Shown here: positions 1 through 64,000 of the stretch, in pieces
Numbering within the stretch: position 1 is the first letter of the stretch
Layout: the number at the start of each line of letters is the position of its first letter
Assembly: GCA_015039465.1 (NCBI GenBank)
Contig: MU130299.1
Coordinates: forward strand, 206,476 to 270,475
Direction: 5' to 3'
Length of the DNA: 64,000 bases
DNA from: Phlegmacium glaucopus
Taxonomy: Eukaryota; Basidiomycota; Agaricomycetes; Agaricales; Cortinariaceae
The notes under the pieces: generated by a model
Told to the model about the DNA's origin: nothing
The model's input: only the letters and a program-made list of their open reading frames with translations
Database searches by the model: none
Program-made: the position numbers and the translations under genes

Positions 1-1195
1 AGTGCAAGAAAATCACTGCCTCAGAAACGAATGATGTTCAGAGTTGAAAATAGTTTTTCCAACTCTGCACTCAAGTAAGCAAATAAGAAAATTATGATGA
101 AGATTATTAGTGGATCAATGTTAAGTTGACAAGATCCATATTATTAATTGTGTTTGAAAATAGTTTTTCCAACTCTGAATGTTAAGTTGACAAGATCGAC
201 GCTTAATAAGGTTGTCCAATACCCGGGGTTCCTGTTTTACAGATTGGATAGAAATTTGGGATGAAGGCTGAGCTGTTTAGATCGGTATGGTTTCGAGGCA
301 CTGCTGCCTTCGTTAACCCGACTAATGCTTGGCTCTTATGTCTTTCGGTACCCGAGCTTCCCTGAAACCTCTGTGCACCTCCCATGGCGATATCGCGGAT
401 TTGGCAAACGCTATCAGCCACCTCAACGCCAGGATCGCCTAGCTTGCTGTAGACGCTGCCTTCTTGTCTAACTTTGTTTTCTTTAGTCTTAGTGCCTTAA
501 GCTTTTTGCGCTCATGAATCGAGTCGTATAGTAAGAAAGGTGGTGGAGAGGTGCAGAGCCACGTTTTTATTTCTCGAACTGGAGTCGGCTCCTGTACACC
601 TTCTAACAGTTTCGGCTGCGCTGCTGCTTCTCATGGGACATGTAGGAACTACGTCTCCTGGTTAACAGCTCGTACTTCGATTTACTTTTGCTTCTAAGCT
701 TCTGAGTGGAGTATCTCAACTTCGTCGTAAAAGTTAATTACGAAGTCGCTGCTCTATTAGAGGATTTTTACCCCAGTAGTGATAGGCTTTGAGCTAAGTT
801 GTAATAACACTACAGCAGGAATGGACTTAGGATGGCTGGTTGAGAAGTTTGATAGTGCCGTCGACTTGCTCGATCGTTGGAGAGTCCTCCAGTTAGTGTT
901 GCCTACTTTTGGCTACTAAACTATAGGAAGTAGTAGCTCCTTCGCGTCGTAGCGCAGTATTTACTGCTTGCTCCTTTCTTACGACTTAGGCGCAATCGAC
1001 AGGTGTACTTCTTTTCACCTTCTTTAGCTGTACCGTTCGTGTTTTTTAAACTTTTTGTGAGGGTACGACTAGTTTTGCTGCGTACGCCTTTAACACCTTT
1101 TGGTCCTGTACCTCGAGGCCTAACAACCAGCTTTCCTCCACCGTTCCTTCCCGTTCCGGGCTCTGTTTTCTTCAAGTTTTTCCAGCTTTGTTATG
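1..1195. other. Mirror-reversed sequence block 1 (complement-only coding)
   Basis: In normal six-frame reading this stretch has no recognisable content. When the printed strand is complemented base by base without reversing, it reads left to right as the rest of a copia LTR (1-215), a GGTTATGGGCCCC primer-binding-like site (216-228) and an open gag frame from an ATG at 238-240. The right edge lies near 1185-1215, where ordinary minus-strand LTR sequence takes over. The left edge is at or beyond base 1. Reversing the string in place would make it continuous with the minus-strand LTR that starts at 1313. I infer an assembly string error, not a biological inversion. Confidence 0.9.
238..1195. 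CDS. Copia gag (UBN2/Retrotran_gag_2 type), readable only in complement-not-reversed orientation
   Basis: The complement of 238-1269 read left to right is open from ATG to a TGA at 1267-1269. The last roughly 25 codons (after about 1195) are probably LTR sequence beyond the block edge. The N-terminus has the copia gag layout: a short leader, then IPKLRDDGSNWADYEPRI, then KAMGSKGLWRHVEGT, and later TSAEDMWKIV and SETRFNIIVMSSLP. The C-terminal third is basic and holds a CCHC zinc knuckle, CGNCGKPGHGAPDC (Cx2Cx4Hx4C), then WSKGGGKEGQGP. Gag packages element RNA in virus-like particles. The absence of stops suggests a young element. On either real strand there is no gag-like frame here; the short ORFs at 203-421 and 921-1175 are artefacts of the mirror reading. 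Confidence 0.88.
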
Positions 1196-1313
1196 TAATA
1201 TGAGAAAGATAACTCGCAGAAAAGATAAAAGAAAATGATAAGATAAATAAGAATCAACGGAATGATACTCGCACAAATTCAACACAAACACCGGGCCAAG
1301 TATACTCTCAACA

Positions 1314-1562
1314 GATAACCGCAAGATTCCTGTTGACACCAAAATGTCCGGAGACAGGATGGTCATGATAATAATGAAGGACACAGAGACGAAGATCTCC
1401 AGAATCTGGAACATAGATCCGTTGATCAATCCAGACAAATCCGGAAGTGTCCTTTGACCATCTAACACACTTCAGATTATTGATATCTGATAAGTAGGGC
1501 TGTGCAAGGGGATCCATGGAAAGAGCGGAAAGGATCCCCTTGTTGAGCTCTTCGACATCCAT
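1314..1562 (-). pseudogene. Gypsy integrase, N-terminal H2C2 zinc-binding part
   Basis: The frame contains DSGDLRLCVLHYYHDHPVSG followed by HFGVNRNLA. This is the start of the integrase H-H-C-C domain of Ty3/gypsy polyproteins (HxxxHxxxGHFG..). The two cysteines and the DDE core are missing because the reading is cut at LAVI by the LTR of copia element 2. The upstream linker between RNase H and integrase is shortened and out of frame. Not functional. Confidence 0.8.
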
Positions 1563-1641
1563 GGTAAAGATACCATGGAGTACAGTGGGAAGTAATGAAG
1601 TAGCTCGGAGAGAAGCGGAAAGTTTGGAAGAAAAGATAGGT

Positions 1642-2012
1642 TTAAAGATGGCCTGGGCAAAATCTAATAACCATGTTGAATGCGGAAAGGTACTTGGACC
1701 ACCGGGCTTGACACCGGGATAAGATTTTGGTGGTCACAACATACTCTAGATTCTTATGGTCAGTAACCACATTAATTGGGAAACTAGCACCTTCAAGGTA
1801 GTGATGCCAAGCTTTGAAAGCTTCAAAAATGGCAAGGAGTTCCTTATTGTGAATGTCGTAATTCAGTTCCGCACTGGAAAAGGTACAGGAACAATACGCA
1901 ATGGGATGGATTTCTCCATCGGAATCATGGATGGAAAGGATAGCTGCTAAAGCATAATCGGAAGCATCAGTTTCCACAATGATAGGACAGTTAGGCTTCT
2001 AATGTGTCAACA
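1642..2012 (-). pseudogene. Gypsy RNase H domain
   Basis: The frame shows VETDASDYALAAIL, with the first catalytic Asp, then SSAELNYDIHNKELLAI (catalytic Glu), VVTDHKNLEYV (second Asp) and RWSKYLSAFN. This is a nearly complete Ty3/gypsy RNase H. Just upstream, VLTH is followed by TAG where the family has Trp (VLTHWKP). The reverse-transcriptase frame lies on the other side of the solo LTR at 2018-2589. Removing that LTR and one copy of its target duplication brings the two frames into register. Confidence 0.85.
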
Positions 2013-2017
2013 CCAGA

Positions 2018-2589
2018 TGTTACATTCTGTTATATGTTACTCCAGTCCAGCTCCATCGGAGTTGGTTCCGGTAGTCCATACTCCATTCCAGTACTCTCCC
2101 TTGTTTCCGGTTCTACTCCTCCCATGTCCAACTCTGAGACCTCTCTGTATCATTCCGGCTTTTCCAACGATACTCCAAACCCATTACCACACCTTTGCCA
2201 TAACAACTATTTCTTTGTCATCACTTTCCCATTATCAGTCAGCACCCCTACTATGGATTATTCACCCAAGAATGCAGGACTTTCTGGGAGCAGAGCGCAG
2301 CACTTTATATTTATCTTTTATATTTTGGTTGCTATTCCTTTTATTATTAAGTACTCGAAACTTGTATGTTTTCCTCAGTTCGAATATCATCTTAGTTTCC
2401 TCCTCTTGTCCTCTAAGTCACTGAGGTCTTCCATCTTTCTGTTCTCTTCCGGTTCCAAAATCAGGACATTGTAGGAGCTGGGCGGCACAGCACATACGCT
2501 GAGGCCAAAGTCCCTTTCTGTTACTTGTCCGGTTCCATTCCATCCAGTCTGGAGTTACTCCAATGTTTTCCCTTTGTCTAAACTTAACA
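2018..2589 (+). mobile_element. Solo LTR of the gypsy family, antisense inside the same family's pol
   Basis: It is 572 bp, starts TGTTACATTCTG and ends CTAAACTTAACA, so it has TGTTA/TAACA ends. It is flanked by perfect 5-bp direct repeats CCAGA (2013-2017 and 2590-2594). It matches the element's own 5' LTR (5716-6299) in inverted orientation with scattered substitutions and indels. A solo LTR arises by recombination between the two LTRs of a full element. Confidence 0.95.
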
Positions 2590-4250
2590 CCAGAGCCGAA
2601 ATAAAAGCCTCCTTGAGAGTCTTAAAAGCAAGGCAGCAACTGTCATCAAAAACCCACAGAATATTTTTCCGGGTAAGTTGAGTCAACGGAACAACAATAT
2701 CAGAATAGTTGTGAATGAAACACCTGTAAAAATTAGCAAAACCAAGGAAGGACTGGACATCTTTGACTTTCCGAGGTTCCAGCCAGTCTTGAATGACTTG
2801 GACTTTTGCTGGATCCATTGAAAGGCCATCAGGACCAATCATGTGACCCAGGTACTTGACGGAATCGGAGTGGAAAACACATTTCTTACCATTAGCAAAG
2901 AGATTATTATCTCAAAGCCGTCGGAGGACTTTGGAGACATGTTTGATGTGATCTTTTTCATTGATGGAGAAAATGAGGATGTCATCCAAATAGATGATTA
3001 CAAACACATCTAAAAGGTCAGCAAAAATAGTGTTAAGGAACCTTTGGAAACCGCCAGGGGCATTGGTAAGTCTGAACGGCATGGTGAGCCATTTGAAGGA
3101 GCCATAGCGGGTATGGAAAGCAGTCTTCCACTCATCTCCGGCAGCAACCCGGACGAGATGGTAGGCATGCTTTCAGTCAATCTTAGTAAAAATTCCAGAT
3201 TTGCAGGGAGCATCAAGTAAATCGGAAACAAGAGCTTGTCTTTCTGAGTGATGGCATTGAGTTTTTGGAAGTCAACACAAAGCCATAATGACCTGTCCTT
3301 CTTCTTGATAAACAGGATGGGTGCTCCAAAAGGAGACTTTGAAGGCTGAATGAAACCCATGTTTAGGTGCTCATCAATGAATTCTTGGAGTGTACCCAAC
3401 TTGGATTTGGAAAGTGGATATATTGGACCCAAAGGGGGTTTTGCGGACTCATCAATTTTGATTTTTAAGTTATACTCTCGATGAGCCACTAGAGTGTTAG
3501 CTTTACCCTTGGAAAAGACGTCCAAAAATTTGTGATATATTTCTGGAACACCTTCCAAGTCGGAATTGGAAGATGTGGCGGAGGCTGCAGCGGAACGGCT
3601 AGCAGCCTCAACCGGATTATGAATGGAAATGGAAAAGCATTGGGCTCCTTTGGAACAAATGGAACTCATGAAAGCTGCAGCAGACACTAAGGAAATTTTA
3701 GGAGCGGTCAATGGTTTTGGAACAAAGGGAATATTAGAAAGAGGTTCCGGAATAATATCGGAAGGCAATTCAACCTTCAATTTTGTGGAAACCGTATCAG
3801 ACATGGTAATGTCAGATACCGGAATGGGTGCCTTGGCAGAAACGGAAATGGGAACTGGAAGGATAACTATATGGTCTCGGAAAGTTACACTGCTATTGAC
3901 CCAGTCAATCAACAGATTATGTTGGGTGAGCCAGTCAAGCCCGAGTACAGCAGGAAAATCAGAATCCAGCTTGGTTAATAAAAACCGGATTTTGTGGATG
4001 GAACCACAAGAGAACTGAATGGAAACAACAGTAGCATGGGTAATCATGCCTGGAGAAGAGCCATCAATAAGACAGAGTGTCATTGGAGAAATAGGAAAAA
4101 TCGGAAAATCACTGGACTTCACATAATGCTTGTCCATGAAACAGTGAGTGGAACCACTGTCAATGAAAGCAGAAAAATTGACATTCGGAAATTGAAGACA
4201 AAGAAGAGAAACAAAAACTGCTCAGGTATCTGGAGAGATTATTGCATTTA
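2590..4250 (-). pseudogene. Gypsy protease and reverse transcriptase
   Basis: Read from 4250 downward. The aspartic protease motif FIDSGSTHCFMD is at about 4180-4130, followed by VLGLDWLTQHNLLIDW, a spacer, then the RT start PPLGPIYPLSKSKLGTLQEF. KSPFGAPILFIKKKD and LCVDFQKLNAIT are RT block 2. A frameshift follows QKDK near 3235. Further on, [10 protein letters not shown] (the YLDD active site, about 2980-3000) and FLGFANFYR are clear. A TGA replaces CGA in VLRRL(R)DNNLFANG near 2912. The RT is therefore disrupted in at least two places, on top of the solo LTR at its 3' end. Confidence 0.9.
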
Positions 4251-4316
4251 GGACTGCAACAAGTTCAGCACAGGGGCTCTCGCAATTCACCATCTGTGCT
4301 GAGTCCAGTGAATTGC

Positions 4317-4760
4317 TTAGTCTTTTTTCTTCTCCAAACCGGAGTCCTTTGGCTTAGCCAGAATGGACTTGGAAGCGGAATCAGAAACGGTAGAGGCTCG
4401 GCCTTTAGCGGAGCCTGCCTTGGCAAGGTTACAGTCAGGAACACGATGACCGGGCTTGCCACAAAAAAGACAGAGCTTATTATCCATCCGGTGTTGCCTT
4501 TCTTGCTGGGTAAGTCTACCGCGCAAGTCCAGCTTGCCATCTAGATTAGGTTTTGGAGGAGTGGAAGAAGTCTTACCAGAGTCTGCAGGCTTAGCGGACT
4601 TTTGATCCAAAGGCTGAGACTGTTTTCCAGAACTGGAAGAAGGGTTGGAAGAGGGCACAGAGGAGGATGAAGAAGGAGTAGGACCCTTTGGAGGGTTTTG
4701 GCATTGCTGCGGTGATGTAACTGCACAGAGGTTGTTGAGAAAAGGTGTATTTTCAAGATT
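4317..4760 (-). pseudogene. Gypsy gag, C-terminal nucleocapsid
   Basis: A Ser/Pro/Lys-rich stretch leads to RLTQQERQHRMDNKLCLFC and a CCHC knuckle CLFCGKPGHRVPDC (Cx2Cx4Hx4C). This is the RNA-binding end of a Ty3/gypsy gag. The frame extends upstream (ENTPFLNNLCAVTSPQQ) to about 4760, where recognisable gag stops at an AT-rich segment. The N-terminal gag resumes at 5071. Confidence 0.85.
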
Positions 4761-5070
4761 ATAAAAATCTCTACTTTATACAATCTTAATAATGCAAGTT
4801 GGGTTTTCTAGAAAGTATAACCTTTCCAAGACTTTGAATTTCACTTCAACTAGTACACACAATAACAACAATAATTTGGATCAATTCAAGGATGATCAAA
4901 CTTTTAAGTGGTTTTGCAATTTATGGCTTGCACCAACAATCAGTCAAAGAATTCCTAAGACTTTACTGATTGATTTAAACTTGTGTACACAAAAGTCCAA
5001 GACTTTGTTACAACTTCAACACAATTGCATACACAAGAAGACTCAAACTTCTGCTATGACTTTAACACTT
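4761..5070. other. AT-rich non-coding segment replacing the middle of gypsy gag
   Basis: About 310 bp with no gag similarity on either strand. It contains recurring imperfect motifs (CCAAGACTTTG, CTAAGACTTTA, ACACACAA). It replaces the part of gag between AVRCSWG and the nucleocapsid linker. I found no clear terminal repeats or target duplication, so insertion versus replacement is unresolved. Confidence 0.5.
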
Positions 5071-5631
5071 GCCCCAAGAGCAGCGGACTGCCAAAGAGTT
5101 GAACCGGACTAAGTATTCAGAGATACATTGGCTATCCTTCATTTGGAGAGTCATGAGTTTGTGTTCTACGTCAGCAGATTTGTCGAAAGGACCGAAGTTG
5201 GACTGAAGTTTGCTGACAAATAGATCCCAATCTTCAAACCAAGATGGAGGATCGTCAGTAAGTCCGGAAATTCCAGGTTCAAACCATTCCTGAGCAATGT
5301 CCCGGAGATAGGACAGAGCAAATGTTACTCGCTTGGAGTCGTCTTGGAATGTGTCAGAAGAGCTCCTGAAATAGAGCCTACCCTGGAAAAGAAAAGCTTT
5401 CAGTTTCTTAGGGTCCTTACCTGTGAAGGGTTCAGGCTCTCTAAGTCCGCCAGCCAAATCGGACTTGGCTGAAGATTTCCCAAGGGAATTCAAAGCAGAA
5501 ACAAGTTCATTGATATGAATAGATGGAGACTCAACTTTGTCTGTAGTACTCCGAGGTTCATCAATATGACTAGCCTCTTCAACTACATTGGGCATGGGAG
5601 TCTGCCTGGTGGGGGTGTGTTCATGGGACAT
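5071..5631 (-). pseudogene. Gypsy gag, N-terminal capsid-like part
   Basis: It starts at ATG 5631-5629 (MSHEHTPTRQT). After a polar leader it contains LREPEPFTGKDPKKLKAFLF, then ALSYLRDIAQEWFEP, then LQSNFGPFD and YLVRFNSLAVRC. This is the retrotransposon gag (Retrotrans_gag) fold, which assembles the particle. The frame is lost after SWG where the AT-rich segment begins. The start is supported by its position about 85 bp inside the 5' LTR end. Confidence 0.85.
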
Positions 5632-5715
5632 ATTTTCTTGTATCAGTAATGGAGTTTTGGATTTTATTTTGAACAAGTTAGCATAGAAGGAGTGGATGAG
5701 AAGTTTCAAATATAC

Positions 5716-6299
5716 TGTTAAGTTTAGACAAAGGGATAACGTCAGAGTAACTCTGGAACAGACAGAACAGAACTGGAACAAGTAATGGAAAGGACTTTGG
5801 CCTCAGCATATGTGCTGTGCCGCCCAGCTCCTATAGTGTCCTGATTTCAGAACCGGAAGAGAACGGAATAAGACAGAAGACCTCAGTGACTTAGAGGACA
5901 AACAAGAGGAGGGAACTAAGTTGATATTCAAAACTAAGGAAAACATACAAGCTTCAAGTACTTAAATAATAAAAGGAATAGCAACCGAAATATAAAGGAT
6001 AAATATAAAGTGCTGTGTTCTGCTCCTGGAAGGTCCTGCATTCTTGGGTGAATAATCCATAGCGGGTGTGCTGACTGATAGTGGGAAAGTGATGACAAAG
6101 AAATAGTGGTTGTGGCAAAGATGTGGTATTGGGTTTGGAGTAACATCGGAAGAGCCAGCTGGAATGATAGGGAGAAGTCTCAGAGTTGGATGTAGGAGGA
6201 GTAGATCTGGAAACAAGGAAAAGTACTGGAACAGAGTACGGACTACCAGAGACAACTCCAACGGAGCTGGACTGGAGTAATGTATAACAGAATGTAACA
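5716..6299 (-). mobile_element. Gypsy 5' LTR
   Basis: 584 bp. On the minus strand it starts TGTTACATTCTG and ends CTAAACTTAACA, like the solo LTR at 2018-2589. A TATA-like TATTATTTAAG and the transcript leader are expected inside it. The next bases on the minus strand (GTATATTTGAAACTTC) do not match an obvious tRNA 3' end. Confidence 0.9.
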
Positions 6300-6301
6300 G
6301 G

Positions 6302-7359
6302 TTGCCTCATTTACCTTTCCGTTGGGACTCAACCAGACATCACGTATGCAGTCCAACAGCTGTCACAATTCCTTGACAATTTCTCCTATGCACATTAGAA
6401 TGCAGCCATTTGGGTCGTATGATATTTAAAAGCCACACAAGATCTATGACTCTGCCTTGGAGGGTCCAAACCTATTGAACTATGAGGATTTACAGATTTG
6501 GACTGGGCCAATTGCCTTGATACCAGGCATAGCGTTGGAGGCTTCCTCTTTACCCTTGGCTCCGGTATTGTGACTTGGAGCTCACGCAAACAGAAAACCA
6601 TCACTGTTAGGGGACACCCGACTTTAACCCAAACCTCAACCTTAGAATCATACACCCCGCCTTTCCGACGACTTCCGTCCTTCCGTCCAACTCCACTTCC
6701 ATCACCGGTTTACTCCGGAACCCCATAGTTCCGCTCCGACTCCGATCCTCCATTTCACTCTGTCTTTTATTTCTATTTTTCACATCACACCACTTCTTAT
6801 TTAATTAATTAATTATTATTGTATCATTCCTTTATTTATTTTATATCTCTGTTATGTCCATATTAGTACTTAAATACCCCCAGCCTAGCAGGGATCCCCA
6901 TCCTTTCCTCTTTGGATCCCCTGCTAGGTAAGTCACTTGTAGATATCTTTTCTGAAATATTATTAACTTTGGATCCCCTGCTAGCTTGACTAAGTCAGCG
7001 TCACAGTTGCCCTAACAATCGCTACCTCGTCCTGCAAAGTGGAATACACCGCTGCATTTGAGTCATCAAAGGAGGCCATCTGGCTTCATACATTACTCTC
7101 TGAAATTAACATGAGCCTGCCTGGACCAACCACAATCCTCTGCGACAACAATGCTGCTATCGTTATTTCAAATGACCCCTCCCTTCATTCACATTCCAAA
7201 CACTTCAATATTAAATATCACTTCCTATGGGAGAGGGTGAATAATGATGAAATAGTGTTACCCTATGTCAATACTCGCGATAATGTAGCTGATCTGTTCA
7301 CAAAAGCCCTTGACAGGACAAAGTTCACTTGTCTCCAATCCCTTATTGGGCTCTCGTGA
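6302..7359 (+). pseudogene. Copia reverse transcriptase / RNase H C-terminus
   Basis: The frame reads GTQPDITYAVQQLSQFLDNF, then GFTDLDWANCLDTRHSVGGF and GSGIVTWSSRKQKTI. After the solo LTR it resumes as ATSSCKVEYTAAFESSKEAI, then LCDNNAAIVISNDP, HFNIKYHFLWERV and NTRDNVADLFTKAL, ending at a stop at 7357-7359. These are the RT tail and RNase H of Ty1/copia elements; the RNase H makes the polypurine primer. The first half has TGA at three family-Arg positions and TAG at one Trp position, so the copy is dead. The pre-insertion junction (ATC|GCT) is in frame. Confidence 0.9.
6605..7017 (+). mobile_element. Solo LTR, family B, inside copia element 1
   Basis: 413 bp, TGTTAGGGGACACC at the start and GTTGCCCTAACA at the end. 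The flanks are ATCAC (6600-6604) and ATCGC (7018-7022), a 5-bp target duplication with one transition. A second copy of this LTR is at 13605-14405. The LTR contains a hairpin-forming CCTAGCAGGGATCC..GGATCCCCTGCTAGG arrangement. Confidence 0.9.
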
Positions 7360-7466
7360 TTTTTTCTATTTACCTTTTTTTTTCCTTTTTTTCCTCTTTT
7401 TTTCTTTTTTTCTTTTTTTTCCCCAATTCCATCCAAGGAGGAGGCTTTGTTCACAGTGAGGAGGAG

Positions 7467-7779
7467 TGTTGAGAGTGAAACCGCCATGACCCGAATAAGA
7501 AAAGGCCACCATGAACAAAGTGGAGTGGGTGATGTGCCACAGAGCGGCTGCAGCCATTGTGGCATCTTCATATAAATACTTTACACCTACATAGACATGC
7601 CTCAGTCAATTATATCTGTGACTGAGGTATGATATTTCTCTACTCTTCATTCATCTCACTTCACTTATATTTGAATGTACCTAGTGTCACTATATCTAGG
7701 TACAGTGGTTTAATACTAAGTTGATTATATCCATGACTGAGTGTCACTATATCTAGATCTAGGGTATAAGATTTTAACA
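7467..7779 (+). mobile_element. Copia element 1, 3' LTR
   Basis: 313 bp from TGTTGAGAGTGAAACC to GATTTTAACA. It is directly preceded by a purine tract and contains a TATA-like CATATAAATAC near 7570. It has the motif GTGTCACTATATCTAG twice near its 3' end. The 5' partner LTR is not in the window. Confidence 0.8.
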
Positions 7780-8487
7780 GGCTGTTGAACTTGAAAGAAA
7801 TAAGAAAAAAAAATGAAGCTTACATAAACTGGATATGGTGTGTATATAAGTCTACAGCTACAAAGTATTATGTAGTCCAGTGTAGTCCCCTGTTATCACT
7901 ACAGAGCAACACCAGCTGTCTATATAGTACTAGGCAACGCTCCCACACTATGGGATGCTATAGGTTTAGCCGATTTATTATGGCATGTTATGATTAAAAA
8001 TCAGAGTTTGCTGATGTTGATTCAATCCGATGAGGGTTACCACCCCCAAGAGACTGAAATATATATAAAAGTACAACAAGGCTGTGTATTAAGGCAGTGC
8101 TACAAGGACATTCCGCTATTGGTCAGTATCTGGCTGGCTCATGATGATGCAATATGGTATGATAACGACATGATTAGATCAAATATTCTACTATCAAAAT
8201 CGGAATTGGACATAAATCAGCTCCGGAATCACAATTCAGAGTAGTTTCAGAGTCCGTTTCTGCTCTTTCAAGTACAGACCTCCTTTACTTACTTATTTAA
8301 TTTGACCAATTCATTTTCTTATTTTGGTAGAAAACTGGAATTTCTGCAAAAATTCTGGTGATTTTTCGAGGACAGTATACCTCCAAGTCATCACTCCAAA
8401 CTTGCTCATCACTCAGGGATAGTCTTGGCCCCTTGAAATGTTCTCATGACGCTGATAACTGCCGACAGAAAAGAACCAAGAAATATG
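7780..8487. other. Non-coding repeat remnants left of the Harbinger element
   Basis: No gene seen. At 7997-8016 a single terminus (ATCAGAGTTTGCTGATG) matches the ends of the CATCAGCAAA-type MITEs at 11915-12314 and 53669-55160, but no partner end was found. The rest is AT-rich. Confidence 0.5.
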
Positions 8488-8652
8488 TAAGAGCCTGTTT
8501 GGTAATGCAGTGTGTAAAATATATGACATAAAATTGTCCATGAGATCATAGATGCCGAAAATGCTGAAAATGCCAGAGCTCCAAGTTGACATGTGACATT
8601 TGTGTGACATTCAATGATGCTCCGATAACAAATTATAACAGCTTGATCAATC

Positions 8653-9500
8653 ATGGATAACACTTATCTTGCACATTGGCAAAGAAAGCAACGGATTATC
8701 CAATATGCAGCCCTTCTTGTCAGCATAATTCTGTCTGCTACTGCTAATATTCTGCAGAGCTTGTATATCAGAGAGCCTTACCACAATTCTGCACTTTCTG
8801 GTGAAGCTTGGGTGTTGGAGCTTCTTTGTGGTCATCCTGACCAAATTCGCACTGAGCTTGGTGTAAGCCTTGAGGTTTTCAACAACCTTATACAGGAGCT
8901 TCGACATCTTGGCTATCACAGTTCAAGACATGTATCTTTGGAGGAACAGCTAGCTATCTTTCTTTATATGTGTGTGACTGGCCTAACTATCAGGCATGTT
9001 GGTGAAAGATTCCAAAGATCAAATGAGACAATATCACAGTAAGCAAAAAACTAGCTGTTCACAGAGTCATCTTGTAACTTGAATTTGATGGTAGATATTT
9101 CCAAAAGATGCTGTTCATTTTCTCCTCCCCTCCCTTCTATACAAAGTTTGTACAGCTACCAAAGGCTGATTTCCAACTTCCCCATCACATCCGCCATAAC
9201 CCCAAACTTTGGCCATATTTCAAAGATGCCCTTGGAGCAATAGATGGTAGCCACATCCACTGTGCTCCCCCTGCTGTTGATCAACCATTTTATCGAAACC
9301 ACAAAGGATTTATTTCTCAGAACTGCCTTTTTGCATGTTCCTTTTCTCTTCAATTTGTATACAGTCTATGTGGTTGGGAGGGCTCTGCATCTGATGCACG
9401 AATTTGGGATAATGCACATTTGAGAGGTCTTCAAGTCCCAGAAGGAAGATACTATCTTGCTGATGCTGGCTTTCCCTCATGCCCAGAGCTCCTTATTCCA
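8653..9500 (+). pseudogene. Harbinger transposase, N-terminal two thirds
   Basis: Exon 1 is 8653-9038 and exon 2 starts at 9095 (intron with GTAAGC..TAG). The protein has the N-terminal helix-turn-helix-like region (LSLEEQLAIFLYMCVTG-type, TIRHVGERFQRSNETISQYF), then GAIDGSHIHC with the first catalytic Asp, GWEGSASDARIWDNA with the second, and YYLADAGFPSCPELLIP. It then runs into the inserted element at 9501. The transposase cuts and pastes the element at TWA sites. The missing catalytic Glu is encoded at 19842 onward. The frame is clean, so it may have been active until the insertion. Confidence 0.92.
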
Positions 9501-9975
9501 AGGTCTTTACACTCCCCCACATTTTCCGGCCGGACTGTCACCGGACACTGTCCGGAAAATACTAATTTTGGTTGTTACAAATAGATATATTATTCCGGGG
9601 ACTGTCCAATGCCATTTCCGGTGTTTGTCCGGTCGGACAATTAGTCCACCGGACAGTACCAATGGACTTTCCGGTGGACAATCACCGGAAATGGGCCAGT
9701 GAAGTCCAATGGACAGTCAGCGGACAGCACTGGACAGCCGCCGGACAGCAGCTATTAATAAACATTACAAAGTGTGGCTTGTTTGGCAGTGATGTGCTCA
9801 TGACATGAGTCATGTATTTTGTTCGGGACACGAGGTAATCACGTGACTCAAGGTGGGTGATTATGTGACTGTAAGTGACGACCAGAGCTCACCTCTGTTT
9901 TCTCTCACACCACCACCTCACCTCAAGGCTGCGACGAACAACGACGACTACGGATGGTGCTGCGCGCCATCCGTA
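9501..9975 (+). repeat. Left terminal arm A of the KDZ-type element
   Basis: It begins AGGTCTTTACACTCCCCC and is dense in CCGGAC/GTCCGG motifs. It is nearly identical to arm B (12909-13394) up to GCGCGCCATCCGTA, after which arm A runs into 25 adenines. Near its end an ATG opens MVLRAIR, apparently the first exon of the element gene. Confidence 0.88.
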
Positions 9976-9999
9976 AAAAAAAAAAAAAAAAAAAAAAAA
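9975..9999 (+). repeat. A25 homopolymer at the end of arm A
   Basis: A pure run of 25 A separates arm A from the DUF6532 gene, exactly where arms A and B diverge. It could be a slippage-prone tract, a retroposed poly(A) junction or an assembly join. Confidence 0.85.
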
Positions 10000-11804
10000 G
10001 ATTCAAGTTAGATCCTACCATTGACGAGCAATCTCCTGATGAAGATGACCGACAGGCGATGCAGGTCGTCCGTGCTCCGCCCCGTATAGCCCGCAAGACC
10101 ACGATTGTCTACTCCGGTGGGTGATACTAACAAGTATTAATATGCATTTATTCATCATATATACTGCAGATGATGAAGTCGACAATGGATCCTATCCGGT
10201 ATTGGAGATGCATCAGAAGAAGAATGGATCTATCCGCCCACCCAACCCTGATTTACTTCGCAATTGTGCAGAAAAACCTCGGTAACTAATCTATCATTTC
10301 TCAAGAACAAGAAACTAACTATTTCTTTCATATTTGTCCACCAAGTTCCTGTCATAGTGCCGAAATACGTGGAGACAAAGATAGGGTTGGGATTTCCGCC
10401 CCGAGAATCAAGGCTCAAACCGCGGCGCGCACATGGCATCAGGCGAAGAGTAAGACTTTTTTAGCCCCACCTCGACGTGATATGGCTATATCTAAGGTCT
10501 TCCAGTAAATCATTCTGATATTACCCTATTTTAATCCCTTGTTTCAGGATGACTTTGAAGAAAATCGCCAGGTCAATGATGCAAGTGATAGCGACAACGC
10601 CAACAACACCAACAACGTGGATGATGCCGACGACACACACGTGGATGATGCCGACGACACTGAGCATTCCGAAGATAACATGGACATCCAGCCTAGACGA
10701 CGACAGCGACGCACAGCTAATAACGACATGAAGCCTTCACAACTCCGTTTTTATTCCGGTACCTGGGTTGATGTTCTCATAGCCGCTAAGAACAATTACA
10801 GGCTTTTCGTTCACACCGAGGACCCATTCCCAGAGCGTACAGCAGCAAGTCTTGAAGATGCACATCGATGCCTTCTTGACGCCGTCGGAAGTTTCACAGA
10901 AGAGAATAAGCTTCCTCTTGATGAAGGTTCGTTAAATTGCTGGCATTGTAATCTCGCTAACAGACTTCCAGATGTTTATAATAAATACTCGTCCGGCATG
11001 TCTGCGCTTGTAAGTTATCTTTTCATAACTTACCTGTACATCGTCTCTACCTTTTCTTAGGTCTTTGAAGATGGTTCTACCTATCGCGGACGTCTGAAAA
11101 CACTAGGTCGTAGTATCGTCAAGTTATATTATAAAGATGCACTTGAACCCGACATCAGGATCAACCACAACTCGGACCAACAGGCAGAAACTATCAGGGA
11201 AAATGTCGCCAGTCTTCTAAAGGACTCGTTGTTCTTACTTGCGACAGAACTTGATGAAAATGTAAGTCTTGTTTCCTATATTGGTTGATTACCTACGTTT
11301 TTTCTTTTCAACTAGGGCCGCCCCTCAAACTTTGCTCATGATACGATCATTGAAATTGGCAAGCAATTCTATTACAGCGGCAAGGCTGATTGCCTTTCTG
11401 TTATATTTCCAGCCGTATTTAGCAAAGGACTACCGAAGACTTGTCTCGCAATGGTTTGCACTTGTGTATGTGTTCCCTAATTCCTATCTCGTCACCACCA
11501 CTGACGGTATGCTGTAGATTGTGAACTGTTTGGAAGAATGGGAGACTGGAGTATTTCGTGCTACTCCATTTACTGGTGCCAGATACGAGGCCGTGTATGA
11601 GGCAATGATGGAGTTAATTGCTCATGTCAAGAAGGATGATTACCATGGTCGAAAGCTTCGTCGGCTCTTGAAGCACATCGCTTCTGGAGGATGGTGAGTT
11701 GGATCTTAGACATTGTTCTGTTTTGCTGATATCCGTGCAGTGTGAATTCGAGGAGGCTTCAAGGCAATCCGTTGGCAGGACAGTTCAAGGTTCGGTTGGA
11801 TTAG
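10000..11804 (+). CDS. DUF6532-like cargo protein of the KDZ-type element
   Basis: Several short introns, for example 10122-10170 and a GTAACT..AAG intron at 10281-10345. An acidic, Asn/Asp-rich region (DASDSDNANNTNN.., about 10575-10680) precedes MKPSQLRFYSGTWVDVLIAA. The folded part then reads EDAHRCLLDAVGSF, YRGRLKTLGRSIVKLYYKDA, NVASLLKDSLFLLATELDEN, HDTIIEIGKQFYYSGKAD, FPAVFSKGLPKTCLAMVCT and CLEEWETGVFRATPFTGARY, ending LKHIASGG..FKVRLD and TAG at 11802-11804. I recognise this as the DUF6532 pattern common near transposons in Agaricomycetes. Function is unknown. The exact 5' exon is uncertain because of the A25 tract; it might begin with MVLRAIR in arm A. Confidence 0.7.
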
Positions 11805-11914
11805 AGGTTGGATATACTATTGTTGCTTGGGCATAATATTTAGGCCGTGTTATCAGTGTGGTCAACATATTAATTTGAATAATACAATAAAGCAATGTTA
11901 ATGATCCTTACTAG

Positions 11915-12314
11915 ATCAGCAAAATGGCTGATTTACGACAGTCTATAGGCGGCCTATGGCTGACTATACATTGCTTTGGTAACTACAATGATGCTACTGT
12001 GGTCAGCATGCAGACTCATGAAGTGTTTCCGCAGGCTATAGCAATGCTACCGGACTACTACTATAGGCTACAGCAATGCTACCAGACTACTACTATAGGC
12101 TACAGCAATGCTACCACAGTACTACTATATGCTACAGCAACACTACCACAGCACTACTGTAGGCTACACCAATACTACTACAATACTACTGTAGGCTACA
12201 CAGTGCTGTGCAGAAGGTATACCTTCTCTACAGCCACTACAACTGCTACACCTGACTACAGACCCTGCACAGCACTTCTGCAGACCGTGGTAGGTGGCTC
12301 CAGAGTTTGCTGAT
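11915..12314. mobile_element. CATCAGCAAA-type MITE with internal tandem repeats
   Basis: Starts ATCAGCAAAATGG and ends CAGAGTTTGCTGAT, giving short inverted termini. The inside is an imperfect tandem array of about 30 bp built on CTACTATAGGCTACAGCAATG. No coding potential; the 129-codon frame across it is repeat-driven. No clear target duplication. Confidence 0.6.
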
Positions 12315-12346
12315 GTACTTATACTGGTTCGAGTGGGCCGTTGCCT

Positions 12347-12892
12347 TCAGCACGGCAGATCCGAGTTCTCTTGCACATGGGAAATTATGTAAACAGCACA
12401 TGTTGCAATTCGTGATCGACAAATCCCTAAGTCTGATATATCACCAATGTTGCCCTCACACTCCATATGTCTGCCTGTGGAGATGCCATCATGATACCAC
12501 ACACAACCAGACCTTGATATGAACCGTGATGTAAAGTGATTATCCAGGTGGTACATAACCCCTCTAAGTTTGTAAGTTGTGCAGTCTCCATTGACTGTAT
12601 TAATGACTATATTCTCCAGTAGGGATATCTGGTGCTGTGACACATCAAATGCAATAATAGTGGGTGCATCCTCAAAAACATGGCATTGTATGATATGAGA
12701 CTGGCAAACACCGCAGCGTGATGCACATTCAATGGATTGATCATTGATGAATGCCTGTATGTCAGGACATTGGCGTAAAACAGTAATTTGACAACTAGAG
12801 GCAACTGAGTCTGCCCTATCCTGTAGATGGGTGTTTGGACATCTCACTGATGATGATGTGACAGGATGATTCATGGCAAGCAAATAGTCTAG
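12347..12892 (-). pseudogene. Ubiquitin-peptidase-like fragment of a TE-associated gene
   Basis: The minus frame reads CASRCGVCQSHIIQCHVF, APTIIAFDVSQ, then YKLRGVMYHLDNHFTSRFIS and GCVWYHDGISTGRHMECEGN. The pattern (YxLRGVxYxxxxHFTxRxxxxxGxVWxHDG) resembles the C-terminal half, with the catalytic His, of USP-type cysteine peptidase domains carried by fungal mobile elements. The Cys half is missing: upstream the frame is cut by arm B at 12909. I infer a decayed cargo or older element gene. Confidence 0.55.
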
Positions 12893-12908
12893 AATGTATT
12901 GTATTCCG

Positions 12909-13394
12909 AGGTCTTTACACTCCCCCACATTTTCCGGCCAGAGTCCGGCCGGACTGTCACCGGACACTGTCCGGAAATTACTAATTTTGGTTGTTACAAA
13001 TAGATATATTATTCCGGGGACTGTCCAATGCCATTTCCGGTGTTTGTCCAGTCGGACAATTAGTCCACCGGACAGTACCAATGGACTTTCCGGTGGACAA
13101 TCACTGGAAATGGGCCAGTGAAGTCCAATGGACAGTCAGCGGACAGCACTGGACAGCCGCCGGACAGCAGCTATTAATAAACATTACAAAGTGTGGCTTG
13201 TTTGGCAGTGATGTGCTCATGACACGAGTCATGTATTTTGTTCGGGACGCGAGGTAATCACGTGACTCAAGGTGGGTGATTATGTGACTGTAAGTGACGA
13301 CCAGAGCTCACCTCTGTTTTCTCTCACACCACCACCTCACCTCAAGGCTGCGACGAACAACGACGACTATGGATGGTGCTGCGCGCCATCCGTA
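12909..13394 (+). repeat. Second copy of the left terminal arm (arm B)
   Basis: Repeats arm A almost base for base, with a 12-bp insertion (AGAGTCCGGCCG) near its start. Preceded by TATTCCG, close to TATTCCA before arm A. It continues past the divergence point into MVLRAIRSRQK at 13373, a GTACGT donor and a downstream ACAG acceptor, probably the first exons of the intact element gene. No matching right end was found before 19831. Confidence 0.85.
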
Positions 13395-13604
13395 GTCGTC
13401 AAAAGGTACGTAAATATGTTATGTTACAATACAATACACTAATTACCACACATACCCCACAGGACAGACGTGCGATGTGGCAACGTCACTGTCCCCCCAC
13501 ATCAAAATGCCGGCAACGACGACCACAGATCGCCATCTGTGGTCGTCAAAGAGGTACGTACCTCTTTTCTCACCCGTTTCTGAGTGCTAACCACCCCACA
13601 TACC

Positions 13605-14405
13605 TGTTAGGGCAACTGCGACGCTGACTTAGTCAAGCTAGCAGGGGATCCAAAGTTAATAATATTTCAGAAAAGATATCTACAAGTGACTTACCTAGCA
13701 GGGGATCCAAAGAGGAAAGGATGGGGATCCCTGCTAGGCTGGGGGTGTTTAAGTACATCAGAAAAAAATAACCTTGGCCTGGCTGGCTCTGGCTGCCCTG
13801 GCCAGCCCTGGCCAGCCCTGAGCATCTTTGGCTAGGTTTAAAAATCTGAAAAAATGCTAACAAATCACAGAAATATTTATAGCACCCAATTTCAAAAAGA
13901 GTACACAATTACATAAGACAGATGCTGAGATATTAAATATATTAAATTATTTTAATATATTTAATATCTCAGCATCTGTCTTATGTAATTGTGTACTTTT
14001 TTTGGAATTGGGTGCTATAAATATTTCTGTGATTTGTTAGCATTTTTTCAGATTTTTAAACCTAGCCAAAGATGTTCAGGGCTGGCCAGGGCAGGCCAGG
14101 GCAGCCAGAGCCAGCCAGGCCAAGGTTATTTTTTTCTGATGTACTAATATGGACATAACGGAGATATAAAATAAATAAAGGAATGATACGATAATAATTA
14201 ATTAATTAAATAAGAAGTGGTGCGATATGAAAAATAGAAATAAAAGACGGAGTGAATCGGAGGACCGGAGTCGGAGCGGAACTACGGGATTCCGGAGTCA
14301 ACCGGTGACGGAAGCGGAGTTGGATGGAAGGTCGGAGGTCGTCGGAAAGGTGGGGTGTATGATTCTAGAGTTGAGGTTTGGGTTAAAGTCGGGTGTCCCC
14401 TAACA
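13605..14405 (-). mobile_element. Solo LTR, family B, with a nested foldback element
   Basis: Same LTR as 6605-7017 in reverse orientation. The ends are TGTTAGGGCAACTG (13605) and GTGTCCCCTAACA (14405), flanked by a perfect 5-bp duplication ATACC (13600-13604 and 14406-14410). Length without the 388-bp foldback insertion and its duplication is about 413 bp. Confidence 0.95.
13757..14140. mobile_element. 384-bp foldback (full-length palindromic) element
   Basis: Two arms of about 190 bp are near-perfect inverted copies, meeting at an AT-only centre (AAATATATTAAATTATT). The ends are ATCAGAAAAAAATAACC and its complement, and GTAC flanks both sides (13753-13756 and 14141-14144). A TA duplication inside GTAC is also possible. 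A single-arm relative is at 57048-57210. No coding capacity. Confidence 0.93.
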
Positions 14406-15540
14406 ATACCCTAGGTCATATATTTTCACCCCCACCATCCGTTTTCAGTCAACGCCGGCCGTTTTCAGCGAACACCCCCATTTCCATCCAACACCACCCG
14501 TTTTCAGTCGGTACCGCCCTTCTTCAACCAACACCACCCGTTTTCAGCCAACACCGCCCGTTTTCAGCCAACACCAGCCGTTTTCAGCCAACACCCCCCC
14601 TTTCCATCCAACGCCACCCATTTTCAGTTGGTACCGCCCTTCTTCAACGTGCTCGTCATCGTTGTGCTCGGCATTCGTCCATTCATTGTCCTTGTTTCAA
14701 TCGTTTGTCATCGATTGTTTATGTTCGTTCATCCATTTTTGGCGTTCATTGTTCGTTGTGTGTCTGTAGTAGGTTATATTAGATTTAAATTTAAATTTAA
14801 AAAAAATACCGGCCAAGGTAGTACCAGTACCGGTGCTCGTCATCGTTGTGCTCGGATGGGTATCCAGACCTGTACATCGTCATTCATTCGTCGTCGGTTG
14901 TTCATATTCGTCGTCGTCGTTTGTTTGTTGTTCATTCGTCTTTATCGTTCATTCGTTCGTCATTATCGTTTGTTTATCGTCATGTGTTCGTTGTCATTCT
15001 TCGCCTGTCATAGTTTACATTAGAATCAAATTTTGATTTAAAAACACGACTTACAAAAGTACCACATGTGACGAACGCAGTCTGGGCACTGAGTCTACTA
15101 ATGATCAGCTAAAGCCGGAAACACATTGTGTAAGCAACTCACCAAGGGACTTTGTACCGATTCCATGGATCACAAGTGGGCTACAGGAGCAGCCGCTGAA
15201 GCGGGAAAAGCGGAGACTCGGAATTTATAGGTAGCCTGATCGACGACGATGGAGATCGTTGATCGCCAAAGTGGAAACCGAAGTAGATGGGTAGTCTGAT
15301 CAATGATGATGGTTAAATATTTAAGATACGATGGGTGAAGTTTAACACTCACAGTAATGTCGGTCCAGAGCTTCAACCTGGTCAGAAATGAAATCATCGG
15401 CGTCGTTGGTGTTATCGTTAGCATCGTTGGTGTTGCTGGAGTCGTTGGCGTATGTATTTGTTGACATCGCAAGTGGTTGACATTTTCAAACTCCGACTCC
15501 CAAAATGTTGGGTCTGGCGCCTAATAATAGTATTTTATAG
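14406..15540. repeat. Degenerate tandem repeats inside the KDZ-type element
   Basis: 14440-14640 repeats a unit of about 21-23 bp with the core CCGTTTTCAGCCAACACC. 14640-15020 is built of CGTC/GTTC-rich repeats, with GCTCGTCATCGTTGTGCTCGG at two places. On the minus strand 15330-15465 could encode an Asn/Asp/Thr-rich peptide (NDANDNTNDADDFISDQVEA), resembling first exons of element genes. No supported gene. Confidence 0.55.
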
Positions 15541-15589
15541 ATTATAAAATCAATTCTCCCCAGAAAATTTCGGAGAAAATACCGCCAGA

Positions 15590-15766
15590 AAGTTCGGTTC
15601 GAACCGGTTCGAACCCGGTTCTCAAATTTTTAAAAATCTAAGAACCGAGAACCGGACCGACAGCCCAAGATTCTTGGACTGAACCGAACTGAACCTGAAC
15701 CGACGGTTCGGTTCTTTCGGTTCTCGGTTCTTGCGTCGGTTCGGAACCGAACTTTGGCATCGCTAA
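15590..15766. mobile_element. hAT-type MITE remnant with GAACC arrays
   Basis: Dense GGTTCGGTTC/GAACCGAACC motifs ending in GAACTTTGGCATCGCTAA, the same design as the intact MITEs at 54036-54593 and 55275-56040. The left terminus and target duplication were not found. Confidence 0.6.
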
Positions 15767-15767
15767 G

Positions 15768-17134
15768 GAGGAGGAGGAGGAGGAGGAGGATGGAGAGGGA
15801 GATAAGAAAGGTCAGGAGGTGGTGGTTGAAGGAGATGATCAGGATATGGGAACCATCATTGAGGAAGCTGCTTTAGCTAACACCATTGAAGTGACTGATC
15901 TGGCTGGTATGTGAATTAATTTAATTTATATTATATTATATTCATTTATTTTTATATTCAGATATTGAAATGAACCTTGATGAACTTCAAGGCGCCTCTA
16001 AGATTATTGGTAGGTTCAATTCATGACAACAATGAATTGTTTTTGAATTTTTTGAAGGAGGTATTGCTCGTGGCAATGCGGTTGGAAATGTTTACAACTG
16101 GGGTGATGTGGCAATGGCTGAGCCTCCTGCCTTTCATCAGAGAGGCTCAGTGTTCCTGTATTTTTCTAATGAGGACCCCTCTGGGATCATACCTGGTCAA
16201 TCACGTCCAACTATGAAAGTTTCATTGGACATGTTTCACTCCTCTAAGCCCCTCTTTGAGGCTCTTGCAAAAAAATATGTAGATATCACTAATAAAAGTG
16301 AGCTGCAATGCATTACATTGCAATTATATGCTCACTTTATTCAATGTATAGAATATGTTATCCTCGTTCATGATGTCATCTGGACTCTTCTGGGTTCTTA
16401 TGATGTCATCACCTCTGTTGATGGAGATGAAGATATTACTTGGCACACTGAGAACAACAAGCCTGTCATTCATGTCCTTTTAGTATGTTTAAATTTATTT
16501 TTTATTCAATTAATGAAGTCTAACAAGACTGTAGACCAATTTTACTTTGTCAAACACCCCATCCTACACCATAACCTCTTCTGCTACTCCTAGTCATGCA
16601 GTCTCTTCTGTCTCTGCAGTCTCTACTCCACCCACCTTGCTGACATCAGAGCAATCTCTTATTGCTGCAGAGCTTAATATTCCATCCAACATGCTTCGCA
16701 GTGGTGCTCCACTTTCTCTGCAGGCCAACTATAGCCGATATCTTGTCTACCTTGAGACTTGCCAGAAATGGGAAGATACCAAGAAAGCAGGAACTTGGCC
16801 ACCAGGACTCAAAACACCAACCCCAATGGATATTATCTTATTATTCATTGGAAAAACAACTTGGTATGATTCGTGAACTAAAACATTTCCAGCTGTTGCT
16901 AAATACCCTGAAATGGCCCAATGGTTACAATCTGGAGAAGGCCACAAGTCAGATCTGGAGGTATGGGGTAGTGTTCAGAATGTTTATCACTTTTCAGACT
17001 TGATCACATGGTTGGAGAATGGAGGAACTCTAGTTGTTGAGAAGAAGGCAAAGAAGGGGAAGGGGAAGGAAAAGGAAAAGGGAAAGGAAAAAAATTCTCA
17101 CAAAGCAGGTTCCAGCAAGGCTGCTAGAAAGTAG
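15768..17134 (+). pseudogene. KDZ-element-associated protein A (acidic N-terminus, KG-rich tail)
   Basis: A Glu-rich start (GAG repeats) is followed by small exons separated by GTATGT..CAG (15910-15960) and GTAGGT..AAG introns. The larger exon has GNVYNWGDVAMAEPPAFHQR, GSVFLYFSNEDPSGIIP and TMKVSLDMFHSSKPLFEALA. After a further intron come QANYSRYLVYLETCQKW and PTPMDIILLFIGKTTW, then AVAKYPEMAQWLQ and VWGSVQNVYHFSDLITWL, ending in a Lys/Gly-rich tail (KKGKGKEKEKGKEK) and TAG. A TGA at 16874-16876 interrupts the frame between TTWYDS and TKTFPAV. I recognise the layout from genes preceding CxC5/CxC6 genes in mushroom KDZ elements. Function unknown. Confidence 0.55.
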
Positions 17135-17163
17135 TAAGTAGCTGATATGCAGAAAAAATTCAA

Positions 17164-18644
17164 ATGTATCACCACAATTTAGTTACTCATTTCTTTTTTT
17201 TTTGTAACAGTATTCTTGTCTTTTTGTTGGTGCTTGGGTTTACTTGTTCTGTCAACAACCTGTTCTTCAAACTTGTCACTCTCTTTTATATAATGGTCTT
17301 CACCTCATTTGGTGCACCATTACTTTTGACATTGTCATTCATCCCATATGTTGTGGCCAGTCCTCAGTTTGCACCTTTTCCAAGCATTGATTTCAAGGAC
17401 TTCAGTGACTTCATTCTTGGAAATTTTGGCCCAAAAATATCCCTTCCCACAGTCATTACACTTTTACTCTCAATGACCAACAACACAGAGTTACTCTCTT
17501 TACATTTCAAACAGGCTGAAAAAGGAGGACCAACAGCTTGGATCAAGTGTTTGGCTCGTGCAATCAAAGAACAACTTGGGCCTGAGACTACAAAAACTCT
17601 ATTCTCAGCCTTTGAACTAACCATACTTGAAACTACAACTACCAGAAACCCTGATATTACATCCTTGGCAAAAAAGCTTAGTCAATTCTCACAGACATTA
17701 GAGCTCTATCCATATAATAGGAAGCGGAAATTCACTGGGACATTAAAGCCTATATCTCATGATTCCATTCAACCAGCTCTTTTGATTTGCCCAAGATCAT
17801 CTGTCTGTCTAACATCTGGTTGCAGTCAACCTTCTCTAAAACAAAATAGCCGACCACGGGATGTTCCTCGGGTGACTCTTATCAAAGGCACCAATGTCTA
17901 TCATAATGTTCAATTACTCTCAGGATCCTGTAGTAATTGTGAAACTATATATTATGCAGATCATGAGCGTGTACCTGAATCTGAGGACACAGAAGCTATG
18001 AAATTCTTTCTAAACTCTGCACAGTACCTTAAAATTGGGCAGAATCTTTGGGTTGATCGTCAATTCTCAGCTGCAGTACTAAATGCAATGTATGACCTTC
18101 ATGCATCTGCATCTGGATGGATGAAATTTTTCAATGACACATATGGGAATGAAGGTCTTAAACTTTCTCGCCGCCATATTTGGGCTGCTTTTGTTCATGA
18201 ATCCATCCGACAAGTTTCTGATGCATCTGGAATTGATTTTTCCATACGAGACACTTCATCAATGGATGAGATTACACAGTCTGCCTTTATAACTTTGGGG
18301 GGAAATGGTATTATTCAGTCAGCAGAAAATCATTCATGTGATGAATGTTCCCAACCCTACCGAGCAACATCAGATGTGATTTTGAATCCTAATGATCCTT
18401 CTGCTGTACTTGGTGTTGATAATCCAGCAGCAACTGAAGTTGCACAATCCAGTTCCAATAATCCAACATTCCAAGGCTCAGAGTCTGAAATGAATGTTGA
18501 CATGAAAAATGTAACAATGGTAGTAGTAGATGGGATTGTTGTTGGCACAAAGGTATTTTAGATTTATAAAACATGAAAAAATATTTTTTAACACTTTATT
18601 TAGCATTGTGCTTATGATAATTGCACATCAGACTTAGCAAATTA
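17164..18644 (+). CDS. CxC5/CxC6-like cysteine-cluster protein of the KDZ-type element, 3' end in gap
   Basis: A likely start is MVFTSFGAPLLL at 17293, with an in-frame ATG at 17164. Features in order: ASPQFAPFPSIDFKDFSDFI, a helical region, YPYNRKRKFTG, then Cys-containing LLICPRSSVCLTSGCSQP, TLIKGTNVYHNVQLLSGSCS with CSNCETIYYADH, the globular region NLWVDRQFSAAVLNAMYDLH, RHIWAAFVHESIRQV, CDECSQPY and MVVVDGIVVGTK. An intron (18554-18601) leads to HCAYDNCTSDLAN, which runs into the gap. The order of cysteine pairs and VVDGIVVG..HCAYDNC matches what I recall of the CxC5 and CxC6 domains named for their association with KDZ transposases. They presumably bind zinc. The frame is intact as far as visible. 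Confidence 0.75.
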
Positions 18645-19488
18645 NNNNNNNNNNNNNNNNNNNNNNNNNNNNNNNNNNNNNNNNNNNNNNNNNNNNNNNN
18701 NNNNNNNNNNNNNNNNNNNNNNNNNNNNNNNNNNNNNNNNNNNNNNNNNNNNNNNNNNNNNNNNNNNNNNNNNNNNNNNNNNNNNNNNNNNNNNNNNNNN
18801 NNNNNNNNNNNNNNNNNNNNNNNNNNNNNNNNNNNNNNNNNNNNNNNNNNNNNNNNNNNNNNNNNNNNNNNNNNNNNNNNNNNNNNNNNNNNNNNNNNNN
18901 NNNNNNNNNNNNNNNNNNNNNNNNNNNNNNNNNNNNNNNNNNNNNNNNNNNNNNNNNNNNNNNNNNNNNNNNNNNNNNNNNNNNNNNNNNNNNNNNNNNN
19001 NNNNNNNNNNNNNNNNNNNNNNNNNNNNNNNNNNNNNNNNNNNNNNNNNNNNNNNNNNNNNNNNNNNNNNNNNNNNNNNNNNNNNNNNNNNNNNNNNNNN
19101 NNNNNNNNNNNNNNNNNNNNNNNNNNNNNNNNNNNNNNNNNNNNNNNNNNNNNNNNNNNNNNNNNNNNNNNNNNNNNNNNNNNNNNNNNNNNNNNNNNNN
19201 NNNNNNNNNNNNNNNNNNNNNNNNNNNNNNNNNNNNNNNNNNNNNNNNNNNNNNNNNNNNNNNNNNNNNNNNNNNNNNNNNNNNNNNNNNNNNNNNNNNN
19301 NNNNNNNNNNNNNNNNNNNNNNNNNNNNNNNNNNNNNNNNNNNNNNNNNNNNNNNNNNNNNNNNNNNNNNNNNNNNNNNNNNNNNNNNNNNNNNNNNNNN
19401 NNNNNNNNNNNNNNNNNNNNNNNNNNNNNNNNNNNNNNNNNNNNNNNNNNNNNNNNNNNNNNNNNNNNNNNNNNNNNNNNNNNNNNNN
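18645..19488. other. Assembly gap (844 N)
   Basis: Unknown bases. The CxC6-like exon enters it from the left, so the remainder of that gene and perhaps the transposase core belong here. The true size may differ. Confidence 1.
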
Positions 19489-19605
19489 TACATAAATAAA
19501 TTGTACATACATACACATGTAACAGAAGCTGAACAAATAAATAAATCATATATACATATAGATATAATGTTAGTCAGCAGGCATCAGCTATACAACTTCC
19601 TTGAA

Positions 19606-19831
19606 ATTATAAAAAGTCCGCTAAAAGTCCGGTCAAAGTCATGCCAGTCCAGTCATTTTTGCTTGACCGGACTTCCACCGGACTTCCACCGGACTTTGAC
19701 CGGACTTTGACCGGACTTTTAGCGGACTTTTAGCGGAGTCCAGTGGAATTTAGTGGAGTCCGGTGGACTTCCACCGGACTAGCGGAGTCCGGCCGGAGTC
19801 CACCGGACAATGTGGGGGAGTGTAAAGTACA
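19606..19831 (+). repeat. Right terminal arm of the KDZ-type element
   Basis: A run of GACCGGACTTT, CACCGGACTTC and TAGCGGACTTT units ends in ACAATGTGGGGGAGTGTAAA, the inverted partner of the left terminus. CCTTATTCCA follows at 19832-19841. Confidence 0.88.
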
Positions 19832-19841
19832 CCTTATTCCA

Positions 19842-20377
19842 TACAAAGGTGTATGCTATCATCTTGCTGAGTGGGGCCGTGCAAATATCAGGTAAGGGCT
19901 TTGAACTTTCATATCTCTTCTCTTCATATTAAACTCAGCAAATTAAGGCCTCAGAACAAGGAAGAGTTATTCAATCTACGCCATTCATCAGCACGCAATG
20001 TCATTGAACATATTTTTGGTGTTTTGAAGCGTCAATTCCGAATTTTGTTGCTGGCACCAGAATATAGCCTTGAAATACAAGCCCGTATACCTGTGGCATT
20101 GGCTGCTATCCACAATTTCATCTCCATCCATAACCCTCATGACCAGCCTATCTCAAGCATGGCCTCTGGTAGTGGTGTGCAGATGTATGATGATGATGTT
20201 GAATTGGGAGCTCTTGGGCCTAATGACTCAGATCTACATCGGGATATGATTGCAGAGAAGATGTGGCAAGATTATATTGGTATTTGTGCAGAAAGAGGTG
20301 TTGATATGGATGCTGCAATCAAGTCCAATCTAGATGATGATGGTGATGATGACAATATTGAGGAGGAGGACTATTAG
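19842..20377 (+). pseudogene. Harbinger transposase, C-terminal third
   Basis: Continues the transposase after the insertion: the frame gives YKGVCYHLAEWGRANIR, an intron (GTAAGG at about 19893), then NKEELFNLRHSSARNVIEHI. The Glu in NVIE is the third catalytic residue of the DDE triad. FGVLKRQFRILLLAPEYSLE and IPVALAAIHNFI follow, then an acidic tail (DDDGDDDNIEEEDY) and TAG at 20375-20377. Together with 8653-9500 it gives a full-length family member with no other break. Confidence 0.92.
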
Positions 20378-20473
20378 GAATCTAGGATGAGGCATACAAG
20401 CTGATAATAATTGAAGAGTACCATACAACATTTGTTAGGAGTTACAGTTTACTACATACAACCAGATATTCAA

Positions 20474-21501
20474 TCATAGGGCCATACTTCCAATCCACTG
20501 CCTGATGACTTCCCGCCAAATTTCATCATTCTCCAGCCTACTTACATAGAGGTCCACCTCCCTGGGATGATCTCCAAAAAATACAATCAGAGCAGCCTTC
20601 TCCATCACAGAAAGTCCATCATTGTATTCTTGAACTAAACGCGCTGCTTCCTGGTATTGTATACTGGCCTTGGCTTCAGTGCTTTCAGGAGGCTTAGCCA
20701 CCGCTAGTATGGCTTGAGTCATTTGCTGGATACTGCCGTGGAGTTCAACAAGAGCAACAGCAGGAGTAACCTTGTCGACACGCTGGGAAGTGGAGGGAGT
20801 TCTCGATGGGAGGGAGTGGTTAGAGGAATGGGGAGACGAATGGTCAGAGAGATTCCTGAGTTTCCCCTTTCCCTTATCTGCTTTTTTTTTGTGTTCCGTA
20901 GGAGCTAGCCGTTGTCGTTTTGCGGCCGGTTGCTCTGAGATTATGTCAGCAGAGGAGATAGCAGAGGTGGAGGCAGCAGAAGTGGAGGTAATAGCAGAGG
21001 CAGGGGTGGAGGCAGCAATGGAGATAGGGGTAGAGGCTTGGATAGTTGCATCAACTTCCATAGCTTCGTGAAAAATGAGCTGTGTGACGTGATCGGAGTC
21101 TTGATCATGATTGCTAGTTGGTGGTGGACCAGCTTTTGTTGGTGCATATGAATGGGTGCCAGTTGCACCAGCTACAGGTAATATATTCTCCATGTATCAT
21201 AGCCATTGCCAGCCCCTGTTTCAGAAAGGCTTCATCAGGTGGTTTTTCTGGATAAAAGAGGAAAATGATGAGTTTTTCAAACAATAACCGAACTTATGGT
21301 AACCTTTGAATTGATCATTGTTTGCCACACCTGGGCCTCTGCATCCATTGTGACATTAGCTCCTCTCCCAATTTCCACATCGTCAGGGGTATCCCAGTGG
21401 ACACCAGAATCTTCGTGATAAAGTGCTGCAAGATGGACTCAATCTCGTGATTGGTCCATTGTTGAGATGTATTGCCAGTGATAGGAGGCTCAGCCATGAT
21501 A
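20474..21501 (-). pseudogene. Harbinger second ORF (Myb/SANT-like accessory protein)
   Basis: Minus strand, converging on the transposase. The 5' part starts MAEPPITGNTSQQWTNHEIE at about 21497, with WT..E as in the Myb/SANT-like helix that helps PIF/Harbinger transposase bind DNA. A frame change follows at FITK, with SGVHWDTPDDVEIGRGANVT in another frame. An intron-like break lies near 21195-21310. The distal part has a Ser/Thr/Ala-rich linker, basic AAKRQRLAPTEHKKKADKGK (possible nuclear signal) and a helical C-terminus (VLVSRLENDEIWREVIRQWI-like). At least one frameshift; probably inactive. Confidence 0.6.
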
Positions 21502-21694
21502 ATAGCAAGACAACGCAGATAGAATACAGTTATAGCAGCAGCAGTTAGACAAATTAGACGCCGTCGCAGCCAAAGATCATCAGCGTTATCGGGCATGATA
21601 CACTTCAAGTTCAAGCTCCGATGGCAGACATTTCGGCAATCTCACAACCACAAGGAAATTATATAATATATCTTTCTTACCGAACAGGCTCTAA

Positions 21695-22176
21695 GAAAAC
21701 CCAATTATTTATTTAACATGCCATGATAAATAAACGTACGCTAGTCCATACGCCAAGTTGGGCCCATGAACCATTGTAATATTATTCTAAAACTGTGAAC
21801 GTTCATCGCCAACAATCATCAAATTCATGATAGAAATATGTAAACTATATGACAACAAAAGGGGTATCGACTGTCCAAGACATATTAGAGGAAGAAACAA
21901 TCAAACTTAGGTGCCAAGGCAAGCCAAAACTTGAGTGAATTGGAGGTAGGTAAGGTCTGCTACGAAGGGCTCGACAACAACAACCAGGACAACCTTCAAA
22001 CCGTCAACGGGAACGCAGACAAGAGTGAGAATCTGGAATAGGAGGCCACTGCAAGATATTTGAAATGAGTGATTGGCAACTTAGGACGGCAGTCTTGTCA
22101 ACCTTGTCGGCACCACCTACGCTCACAAGAGCCTCGGTCAGCTCCTCACAATTATGAGTAGAAAATAATACACTGA
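21695..22176. other. Intergenic / 3' region of the secreted-protein gene
   Basis: No independent gene. The minus strand at 21950-22150 holds short open pieces (LTEALVSVGGADKVDK and VVLVVVVEP) that look like the decayed 3' exons of the next gene. Confidence 0.5.
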
Positions 22177-22482
22177 CTCAACTCCACAGCGATAGGCTTA
22201 ATAGTGTCGGTGGCATCGCTGAAATAATCAAGCAGACTTGCTTGGTTCGCCCCGACGGCCAGCCTGAGCAGGGAAGGCAGGGAAGGCAGGGAAGGCTGGA
22301 GGGGCTGGGGGAGCTGGGGGAGCTGGGGGAGCTGGGGGAGCTGGGGGAGCTGGGGGAGCTGGGAGGGCTGGGATGAGACCAAGGAGGCCAGAAAGGGGAT
22401 CGAGGTTCGTCGCAGGGGCTGCAGATGAGAAAGTGGCGCATGCAAGAGCAACGAAAACAGAGATGGAGCGGAAGGACAACAT
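22177..22482 (-). pseudogene. Small secreted protein with Pro-Pro-Ala repeats, frameshifted
   Basis: Starting at MLSFRSISVFVALACATFSS (ATG at 22480-22482), a clear signal peptide ends near SAAPA. After NLDPLSGLLGLIPALP come six APP repeats, then AFPAFPAFPAQAGRRGEPSK. The frame stops at TGA directly after KSA, while the neighbouring frame continues with ASLLDYFSDATDTIKPIAVE. Agaricomycete genomes hold a family of secreted proteins with this layout (signal, Pro/Ala repeats, RRGEPPKS, helical domain). The break is one base in or near the repeat end and could be real or a sequencing slip. Confidence 0.6.
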
Positions 22483-22569
22483 TTGTTTAAACAAATGTGG
22501 GTTTGTGTCTGGTAGACGAAGAGAGAGAGAGAAATTGAGAAAAGCGCCTGAGGGAAATGAGAAAGCATG

Positions 22570-23160
22570 AGGGCATTAGTTTAAGTACCCCTCCAGCAGG
22601 ATCAGTTGTTACTAGCCACGTCGACGAACTCTAGAATCGAAATTTACAGTTCTAGAATTACGTTCATGTCTAGCTTCTAGTATGAAACGTCAACAATGTA
22701 ACATTCTCCAAGCCAGAATCTTTCGCTTTTCTCCAGAAAGAAGAGGATGCTTGGGATGGTGTACGTTACTACCAAAGACTAGATCGTCGATAACGAAATA
22801 AGGAAGGTTTGTTAGTCGAAATTCTTTTTTTTTTCCCAGGATGTCTGGGGCGAACAACTGGGATGGAGTAAAGCTAGAGCTTGGCGGAATCCTGAAAGCA
22901 AGGGATGCAGCAGTCGCCTCATTCGTCATCGTTCAAGCCTTCTCCTATACACAGACTTCAAAGATGTGGAGGAAGCGGTGTGAATACGCAATACCTCGAT
23001 GAAGCAGATATCGTTGAAACGGGACAACACTTTGATGAAGATGATAGTCCCGTTGACGCCCGGCCGATGACAAAGGAGCAGCCAAGATGGTTGAACTCTG
23101 ACTGATCTTCGCTGTAATTGATCGCAACCCTGATTTTGAAGGGAAAATCTATTGTTCTAT
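22570..23160. other. Intergenic stretch without a supported gene
   Basis: Short frames on both strands (22690-22929 minus, 22905-23105 plus, 22945-23127 minus) overlap each other and show no family pattern. Nothing supported. Confidence 0.5.
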
Positions 23161-23169
23161 TGAAACCAT

Positions 23170-23481
23170 CGACTTATACGATGCCATTTGGCTCCAACTC
23201 CAACTCAAATGAACCATCCATGGCCAGCGACATCACCTTAGGAACGATTTCGCCCCTAACGTATCGCATCAATACCATCCCATCTTGACGACAGCGTTGC
23301 GGAAATCCTCAGCTTGATAACTTTCCACAAGAGGTTGAAGATTTCGGGTGAGATGCCTATACAAGTGGTTAAGATCGAGTGTTGAATCCTCTCCTAAAGC
23401 TTCTGCGAAAGAGGGGCGAAGATAAGCTGAGAGTAGCCTGCGACGGAAGTCTGGACAAACCAGTAGTATCGATGACATCAC
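23170..23481 (-). CDS. Hypothetical protein
   Basis: Starts MMSSILLVCPDFRRRLLSAY at 23481 and continues FAEALGEDSTLDLNHLYRHL and LVESYQAEDFRNAVVKMG, then stops in this frame at 23269. The adjoining frame stays open as MVLMRYVRGEIVPKVMSLAM to ELELEPNGIV and TAA near 23176. Either a one-base error or a short unusual splice joins the two. The composition looks like coding sequence (helical, about 100 residues). I do not recognise the family. Confidence 0.45.
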
Positions 23482-23610
23482 GGTGGATTAAAAGAGTGAA
23501 AGAACGTAAATGGGTTTTGGTGTCGCCAAGTATTAGACAATAATAGGTGTATTATGATTGAATGGCGTAACGATAGATGGAGGCACAGGCGAGGATATCC
23601 TCTACGAGTA

Positions 23611-24738
23611 CTATGCAGGCACACCAAAATTCCGTTGCAGATCGGGATTTGGTTGCGGGACGATGTTGTTAGACGTCAAAATAGGATTGTTTGAAGGCTG
23701 ACTAGTGGTGGAAATTCCGTTATTGTAATCGCCCCCCGATGACGGAAAAGTAGGAGGATAGTCCGCGAAACTATCGGTGTACGAACCTCGTGTCGATTGA
23801 GGCGCCGTAGGCCCAGTATGTGAAGACCAAAATGAATCGTAAGTTAGATTACTAGATGAACTAAAGTTGAACATGTCTTTGGTTGATAGCGTGGATGGCG
23901 CCTTGAGCGCAGTAGGTGCCTTTTGGGACCGTCCTCGTTGAGGTTTAACAGTAGGAAGAGAATTCGTCAATGATAGTGCAGGATCGACTGGTGATTTGCT
24001 ATTCCGAGGAGGGGAGGGAAGACTGATAGCATCGATCTGGTCTCCCAGGGACGAAGCATGATCTTTACCAGTCTCATATGGCAAGGACAGAGTGACTTCT
24101 GCATCCTCTAGTACGTCAACATCCACAAAGTCCGGCGTCGTCAACCTCAGAGATGGATCGGTGTTGGATAATGTAGTGTAATCATTGATAGGGCAAGATG
24201 GTTGAGCAGAACTAGCAGTGTTTGAATCTTCGTTAGAAGTATCATTTTTGCTTTGATCGTAGCACTGTAAGGGGCCCACACTGATAGAGCTTCGTCCTAA
24301 ACTTGGAGTAGCAAGTTTGAAGGATAGCGAGGATTGGACTGAGCCCGTTGACGGTCCAACGAATGACGTAGCATGCGGATGAATGGCAATAACGGACGGC
24401 GCAGGAAAGGGCTTCGGTCCACGTAGATGAGAATGGTGGAAATAAAGGTTCTCCACCTCATTCAGATTCTGTTTTTGCTATAAATCAATTCAATGAGCAT
24501 ATTATGACGCCGACGAGATATGCCACCCACCCAACCATGTTCAACTTTGAGCCTAGCATATTGCAATCGCATTTGCAACTGCCTGGAAAGCTAAGAGTAG
24601 ATATTAAATTTATTAAAGACGTAAGTTAACAGCATTACTTAATTGACGCACATGAACTGCTTTCGCCCTTTCCATCGTTTGCTTCCGTCGTCTCTCATTC
24701 TCAGAAGCTTGTGCTGCAGCAGACGCCGACGAGACCAT
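23611..24738 (-). CDS. Conserved fungal protein: N-terminal basic coiled coil, Ser/Pro-rich C-terminus
   Basis: Three exons: 24738-24652, 24590-24531 and 24478-23611, with GTGCGT..TTAG and GTGGGT..ATAG introns. The spliced N-terminus is Ala/Ser-rich, then ENERRRKQTMERAKAVH, LSRQLQMRLQYARLKVEHGW and QKQNLNEVENLYFHHSHLR, a charged helical stretch that looks like a coiled coil and is the most conserved-looking part. The remaining 270 residues are Ser/Thr/Pro-rich and probably disordered, with one acidic patch (DFVDVDVLEDAE). Nuclear or regulatory role is a guess; no enzymatic motif. The start is the first ATG of an open exon directly after a 5' TA-rich region. Confidence 0.7.
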
Positions 24739-25320
24739 TATGTTTGATTTTGTATCCCTCTGAGATGGTATGTTATCCTTCTAGGATTCAGGACACACGA
24801 AGTGGGGGGCAGCTGGTAGGAGATGAACTTGAAGGAAGACTCGAGAGCTTGACCAATGCCATGTTGAAGCAAAAGAACACGAGAGACTCTCACGTGACAC
24901 TACAAATTCGCCTTATTCGGCTACTGCAAGCCGTTCTCAATTTAAACTTGAATACGGTGAGCCCACATCATGGATACATCAACTGGAATTCTTAAACTAC
25001 AATTCGTAGTGTTGTCTAGTACTCCTATAAAGAGACAAACCCAGCGCCCCACAGTTCCGCTCTCCGTCCTCCGAAATACCCTTGGCAAGAACTTGGCAGA
25101 GTACATTCCTATTGAATGACTATCCCATCGAACCAGGTTGGCCCCACCGAGGCCGACTTACCCACCGAGAGACGGCAACCCTCATAGGACTCCGGAGTCC
25201 GTTGCCTTAGTGTCCGATACACTCTAACCCTCAAGGCCCGAAAGTCTTGAATTACGCGTGCTGAAAGCAGTGACGGAGGACGAAGAAGCCCAATGCATGG
25301 CGACTAACTGGCCCGTAGGG
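24739..25320. other. Divergent intergenic region
   Basis: Between the minus gene starting at 24738 and a plus gene near 25330. Short frames only (24711-24995 plus). An upstream exon of the SAP-like gene, containing LKAVTEDEEAQCMATNWPVG (about 25259-25320), is possible. Confidence 0.4.
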
Positions 25321-25326
25321 ATCTCA

Positions 25327-25843
25327 CTGTAGTGGCATCAAAGAACAAAACAGAGCTTGGCGATATTCTTGACTCCCTTGGCCTGTCCCTTAAAGGAACG
25401 AAAGACAATTTCAAGCACCGAATTGAAGATCATTTTAAGGCTTCCCCGACCTTAAAACCAACCTACGTTATTCCGCGTTATGACAGACGTTGGTCCTTCT
25501 TGCTTGCACCTACCGATACCAGCGGCCCGTTGTTGCATACCTACATATCCATAATTCTTTTCATACTTATATTCAGTTAGCTTTAATACTCATTATCAAG
25601 TACCTTACTACCTTACATATAATTTTAATACACAATCAGCTCGTTTTCAAATCGTGCACGATAGCAGAGGCCGAAGCTGCCGAAACGCTCAGTCTGAAAC
25701 TGCGTCGACAACATGAGAAACACTTAAAAAAATCCGGGTCAGACACATTTACATCGCATTCCCAAATTTCAAGTAGAGGACGCCTTGTTGTGGAAGAATT
25801 CAACGAACTCTCAAAAGCCCCGTTACCGATAGTTATAGAGTGA
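25327..25843 (+). CDS. Small SAP-like protein, possibly a decayed element gene
   Basis: The frame contains KNKTELGDILDSLGLSLKGT and KDNFKHRIEDHFKASPTLK. This resembles the SAP DNA-binding helix-extended loop-helix (LxxxLxxLGLxxxGxKxxLxxRIxxH). After a region with a likely intron or frameshift (25480-25640) a second block reads IAEAEAAETLSLKLRRQHEK to ELSKAPLPIVIE and stops at 25843. No ATG opens the first block, so a 5' exon is missing. SAP-like heads occur in fungal transposon-linked proteins. Function unknown. Confidence 0.4.
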
Positions 25844-26005
25844 TTACCAAGTATTCATTCATTCATGATCAACCTCGGCTCCTGTAAGAGTCCAGCGAAA
25901 ACATTTCCAATCTGGCGCAAGTTTTCACGTCAAATTTAGAAACCAATGAATAATCTGCGTATTTGAGCTCGAACCTTGTTGGACCTCCTACGATTCTATG
26001 ATACT

Positions 26006-26680
26006 ATGCCTCTTACACCACCCTTAAACTTCACAAAGTGGCTAAATGACAACCAACATTTGCTACAACCCCCTGTCAACAACTTCTGCTTGTATAGAGG
26101 CGATGACTTCGTCGTAATGGCACTTGGGGGTCCAAATCTGAGGTTGGACTATCATATAAATGAAACAGAGGTATGAATAAGCTATCAATCTGTGCTCGCC
26201 TAACTTTCTTACATCTGCATAGGAATGGTTTTACCAGCACAAGGGTGGTATGCTTCTGCGAACGGTTGACGAAGGGAAGTTTCGGGATATCCGGATTGAA
26301 GAAGGGGAGATGTTTTTACTGCCGTGTACGTTTGCCTCGTCCGTGGGCCACTGTTGAAATTATTCAAATTTTGTAGCAAATACGCCCCATAACCCTGTCC
26401 GATTCGCGAACACGATTGGCCTTGTTATTGAACGCGTTCGACCAAAGGAATCTTTAGGTTGGTTAGAGAAGTTACCCATATCTTAATCTAATCAAGGTTC
26501 CTAGATCGCCTTCGTTGGTATTGCTCCAACCCGGTTCATACCCAGCCTACCATCATAAGGGAAGAATCGTTCCATGTCACCGACCTGGGAACACAGCTGA
26601 AGCCTGTCATCGAAAGATGGATAAATGATGCAGATAGTAGGAAATGTCCTCATTGTAGCGTTATCGCTAATGCAAAATAA
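26006..26680 (+). CDS. BNA1: 3-hydroxyanthranilate 3,4-dioxygenase
   Basis: Four exons: 26006-26170, 26223-26325, 26377-26457 and 26505-26680. It opens the ring of 3-hydroxyanthranilate to give the precursor of quinolinate in the kynurenine route to NAD+; it is a cytosolic Fe(II) cupin. In order: [51 protein letters not shown] (the His-X..Glu metal ligands), [20 protein letters not shown] (third metal His), [11 protein letters not shown], then [17 protein letters not shown] and a C-terminal CPHC pair as in family members with a rubredoxin-like iron site. Length (about 175 residues) and motif order are complete. The start MPLTPPLNF is the first ATG matching the family start. Free-standing; neighbours are unrelated. 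Confidence 0.93.
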
Positions 26681-27669
26681 GACCCTGTGTGTATGTACAT
26701 CTTTTTCAATGATTGACACTTCACAAGACGGCTGAAAGCAGTACACCAGATAAACATAGAAAGACTGTATTATTGATCTTTGAAACTCGACCTGTGGTTG
26801 ACGAAGGCTTACCAATATTGCAATGTCTCTGATTTCTGACGGATCAAGAAAGTTTATCAATTCCCTTTGTCTGGATTGGCTGGCGATTTACGAACTTAGA
26901 ACGGATTCTTCTCGGGAGGACGCGATCTCGATCTGGTATAGTCAAGTTCCGCATTCTAGACCAGCACCACAAATTGATCATATGGCTACTCGTCAGTGAC
27001 AATGGCAGTTGGGCCCATCTTACAAAATTCTCCGCTAGCTAGTAGTAGCTAGCTTGGCTACTGCTTTTGTGTTTCTCACAAGATCTTACACAGGATTTTG
27101 TACACATCGGTCTGTACTGCTTTGGATCTTCCGTTAATTGATGCTGACCGGGACCAGTCGACCTCTCAAAAATGACAGTCACGCCTTCGAGCTACCAATC
27201 GGAAAATCCACACCGCGTTACGCATCGGCGAAGGACCTTTCAAGGCCTCGAAAAGGATGGTTTCAGACCTGTGCCCTGATTGGGCTCCAATCGTCTACTC
27301 CAGAGGGTCGAACATGCTTTGTATTCCGTCCACGACTCCAAAGGCAAGATTGACTATGACCCAGCCCCTATCTACGCAATTATTGCGATTGACGATACTG
27401 TATTGATTGCGACATCACAAGGTCCCATGTTGCCTGTCAATTTATACATAATCAGAGCATTTCGAGTTTTTCTGATTCGGTCTATTAATAGTTCTTGAAC
27501 AGCCCCAAAGCAGTCGAGGTGCCAATGTCCAGCCACTAATTGTTCAATTCAGTTTCCCCTGATCTCTGATAAGCCGATGAGGGGTTGAAGCAAATCCTAT
27601 AAAAGCCACTCCCTACCCCCACGCTTTTCCATCAGGCTAATCGCAAGCACCTACTAGCTTTTTGACAAT
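26681..27669. other. Intergenic stretch
   Basis: No convincing gene. Overlapping short frames at 27138-27353 and 27280-27498 have no family pattern. 27590-27669 looks like the promoter/5' leader of the next gene (CTATAAAAG at 27597, then a C/T-rich leader). Confidence 0.5.
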
Positions 27670-28618
27670 ATGTCTAATTACAACACTGGCAACGACTCGT
27701 ACGGCTCTTCCAACCGGGACGATTCTTATGGGTCTGGAAATAATCGGGCTTCCGGCAACGACTCGTACGGCTCTTCAAACGACAACTCCTATGGGTCGTC
27801 TAACAAGAATACCGATTCGTACGGCTCTGCAAACAACGACTCCTACGGGTCATCTAATAAGAACAACGACTCTTATGGCTCTTCCAACAACGACTCCTAC
27901 GGGTCGTCTAACAAGAACAACGACTCCTATGGGTCGTCTAACAAGAACACCGACTCCTATGGGTCGTCTAACAAGAACAGCGACTCCTACGGCTCTTCCA
28001 ACAACGACTCCTACGGGTCGGCTAACAAGAACAACGACTCCTATGGGTCGTCTAACAAGAACACCGACTCCTACGGCTCTTCCAACAACGACTCCTACGG
28101 GTCATCTAATAAGAACCAGGACTCGTACGGCTCTTCCAACAACGACTCCTACGGGTCGTCTAACAAGAACAGCGACTCTTACGGCTCTTCCAACAACGAC
28201 TCGTATGGATCGTCTAACAAGAACAACGATTCCTATGGGTCATCTAACAAGAACACCGACTCCTATGGGTCGTCTAACAAAAACAATGATTCGTACGGGT
28301 CTTCCAACAATGACTCCTACGGGTCGTCTAATACTAAATCGGATGACTCCAACAACGACAATTCCGGGTCAGCGGGTGGCGGAGGTGATTTTATTGGCAG
28401 CACTATCAAGTCCGCAGCGAGCAAGGCCGGTTTCGAAATTGTGAGTCGTCGCTACTGGTACATTGTATTATTATTTTTTACTAACTTGCTGGTCTGTTTG
28501 CAGGACGATGACACTGCTCAGAAGATTGGAGGAGGCTTGAAGGAATCCTTGGGCAAGTTCTGTAAGTATTCAGCATTTATTGTATCTTCACAAACTCATA
28601 TGCCGTTCATAGTCTGAA
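27670..28618 (+). CDS. Low-complexity NDSYGSSNKN-repeat protein
   Basis: Exon 1 27670-28440, intron 28441-28503 (GTGAGT..CAG), exon 2 from 28504, a second intron from 28560 (GTAAGT..TAG) and a stop at 28616-28618. The first 220 residues are about 25 repeats of (N)NDSYGSSNK(N), built only from Asn, Asp, Ser, Tyr, Gly and Lys. Then GSAGGGGDFIGSTIKSAASK and, after splicing, DDDTAQKIGGGLKESLGKF. The short amphipathic C-terminal domain recalls small stress-related fungal proteins with SYGSS repeats. The repeat region is intrinsically disordered and prion-like in composition. A CTATAAAAG box lies about 70 bp upstream of the ATG. No catalytic function is expected. Confidence 0.85.
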
Positions 28619-29104
28619 TGAAGAGGGACCGATTCCCGTGTAAATAAAGAATTGTAATGTAAATGAATCATATGGATTGTACTAGTAACAATGAAATTGT
28701 GAACCTTCAGAATCTATCTAAATTGTCGTTCTAAGTTACTGAGTTCGACTCATATCTCTATGGCTGATTGGACAGCTACTTGAAGCGCACGGTGTCCTCT
28801 CTCCGAGACTGGAAAATGCTACTTTTTTTTGTATACTGCTTACTAAATAACAAGGCAAGACCTTGAAGAACACCCAACTTGCCAGGTAGATCCAAAACAA
28901 AAAGTAGACGAAGGAAGGTCAACAGAGAGATCTAGGGTGAACAGGACGAAAAGATGCGATCTCTATTTACATGAAAAGTTTCTCCGAGCGTAAAGTTATA
29001 GCTATGCATATCTACAATCTAAGAGGGGAGGGGCCGGACCACACAACTTTACGCAACGCCACTTGTAAAAATCTAAACGGAAAAATATGGCCTACCCGTA
29101 GCTT
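28619..29104. other. Intergenic stretch
   Basis: 3' ends of two converging genes; AT-rich, AATAAA-like signals near 28643. No further gene. Confidence 0.6.
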
Positions 29105-29743
29105 TCATGTTACAAGGGTTTGTTTTGTCTTGCTCAGCTGAGATATAGTCGCATCAGAGAAGCCCAAATGAGCTTTAACCAGTTCAGGTGGTGTTAGCGC
29201 AAGCCATTGGGTTAAAGAAATATCTTGAAAGAGATCTAATATGATAATAAGACTTTAAAATTTTGCAGTTCAAAACAGAATAAAAACCACATACTCGTTT
29301 TTAATATCTCAATAAACCTCAAAGTCGTGTTTCCGGTATTTTCTATGTAGTGGCCTGGAAAAAAAATGAGAAATTTAAACGTAAATTGACCATTTGAGAT
29401 TTGCGAACCGAATGAAGGCGGTGTATACGCAATGTCACCAGGCTAACGTATTAGAATCCGTTTCAGAAATCTTTAACCATATAGAATAGAAAATAAATAA
29501 AAATTACATAGAAGTCGTATGTTGCTGCATTACTCTGTGACGCAAAGAGTGTGATTCTTGCCTCACCAGATCTGAATGACAAGGATGCTGCATCAGTCAT
29601 TTTTGGCAAGTAGATGGTAACAAAAGGTTTTTTTTCACATAAAAAATGTCCACTCGGGCTGCGTAGGGTGCCACTGAAAAAGTTCAATGTCAGGGGGCGG
29701 AAAAGACGTGGGCGAACGCATTGTGAATAACGAACATGCAATT
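29105..29743 (-). CDS. Oxalate decarboxylase (bicupin), C-terminal cupin
   Basis: Minus strand, stop at 29105-29107. It begins in the gap edge with AATTGCAT (E-L-H) and a GTTCGT donor at 29735, and continues after TTTTCAG with WHPTQPEWTFFI. Then SGEARITLFASQSNAATYDF, PGDIAYTPPSF, GHYIENTGNTTLRFIEI, LFQDISLTQWLALTPPELVK and AHLGFSDATISQLSKTKQ. Each junction has a GT..AG intron of about 55-70 nt. HWH..PEW and GHYIEN carry the second cupin's Mn ligands. The enzyme converts oxalate to formate and CO2, usually secreted or wall-bound in wood- and litter-decaying fungi. The first cupin is in the mirror-reversed block at 30999-31555, so the gene spans the gap. Confidence 0.9.
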
Positions 29744-30507
29744 NNNNNNNNNNNNNNNNNNNNNNNNNNNNNNNNNNNNNNNNNNNNNNNNNNNNNNNNN
29801 NNNNNNNNNNNNNNNNNNNNNNNNNNNNNNNNNNNNNNNNNNNNNNNNNNNNNNNNNNNNNNNNNNNNNNNNNNNNNNNNNNNNNNNNNNNNNNNNNNNN
29901 NNNNNNNNNNNNNNNNNNNNNNNNNNNNNNNNNNNNNNNNNNNNNNNNNNNNNNNNNNNNNNNNNNNNNNNNNNNNNNNNNNNNNNNNNNNNNNNNNNNN
30001 NNNNNNNNNNNNNNNNNNNNNNNNNNNNNNNNNNNNNNNNNNNNNNNNNNNNNNNNNNNNNNNNNNNNNNNNNNNNNNNNNNNNNNNNNNNNNNNNNNNN
30101 NNNNNNNNNNNNNNNNNNNNNNNNNNNNNNNNNNNNNNNNNNNNNNNNNNNNNNNNNNNNNNNNNNNNNNNNNNNNNNNNNNNNNNNNNNNNNNNNNNNN
30201 NNNNNNNNNNNNNNNNNNNNNNNNNNNNNNNNNNNNNNNNNNNNNNNNNNNNNNNNNNNNNNNNNNNNNNNNNNNNNNNNNNNNNNNNNNNNNNNNNNNN
30301 NNNNNNNNNNNNNNNNNNNNNNNNNNNNNNNNNNNNNNNNNNNNNNNNNNNNNNNNNNNNNNNNNNNNNNNNNNNNNNNNNNNNNNNNNNNNNNNNNNNN
30401 NNNNNNNNNNNNNNNNNNNNNNNNNNNNNNNNNNNNNNNNNNNNNNNNNNNNNNNNNNNNNNNNNNNNNNNNNNNNNNNNNNNNNNNNNNNNNNNNNNNN
30501 NNNNNNN
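29744..30507. other. Assembly gap (764 N)
   Basis: It falls inside the oxalate decarboxylase gene once the neighbouring block is read correctly. The missing part is the end of cupin 1, the linker and the start of cupin 2, which is consistent with a gap of several hundred bases. Confidence 1.
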
Positions 30508-30880
30508 CAGTATGAGTGCCGTAAACTATCTACCACAGTACCCCGCGGTCCGTATTAGTAAGAAGAATGGTCAAGATGCCTAGAAGTTTCTCTTCTCTCT
30601 TTCGTATGGATACTCACTACGTCATTGGCGTTTCTAAGCATGACGGTAGGCAACACCACGACGAAACCAGATGTTCACACCAGGAGACGCGTTTCACATC
30701 CGGAGACAGTACCGTAGCGCCCAAGTCACATGCGGAACAATAGACGCAGAACTTCCTAATCGACCATACACGACGTGTACCCGTCTCCATAACCTAGCGT
30801 ACCTAAGGTTTCCTGGAGTGCCTTACGGACCTATGCTACTGTACTCCTTATCTAGCCAAGCTTAGTCTTCTGCGGGGCAT
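30508..30880. CDS. LanC-like protein, C-terminal part, mirror-reversed
   Basis: In complement-only reading the block starts with an intron end and TGGTGTCATGGGG, coding WCHGAPGIIILL, then DAVTAKIRTAIRCGAALVYK, LCHGIAGSVYALLSAS and GLAGMCCTWAEVLDRMD, ending near GYDDM. WCHG and LCHG hold the Cys and His that bind zinc in the LanC alpha-toroid fold. Two one-base indels are evident (for example AAAGTGTAGGC where RKGVGLCHG needs one more G). About 50 residues normally found between LLSAS and EGLAGMCC are missing. This looks like low-quality gap-fill sequence or a decaying gene. Confidence 0.85.
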
Positions 30881-30998
30881 AGTAGAGGCTCCTAGAGTGA
30901 ATCCGCTCATTCGCCCGATTGGGAAAGACACCAGGAAAACATCAAATTTTGGTGTCGAAACGATGCCGCAAATACGGAGGGTAGCGAGAAACATGAAG

Positions 30999-31555
30999 TA
31001 CTCCGTGGTCCGCAATCACTAAAACCGTATGGACGAAGATGTAAGTTGTAGCAAGCGACGTGGACGGTGACTAAGTCTAGGATTATTACTTGAGACCTGA
31101 GGATTGAGACCAGGCAAGGGGTCGGGCGTTGCCCCAGTTGAGCCACGAGGATAAGACCCAGGTGTTTTGTATGGTGATCTTGAGGTCTTACGGCTAGATG
31201 AACGTGGAGGGTGGTGACTGGTACCGCTTCATTTCTTGAAGTTCACCGGGAAAAGAAACTCGGTATTGTTTGAGCCGCTACCCCCGACCCGGTCCGTTGT
31301 CTTACCATGTGATGAACGTAATAAAGGAAAGAAGTTACTTTAAATAGAAGACGCCGGGTAGATATCAACTACAAGACGGGGTTCGTTGCCTATAACGACC
31401 ATTCAGAGTACTTATAGCAAATTGGTAGTTACCAACTGCCAGTCTTGGGTTCCACAATTGTACGCAGAGTTTCGTCCACGTTATGCCATTCGGAAAAAAG
31501 AAACGTTCCAAGCTACTTTGCGAGTAATAAATTAGTGCAAAAGTCCCTTTACGTA
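30999..31555. CDS. Oxalate decarboxylase, signal peptide and first cupin, mirror-reversed
   Basis: Complement-only reading, left to right: ATG at 30999-31001 opens a signal peptide (MRHQALVILAYLLL..SFAAP). Then LWTPNSGPFPSPQRGQLGAP, LELQNADLLAPPTTDHGEVK, WPFSLSHNKLGDGGWARQQN, an intron at 31306-31366, VDVLPQATDIAG, an intron at 31400-31452, VNMRLKAGAIR, an intron at 31487-31545, and EMH at the first cupin's HWH motif. All junctions are canonical and the frame is uninterrupted. It is the N-terminal half of the gene whose C-terminal half is at 29105-29743. Confidence 0.92.
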
Positions 31556-31586
31556 ACATTTAGTCGGTTCAATAGTCAGACCTTAC

Positions 31587-32660
31587 TGAACGAGATGACT
31601 TCCGCTAGAACCACCACTTTGAACCCTATTAGTTGCACATTTTGTCGGCCAGTTACCTGATTCATCTTGGCAGTCAACAAGCCATAGGATCGTATGTATG
31701 ATATCCCGTATGTGTGTCTGATAAAGGGGAAATGGGCAATTCAAGATAATCTGTAGAACGCCCGCTGCCAACAAAACGAAATGAAAACGAATGACCTAAC
31801 AATAAAAAAAAATTACCAACCTACTCCGTGAGCGCCGCCCAGGTAACGTTTACCATGCCATCTCCACATCAACGGTGGTACGGAGCGAGTATCGCGAGAC
31901 TTGAGGTCGGCGGAAAGCAACGAGATATTATTGATTCAATGAGACAAGATAGATCGGTGTCGGAAGTAAATTTTTCTAGCGGACCCTGCACCAAAGCAGA
32001 ATGCGCGTCACCACGGAGAGCCGTTCGAAGGTAAAGAAGAGCATAGAGTAATCTTGCGCGCCCGTACAAAATCTCACATCCATCGTCCTGGTTCTGAATA
32101 TCTTCGTTGCCAGCAGGAGAAACTGCTACTTTTATAGCATAGTCTAAATAATCTTTAGCTGCTTGGAAATCATCGATGATGACTTGTTCAGAGGTGGCGT
32201 GGTTTCGCGCTAGAACCAAGGTGGCGATTCCGAGCTGAGTCTCGATGAACGATAAGCGTGTGGGCCTCGAGTGTATGTGAGCAGAGTTGATAGGATTTTG
32301 GCGTAGCACCCTAACTAAATCCTTATCTGCTGTAGAGAACAAGGTTTTACGCTCTAAGATCTCTTCTGATAGTCGAACGTTTTTCTCCGCAATATGATAC
32401 CCCATAAAAGCAATCCCTTGGGTAGGAAATATTCATTTCAATGAAGTTTCGATATCCGATGTCACGTTTGATTCACCTGCAATCATAAATGCTATCAAAG
32501 CTGCTGATTTTTGTGATCTCTTTGCAATGACGTTGCACAACTGCTAGGTCTCGAAGAAGTGTTGATGATATGGATTTGGTCGTAGATGCCCAGTCTTTCT
32601 CCAAAGCAAAAAGTTCAGTGCTGTGGGCAATGGGATAAAACGAGAATTGATATCAGCCAT
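31587..32660 (-). CDS. LanC-like protein, N-terminal part
   Basis: ATG at 32660 (MADINSRFIPLPTALN). Following exons give QKSAALIAFMIAG, then GIAFMGYHIAEKNVRLSEEI, GCEILYGRARLLYALLYLRT, RWHGKRYLGGAHGVAGVLQI and LVDCQDESGNWPTK, ending at a GTAAGG donor at 31586. GRARLLYALLY and GAHGVAG are the repeated helix-loop features of the LanC/LANCL fold. The rest is in the mirror-reversed block (30508-30880). LanC-like eukaryotic proteins bind zinc and glutathione-type thiols; their fungal role is poorly defined. One frame change between ALNF and the QLCNVIAKRS exon is not resolved and may be an unrecognised intron or an indel. Confidence 0.85.
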
Positions 32661-32667
32661 GCTGACA

Positions 32668-33070
32668 TGCTATCGAGTTGGTCATCGGGTTGACTGGAGG
32701 ATATACGTAGTCCGACACACTCCCCAAATGGGGAAGTTATGAGATGCGACACACCGTGCTTCGGCTGCCTCACGGCAGCCGGAGTTCTAACCACCTAACC
32801 TCCCCAAGACCGCGCTACCGCGCGAAAAGGACATATACCTGTCCCTAACTCTACCGCTAACCTGAAGAAAAACCACTAACACAAACCCCTAACGCTAACC
32901 AGGACCTAGCCAATTACTAGCCCAACCCAAACCCCATCGGCACCTAACCGGCAGACTCGCCGGAGTGTCAAAAACAAGCATCCAATTTGATGGGAGATCA
33001 GCAACACATGTCACTTTGTGACGGTGTCGATGTTCGTATAATACCGTGCTATCGAGTTGGTCATCGGGTT
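32668..33070. repeat. Insertion-like segment between 24-bp direct repeats
   Basis: The same 24 bp (starting TGCTATCGAGTTGGTC) occurs at 32668-32691 and 33047-33070. Between them lie short hairpins (GGCTGCC..GGCAGCC, CGCGCTACCGCGCG) and a C-rich tract with repeated CTAAC. No coding potential. It sits in the divergent promoter region between the LanC-like and EXPERA genes. Confidence 0.6.
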
Positions 33071-33169
33071 AATCCAAATGGTCACGAGGCCTACCGCTGG
33101 TTTAAACGTTTAAGTGTTCCCAAGCCAACATATATCTCCCAACTTCTCACCAACTTCCACGAAACCCAA

Positions 33170-34075
33170 ATGGCCGTCAAAACCCACAGCTGGATTTCAC
33201 TTTGGTTCCTCATCACCGCGCCGGTCATTGCATGGGACGTTAGCTACTGCATGATGCGGTCAGTTGCATTCAAAACTTTCTAACATTGATGTCTATCATT
33301 GACATGCAGTTCAGGCCACGATCAATGAAGGTAGAAGTTTTTTCAACATGAGCGAAACGAGAACGACGCTCAAAAAATATGCTGTATGGTATGTATTAGG
33401 GCGGTGACCTTCATTGGATCTGGCAGCCATATGCAATATACCAGGAGGCGAGTTACTCTTAACTTTATTTAGTCCTCCTTTAGATGGACTCATCATGTTC
33501 CTCTAGGTCGACCATGTACGTTAGAGGTTGTAGAACATTAATTTCTCCGTTCGATCATACATATCCCAGATCTATGGAACGACCTCCTTTCTCTCCCAAA
33601 ACGGATTTACGAATGCTCAATGTACGTGTTCATTCAGGGCAACCCGCCTCTTTTTTGGCCAGTCTTTGACAATCAATACCAGCTCTTCTCAACATTATCG
33701 AAACCCTGGCTAACCTTGCCTACTTATACCTGGCACATATTGCCCAATGGTCTCCTGCTCCTATAATTGGTTTTGGCGCAGCTCTGACGACACTCTCCAA
33801 GACCGTCCTGTACTGGGCTCAGGAGTATTACTGCGGGTTCTGTGAAATTGGACACAACACACTTTGGGATTTGGTCTTCTTCTGGATCATACCGAATGGG
33901 TGCATAGCCCCTTTTCTCTTCTCTTAAGTAGTCTGCGCATCTGCTGACGTTCCCCTATAGGTTATGGATTGTCGTGCCCACCTTCGTTGTATTACAGCTC
34001 GGAAAGGATATCGCTGAGTCTCTCAATCTAGCCGCACGCGCATCCGAAAAAATATCTGCGAGTAAAAGGAAATGA
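33170..34075 (+). CDS. EXPERA-domain membrane protein (emopamil-binding-protein-like)
   Basis: Exon 1 33170-33258 codes MAVKTHSWISLWFLITAPVI followed by AWDVSYCMMR. Exon 2 (33315-33330) gives PRSMK and exon 3 (from 33400) GGDLHWIWQPYAIYQE. VDHVY appears at about 33508-33521, but the region to 33700 has several small exons I could not assign. The distal part reads LLNIIETLANLAYLYLAHIA, YWAQEYYCGFCEIGHNTLWD and FFWIIPNG, then after an intron LWIVVPTFVVLQLGKDIAES and ends SASKRK. The four hydrophobic segments and the RPRS..W.PY pattern fit the EXPERA family (sterol isomerase/TMEM97-like, ER membrane). The basic KRK end could act in ER retention. One donor after YAIYQE appears to be GC rather than GT. 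Confidence 0.75.
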
Positions 34076-35364
34076 ATACATATATCTGAGGTAGTATATG
34101 CTTACTGTAGTACTTATCATGTTCTTTGTGACGAAGCTCAACTTGTGAACCCCTTGTTTATTCTACTATAATTCAGTGGGACAATTAGCTTGGTCACAAA
34201 CATACAAAACGAGGTATTCCAGAACCAGCCGCATCGTAATCTTTTTGGATCCATGTGCTACTATCACACTAGAAAAGACCTTCGCGGCTTCCTGGTTATG
34301 ATCTAAGGTGGTAGGATTGAAATGCATGACTCATCGACTCGGACCTGTAGCCTTTCAGAGGCATCACATCACGCATTCCAAAAGAGTGATCAGATCTCAT
34401 TACGAAAGCACGGAAAACATACATTGAAAATAAGTGAAGCACAGTGTAAATTTGTCGACATAAGTGAGAAATGGAAGGGCATGCGCGGCAGAGCTTTACA
34501 GCCAAGAGCTAGAAGGAACCAGGCGAAAAACAAAAAAAAGGGCCTTCGCAAGATTTGCCTGCAGGTGGAGGACAGAGAAGGTCAGGATAAAAGGTATCAA
34601 AGACCAGCTTATCACGATGTGCCCAGAGTGGCAGAACACAGGGTCAATTCGGCGCAGAAAGAAGCAGGGTCACCAATGAAGCAGACGTCATCACGAAAAA
34701 AATTGCAAAAGGGACACGGGTTATCACTAAAGAGGTTGAAGGGACATTTAAATGAGATACTACAAGCCACGATTGAGCACAAAATTTGTAAGGCGTTGGA
34801 AAAAAGTGGGCCTCACACTTTGTCGAGAAGCACTCTGATCGGCGCGCATCCCACTGGTGTGGTCATCCCTTAAAGAAAAATACCGCGAATCGACTATTCT
34901 GTAATGGATACGGCAAGCTGTGGAGTGGAGATGTTTTCTATACAACTCAACCCTGGAGATCGAGGAGCAGGGAAAAAGAGCGAGGAAGCGACAGGAACAT
35001 GCGATGGTCGTGGAAGGAAAGCTCGTAACGAGGAAGTACGGAAGCTCTACCAAGGCCGCCGTCAAATATGTGAAGCCGAACGTGATCTCGCGAAAGAAGA
35101 AAGAAAACGATGGGAAAAACCAAAGCAGAGTTTACTCGAGAAACCTGTTCCAAGACCAAAGAAGCCAGACGACGGTGAAGCTGACTCGGACGAGGAGGAT
35201 GAGGATGAAGACTTGATGAGAATAGATTTGGTGTTATCTCCTGTGACGTGACGTGTCCAACTACTAATTATATACACAAGGACAGCGATCTACCAAGTAT
35301 ACTACCGCGACTCAGAAGCTCTCAGAAGACACAGCATGGTGACTATATACACTAATTTTCCAGC
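34076..35364. other. Stretch with unassigned plus-strand frames
   Basis: Frames at 34322-34873 and 34904-35251 are very Lys/Arg-rich; the second ends KPDDGEADSDEEDEDEDLMR. They could be the remains of a basic nuclear protein, but no domain is recognisable and no consistent exon structure was found. I do not call a gene. Confidence 0.35.
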
Positions 35365-37780
35365 CTACAAATAACCACGGCACTGACTTGAGCCGCACAA
35401 ACAAGGTATAGCTCCTTCCGGAACCGCCTCCGGTCTTTTCCCTTTCTTCTTCTTGCTTTTCTGGAGTGCTTGTTGCGCAGCCTTTGGATCGTAATCAAAA
35501 GTAAACTCTGTGCGAGCAGGAATATCGCATGATGCGACGAATACAATGAAAGGCATCCCTGTCTATTAAACAACTCAAATAAACACGCAAGGAGATACTT
35601 ATCGGAAAGACATACGCCTGGAGGGGTGTCGTGCACAACAAGGTATATCCCCAAATTTGGAGAACATGAATGGCTGGGATTTTATGGTTAGCAAAATTCA
35701 AGACATGATAAGAGATAATTGAGCAAACTTGATAAATCGAGTCCAATTCCCTAAAAAAATAATTCAATATATGTTGTAAAACGGAGGTCTTAGGGGCCGT
35801 ACCGTGGAGCCTTGAATCGACAGTGAATCTTTGATGTGCAAGCTCCCTATCTTCGCCTTCATCGCCATCGAGGTCAAAACAATATGAAGTCAAGGAACCA
35901 CATGCAGCTTCCCGTTTTCTGGAGGGAAATAAGTGACATGGGATGCATGCTATTAAAAAAAAAAAAGAAGAAAAAAAAAGAAGGAATTACATTACAAGCC
36001 TGTAGAGTGACCGAAATATCAGATAATTGTACTGCAGTTGTAAAGAAGGAGAGAAGAGGCAAACCCTGAATATAAACCAACAACTTTGCCATATTTCACA
36101 TTGATAAGTGGTCTCACACCCCATCCTCGTTGAGAACTTTTAAATATCTCGATCGGGATGTCTCGGGGGCGTTGTGAAACTCGATTTTTGCAGCTATAAA
36201 GGCTACATGAGCAAAGCTACAGAGAGAATGTCAATACGCATGCCTTGGGATGAATCCAGAAGCCCTACTTACTTTATTGCATTCGATAACTTCTGTTCCA
36301 GGACCAAGACCAAAATCAAAAAATCCCTATATCATAAGTGAGATCTAAGATTCAGAGATAAAACAAAGACAGAATGTAATCCAACCGAACGTGTATATGC
36401 GAATGTACGATTCCCATCATCATCCACGATTTCAGATGCGTCTTGACAACTACAAAGAGCAGCATCAAGGCATTCGTGGCAAGAACACGTCACCAGAAAA
36501 TCATCTGATGGTTTCCTAACACCAGGCGCACTATATTGAGATTAGGTAAATTAAATAAACGTCAGAGGAGTCATTACGAATAAAGGATGAATTAGTTGAA
36601 CTCAACAATTTATAGCTGGCTTCGAGATAGCAGAAATTAGGGCCGATTGGGGGGATAGCTTCATCATCAACATTATTATAGAAGGATATTGGTGCAGCAC
36701 CCTGTTTTTCTGCTTTAGTAGTCCATAGATTTTGAAGTTTCATGCGTCTATGCAGTCTGATTGTGAGATGTATTCGCATATTAAAAATATTAGCTAATAA
36801 TAACCGTATATCAGGCGTTTCGATGACTTGAGCAGGCCGGCTTCGTGATGTAGAAGGACTCATATGGGATGGGCGGACAGCAGAGGCGAACGACGATTCA
36901 GAATCTGGAGATTCAATGCGCTTCCTGCTGCGTTTCATCGGTGAGCGCATCACGGGGGATTCGCCTGAATCTAAGCGATCTATAGATGAAATGCTGCTGG
37001 GTAAAGTTTTGAGCGTTGTAGACGGCGAAAATCTGCTAGAACGAGAAGAGGATGTTGGTGTAGATACGCTGGTGATGGACGGCATATGTAGTCTCGACTG
37101 GCTTCTAAGGAGAGTAGATGTCGATGAACTTGCAGATGGGATTTCAGTCTTTGTCCGGGTGCTTTGTCGCTGGGTTCTTAAACTATAGGAAATAGGCAGG
37201 TTACCAATGTCTATCTGATGTCGCACATGATTTCGCTTCATCTCTTCCAAGAAATTCGGCTGAGGACGTGCTTTCAATCGTTTCGCCTTCTCTTGGTCTG
37301 CCTGATTACGGAGGTGAGTTGATGTATTGTGAATATCCGTCGTGTGGAGAATCTCAATTTCGAGAGAAGCGGCAGCCTTTGCCTGGCGAAGGTAACGTTG
37401 TGTAGTATTCCATGACGCTTTAGAGAGCGTAGATCCATCCTCCCAAGTTGTCTTCGTGCCATCGGCGCGGCTCCAGTCATCCCATCGAACCTGTGGACCT
37501 TGATGAGCAGGAATAGAAGTGATATCTAGGATATTGGCGTTTGTTACCTCGTACCTAAGGATTTAATGATTGAACGATCTAGAAACAATGAAGGAGTCGA
37601 TGAGACGCACCAGATATTTCCAAAACCATCAACTTCCTCTCCAATAATCTGGTACTGCCATTCCTGTCCCACATCAACGTCACTGAACGACTCTTCTGGA
37701 GGCTCCGAGGCTCTCCACCAGCCCTTGCCTTTCCGCACAGGGGAAGAACTAGATTCGCTGTCAGTGCTCGGTTCATCCAT
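35365..37780 (-). CDS. Chromodomain and SET-domain histone H3K9 methyltransferase (SUV39/Clr4-like)
   Basis: ATG at 37780; stop at 35365-35367. Order: acidic/Ser leader, chromodomain (EWQYQIIGEEVDGFGNIW, intron, YEV.., VRWDDWSRADGTKTTWED), a long Ser-rich linker, a conserved helix-rich segment (RIHLTIRLHRRMKLQNLW), pre-SET Cys cluster (VTCSCHECLDAALCSCQ), SET pieces with short introns (GFFDFGLGPGTEVIECNK, VDSRLHG, PFIVFVASCDIPARTEFTFD) and a post-SET CLCGSSQCRGYL. The FxFDY-type tyrosine and the post-SET Cys support catalytic competence. It would methylate H3K9 to nucleate heterochromatin, which in fungi silences transposons. Eight or more small introns; a few exon borders are approximate. 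The A/T run (35955-35981) lies in an intron. Confidence 0.88.
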
Positions 37781-38083
37781 GTTGTATAACGCCTAGTCAT
37801 TCATAAGTTCTAAATGAATAGGTAACTAAGTACGTACTGTCCAATCAAAAGGCTCGATTAAGACCTTGAAGAACCTGATGATCACATGATGCGTAACGCG
37901 ACGCGTTTCAATGTCATTCAAATTGTCAGAATTATCTTTACATAAGAAAACGGAGCTATACGATGATAAGAGCAAACCAAAATGCAGAGAACCGTATAGT
38001 CAGCAGCTATTTTTCAAAAATATTTCTGGATATGATAGAAGTGTGCTCTCGTCAAGTTGTTCTTCTTGGAAATCCAGAGTCGG
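37781..38083. other. Intergenic stretch
   Basis: Promoter side of the methyltransferase gene and 3' side of the next minus gene. A short plus frame (37911-38102) has no recognisable pattern. Confidence 0.5.
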
Positions 38084-38084
38084 T

Positions 38085-38472
38085 TGTCAAGCCGGTGGGT
38101 AGACCTCGAGCAAAATGAACTGCCGGGCATATGCTCCTCCAACAGTATATTTATCGAACTTGATTTGGGCAGTGATACGGTCCAATGGACCGGTTGAAGG
38201 ACCTATATAAAAAACACAATAACACTGGTAACAACAACCAAGGTCAATCATGATCATGCCAGTTAAAACACGGACCGGACTTGCAAAAATATGAGATCAA
38301 GAGATAGGCAGTTAGTTCGCTTGGAATGAGAGGGGATCTGACAAGCCACTAAGACTGAAGGAAATAAGTAGCCCAGTATTTTGAAATCTGCCAGCCGCTG
38401 AGTGGCAAAATCGGATAATTCCTCGGTCTGTAAATAAACGTTGGGAATACGTTGGGTTCCGTGGTCGGTCAT
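38085..38472 (-). CDS. Hypothetical small protein with one or two introns
   Basis: Minus strand from MTDHGTQRIPNVYLQTEELS at 38472, followed by DFATQRLADFKILGYLFPSV. A later exon reads GPSTGPLDRITAQIKFDKYT, VGGAYARQFILLEVYPPA and stops at about 38085, after an intron ending TTATATAG. Both pieces have coding-like composition and are linked by splice-like signals. The middle is unresolved. Family not recognised. Confidence 0.45.
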
Positions 38473-40324
38473 TCCTTTATGTAGTATGTTGTCAGTGGCC
38501 TCATATTAGTAGCAAAAAGAACGGGTAAGATGTGATTCGGCCGCATCAATTCCCTACCTTGTTCAAGCTACAGAAGCCTATCCGAGTCCATGCTAGGTCA
38601 ACGTAGCGCCATATCCATAGCGCCATATAGCAAGTTAGAATTTCCGGTAGTCTCGTATCAAGATCGTACAGAGAGGGGCTTGGATTCAAGTTGAGCCAAG
38701 AATTTCCGGTTGCATGGGCAATTTTACTAGTAACGACCATCCTCATCCGTGTCCATCGCATGAGTGTACGATATTAACTTCAGCTGTGATAGTGTGCAAG
38801 GGCTCCTGAAGGTATGACCAAGTAGAAGAACTGAATTCAGCGAACGTTGGACGTTGAATATCAAATCTTATTTCTCGATGAAGAAAAGTGTTGAAGAAAC
38901 CACTACTCATGTCCAACCGCTCTAAGAACCAAACATCATTTTTATTTCCTCGAATGAGAATAAAATTGGAATTACTGGTTTGACAAGCACCGGTAGCATA
39001 TTAATTAAGTAGGTTTTAGCGAGCATAACCCGTGGCTGTCCGTTTCAAGAGCACGTCACTCTAGTGCTTTCTAATTCCCGATTGTTCAGGGTGTCGTCCC
39101 GGTAACCGACCTATTGGTATTCATGATGGTAACAGAAGATATTCAAATTTAAGTCAAATTATACCAGGAGTTCACAAGTTCAATGCACCATTTTGATCCA
39201 TAGTAACAAGTACAGTAGCCCGCAAGTACTTCTGATAGTGTGCAAAGGCGCTTAGGAGTCTCGTCACCTGAGGATAAGCCAATTCAACATTTTTGGAAAG
39301 CTGATGAAGTCCAAACTGGTTAGCCTGGGGATTGAGAACGGTGAAGAAGACTCGACCGTTTTGAGACACATTTCATATTCAACATTTTCCCTTGTATCCA
39401 AAGGAAATCTTCCGGGGGATAGAACCGAAAGACAGTCGACATGGAGTCGGAGGTTTACTAACTCTTTTTTTGTACTGCATGTCCCACGTCCATAAGAGTA
39501 AAAGAATTTAAATCGTCAGTTTGAAAAATAGAAGTGTAAGCACGCGTTTCTCTCGCAGTCATCGAAGCGGGGACCGTGAGGATACGTGTGGTGGGCTCCG
39601 TTGGATATACATCGAACACAGTATATTTGCGGATTCGATGGCATCACCAGCCTCCAGGATGTAGTATTTCGAATCTTCCTTGTCTTTCCGAACTTTGTAG
39701 AACAGACGTCCCCGACTACGAGCTTTTCCTTTGAATAAATTCTATCTTTATTCCCACCTTCGTAGTGTGGATTCTGCCTGCGGCCTGATGACCCGTTTGA
39801 TAAGTGCATGAGAAATGGTTGGTGATTATTTTTGGGAGGAGAGTCACTCGGCAAGGGGGTGGATTTTGTGTAAAGATATCGGAGTAAGTAATGGTAGGTA
39901 TCAATGGTTGAAAGCCGTGAGAATTTGAAGCAACGCTCTGGTAAACACTTCTCTTCCGTTTTCTTCTCTTCGCCAGTTCGTTGGAACCGCACGGCGTCAG
40001 TAACACATACGAGCCGAAGGCCATTGCGTAATAATTTGATAAAATTTCAGATATTCTTTCCCCCCACTCTTCCGTCGCCCCAGATGTCTACATCTCGGTC
40101 GGCAGGAATAGGTCTGGGATGCTGAAACCGCGGACACCATGTGCGAGAAAAATATCTTTATCCAATCTTTATCTACCTAAATGAGAGCCAGAACAACAAT
40201 CGAAGACTACCGTCTAGAAAAATAGATGGTGCCACTTTTTTAAAAAAAGATTAGCATGGAACAGACGTTTTAGAATCCTAATTATATTGTCGCGATTAGC
40301 CAGAGCTAGACGATTGAGAGTATG
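38473..40324. other. Stretch with unresolved minus-strand coding fragments
   Basis: Minus frames with coding-like pieces (EEWGERISEILSNYYAMAFG near 40040, GRLFYKVRKDKEDSKYYILE near 39700, NQFGLHQLSKNVELAYPQVT near 39290) change frame repeatedly. It could be one decayed or many-intron gene from about 40085 to 39175. No domain recognised. Confidence 0.35.
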
Positions 40325-41370
40325 TCAATGGTGCGATGAGGCGGTCCCGTAATCATAAGAAATGAGCATCTGAATTTTTGTTATTAGAACCTCCTGTATC
40401 AGGTGCACGGTGGCTTCGCCTCCAGGGCCAGCATTATAAATCAAAATTGCATCATCCGGCGGTTGAATGAGATCAGTGTGTAGGAGATTCGCGAGTGCCG
40501 CTATCATCGCAACTCTAGTCGCCTGTGAGTTTCGCAGCCTGCCATGTTTCGAATACGAGACTTTGGAACAGATGTTAATTTCCCAGGTAACCCCGAATAT
40601 AGCCTCCGCATCTGCAACAGCACCATTGAGGTCTCTCAGATCCAAAAGTCGCATACGTGTTTATTCCAACAATAAGAACGAATAGCGTTAACAGAGTATT
40701 TGATCTTGGAAATTTTTGAGAAGATGTCTAAAAATTTAGTATTGAATTGACGTTCACTCATTGGGTGTCTTCGGGTTTACGCTACTGCTCGAGGTTCGAA
40801 GCCTCAAAGAATAATGTCTGAAATAATGCTTACTTTGTCCCGCGAAACTAGTCACTAACGTTCTCAGGCATCGGCATTGAGCTAACTCGAAATTAGAGGC
40901 AATTATTATCATGTACTCACTTCGTCGACCTCCAGGACATCAGCGTAATCGCCATCATTGTGGCGTTGAAACGAGGATAGATTCACACTGATCGTTTGTC
41001 GGGAATTGCGTCGCCGTTCAGTTATACTGGGTCGGTGGTATCGATGAAGGAAAATAAAGATTCTTTTGGATCCCAGAGGATTGGAAGAATTAGAACAGAT
41101 CTGATATCTCGGGGCGTCTAAAGAGGCATAACGAGAAGCAAGCTACTGCTGGCAGGATACATAAGAATCAGCGATATAACGGACGACTGCCCTGCTTCAG
41201 GGATCTTTATCAAGCACGTACTTTGAGCAGCATTCGGGGATATACCCCAGGTCTTAAGTAAATCTCGCTCGCAATTGAACCACCGAATACATTTGAGCTT
41301 GCATGGATAGCATGAAGCAAGAAGTGGACACAGCGTGCGAGGGTAACAGGGATGGCTGACCATTGTCAAT
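40325..41370 (-). CDS. Hypothetical multi-exon gene, incomplete model
   Basis: The 3' exon (40654-40325) reads MRLLDLRDLNGAVADAEAIF, RNSQATRVAMIAALANLLHT and PPDDAILIYNAGPGGEATVH to a stop. An upstream exon near 40985-40920 gives ISVNLSSFQRHNDGDYADVL, with a GTGAGT donor at about 40918. A further exon near 41365-41225 reads ARCVHFLLHAIHASSNVFGG and YLRPGVYPRMLLK before a GTACGT donor. These look like parts of one basidiomycete protein. I could not join them with confidence and do not recognise the family. Confidence 0.4.
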
Positions 41371-42265
41371 GATAACGTTCGCTCCGCCACATATCTCCTA
41401 ATCCTATTCACCTAGTTTGCTAAGTCGTTAGAATGTTTCGACGACAGTACTAGTAGTAAATCGTGAGTAAATGAGATAAATTTAGCGCCAAAAGTCGTTT
41501 GTCTCGGAATTTATAATTTACCTGTCTGTGGAGTGCAAAACTTAGCGTGTTACATGCACGCTTGTTAAAGAGCCTGACAATTCAAACAACGGTCAAAAGT
41601 TAGAACGTCTCTCAATGTCAATATGATTTACCTTTGCTGTATATAGTAAGCTGCCAGCAGTGCTCTCTTTCCTTAATCACCGACAACTTCGGAGGAAAAA
41701 TAAAAGGTACAGAGTTCTTCTGGCCATGAGCTGGGATTTTGCACGAGCTCCGTCGAATCGCATCACCGCTCGTTTTTCTTGGCTATGACCACGCAAGGAA
41801 TCTTACACGTACATAATAGTCCCGAGGTCAGCGATGATGAAACAACAGGACGCTAATAGGGCAGCACACTTTTTTTGAACAATCCTGTCAAAAAAGTTGA
41901 ATGCAGATTTCCCGATGGCCCTCAGAATCCTTATGGAATTAAGAAAGCCCAAAGCCCCAACCACATCGTATTCAATCTGTCTGTCACCTAAGATACTTTT
42001 GCGGCATTAGGAATCGCCGGCGGCAGTGGTGATTCAGGAAGCCCACAACAATTCAATATTCAATACCCATATCTGTATATTTAGCTGCCCTTTCGATCCC
42101 AGATCTGGCAATCTCATTGATTAATGACGGGAGAGGAGAATTGCAGGACTACTGACAGCAATTCCGGGTTTAAAAGGTCAGTCTTTCGGTATCCTGACTA
42201 CTCCAACACCCCCCTCCCCTAAAGTATTCTCTATCCTCTAACTTTTCAGCGCTATTCTTTGAGAG
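41371..42265. other. Intergenic stretch
   Basis: No gene seen. 42190-42265 is C/T-rich and probably the promoter/leader of the gene at 42266. Confidence 0.5.
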
Positions 42266-43522
42266 ATGCAATTCTTTGAAGAAATTCCAGAGCACCTCAT
42301 CGAATGGCTCCTGAAACAGCAAATGTTCTGGGTCGCATCTGCGCCACTATCGGCCGACGGCCATGTGAACATATCACCGAAAGGCATTGAGGGCACATTT
42401 CATGTCGACAATTCACGTCGGGTATGGTATGAAGATCTTAGTGGCACAGGTATGTGATCAGCACGACAGAGCGTTCTTATCCACTGACCGTTTCTTTTAG
42501 GCGCTGAAACTGTCTCTCATATACGGGAGAACGGTCGCATCACCATTCTTTTTCATGCATTCGAAGGGCCAGCTCGGATTGTACGACTTTACGGAAAAGG
42601 TCCGATAATTTCCTATTATATTTACTCTATACATCCTCCTCTGAGGAGGTCAAGGGTCAAAATTTCAGACCCTATATCTTATCACCTTCATCTATTTTAA
42701 ATGCATTAGTATTGAAGCGTTCGTCCTCAGGTTTTTACCACGAAATCGGCAGCCCCGAATATGATGACTTGTTGCCTTCGCATATTAGGCAACCCGGATC
42801 ACGCGCGGCGATAGGTTTGGACATTCACAAAGTCGGAACGGTGGGTAGTCTTTGTTACGATCTTTGGATGATATCCTCACAACTTTGATAATTTGGACTA
42901 GACGTGTGGATACGCCGTACCCTACTATCAATTCATCTCCCACCGTTCACAACTTATCGACTGGGCCGCGAGGAAGGAAGCAACAGATCGAGAGCCAAAG
43001 ACATCAACAGTTCATTCTTCTCTCGTGTCCCCTGTCGGCGAATCAACCTCACTCATTCATCCTCAAGGCATGAAGCACTGGTGGGGAATATACAACATCA
43101 GGAGTTTGGATGGCTTACCCGCGTTCTCAGTGGGGATGGGCCTTGGGTTCAAGTTCGAAGTCAACCTTGGACGCCTTCTCCAGGGGAAGCGCGGTGATAT
43201 CCCTGGATCCCAAGTTGAAGTCGCTCGAAAAACCGGCCCTTCGTATCGAGTGATCAATACCACTGCGCTGCATCCAGCTTCACCATCCGATCGAACACCC
43301 AAGATGACCAGTTCAAGTCTGAACTCAATCTTCGAGGCTTCGTCCTTATCACAGGTACTGCGACGTTCCTGCCATGAGGACCTCCCATCTCTGGTCTCCG
43401 CACTCCTTCCACTCTTCATCGCCTTCATTTTAGGCGTGTTACTGGGTCAGATGTACGACAAACGTACTTTCCCACTTTCCCAAGGGGCTGCTCGACTCGG
43501 CTCCTCGTATGTCAATATGTAG
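42266..43522 (+). CDS. Pyridoxamine 5'-phosphate oxidase-like (split-barrel flavin fold) protein with C-terminal membrane anchor
   Basis: Four exons: 42266-42449, 42501-42599, 42731-42840 and 42902-43522. The spliced frame is open throughout. The N-terminus reads MQFFEEIPEHLIEWLLKQQM, then FWVASAPLSADGHVNISPKG and RVWYEDLSGTGAETVSHIRE, NGRITILFHAFEGPARIVRL and YGKG, the pattern of the fungal PNPOx-like family that binds FMN or a related cofactor. PSHIRQPGSRAAIGLDIHKV and CGYAVPYYQFISHRSQL follow. The C-terminal half has LKHWWGIYNIRSLDGLPAFS-like sequence and one hydrophobic segment (LPLFIAFILGVLLGQMY), suggesting a membrane tail. Substrate unknown. Neighbouring genes are unrelated. Confidence 0.87.
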
Positions 43523-46500
43523 AATTTTATTTTAATGACGGTAGATTTCTATACTGGACTGGTATCCTACATATTTTGACTTTAATAGTAACCCTTCAGT
43601 AGATTGCGACCAACAAGATACTTCCATGAGGTCATTCGTAATTTAACTATGTATATGGATTTGAGTGCGATGTAAGACTTAGTTGTACATTAGAAACAGA
43701 TACCCTGATTGAGTTCCGGCAAGAAATGAAATATAAATACGTTCACTATCAATTCATTCCTGATATAACCATGAACATTACTATGCGCATGCTCAAAGTA
43801 CTTCATTGATGTTTGAACTCATTGCGTGATAATTAACCTCGGTCCTTTATATTTAAAATGGTGTTATCTCACTCTAGAACAATATCATCTGGATGATGCT
43901 CGGCGGCTCTACTCAGATAGTAACCACCGGGATGGCGCTTACAGGCTTCACGCTCCCGCGGCGCTGCCTAGTTTTGCTCCAAGTCCGATGTAGGCCGACA
44001 GACAACATAATTTATAACTTCAGTGAAATCTGAATTATATTAATTAGATAAAATTTGCTGCTGGATGTAGATATCTGTAGATGACCATGACTTGTGGACG
44101 TCGACGGGCCTCGTACTTATAGTGAAACTAAGAGGACCCTGAATAGATTTGAAGCAGCCTCTGAGTCTCATTGATCAGAATCATTGCCATCATACATCAA
44201 CTTCAAACTTTCAACCGTGACTGTAAGTTACTCAATACTAATATCATTGAGCAAGAATAGAGGCGCGACTCGGGCCGGCGAGGGTGTTATGTCAAGGGGT
44301 GGCACGAGGCTTTCTATATTCGTCTAACGAAGCAACAGACCAAAATTTCCAGGCGCGCCACTGTCCTGGTTCACTTGACGCGTGACGCGTGTGGTCTAAA
44401 TTACTAATCACGTGATACACTCATGTCGCGTTGCGCGACAACATGGCCTCGCGCTTCATTCTAACTGTCAGAGCATCCCACCCAGTTTATTGGAATTACA
44501 AACGCGATCGAGCTCCGTGATTACTGGAAGTTTCGGAGGCAGATGAAATTTTTTGATTCCTATGTCTGTAGCCTCGTGTACTTACATCGTGTCCATTGGC
44601 ACGATGCATCGCGTTGTACACAGCTTCATTTTACCTCCTATATCAGCGGCTGATAATACTCCGTTTTTACTTGCAACCAGTCTCCAATCTGAATTAAACT
44701 TTAATATTAATATTAAAGTTCAGTACAGCTTGAAGTTTGGTTTGAATTTGGTCCAAATTTGCAAGTCTTTTCGGCTCAACAACGATTGCTATTTCTGGCA
44801 AGAAGCACTGCAATTATGCATGGCCGCCTACTCTTTTCTCAGGCTCTCATTTGGATACTACCAGTGCGACTTCAAATTCTAGCTTCAAGTTGAACTCGTC
44901 ATCACGAAATATTTGCAGCAGCATCGGAGGCCATAATTATCGGTACGCCATATCTAATCAAGCCCGCGAACGCCTTCAACCCTCTTTCCGACATTGACTG
45001 TCATTGTTCTCGATCAAAATAGTTCTTTCCCAAAGTCCCAGGCATATTTTGGGTATTATTTCTACCGCTATATATGTATAACGGAACTTTATAAGGTATC
45101 ATTCTGCCCCTTTCACTTACGTGAATCGGCTCGTAGAAACAACTTGTCAAGGCCAATCGATACCACAAGGGTCGCGGTGCTTTTTCTTGATTCACTACAC
45201 GCTGGAGAGCTGCTTTGCATAGTTTGCTAATCAGGGTTCTCAAGCACTTGATGTTCTCGATGAAACCAGTGGGCAATTGACAATGCGTAGCTAACGCGAC
45301 AGTTCATTCTCTCGACCCCTGGCTTTTCTCCTCCGCTACTCTCGAGGGGGGAGCCGTCGCCTTCTCCTTACTAGAACTTTTCCTTGCTTCGAAAATATCG
45401 ATGCAGAGCCACACTCAAAACACTTTGGCTTTTGCATGGTTTTCGCTCCCCTCCTTACCAACGAATGGATGTTCTCAGATCTCTTGTAGCACTGACAAGT
45501 GCAGATTTTTCCGGCTGACTTGCCGCGATACCTTCGATAAATGCTTACCATCCCACTGGCTAACCGCCCTGACAAGCCGTTAACCCCAGATCTCACAGGC
45601 ATTATTTATTTTCCCTAACCCGAAGTAGCCTCAACTCTTCCCACAGAATGGGGGTCTTATGGCGCCGCGGCTTACTGGCATACAGAATACGAACAACTTA
45701 AATATTCCACCCGTAGAGTAAATTACGTTCTCCTTGGAAATTTCTCGGGACTATTTTGCGCTACTTGAATCTGTTCTGGACATAAGCGAAACGGGGTCAA
45801 TAGCCACCAATATAGGCGAGAAACAGATTCTTGGGTCCATGAGATATCATCGGCTGGTATGGAACATTTTCACGATTCTGCTCGACCTTATGACTCGTTT
45901 ACTGTTCTCACACCTAGTGAAATTACCCAACTTTCAAGCGTTGGCTGTGTAATCACCCCTCCTTTCATGCTCTCATCCAGCGTAAACGCTGAGCTTATTA
46001 TAATGGAATCCACATTTATCCAGTTGTGCTTCTTGGCAGAAAATTCCTTTATCACCTTCAAGTTTGAAACTTAGACATTGGAAGATATTTTCAAGCGTTA
46101 CCAGGGCTTTGCCATGGACTCTCCCGTTATTATTGTTTCCGGAAGCCAGTGTTCTGTCAGTAAGCGTGAGCGAGGCCGTTGTTCGGACACTTTCTATTGT
46201 TTAACTGTCCTCTGGCAGGCCAATTATTACTCGTGTATAGCCATCTATCCCAATCTGTTGTCCCACTTTTAGATGCCTCTCCTTTCTGCCAAGTAACAAT
46301 AATATAAATGATTTTTCACATCCACAAATACCCATTTCATTCGTGACGTGTTCACAATCATCTAATGACCGGCGGCGGGTCATTTTAATTTTTTAATTTG
46401 TCGTTCATTTCGGAATTTTCATTTACCCACTCATGTTATTATTTTTATAAGTACTTAGTGTCGTGCAAAAAATTACTTCGTTGTAAGCATTTTAACACAG

Positions 46501-47622
46501 AGACAGCAGCGGAATGTTTGGTCTGTGGTTCCTAGACCGGTGACCGTCTGTATATGAATTTGTCGAAGATGAACTGGTAATATCGATTAGGCTGGTCACG
46601 AGCCTATGTGGTTCCATCACGGAAGTCGCGCTGAGCGCGTTCAAGCACGTGATTTACATAAATTGACGCGTTGTTCAACCTTATTATTTTGAGAGACTTC
46701 TGGGAACCAGTTGAACGCGGCGGCCGAGTCCATTAAAATCGAGCAAGCTTCAATGCAATTCCTAAACCTCCGATAATTTCTAGGGCGGCACTGAGAACCA
46801 TCATATGGACAAATTTTAGGTCAAGCCAATCAGATCGCTTGAACCTTCACGCTTCACGGGCTGTCACGGTTCCTCACCAAAGCTTGTGAGAAAAACACTG
46901 CCGTACACTAGTGCTAATGATTAACCCATGTTCAAGTTCTCAAACTCTCTTGGCAACCAGAACGCTTCCATGTGAAACTCCCTTTGTTGTTGGACTATAT
47001 TCCCCAAGGCTGTCAGTTCACGACTCTACTAGTACGAGAATGCTTTGTTGCCCAATTGTTGTCAGGTCCCGGCCCACGATAGGAATAGATATGCTATGCT
47101 GCTGGCTGACAATTAGTGGCGAAAATAACATTCGCCTAACTTGCATGGGGTCCTTGGTACACTGTTCCCGAGCTCAGGGACGGACGGGCAACTTGTCTTT
47201 TCGGAAGCTTGCCCTCTTCACTTGATCAATGATCAGAAAACTTTTCTCTCCACGTCGGCTACCCAATTAAGACCACTTTATCCATGAATAGGTAAGTCAT
47301 AGCATTCCCGAGCCATGACTGACCGTGACATCGACTTCTCGTAACAAGTTTTTTCTCTGATCAGACTCGAATTGAAGTTATTTGTGGAGAAACTGTGCTG
47401 TTACGCGTTTAGTGTCTTCAAATGGTAGAAATGAAGCTTTGACCTTCGAGGTGCATGGCTATAAAAGACGCAGAATGCCAAGGATCGTCCATCATTCCGT
47501 GCAATACTTCTTGCGACGCTCTTAATACCTCCCCGTCTTTGTATTTGTTCAACTGGAACACAGAAACGTCCCCCACCTAACCATTCCATCTTTATCCTCA
47601 CGTATCCCAGCACCACTCAACG
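43523..47622. other. 4.1-kb gene-poor stretch
   Basis: Only short, mutually overlapping frames with no family pattern. A perfect 24-bp palindrome of A/T-rich sequence (core CTTTAATATTAATATTAAAG) lies at about 44698-44721. 47450-47622 (TATAAAAGACG near 47460, then a C/T-rich leader) is the likely promoter of the gene at 47623. Confidence 0.5.
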
Positions 47623-48549
47623 ATGGATCAACGCGGTACCTACCCTGCCTTTGTTCCTACAACGGGCGTTGGCAACCACCCGTGGGTTCAAGGACAACGA
47701 ATACAAGGACCCGAAGAACAAGTCATTCCTTCTAGGGTCCCTTTCTTCGTATCCCACATCAATCTTCCATCCACCTCATATACCCAGAACCGTGTCGTGA
47801 ATCATAACCACGAGTCCATAATGTGCGAACAACAACCTGGCGTCGGTATCATGGATCGCAGTTGTCAACTGACCATCCCAACTGAACTCCTTGACGAGCA
47901 GTTCGTCCGACACCAAGCGCTTCCAGCGGTGGGCCTCAAGGAGATTATATTCCTCGGTCCTCATCCCGATTCCGCTCAACACTTTCTAAACTCCCGAGAT
48001 GTCTTCATCACGAGAGTTATGCAAGTCCTCGAGAAAGTTCAGTCCCTTAAGAAAGTGACTTTCTCCCTAGATTTGACACACCTCGGAGGGATCTTTGCAA
48101 CGCTGGCCGCGATTCCTGACATGGAGGAAATAGTCCTCACACTACCAACTACATTCACGCTTCAACCCCATTCTGTGGAGATGCTCCACATCCAGAATGC
48201 CTTCGTCAATGGTTTGAAGTCTTTCGGACATCTGAAGCGGTTGACGATCCCAACGGAGCTCGTTACAGCTTTCATGCTTTCTTTTTTGGCGAATTTACCC
48301 TGCCTCGAGTCTCTTACTGTCAAGTCTTCCCCTCTCCCTGGCCCCTCTAATCATCAACACCCCTTTCCAGCATGGAGCACATACCGGGCTCAAGCAGAGT
48401 GTCCTGGTTTTATCTTCCTCACCCATTTAAGCGGATTTGATCCTCGAGGACACTTCAAGCAGTTGTCCCATTTAGAACTGGGTGCACCGTTAACTGAAAG
48501 CTCGTATGCGACTTTGAAAGTATTGTTTCCGAAGGCCCACATCTGTTGA
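47623..48549 (+). CDS. Uncharacterised single-exon protein, LRR/F-box-protein-like
   Basis: A 308-codon uninterrupted frame. The N-terminal 90 residues are polar. From there alternating strands and helices appear: LKEIIFLGPHPDS, QSLKKVTFSLDLTHLGGIFA, MEEIVLTLPTTF, FGHLKRLTIPTELVTAFMLS, LPCLESLTVKSSPL and FKQLSHLELGAPLTESSYAT. The repeated LxxLxL spacing resembles degenerate leucine-rich repeats of basidiomycete F-box-family proteins, but no F-box is visible. A TATA-like box lies about 160 bp upstream. Length and codon pattern support a real gene; the function is unknown. Confidence 0.7.
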   Translation: MDQRGTYPAFVPTTGVGNHPWVQGQRIQGPEEQVIPSRVPFFVSHINLPSTSYTQNRVVNHNHESIMCEQQPGVGIMDRSCQLTIPTELLDEQFVRHQALPAVGLKEIIFLGPHPDSAQHFLNSRDVFITRVMQVLEKVQSLKKVTFSLDLTHLGGIFATLAAIPDMEEIVLTLPTTFTLQPHSVEMLHIQNAFVNGLKSFGHLKRLTIPTELVTAFMLSFLANLPCLESLTVKSSPLPGPSNHQHPFPAWSTYRAQAECPGFIFLTHLSGFDPRGHFKQLSHLELGAPLTESSYATLKVLFPKAHIC

Positions 48550-49330
48550 ACGGAGCTAAATGCCGCCCCCTGCATCCTTGGACTTCCCACTCCTGGCAAA
48601 TCATTCTTATAACTATGTAATTTCAAGTATCCACGCTTAGGTCTAGCCTGAGCCACGTAGCTTGTATATTTACTATCCTCATTTATTTCATCAGCAAACA
48701 CGTACTGTAGTTACTATGGACATTATTTCGCGCTGTGTTCTACATACAAGTCGTTCCCTATTCAATAGACCGAAACTCAAATTACCAATTACGCGTGTAC
48801 TGGCGGGGCGTGAGTGTCCTTTCCAATTGAATTTAACACTAGCCTGTTTTCTCTCTCTCTGAGTGCCAACTCCCCCAAACCCCCTTCTTCCTCGTCGATG
48901 ATTGATCCTTCTTGTTGTACAACCATGCCTTAGTATATATGTTCTGACAGTTTCTGATGATCAGGCCGCCAGCGTGCATACGGGGATACTTAGTTATCGA
49001 TTTTCACGCACTGCCGTTATTTGAGTAATAGAATGGTTATTGTTAATTTTAGGGAACTGACATGTGGGCGGGGAAAAATAATTAGTTGTTATAGATACAA
49101 ATAGTAGGGAAATTTATAAGGTAAAGAGGGTTAGTAAGTCATTCATCGTTACTAGACCTGTTCGAGAGCCTTGCGTATTAAGAAGTAGGACGTTTGTGTT
49201 AGGTTGCTACGCAGCATGAGTATATATTTAGAGAAACCGCCGAGTTTGGTCACGGAGGTACGGTCCTATTGAATGAAGATAGGATTTTCGGGGTAATCCC
49301 TGGGGCAGGCCTTTACTCTATCTCTGTTTT
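48550..49330. other. Intergenic stretch
   Basis: 3' region of the preceding gene and AT-rich sequence; nothing supported. Confidence 0.5.
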
Positions 49331-49336
49331 CAAGAA

Positions 49337-50095
49337 TTGACCATCAAATATCCGTTAGGCTCGTGCCACCGGGGATCTGTTGTTGAGCAGATTCATTCAT
49401 TAACAGGGTTCGCTTTGGTAAATGGGGAAATTTTCCGTCTTCCAGGATCGTCTTTGCGATGGGTAAGATACCTATCTCGTATTTCGGGGTCGGAATCGAA
49501 TGTCCGTCTGCGAGATCTTGAAGTGCACGGTAAGGTGGTGGTAATATTACATGCGTGAAACAATCAATGTCATTCTCAGGCGGCTATAATGAAAACGTCA
49601 ACATATCAACCGGGCCCAATGGCGGTTGGTAGTAAATTCAGAATCGTATGCGTACCGTTGTTTCGAAATCCCACTCTCGTGGGTCACAGTTTGAACTTTA
49701 TGAAAGTTTTGAGAGTTGTATGTATGGTAACTGATGAATTTATAATTGAATGGTGAACGAAAAGAAATTACTTACGGCAATGTTAGACCCTTCCAAAAAA
49801 GTGGATACGATACTGAAGGGTATCGGTACCTTGGTCAACATGGATTTACGTTCCAGTCCCGGTTCCGAATGTTCTTCCTGAGGAGATGGGTATCGAAGGC
49901 CAAGGTTTATAGGTTGTCACTACATGCGCGTAGCAAGGCGACGAGCAGCCTATATGCTGTGCAGTCGTTACCTCTACAGTTTACACCTACTTGATGGGCG
50001 GTCAATATTCAATTATCAATGGCAATTCGCAAGTCATGACCACTGGAATGGAAGCAGTCACCTGTACCGCCTCCGTTGCCTTACTGTCGAACAAC
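49337..50095 (+). CDS. Candidate multi-exon gene, poorly resolved
   Basis: A frame with FALVNGEIFRLPGSSLRWVR and NVRLRDLEVHG reaches a GTAAGG donor at about 49530. A 50-nt intron ends CTCAG, and the frame continues GYNENVNISTGPNGG. Later pieces read EITYGNVRPFQKSGYDTEGY, RYLGQHGFTFQSR and MGGQYSIINGNSQVMTTGME. Splice signals and composition suggest a real basidiomycete gene, but the connections and ends are uncertain and the family is not recognised. The first frame opens with TTG or an upstream exon. Confidence 0.35.
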
Positions 50096-51212
50096 TAGTA
50101 CACGTGGATTTTCTTCATTGGGCAGAGTAAGGTAAAGTACTCGGCCATAATTGCGTTTTTGGGCCCGAGCCGATATATGGGGTATAGGCCGCATGGATAC
50201 CGAAAGGAGGCAAATGAGCGCCGGAGGCGGGTACTTTTAAGACATAGCCTTGTGGGAATATCAACTCATCACTTTGCATCCGTGCAGTCATATTTTTTTT
50301 TTGGCAATGCACTTGCACTGCACAGTAACATTGCTCTCTGAATGAAGTGTATGTGGGGCCCGCTACCTTAACCGAACAGGTTCCAGCAGGCTAAAAGAGA
50401 ACGGCCTTTAGTAAAGAACGCTAAGAAATGCCGTGAATAAGTTTTTACACAAAAGTTTATAAAAAGTTTGACGCGTAACATGACTTGGCAATTGGCTGGA
50501 AGTGGGACAGAGGTGGGATACTAATGTCGTGATATAGTGAAATTCAGCGTGTACCCTCTTCTGCGAAGAGACACATGAATGAAATCGGGGGATGAGCCAA
50601 TTGGAGTGAGGCAACCAAAAAAGGAAATCGTTCGCCATTGGAGCTAAATTTAAAATTTAAAATTGTTTGAATCATCGGAAATTATAATTTTTTTTTTTGG
50701 TTGGTTGCACATGAACGACCACCTGCTCTCGATGGCTGCACCTCCTCTCACAGTCCGTTATTTGTTCCTCCTCCTCCTCCTACCACTAACTGAACTGGTT
50801 ATAGCAATCCGATGCAGTCACCAGCCTACTATCCCTATCTATAGCAGCAGCTTCTGCTCCAATCCCCCCATTGGGCGCTAACCCCACCTCCTCTTCACCA
50901 CGCCAACAGCCGACGCAACTATCTTCAACTAGTAAACACCATCGTCGTTTGGGATCTACAGGAAAGATGAGGCGAAGACTCAGCGATGCTCGTGAAGCGT
51001 GTACCCGTCCTCTGTACGTTCACACACCCTCTTTGTTCCGACTTGACCTACCTTTCCTCAACAGACTAGCATCAAATCCGGCTGCTCTTTCTCTCGCTTC
51101 ATTATCCCTATCTGCCTCTCCTCCATCCACAATACAAACTACTACCTCAACTTCCTTTGGCGCCATATGCAAACCTCTCGCTCCTAAACCTCATTCCAAT
51201 TCTATTCATATT
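50096..51212. other. Intergenic region and 5' leader of the zinc-finger gene
   Basis: AT-rich to 50700, then C/T-rich. The reading frame of the zinc-finger gene is open from 50871 and has an in-frame ATG at 50967, so translation could start upstream of the chosen ATG. Confidence 0.5.
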
Positions 51213-52704
51213 ATGTCAGGCTCTGCACCAAATCCTGTACATGTATCTTCAAGCGATAACTTTTCCTTGCTGGCTTCTGCTGCTACGGCGGCTCCGCCTG
51301 CTGCTGCGGGATTACCCGTGGGCAATACGGAACACAGCGATACTACTTCCACCACTCCCATCCCCATCTCAAATGGAAAGGCCGGGGCTAAGAAACGCGG
51401 TATCGATTACAAATGCGAGAGTTGTTCCAAAGTCCGTTAAAGTCCCAATTTAAATAAAATTTATTCAAACAATTCATCCTAGGTGTACCGTCATCCGAAC
51501 TGCCTCAACAAACACCGTTGGGAACATACTCGTCAGTGGCGAGAAGCATCCAAGTTTGTATTGAGCAAACACCAGCAAGTTCAGTTACTCGAGGTACGCT
51601 GTAATTACATTTTCTCATGTTACCGAATCATTAAACCTCTTTTTTTCTTAGGCAGCGGCCATCCTATCCTTCATGGGTAAACAGCCAGCTTCGCTCCCTG
51701 AAGACCGTTCGGAATGGCCTTCTTTTCTCTCAGGTGGTTCATTACCCAAAGTTGAACCTGTCGGAGGTACCTCATCTGTCCCTTCTACGTCTACCTCTGC
51801 GTCTTCTATTCCTTCTGCATCCTCTTTAGGTCTTCCTTCCTCAGGCATTTCTTCAACTACTTCCACATCGAGTCTTTCTCACCTCCATACCTCGTCTACC
51901 CCAACTCATTCCATCCACCCAATTTCATCTTCGGTTCCTAACCCCCAACCTTCGGGTCCTAGGTTACACGACTATGCGCTTAAAGCTCCAGGTGGTAAAG
52001 TCGTTGTGACCCAGGTAAGACCTGGCTTATTGCTTGGGGTTAACAGTAATGGCGATCCGTCGATCCCTTCTGCAACCGGCACAGCGTCGTATCCGATGTC
52101 GATGCCTGTCCAGCAGTTTACACCTACCCGGACCACTCGTCATGGCTATGGTTATGATTATGGGCATATGCCAGTAGTTGCTCCTGTTCCTACTCTAGGT
52201 ACAGGAGGTTCTCACCTATTAAACGGGAATGGGATTGGGAACCACCCAACTTGGTCCCTCCCGAACTCATCTATGCGTTCTGTTTCTCATGGGAGGAGTT
52301 TATCTTCTCTCAGTGGAAGCGTCAGTGCCCAGAGTGAGGATGGGGATATTGAGATTGAGATTGAAGATGGGGATGAAGATGATGAGAAAGGTGGGTATGG
52401 GAGAGGGAGAGTGTATGGTAGAACTGGGATGGGGATTGATGTGGAAGGAGATGCGGATGGTATGGATGACGAAGGCGAGGAAGATGACGATGACGATGAA
52501 CATTATGGTCATAACCATGGCCGTAACCACGAAAGGGACGAACATCACGACAACGACGACGGGGACCAGACTCAGAATGAGACCCATCACCATACACATT
52601 ATGCCTCCCGTTATACCGCTCCTCGTATGGATACGGCCAGCCAAGTGAAACCTAGGTGGGACGGAGTGGGTATGGATATGGATATTGATATGGACATGGA
52701 TTGA
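51213..52704 (+). CDS. C2H2-type zinc-finger protein with acidic His-rich tail
   Basis: Three exons: 51213-51431, 51483-51593 and 51652-52704. The conserved core spans the first splice sites: KRGIDYKCESCSK, VYRHPNCLNKHRWEHTRQWR and EASKFVLSKHQQVQLLE, then AAAILSFMGKQPASLPEDRS and WPSFLSGGSLP. This is one C2H2-like finger (Cx2C..H) with a long conserved C-terminal helix, found in fungal nuclear proteins of unknown target. The rest is Ser/Pro-rich and ends in an acidic tract and a His/Asn/Asp-rich stretch (HYGHNHGRNHERDEHHDND), then repeated MD. Probably nuclear and DNA-binding. The start MSGSAPNPVHVSSS was preferred because the core starts soon after; ATG 50967 is an alternative. Confidence 0.8.
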
Positions 52705-53668
52705 TATCAGGTTGCTTTCGGCTTTCGGCTTCGGCTTCCGTACAATTGAAGCTCAGCGAAACTATTTCATGGCCACTCCACTTGGTCATCCATTCTCTTC
52801 AGCACTATCTGGTTCCCATCACGAGTTTCTGGGGCGCAATGTAGTTCGTTCAAGGATCGATGGACGTTGTACAACTCTTTTTCAACAGCTTTTGATGATT
52901 TGTGGGACCTTTTTTTGTATAGCGTTTTTTTTCCCCATTCCATCACGTCTGCTTAAATCTTTTTTTTCCGCTCTCCCTTCGCAACACAATTTCTTTTCTT
53001 TGTTTCACTTTTCCTCATGATCTTCCATCTGTGTACCACCACCATCACCACCCACTCGGAGTTACCACATCCACACATCCACTACTCGTTCCTCATTACT
53101 GATAGGTGCTGTCGTTTTTTTGTTTTGTTTATTATCATTGTTTCTGTACTACTTTTGTGATACTCTGTAAACTTGTATAAATAATGAATAAAAACAATTC
53201 AAATCCCTGAAGTGGTCCACCTGGTTTTTTGCTATGTTCTTTTTTTTTTCTTTTTTTGCTTTTTTTACCTTCTGTTTCCTTTATTCTATTTCTCCCTGCC
53301 TCAAACTTTTTGTACTCTCTCTGTCCTTTCCTTTCTTCTATCTCATGGTTACTTTATAATACCAGATGAATCAGTTTATATTTCCCTCAAATCCTTCATT
53401 TAAATTTCCTTCTCTCCTTTTCAATCAATCAACATCAAACCCATCCAGATTCCAAATCTTATTCACCCTGTGTCTTGTTGGGAGGGTGGGATTGCTTTTG
53501 ATGTGTGCTACTCTTGTAAATATATATATAAAGAATTGGGCAGAAAAGAAAAAAAAGTGTAGAGGGGATGGGAAAAGGAGGAGAAAAAGAATGTGTCACA
53601 AACAGCTGGTATGCTCAGTCAACCCCCACCTTATTTTCCCATTTACATCCCTTGGTTATCCAACCTGC
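52705..53668. other. 3' UTR and intergenic region
   Basis: T-rich; AATAAA-like signals at about 53185. No gene. Confidence 0.6.
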
Positions 53669-54035
53669 ATCAGCAAACTCTGATTTTCGGCTATAGCAGC
53701 TCATAGTGCCGGCTCTAGCTCAGTTAGCGTGATATAGCATCAGACTGCTACCAAGCAGTCTGTAACATTGTCTAGGTTATTATGTAGTGCTCTGTAGTTC
53801 CATTCCCTTTTATTTTATTTTTTAATACCCTCTAATTGTAAATTTTATTTAAGTTCAAAAGACCAACCCTAAACATGGTCTGTGCACTACATCAAATTAC
53901 CATCTATGTAAGTTCAACCAACACTTCTCACACCACCACCGTCATTGTCACCACCACCATCACATCATCATCAACATCATCATTGTTGTTGTTGTCATCA
54001 CCACCACCACCACCAGCATGTCCACAACAACAATG

Positions 54036-54593
54036 TAGTGATGGAAAAATTTGGTTCTGAACTTCAGTTTGAACCCGAACCATCCTGAACTGAACCTAGA
54101 GTTCAGTTCATGGTTCTGTAAAATAGCTGAACCAAACCTACAGTTCAGTTCAGGGTTCAGCTGTTGGGATGCTGGTTTGAACTGGTTTGAACTACAATAT
54201 TTCAGAAGACCAAATCCCAGAGAAAAATGAATAAAATTGAGCTACTGACATAAAAAAAAATCAAAAATGTTATTCTAATTTTGGTATAGCTCTATGCCTG
54301 GCTTTGATTCAACCAAAAAAAGTAATTTTGATGTGCCAAATAGCATCAATCCAAAGTTCACACAATATCTTACACTGGAGAAGAGAACAGATACTACCTT
54401 GAATAAGAACTCCTTATATGTTTATTAAATATATGAGATAGATTTTACTGTTTTCAAAAATTTTAAGGTCAAAATAGGGCTTTCAAAAAATTTCCCAGGC
54501 TATAGTGGTTTGAACCAGAACCGAACCTGAACCTAAGGTTCAGTTCATGGTTCAGCAATATACCCTGAACTGAACTGAACTTTTCCATCACTA
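54036..54593. mobile_element. hAT-type MITE 1
   Basis: 558 bp. The ends TAGTGATGGAAAA and TTTTCCATCACTA are inverted, flanked by a perfect 8-bp duplication CAACAATG (54028-54035 and 54594-54601). Subterminal regions are dense in GAACC/GGTTC. 8-bp duplications and TAGxGATG-like ends point to the hAT superfamily. Confidence 0.93.
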
Positions 54594-54679
54594 CAACAAT
54601 GTAAGTCAACTTTACTTTATTTTAATTGTCTTAGCCTACTAACTATGAATGACTAGGCTTATTTTTCTGGATAACCTAC

Positions 54680-54860
54680 AATGGCCAGCAACGGACCAGC
54701 GATGACCAACAAGGGCCAGCGACAACCAACAAAGGCCAACAAAGGCCTACAATGGCCTACAATGGCCTACAATGGCCTACAACAGCAACAATGGCCTACG
54801 ATGGCCAACAAAGGCCAACAATGCCTATGACGGCCAACAAAGGCCTACAAAGGCCGCATG
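54680..54860 (+). repeat. Tandem repeat of CTACAATGGC / CCAACAAAGG units
   Basis: About fifteen imperfect 10-12-bp units (GGCCTACAAT, GGCCAACAAA) in a row, inside the CATCAGCAAA-type element. Confidence 0.85.
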
Positions 54861-55274
54861 TGTAGTCTACATAGATAATATTGTTTTCTGTACTTTAACT
54901 TAGTACTCTTTCAATAAAAATTTATTCCATGTACTTGCCAGTGGTGTTGAAAATGAATTGAAAACTGAAGAAATCAACCAGTAGCATTTGAAAACTGAGC
55001 TTACTATGAAGTGCTACAGAGTACTATAGACTGGCTAAGTGATGCTATGTAGTGCTATGTAGCGTCTGCAGGACACTACAGAAATAGGGACCCATGCTAT
55101 GGCACTATGGTGCTATAGAGCATTACATAATGGTCTGTAGCTGAGCCACAGTTTGCTGATGTATACCTCTTTTCCCCTTCTTTTTCCTTATCATTAGTCT
55201 GTGCCCTTCTACCTGTGCTTTACCCTTTGCCCTTACACTTCTATTACTATTCTTGGACTACCAAGGCTATGGAC

Positions 55275-55348
55275 TAGGGATGCCAAAGTTCAGTTTGGTT
55301 TGGTTCAGCACCCATTTTGTCAGAACCAGAACAAGAACCACCTAGAAA

Positions 55349-55383
<35 letters not shown>

Positions 55384-56040
55384 TAAGAACCATTTAAAAA
55401 TAGACTTTTGTTAGGATACCACCAATTAGACAAGAAATTTTCATTTCAAATTTTATTTTCTGAAATTACATCTTATTTCTTAGAAATAAGTATATCTTAA
55501 AAGTTGAGGCCAGAAGTTTGTAGTATTGGTGTTATAACTATGACATCACTAAAAGTAAACATGAAAAGAAAAAATACTACTAAATCATTTTTGCCAACCA
55601 GTGACAACTTTGAATTGAATTGGATTCTTGCAATAGGAGTATATTAATATTAATAAAACCCAAAGTTATAAAGTAAATGAGACATATTATTGATTATGTA
55701 CTATGCCAGACCAAAAAATGATGTACTTCTGATTGGAAATATATGGTGTTGGTGACTTGAATAAATATTTTCATTACAGATACAGGTACAATGTGCTATT
55801 TAACCTGTAAAATAATGCAAATAAGTAAATATATTACTTAAATGTTTGCCTTGGGATATAGTGGTTCAGAATGGTTCGAACCGGTTCAGAACTGGTTCTC
55901 AGATTTCTGGCTGATCAAGAACCAGAACCAGAACCAGATGGCTGAGGCTGAACCAGAACCAGAACTGAACCAGAACCATGGTTTGGTTTGGTTGGTTCTG
56001 GTTCTCTGGACTGGTTCAGAACTGAACTTCAGCATCCCTA
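55275..56040. mobile_element. hAT-type MITE 2
   Basis: 766 bp. The ends TAGGGATGCCAAAGTTCAGTT and the inverted TAGGGATGCTGAAGTTCAGTT are flanked by a perfect 8-bp duplication CTATGGAC (55267-55274 and 56041-56048). The arms consist of repeated AGAACC units that can fold on each other; the centre is AT-rich without coding. Confidence 0.95.
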
Positions 56041-56048
56041 CTATGGAC

Positions 56049-58561
56049 TCATACAACTCATACATATCTCTGACTCTGTTGATTACCTATATAAAAAGCC
56101 AACACCAGTAGTTGTAGTTCCTTAGTTTAGACCTTTGTACTCTATGGTCTCAATCTACATCACTTGCTCAGAACTCACCCTCAGTCTAGTAGTAAGGGGA
56201 TCCTGACATCTTAAGTGTTTGAACCTTTTGTTATTTGGTCTACTTTGCCCAGCACTGAATGTGAGTGCAAGCTTGTAGTTGCTGTAACAGAATGAGCCAA
56301 CTTGAAAAAAGAAAAGAAAAACATTTTTTGAAGGACCAACTCTGACACCCCTAACCATGACCATTCAGCTAAGTATAAAGTATAAACCCGTCTTCCTCCA
56401 ACAAAACTTCCTCCCACAGGATAAATTCAAAATGGTTTTTTACATTCTTGTCATAGCGCAGTGTAGATTAGAATACAGACTTTGAACAAGTGGAAAGCAT
56501 GTGACAAACCACCTACCATCATCATTGACTCAGACAATGATGACAGGTCTTTGTCCTTCTCTCCATCACATTGTGATTTGGGCAAGATGCACTGTTGCTT
56601 TTTTGGGTGCATCTATGCACCCTTCTCTTTGTTTTTACCCACTTTCCACACTCTTTTCACCTGCACAAATATTGGAATATTTGCTACTCCATGCTACAAA
56701 ATATCCATTGTGGCATATGCTTTTGTATTCTGACCTTCACAGGGTAAAGAAGATAAGTACCTAATTTAATAGTTACTGATAATTATTGCTGCATGGAGTG
56801 GTTCAACCCACCCACCCATTGCAGTGTTTGTTTGGACACCCTGGTTAGGTCAGGATCTGAGAGCATGTGTCAGGAAAGTGCTTTGCACTTTTTCCCACCA
56901 TGCTCCTCTCTGCTATGCTTTGCATCCTCATAAATCCTGCCACACAATTCACCTTCCACTTAACATGGAAGCCAAGAGTGCTGTCAAAGTTGGATGACAT
57001 GTTGCTGCTGTTACTATTTTAATCTGTTAGGTAATTCAGGTTGACTTTAATATCTTTAATATCTCAGCATCTGTCTTATGTAATTGTTTTTTTTTTTTTC
57101 AAATTGGGTGCTATAAATATATCTGTGATTTATTATATTTTTTTCATATTTTTAAACCTGGCCAAAGATGTTCAGGGCCAGCCAGGCCAAGGTTACTGTT
57201 TCCTGATGTGTAGCCCTGCTCTGCTGGTCCCATGTCATCAAACTCTAACTCAGACTCTAGGACCTGCCATTTCTGTTCAATATCATGTTCTTTATCCAAG
57301 CCAGTTAGGGGATGTTAGCTAGAAGTACAAGACAACTTGCTAATTTGGAGAAGAGGTATTGCCAGTAACCAAGTTTATACTAAGGTGCTGTTCTAAGGAT
57401 GGCACCTGCTACCTTATATACATGTAGACCTGAGTAACTACACTGGGCCTAGGTAATGGACTAGAGTAAGTAAAATAGAAATAGGACACACATTCCATAA
57501 GGAACATATGATAGGTATCTACTTGGAGTTGCACATGTAACCTACCAAGGAACATTTGTGTAATACTACTAATAACTGTTTGTAATGACTAAAGAGGGAG
57601 GCATGATGGGGTTTGTAATGTTAGCAGTGAATATACATAGTGTCCCCTTACAAAACCACTCTCAGGCTCAGGGCTTTTGCTTTCAGTTAGTTCAAGTTTC
57701 AAGGGTTCCTTGACTGTCTGAAATGTTTTGAGGCATAAATCAGGTTCTTGCAATAAAGCATGGATCATACATTTATATTTGACATGTTTATTGGGATGCT
57801 CTGTTGCTTCATGGTTGGTTTTCTCTGTCCAGTCAGTGTGAACATTTGAACTCAAGGAAATGATAAAAGGGGTGAGATAAGGCAGTTACCACATGATGGG
57901 TGGGTACTATGTACTATGTCAGGGTGAGCCATGTCCTTATCACATTGCTGGTCTTCTTGTTGGAATAATTTTAGTGTGAGCTGAAACATTTAGATAATGG
58001 ACCAGAGTAGATAGCTGGAATATTGACCAATAGCAGTAAAGACTCATAGATATGTAATTACACATAGCCACAGTCTGAGTTGTATAAGTAGTAGGCTGTT
58101 GAGGGTGGAATCCCTCATTGGTTTGAACCAATACAGCGCATATTCCCCCTCCATCTAAGTGACCACCTGTGTTAGCTCCCTAGTTGGCTTGCTGTACTTC
58201 AACCTGATGATATGATTTTTGAAGTTGTCTATGTGGTATTTAGGAATCGTCTACAACAAATCCAACAACCAATATCCAACAACAATTTGTATTGTGCGAG
58301 TTAGGGTTTCCTTGAATGTATAACCAATTGCTCTTGAATAACCTCCAATACAATTTTTAAAGTCTTTTAGACTATGATTCTAGTAACAAGTTTTTAAAGT
58401 CCAATTTCTTAGACTATGATATTTTATAGTCTGTTTCTGATGGTTGGGTTGACAAGGGACCTCAACCTTCGGCGTTTTCGGGCATCACGTGAGGCATTTG
58501 ATGCCAAGTGAATGTAATTTAAATTTACGCATCAACATGCCTCAATCTTTCTCGTAAAGAT
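56049..58561. repeat. Non-coding stretch with a single arm of the foldback element
   Basis: 57048-57210 matches one arm of the foldback element at 13757-14140 (CTCAGCATCTGTCTTATGT, GTGCTATAAATAT, GCCAGGCCAAGGTTA). The remainder has only short unsupported frames (for example 56482-56733 and 57589-57855). The last 100 bp precede the helicase start. Confidence 0.6.
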
Positions 58562-60568
58562 ATGAACGCGCCCTATCGCCCTGAGGCACAAAACTCGGCA
58601 TTCAAATTTAGCTCATCAGACGGCCATGCACTCTGCCGCCGAATTCTTGCCAAATTCCTCCCATATGACCCGTATGATGTCCAGATTGAAGGAATCAGTA
58701 AACTACTCGATGGTATTGATCTATTTGCGATATTACAAACTGGGATGGGAAAAACAAGTTTTATATCAATGTATATGTTAGTTGTACTCGAGATACAGGG
58801 TGATCCATCATTGTGCCCATCAGCAGCTGCTAGATTTCCAAAAAATCCATGCATTCTTGTTGTGCTACCGACAAAATACCTTGAACACCAGATGGTATGC
58901 ATCCTTATGTTTTTTTTAGTCAGCCAAAGCAACAAAAATGACTCCACAACTGTAGGCGGAAATCATGGAAAAGATTAAATTGAAGACCTTGGTCATTAAC
59001 AGCGACACAATAAATGATGCACACCTTGTATCCCGGGACCTTTGGGAGGATGCAATTACGACACCACAGCTTGTGTTTCTTGCTCCGGAGCAGCTAATCT
59101 CAAAAGGGTGCACAAAGTTATTAAATGGAGATTTCTCTTCACGGGTTTGTGCCCTTGTGGTTGATGAAGCGCACCTATTGAATACCTGGGGGAAATCATT
59201 CCGGAAGGCTTATCAACAAATTGGCTGGGTCCGCTCTCGCCTCCAAAGTGTTGTTCTCCTTGCCTTGACAGCGACAATGTGTGGTGGGGAGCATATCAAC
59301 AATGTTTGCCGCTTTCTGGGTCTTCACGAAAACCGTTTCCATCTCTTGCGTCGATCCAATGCACGTCCTGAGGTACAGATCCTATTCCGTCAAATGAAAT
59401 CCGGCTTCATGGGCCAAAAATTTCCAGAACTTGCTTAGGTCATCAAAGAAAAACGGAAGACCCTCATCTTTTCTTGGACGATCAATCTGGGATTTTGGGT
59501 CTATGCTTACCTCTACTATGAAGGACTAGAGAGTGACCCAGATATATCACAACACATCTGCCTTTATAACTCACTCAATTGGCCATCCTTTAATGAAGAG
59601 ACACGACAGCTTATGCTCAACAATCCTGCCTGCGGAATACTCATAGGCACCGACACTCTTGCGGTTGGGGTGGATATTGGAAACATTGAGGATGTCATTG
59701 TGCTTGATGAACCAGAAGATATCGACGAGCTTGTGCAGAAGTTTGGCCGGGTTGGACGAAACCGATTGCTTGTTAAAAAGCCACGAGCAATACTGTACAC
59801 TGGATCAAAGACTCTCGAGACAGCGCAAAGATTGGTTGAAAATGATACTGGACAGCATCACTCACAAAGTGACAACGAAACTATGGACCTCAGCATGGCC
59901 TACATGCACCTTGCATTGTGCAAGCCCAAGGAGCAGGATTGTCAGTATGACAATCCGAGCAATCCTCCATGCTCATGTCACGGATGTCAGCTGGATGACA
60001 GGCCCCAACTAGAATTGGATGCCTGCAATTGCAGTGGATGCATGGTCCAAACTGGAAGGGGAAAGCCAAGGAGTCAAACGGGCTTCAGGTACCAAAGGGA
60101 AAGCGTCTAACAAAAGCCATGCGTAAAGTTGGGACCAAACAACTTCTAGAGTTCCGTCTGGAAGTCTGGGAAAGTGCAGACGAGAAAACCACTGGATTCC
60201 TTGCACCTGCCATATTTCTCCCAGATGAACAGATCAAAATGATTCTTGATTATTTTGCCTTGCTGCATTCTGTTGGGGACGTACATGCACTCATTGAGAA
60301 CAATGCTTTCCTCACAGCGAGCCATGAAACTGCACTCTATGATATCATATGCGTTCTCTGAATACAGTTTGAGCAAATGAAGGTGGAGAAAAAAGCGGAG
60401 CTGCAAGCAAAGCGACAGGAAAAGAAGAAGGTGGACAACACAGATGGAAACACGATGGAAATTTCTTCAGATGAAGCAACAGGGTCGTCATCAAATGAGA
60501 AGGATGAGTGCAGAACCGAAGGCGAAGGCTTGAGAAATAGGCTTGTAATCAAAATCAACCAGGGGTAA
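58562..60568 (+). pseudogene. RecQ-like DEAH helicase of a mobile element, disrupted
   Basis: Exon 1 58562-58894 has QTGMGKTSFISMYMLV (Walker A) and PCILVVLPTKYLEHQM. An intron (58895-58955) leads to exon 2 with CALVVDEAHLLNTWGKSFR (DEAH box), LLALTATMCGGEHI (motif III), then after a TAG at 59436-59438 KRKTLIFSW, GTDTLAVGVDIGNIEDVI and QKFGRVGRNR (motif VI). A Cys-rich cluster (PCSCHGCQ..CNCSGC) follows, like the RecQ zinc region. A frameshift lies near 60045-60060 and a TGA at 60359-60361 before the charged tail. RecQ-type helicases unwind DNA 3'-5'. This TE-linked class is multicopy in Agaricomycetes to my knowledge. The copy is inactive, and it converges on the DUF6589 gene. Confidence 0.85.
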
Positions 60569-60648
60569 GTCGAATGCCTATCTATCAGTGTTGGAATTAC
60601 TATTAACCCTTGAATTAGTTGTATAACACTCACCACAAGGCAATCACC

Positions 60649-63600
60649 TTAGTCTAAATCAGGTATAGCCACGCCATCATCTTCATCGTCACCTTCAAAA
60701 TCAAAATCACTTTCTTGTGGTTCTGTGTTCAGTCCTTCGTCGTCAGGCCTTAGAAGTGAAATGAAGTCAGCAATAGTCTCCTCTGTACCAAATGTCTCAA
60801 TGATGAAACCGCCATTAACAAATTGCATCGAGCCCAATGTTGGAGCGTCCCCAGGTTCCTCCTCAACTTCATCATCAGATTCATCAAGATTGCCACCAAC
60901 AGGCACTGCACTCGACTCAGAAGATGTGCTGGCGCTACCCACTGCCCTTGCTCGTGTGGTTTCCGTTACCCATTTTTGCAATTTACCGCTTTTGAGTTTC
61001 TGCCATCCTCTAGCAAAGTCGTCAACATCATTGTTGTCTATGATACGTCCAGGTCGTCGGCTGTGTAATTCATGATGAGCATATGACTGCATCAACATCT
61101 TCACCTCGGGTCTCATATGAGGGTCACTGTGCTTCCCAGATTTTTTGGATAAACTGATCCCTTCCCGCAATTCGGTCTTGATGCAACCCATATGGTGCAA
61201 GTTATGTGAAATTGTGTCTCGGATAAAGGGAGCTCCGAACTCAGCACCTTTACGCTCAATGATGGCTTCTAGTAGTCGATTATAGAACTCCTGGATGATA
61301 TCACCAGCACTAAATGCTCCCTCCTTTCCAGAAAGATTAACGAGCATACTATTCAGTACACCTTGTTTCAGGTCTGGACTGGGTTCAAGCTCAAGGTCCG
61401 TGAGAAACTCGAGGAGGTATGTTGCGTATTTTGTGTGGCTCGACCCCGCAAAGGTGAATAACATGACCTTGAGAAAAGTCAGTCATGATATGGCGACAGT
61501 TAAGAAATAAAAACATTACCTTCAGGCACTCATATAACCGGCCAAAATCCCCATCTGCAATGGCATATGCGCACTCTCTACTGATCATAGCATCTTGCAT
61601 GAAAGCAATAGACTGTGAGAGCACGCAATCACCCTTGAAACTTTCCTCCTGGTCAGAATCGTCTGCAGTTGGGCCCTTTTTTTGTTTCGGCTTCTTATTT
61701 GACTTCAACCCTGAGTGTGATCCAATATTAGATGTCTCAGAAATGCCTATTCCATTAGTAGACATGTCTTGCAGATGTGGTACCCAAGTTGAGCCACGTG
61801 GTATGATTTTTGACCAAGGATTTTGACTGTTGGCATAGGACAAGGCACGATACTGGGCTCGAGAACTGGTATAAGCACGATAAAGCTTTCGTGCAATAGC
61901 TTCCAATTCCTTGAATGGAGGTAAGGTAACATTATCCTTCAATTTTTGAAAGTACGCGAAGATGTCGTCCGTACCCAGGGCCAATCTTAATAGAAAATCA
62001 GATATAAAGCTTGAAACTGGATTGAAACCCATATGAAAGGGCTTACCTCCAGCAGTCAAGTTGGCGCACATCAAGTATGAGGAAGAGGAGTTGTGCGCTG
62101 GGATAATAATCAACTTTCTTCATATTTGATGGAGCTGCCCGGCCTATAATTCTTGCGCTGTGGCCTAACGTGGATGGATCAACGCTGAGCGGTCGGCCCC
62201 AATGTGTTTCGTAAACGCGACTAAGATTTGTTGCCTCCGTATGCCAGGACTCTAGCACAGGTTGAAGGAACGAGAAGCTTTCGAATGGGTGTATGTGATT
62301 TTGGAGGTACTTCTGAAGGAGAAGCATTTTTTTGTATGTGAGTCCATCACCACCTATGAGTAGAAGATGTGGAAGATGGTCGTCTCATGTGTGTCCAATT
62401 TGGGATATGAAGTCGACAAGGGCGTCCTTGAGCTCAGTGGTAACTGTTTCATTCTTTCCGCTAGTGGCCAAAGGATGAACTTTTGTTGCAGAAACTTTGA
62501 TATGGTGCTTTGCAGCGCGGGTTCAGAAGAGACGTGTGACATCGGATTTGTAGTGAGATAACTCAGGAATATATTCTGTCAATGTGCAAAGCCAGTGCAA
62601 TACACCGACCATCTCGAGATGCTCATGGTCCACCCATCCAAGAACCTGTTCAACAGTCAAATCTTTCCGTTTATTTTCAGCAATCCGAGCGCGTTTATTG
62701 TTAATATCAGGTGCCATTGGCGGGTATCCTTCTGTCTCAAAATATGTGGCAGCAATGCCGATGTTCATGGTATTTTTGCGGCCGATTCGTAGATCTTGTT
62801 GGCGGATGTACTGCTGAACATTGTCAAGGTGCAATATTCCCCATTTGGAGGGATCCCGACCAATCTCCCATGTGTTGTTGGCTTCTTGGAAGGCAAGACT
62901 GCATAGAGCATTGTAGATTGAGCTGTATGTAGGCATGTTGCCTATCCGAGATTCATAGGCAAAGAGATCGGCAGGGGCAGACAGCGCGAAGAAAAGAATG
63001 CCTTTTGCAATCTGCAAAAGGCGTGCTTGCTGGTTGCGAGCAAAGGCTAGAGTAGCCAAAATGTGTGTGCAAACCTTTACGTTGATTGGTAATTTAATCA
63101 GCCAAACGATCAGCATAAGAAGAACTGACTGCATCAATGGGTCGATTTTGCCGAATTGCAACATTTCCTTCCCGAATCCTTGGCCTGTTAGCTGCGATGC
63201 TAGTAATAAGATACCAAGCTATCGGTTGGCTTTTTTTGAGAATATCAGAGACGGCAGGGACAGTCATTGCCCTGATATCCACCCAATTTGCCTTCCTTGA
63301 TGATTTGTCACTTGTTGTCGCATGCAGTCCACCATGAGGCTCCACAGCAGAAGCTGCATCCTTGACAACTTTGGATTTCACAAGCTGGACAGCAAAAGAC
63401 GAGATAGCTGGATGGACGGGCTTTATTTCATGAAAAGGGGTAGTGGTAGAGTACATAAGGTCTGAGTTACGTGCCAGACGACCGTCCCTGTGGTGCCACC
63501 AGGATTGGAGAATTTGCACAGGGAAGTGTTTGCAGTGACTGCTGAGAAATTTCTGGACAGTATTTGCATGACTTAGAGTTCGATGTACTTCAATCCCTCT

Positions 63601-63960
63601 CCGACCGTTCTCCTCAAAGACATAGAACAAAAATTCTGAGAAGGACCAGTTGGCTTCCACTGAAATGGCCGCAAGTACAAGGGCGATCTTTTCCTTAATG
63701 GAACGGGAAGTGCGTCGCTTTTTTGGCTGAGATGGACTTTCAAGCAAAGTAGGGTTCTTGTTCTTGTTCTTGTTACTCCGCTTCCTTTTCTTTGCTGTCG
63801 TTGGGGCCCTGGGCTGAGAAGACGAGGGTGCAGGTGTGAAGTTAAGCGGGTAGGTGGGAATGTCAATGGTGGCTAGAGCAGGGTGGATTGGAGTTGTAGA
63901 GTTGAGCTGGGCTGGAAATGCACCATAGGCATGATGAAAAGGTGAGTTAAGTGTGTTCAT
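60649..63960 (-). pseudogene. DUF6589 protein, disrupted
   Basis: ATG at 63960. A Pro/Ser leader with a nuclear-signal-like KKRKRSNKNKNKN stretch is followed by SIKEKIALVLAAISVEANWS, DPSKWGILHLDNVQQYIRQQ, VLHWLCTLTEYIPELSHYKS, FLQPVLESWHTEATNLSRVY with ETHWGRPLSVDPSTLGHSAR, GRAAPSNMKKVDYYPSAQLL, an intron, TDDIFAYFQKLKDN, another intron and VMLFTFAGSSHTKYATYLLE, LVNLSGKEGAFSAGDIIQEF and NLHHMGCI, ending in an acidic tail at 60649. This is the DUF6589 pattern of basidiomycetes. A frame change near 63150 and two in-frame TGA codons (62538 region and near 62390) break it. LDNVQ, GDG and HxxH-type conserved residues suggest a nuclease or transposase-like core, which is inference. Confidence 0.85.
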
Positions 63961-64000
63961 TGATAGAAGGACTCTGAAGGAGGCAGAACGCGACGATGCA

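Follow-up and report, generated by a model that had tools for sequence, protein, structure and literature searches.

Can a kilobase of sequence beside an assembly gap be real DNA if its proteins appear only when the complement is read from left to right? The question is raised by positions 30508–31557 (the main block, 1,050 bp) of the window, by which we mean the whole 64,000-nucleotide stretch of Phlegmacium glaucopus DNA analysed here (C105:206476–270475, in a genome of 60.5 Mb and 259 contigs). The block adjoins a run of 764 N (29744–30507), and when all twelve translations of 30508–31556 were inspected, recognisable protein was found on the complement read left to right. Searched as printed in its own genome, the block matches nothing except itself; to that extent the claim of the first-pass annotation that any homology search would miss it holds. 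Reversing the block and searching proteins, as that annotation had proposed, gives complement-only translations that match LanC-like and oxalate decarboxylase proteins.

For a comparison at the DNA level we used a second locus of the same genome (L003, C16:12000–21900), chosen since the right flank of the block matches C16 at 95% identity. In a four-way control restricted to the plus strand, the complement of 30508–31557 aligns to L003 3347–4586 with 1094 and 364 bits, versus 22.9 bits for the printed block, 22.9 for its reverse complement and 21.1 for the plain reversal; the last, being the other strand of the complement, is not expected to match on the plus strand. The string-reversed block is 87.8% identical to L003 over 863 columns and 93.5% over 245 columns. 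The flanks (31558–33024 and 29189–29743) align to L003 as printed, and the string-reversed block fits between them. At the inner junction (31557|31558) no base is gained or lost relative to L003, with one G/A mismatch: reversal of 30508–31557 joins the flank CTAAAT to GTCATACTC, the L003 equivalent being ATCATACTC. The complement of 31557, a G, extends the match to L003 at the outer end of the block, so the extent of 30508–31556 given earlier was correct in position but one base short. By DNA alignment and protein reading together, 30508–31557 is confirmed, far beyond chance, as real fungal DNA written in reversed order and uncomplemented, as had been proposed.

The first of the two genes is LanC-like. 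Its upstream part (31558–32660, minus strand) is printed normally, matches C16 at 95% and aligns to L003; a further part (30529–30750) reads on the complement only, left to right, and includes WCHGAPG and LCHGIAGSVYALL. The complement of the block matches Pfam LANC_like (PF05147) with an E value of 1.5e-8 (2.8e-8 in a second run) and, in a PDB search, residues 286–346 of LanC-like protein 1 (LANCL1; E 1.3e-7). The flank piece matches residues 188–214 of LanC-like 2 weakly (E 0.2). The breakpoint cuts an intron, whose 5' part lies at 31558–31586 on the minus strand and whose 3' part is the complement of 30508–30530. From the donor at 31586 to the acceptor ending at the complement of 30530 it measures 52 nt, is of the GT-AG type and runs uninterrupted in L003; after reversal the donor thus meets the acceptor in the block, as predicted. 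The LANC_like match places the gene among known LanC-like proteins, from which the window gene differs in that one part is printed normally and another is found on the complement only, and in carrying indels relative to L003. Its reading frame is not intact, 137 bases and small stretches being missing compared with L003.

The second gene encodes a putative bicupin oxalate decarboxylase (OxdC). Its N-terminal part (30999–31557) reads on the complement only, opens with a signal-peptide-like start and matches OxdC residues 6–67 (E 4.4e-14, PDB search). In a large protein set the block piece matches 64 of 67 candidates, three of which bear fungal names (Laccaria bicolor, 76% identity; Hermanssonia centrifuga, 60%; Rhizoctonia solani, 61%). 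The C-terminal part (29105–29743, minus strand) is printed normally, and its portion 29189–29743 is the left flank aligned to L003; here residues 342–378 of OxdC are matched with an E value of 5.2e-8 and residues 315–337 weakly (E 0.08). On the complement we read four probable exon pieces separated by three GT-AG introns, by eye and without a gene predictor, which agrees with the exon structure proposed before. The outer end of the block lies inside the stretch encoding the HWH of the first cupin, which accordingly faces the gap after reversal, again as foreseen. Much of the bicupin core would then lie in the N gap at 29744–30507, and the enzyme is a predicted one. The N- and C-terminal parts are collinear with known OxdC; the window gene differs in being divided between normal and complement-only sequence, with indels compared with L003. 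The ATG on the window complement at 30999 is CTG in L003.

Both genes are collinear with their flanks once the block is reversed, as judged from the order of LanC-like and OxdC residues and from the alignment to L003. Of seven pieces compared with Pfam, six had no match: the four from the flanks, which returned nothing at E ≤ 0.1, the second LanC frame and the N-terminal piece of OxdC; the flank halves are therefore assigned by protein matches and by their alignment to L003.

Compared with L003, the block has 63 mismatches, ten internal gaps amounting to 196 missing bases, the largest of them 137 bases at 30750|30751, and five extra bases. The right flank lacks 53 bases and has 34 extra, and the left flank lacks 32 and has 10 extra. 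Indels are hence strongly one-sided in the block (196/5), those in the right flank being closer to balance (53/34); the one-sidedness may reflect a poor fill consensus. The imperfect window copy is either a decayed copy or the product of such a consensus. Opposite the 764 N of the window, L003 has 834 bp. Because of the 137 bases and the further small indels, reversing the block would not restore intact genes in the window copy. The description of the block as hiding two real genes thus fits the locus, but not the window copy as it stands, which keeps frame-breaking indels relative to L003.

The main block is not alone. In C105:1–270475, which comprises the window and all of the contig to its left, there are five N gaps, and a reversed block is found at five of their ten edges, affecting four of the five gaps. 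We scored 1 kb next to each gap with a fourth-order Markov model trained away from gaps. Five edges scored −37.8, −3.2, −16.5, −8.2 and −19.0, versus +21.0, +23.0, +33.5, +29.9 and +9.8 for the other five (background of 225 windows: mean 14.1, 1st percentile −2.4). The gap at window positions 18645–19488, with +33.5 and +29.9 in the adjacent 1 kb, looks normal on both edges and served as an internal comparison. A blastn search (E ≤ 1e-10) of the string-reversed stretch against itself and some other loci yielded 25 alignments, which merge into 12 places, and at each place the best mirror alignment pairs a gap-edge block with a partner elsewhere; all five blocks have such a DNA mirror match.

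Both edges are reversed at the gap C105:203910–206475, which lies just outside the window. Its right edge forms a second reversed block at window positions 1–1190 (inner end approximate) and encodes, on the complement only, a copia-type gag (Retrotran_gag_2, E 5.4e-12). Its left edge we read as a probable copia reverse transcriptase with RNase H, for which Pfam gives RVT_2 below the cut-off only (E 3e-4). At the gap C105:144336–149429 a complement-only piece covers RVT_1 positions 3–99 (E 5.2e-8) and a normal-strand piece positions 97–204 (E 5.2e-7). The left edge of the gap C105:117231–119648 appears to encode a Ty3-like pol only when reversed; since the 294-aa reversed piece had no match in Pfam, the Ty3 label is a motif reading. 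The five blocks are about 0.7–1.8 kb long, with inner ends partly approximate, and total 5.9 kb, so that about 2% of the 270 kb makes no sense as printed. All affected places found within C105:1–270475 adjoin open gaps, although unique non-coding sequence of a closed gap could escape such a search. The fault is not universal, as five of the ten gap edges look normal; an extension that was written correctly would be indistinguishable from original contig.

Several other low-scoring places appear to be normally written. One of them, 27501–28500, was rejected as a reversed block: it carries an open frame of 315 aa, normally oriented, with NNDSYGSSN-type tandem repeats. This frame (27670–28617) consists mostly of NNDSYGSSNK-type tandem repeats with periods of 30, 54 and 84. 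The gene lies 1–2 kb to the left of the last gap and has a Markov score of −17.1. In its own genome, 26500–29188 matched only itself, so there is no second copy for comparison. The weak outliers at C105:59601, C105:7801 and window position 48601 were rejected as well: judged by open frames, the longest of which lies on a normal strand in each, they bear no sign of reversal.

Reversed gap-edge strings recur across the assembly and are not local to the main block, a new result that adds to the first-pass annotation. As a query we used a common 574-base LTR (L017:4672–5245). A 3-kb query containing it gave at least 80 genome matches (40 of 1,935 candidates scored), and the LTR alone, string-reversed, gave at least 44 (40 of 59 candidates scored), which merge at 5 kb into at least 38 places on 32 contigs. 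As these counts come from one repeat family and a part of the candidates, they set a minimum for how many places are affected. We read six of the 38 places, picked at different ranks. Each of the six has its reversed LTR close to an N gap, at a distance of 1, 1, 3, 37, 81 or 463 bp, three to the left of the gap and three to the right. Of random 574-bp placements in C105:1–270475, 1.8% lie no more than 500 bp from a gap. One of the places (L036) has two more pieces: reversed LTR at 1,863 bp from the gap and, on the opposite side at 735 bp, a piece that is written normally; a complement-only frame of L036 had no match in Pfam.

The main block is a real and unusual data fault, not a biological feature. 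It has reversed orientation, continues into its flank at the base level and adjoins a gap, and blocks like it recur on both sides of gaps. Very probably it is an assembly artefact, in which a gap-extension step performed only half of the reverse-complement operation when it wrote partial fills; the earlier suggestion of an assembly or gap-fill bug gains strength from the recurrence at other gaps. That the blocks adjoin open gaps, vary in length and occur on both sides points to a step in which contig edges are extended into gaps while the Ns that remain are kept. At the main block, a scaffold gap of about 1.8 kb would have been partly filled by extension from its right edge, and the added 1,050 bases would have been complemented but left unreversed (equivalently, reversed but uncomplemented) and set beside the flank, Ns being kept for the rest of the gap. 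The same step would have acted at many open gaps of the assembly, and a complement of a read written where its reverse complement was due would yield such a product on either side. We infer that a gap-extension program skipped half of its reverse-complement call; a long-read gap filler is our first guess for the program responsible. What can be raised against an artefact is that the Markov score is not specific by itself, the normally printed tandem-repeat gene at 27670–28617 scoring as if reversed.

The alternative that survives best, improbable as we consider it, is that strings were reversed after assembly, during scaffolding, file conversion or deposition or in a working copy of the sequence. 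It draws on the fact that only the finished sequence is visible and not the step that altered it, the letters of the window and of G000 being identical; a general conversion fault, however, would not single out stretches bordering open gaps, to the left as well as to the right, whose outer end meets the run of N. Far less credible is a single slip confined to the gap of the main block. That one of the two gaps of the window has normal edges would fit a local event, but four other edges in C105:1–270475 are affected, and at least 38 places carry a reversed LTR, all six of those read adjoining gaps. Equally implausible is a true rearrangement, an ordinary inversion or a misoriented contig, to which the position of the block between two flanks that are normal in L003 might point. 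We rejected it, because an inversion yields the reverse complement, which reached at best 22.9 bits against L003 where the complement reached 1094. Recombination joins strands of like polarity and cannot reverse strand order without complementing. A chance protein-like reading of random sequence deserves practically no credence, for although composition scores can mislead, as they do for the tandem-repeat gene, the 863 and 245 columns at 87.8% and 93.5% identity to L003 and the independent LanC and OxdC matches speak against it.

The gap-extension fault that we favour resembles known assembly faults in part. As in misassembly by inversion, a gap-adjoining stretch is wrongly ordered with respect to its flank; a misoriented contig, however, is a reverse complement that a two-strand search catches, whereas the block is found on neither strand. 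Tools of the PBJelly or GapCloser kind fill gaps partially, by extension into N runs, and there too added sequence stands beside a remaining N run; here the added string is in reversed order. Among the literature matches listed, no description of an assembly fault by reversal without complementing was found: the available portions of PMC6191289, PMC6551238 and PMC8848313 describe no such fault, and among the matches listed an exact phrase occurs only in PMC8920891, a reporter-assay paper.

The fault puts real genes and mobile elements out of reach of ordinary searches, and near the gaps of this assembly gene models, counts of retrotransposons and claims of orphan genes are unreliable; the true sequence can be recovered from letters already in the assembly. 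A reversed search of gap-edge strings is an easy screen that would reveal the fault in any assembly. That the same fault of a gap-extension program has marked other public eukaryotic assemblies is a tentative suggestion, which we hold to be possible rather than probable; if it has, a hidden class of true sequence, reversed and uncomplemented, would lie beside N gaps, unseen by BLAST-type searches and gene callers and recoverable by searching gap-edge strings reversed.

L003 holds a second LanC-like and oxalate decarboxylase pair at 1831–5997. In the stretches compared, the similarity between the window and C16 spans only about 4 kb, and for this reason we call the C16 locus a second copy and not an allele; the pair in L003 is perhaps a transposed duplicate. 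In the window, degenerate CTAACC-like repeats reminiscent of telomeric repeats lie at 32820–32960, upstream of the LanC-like gene.
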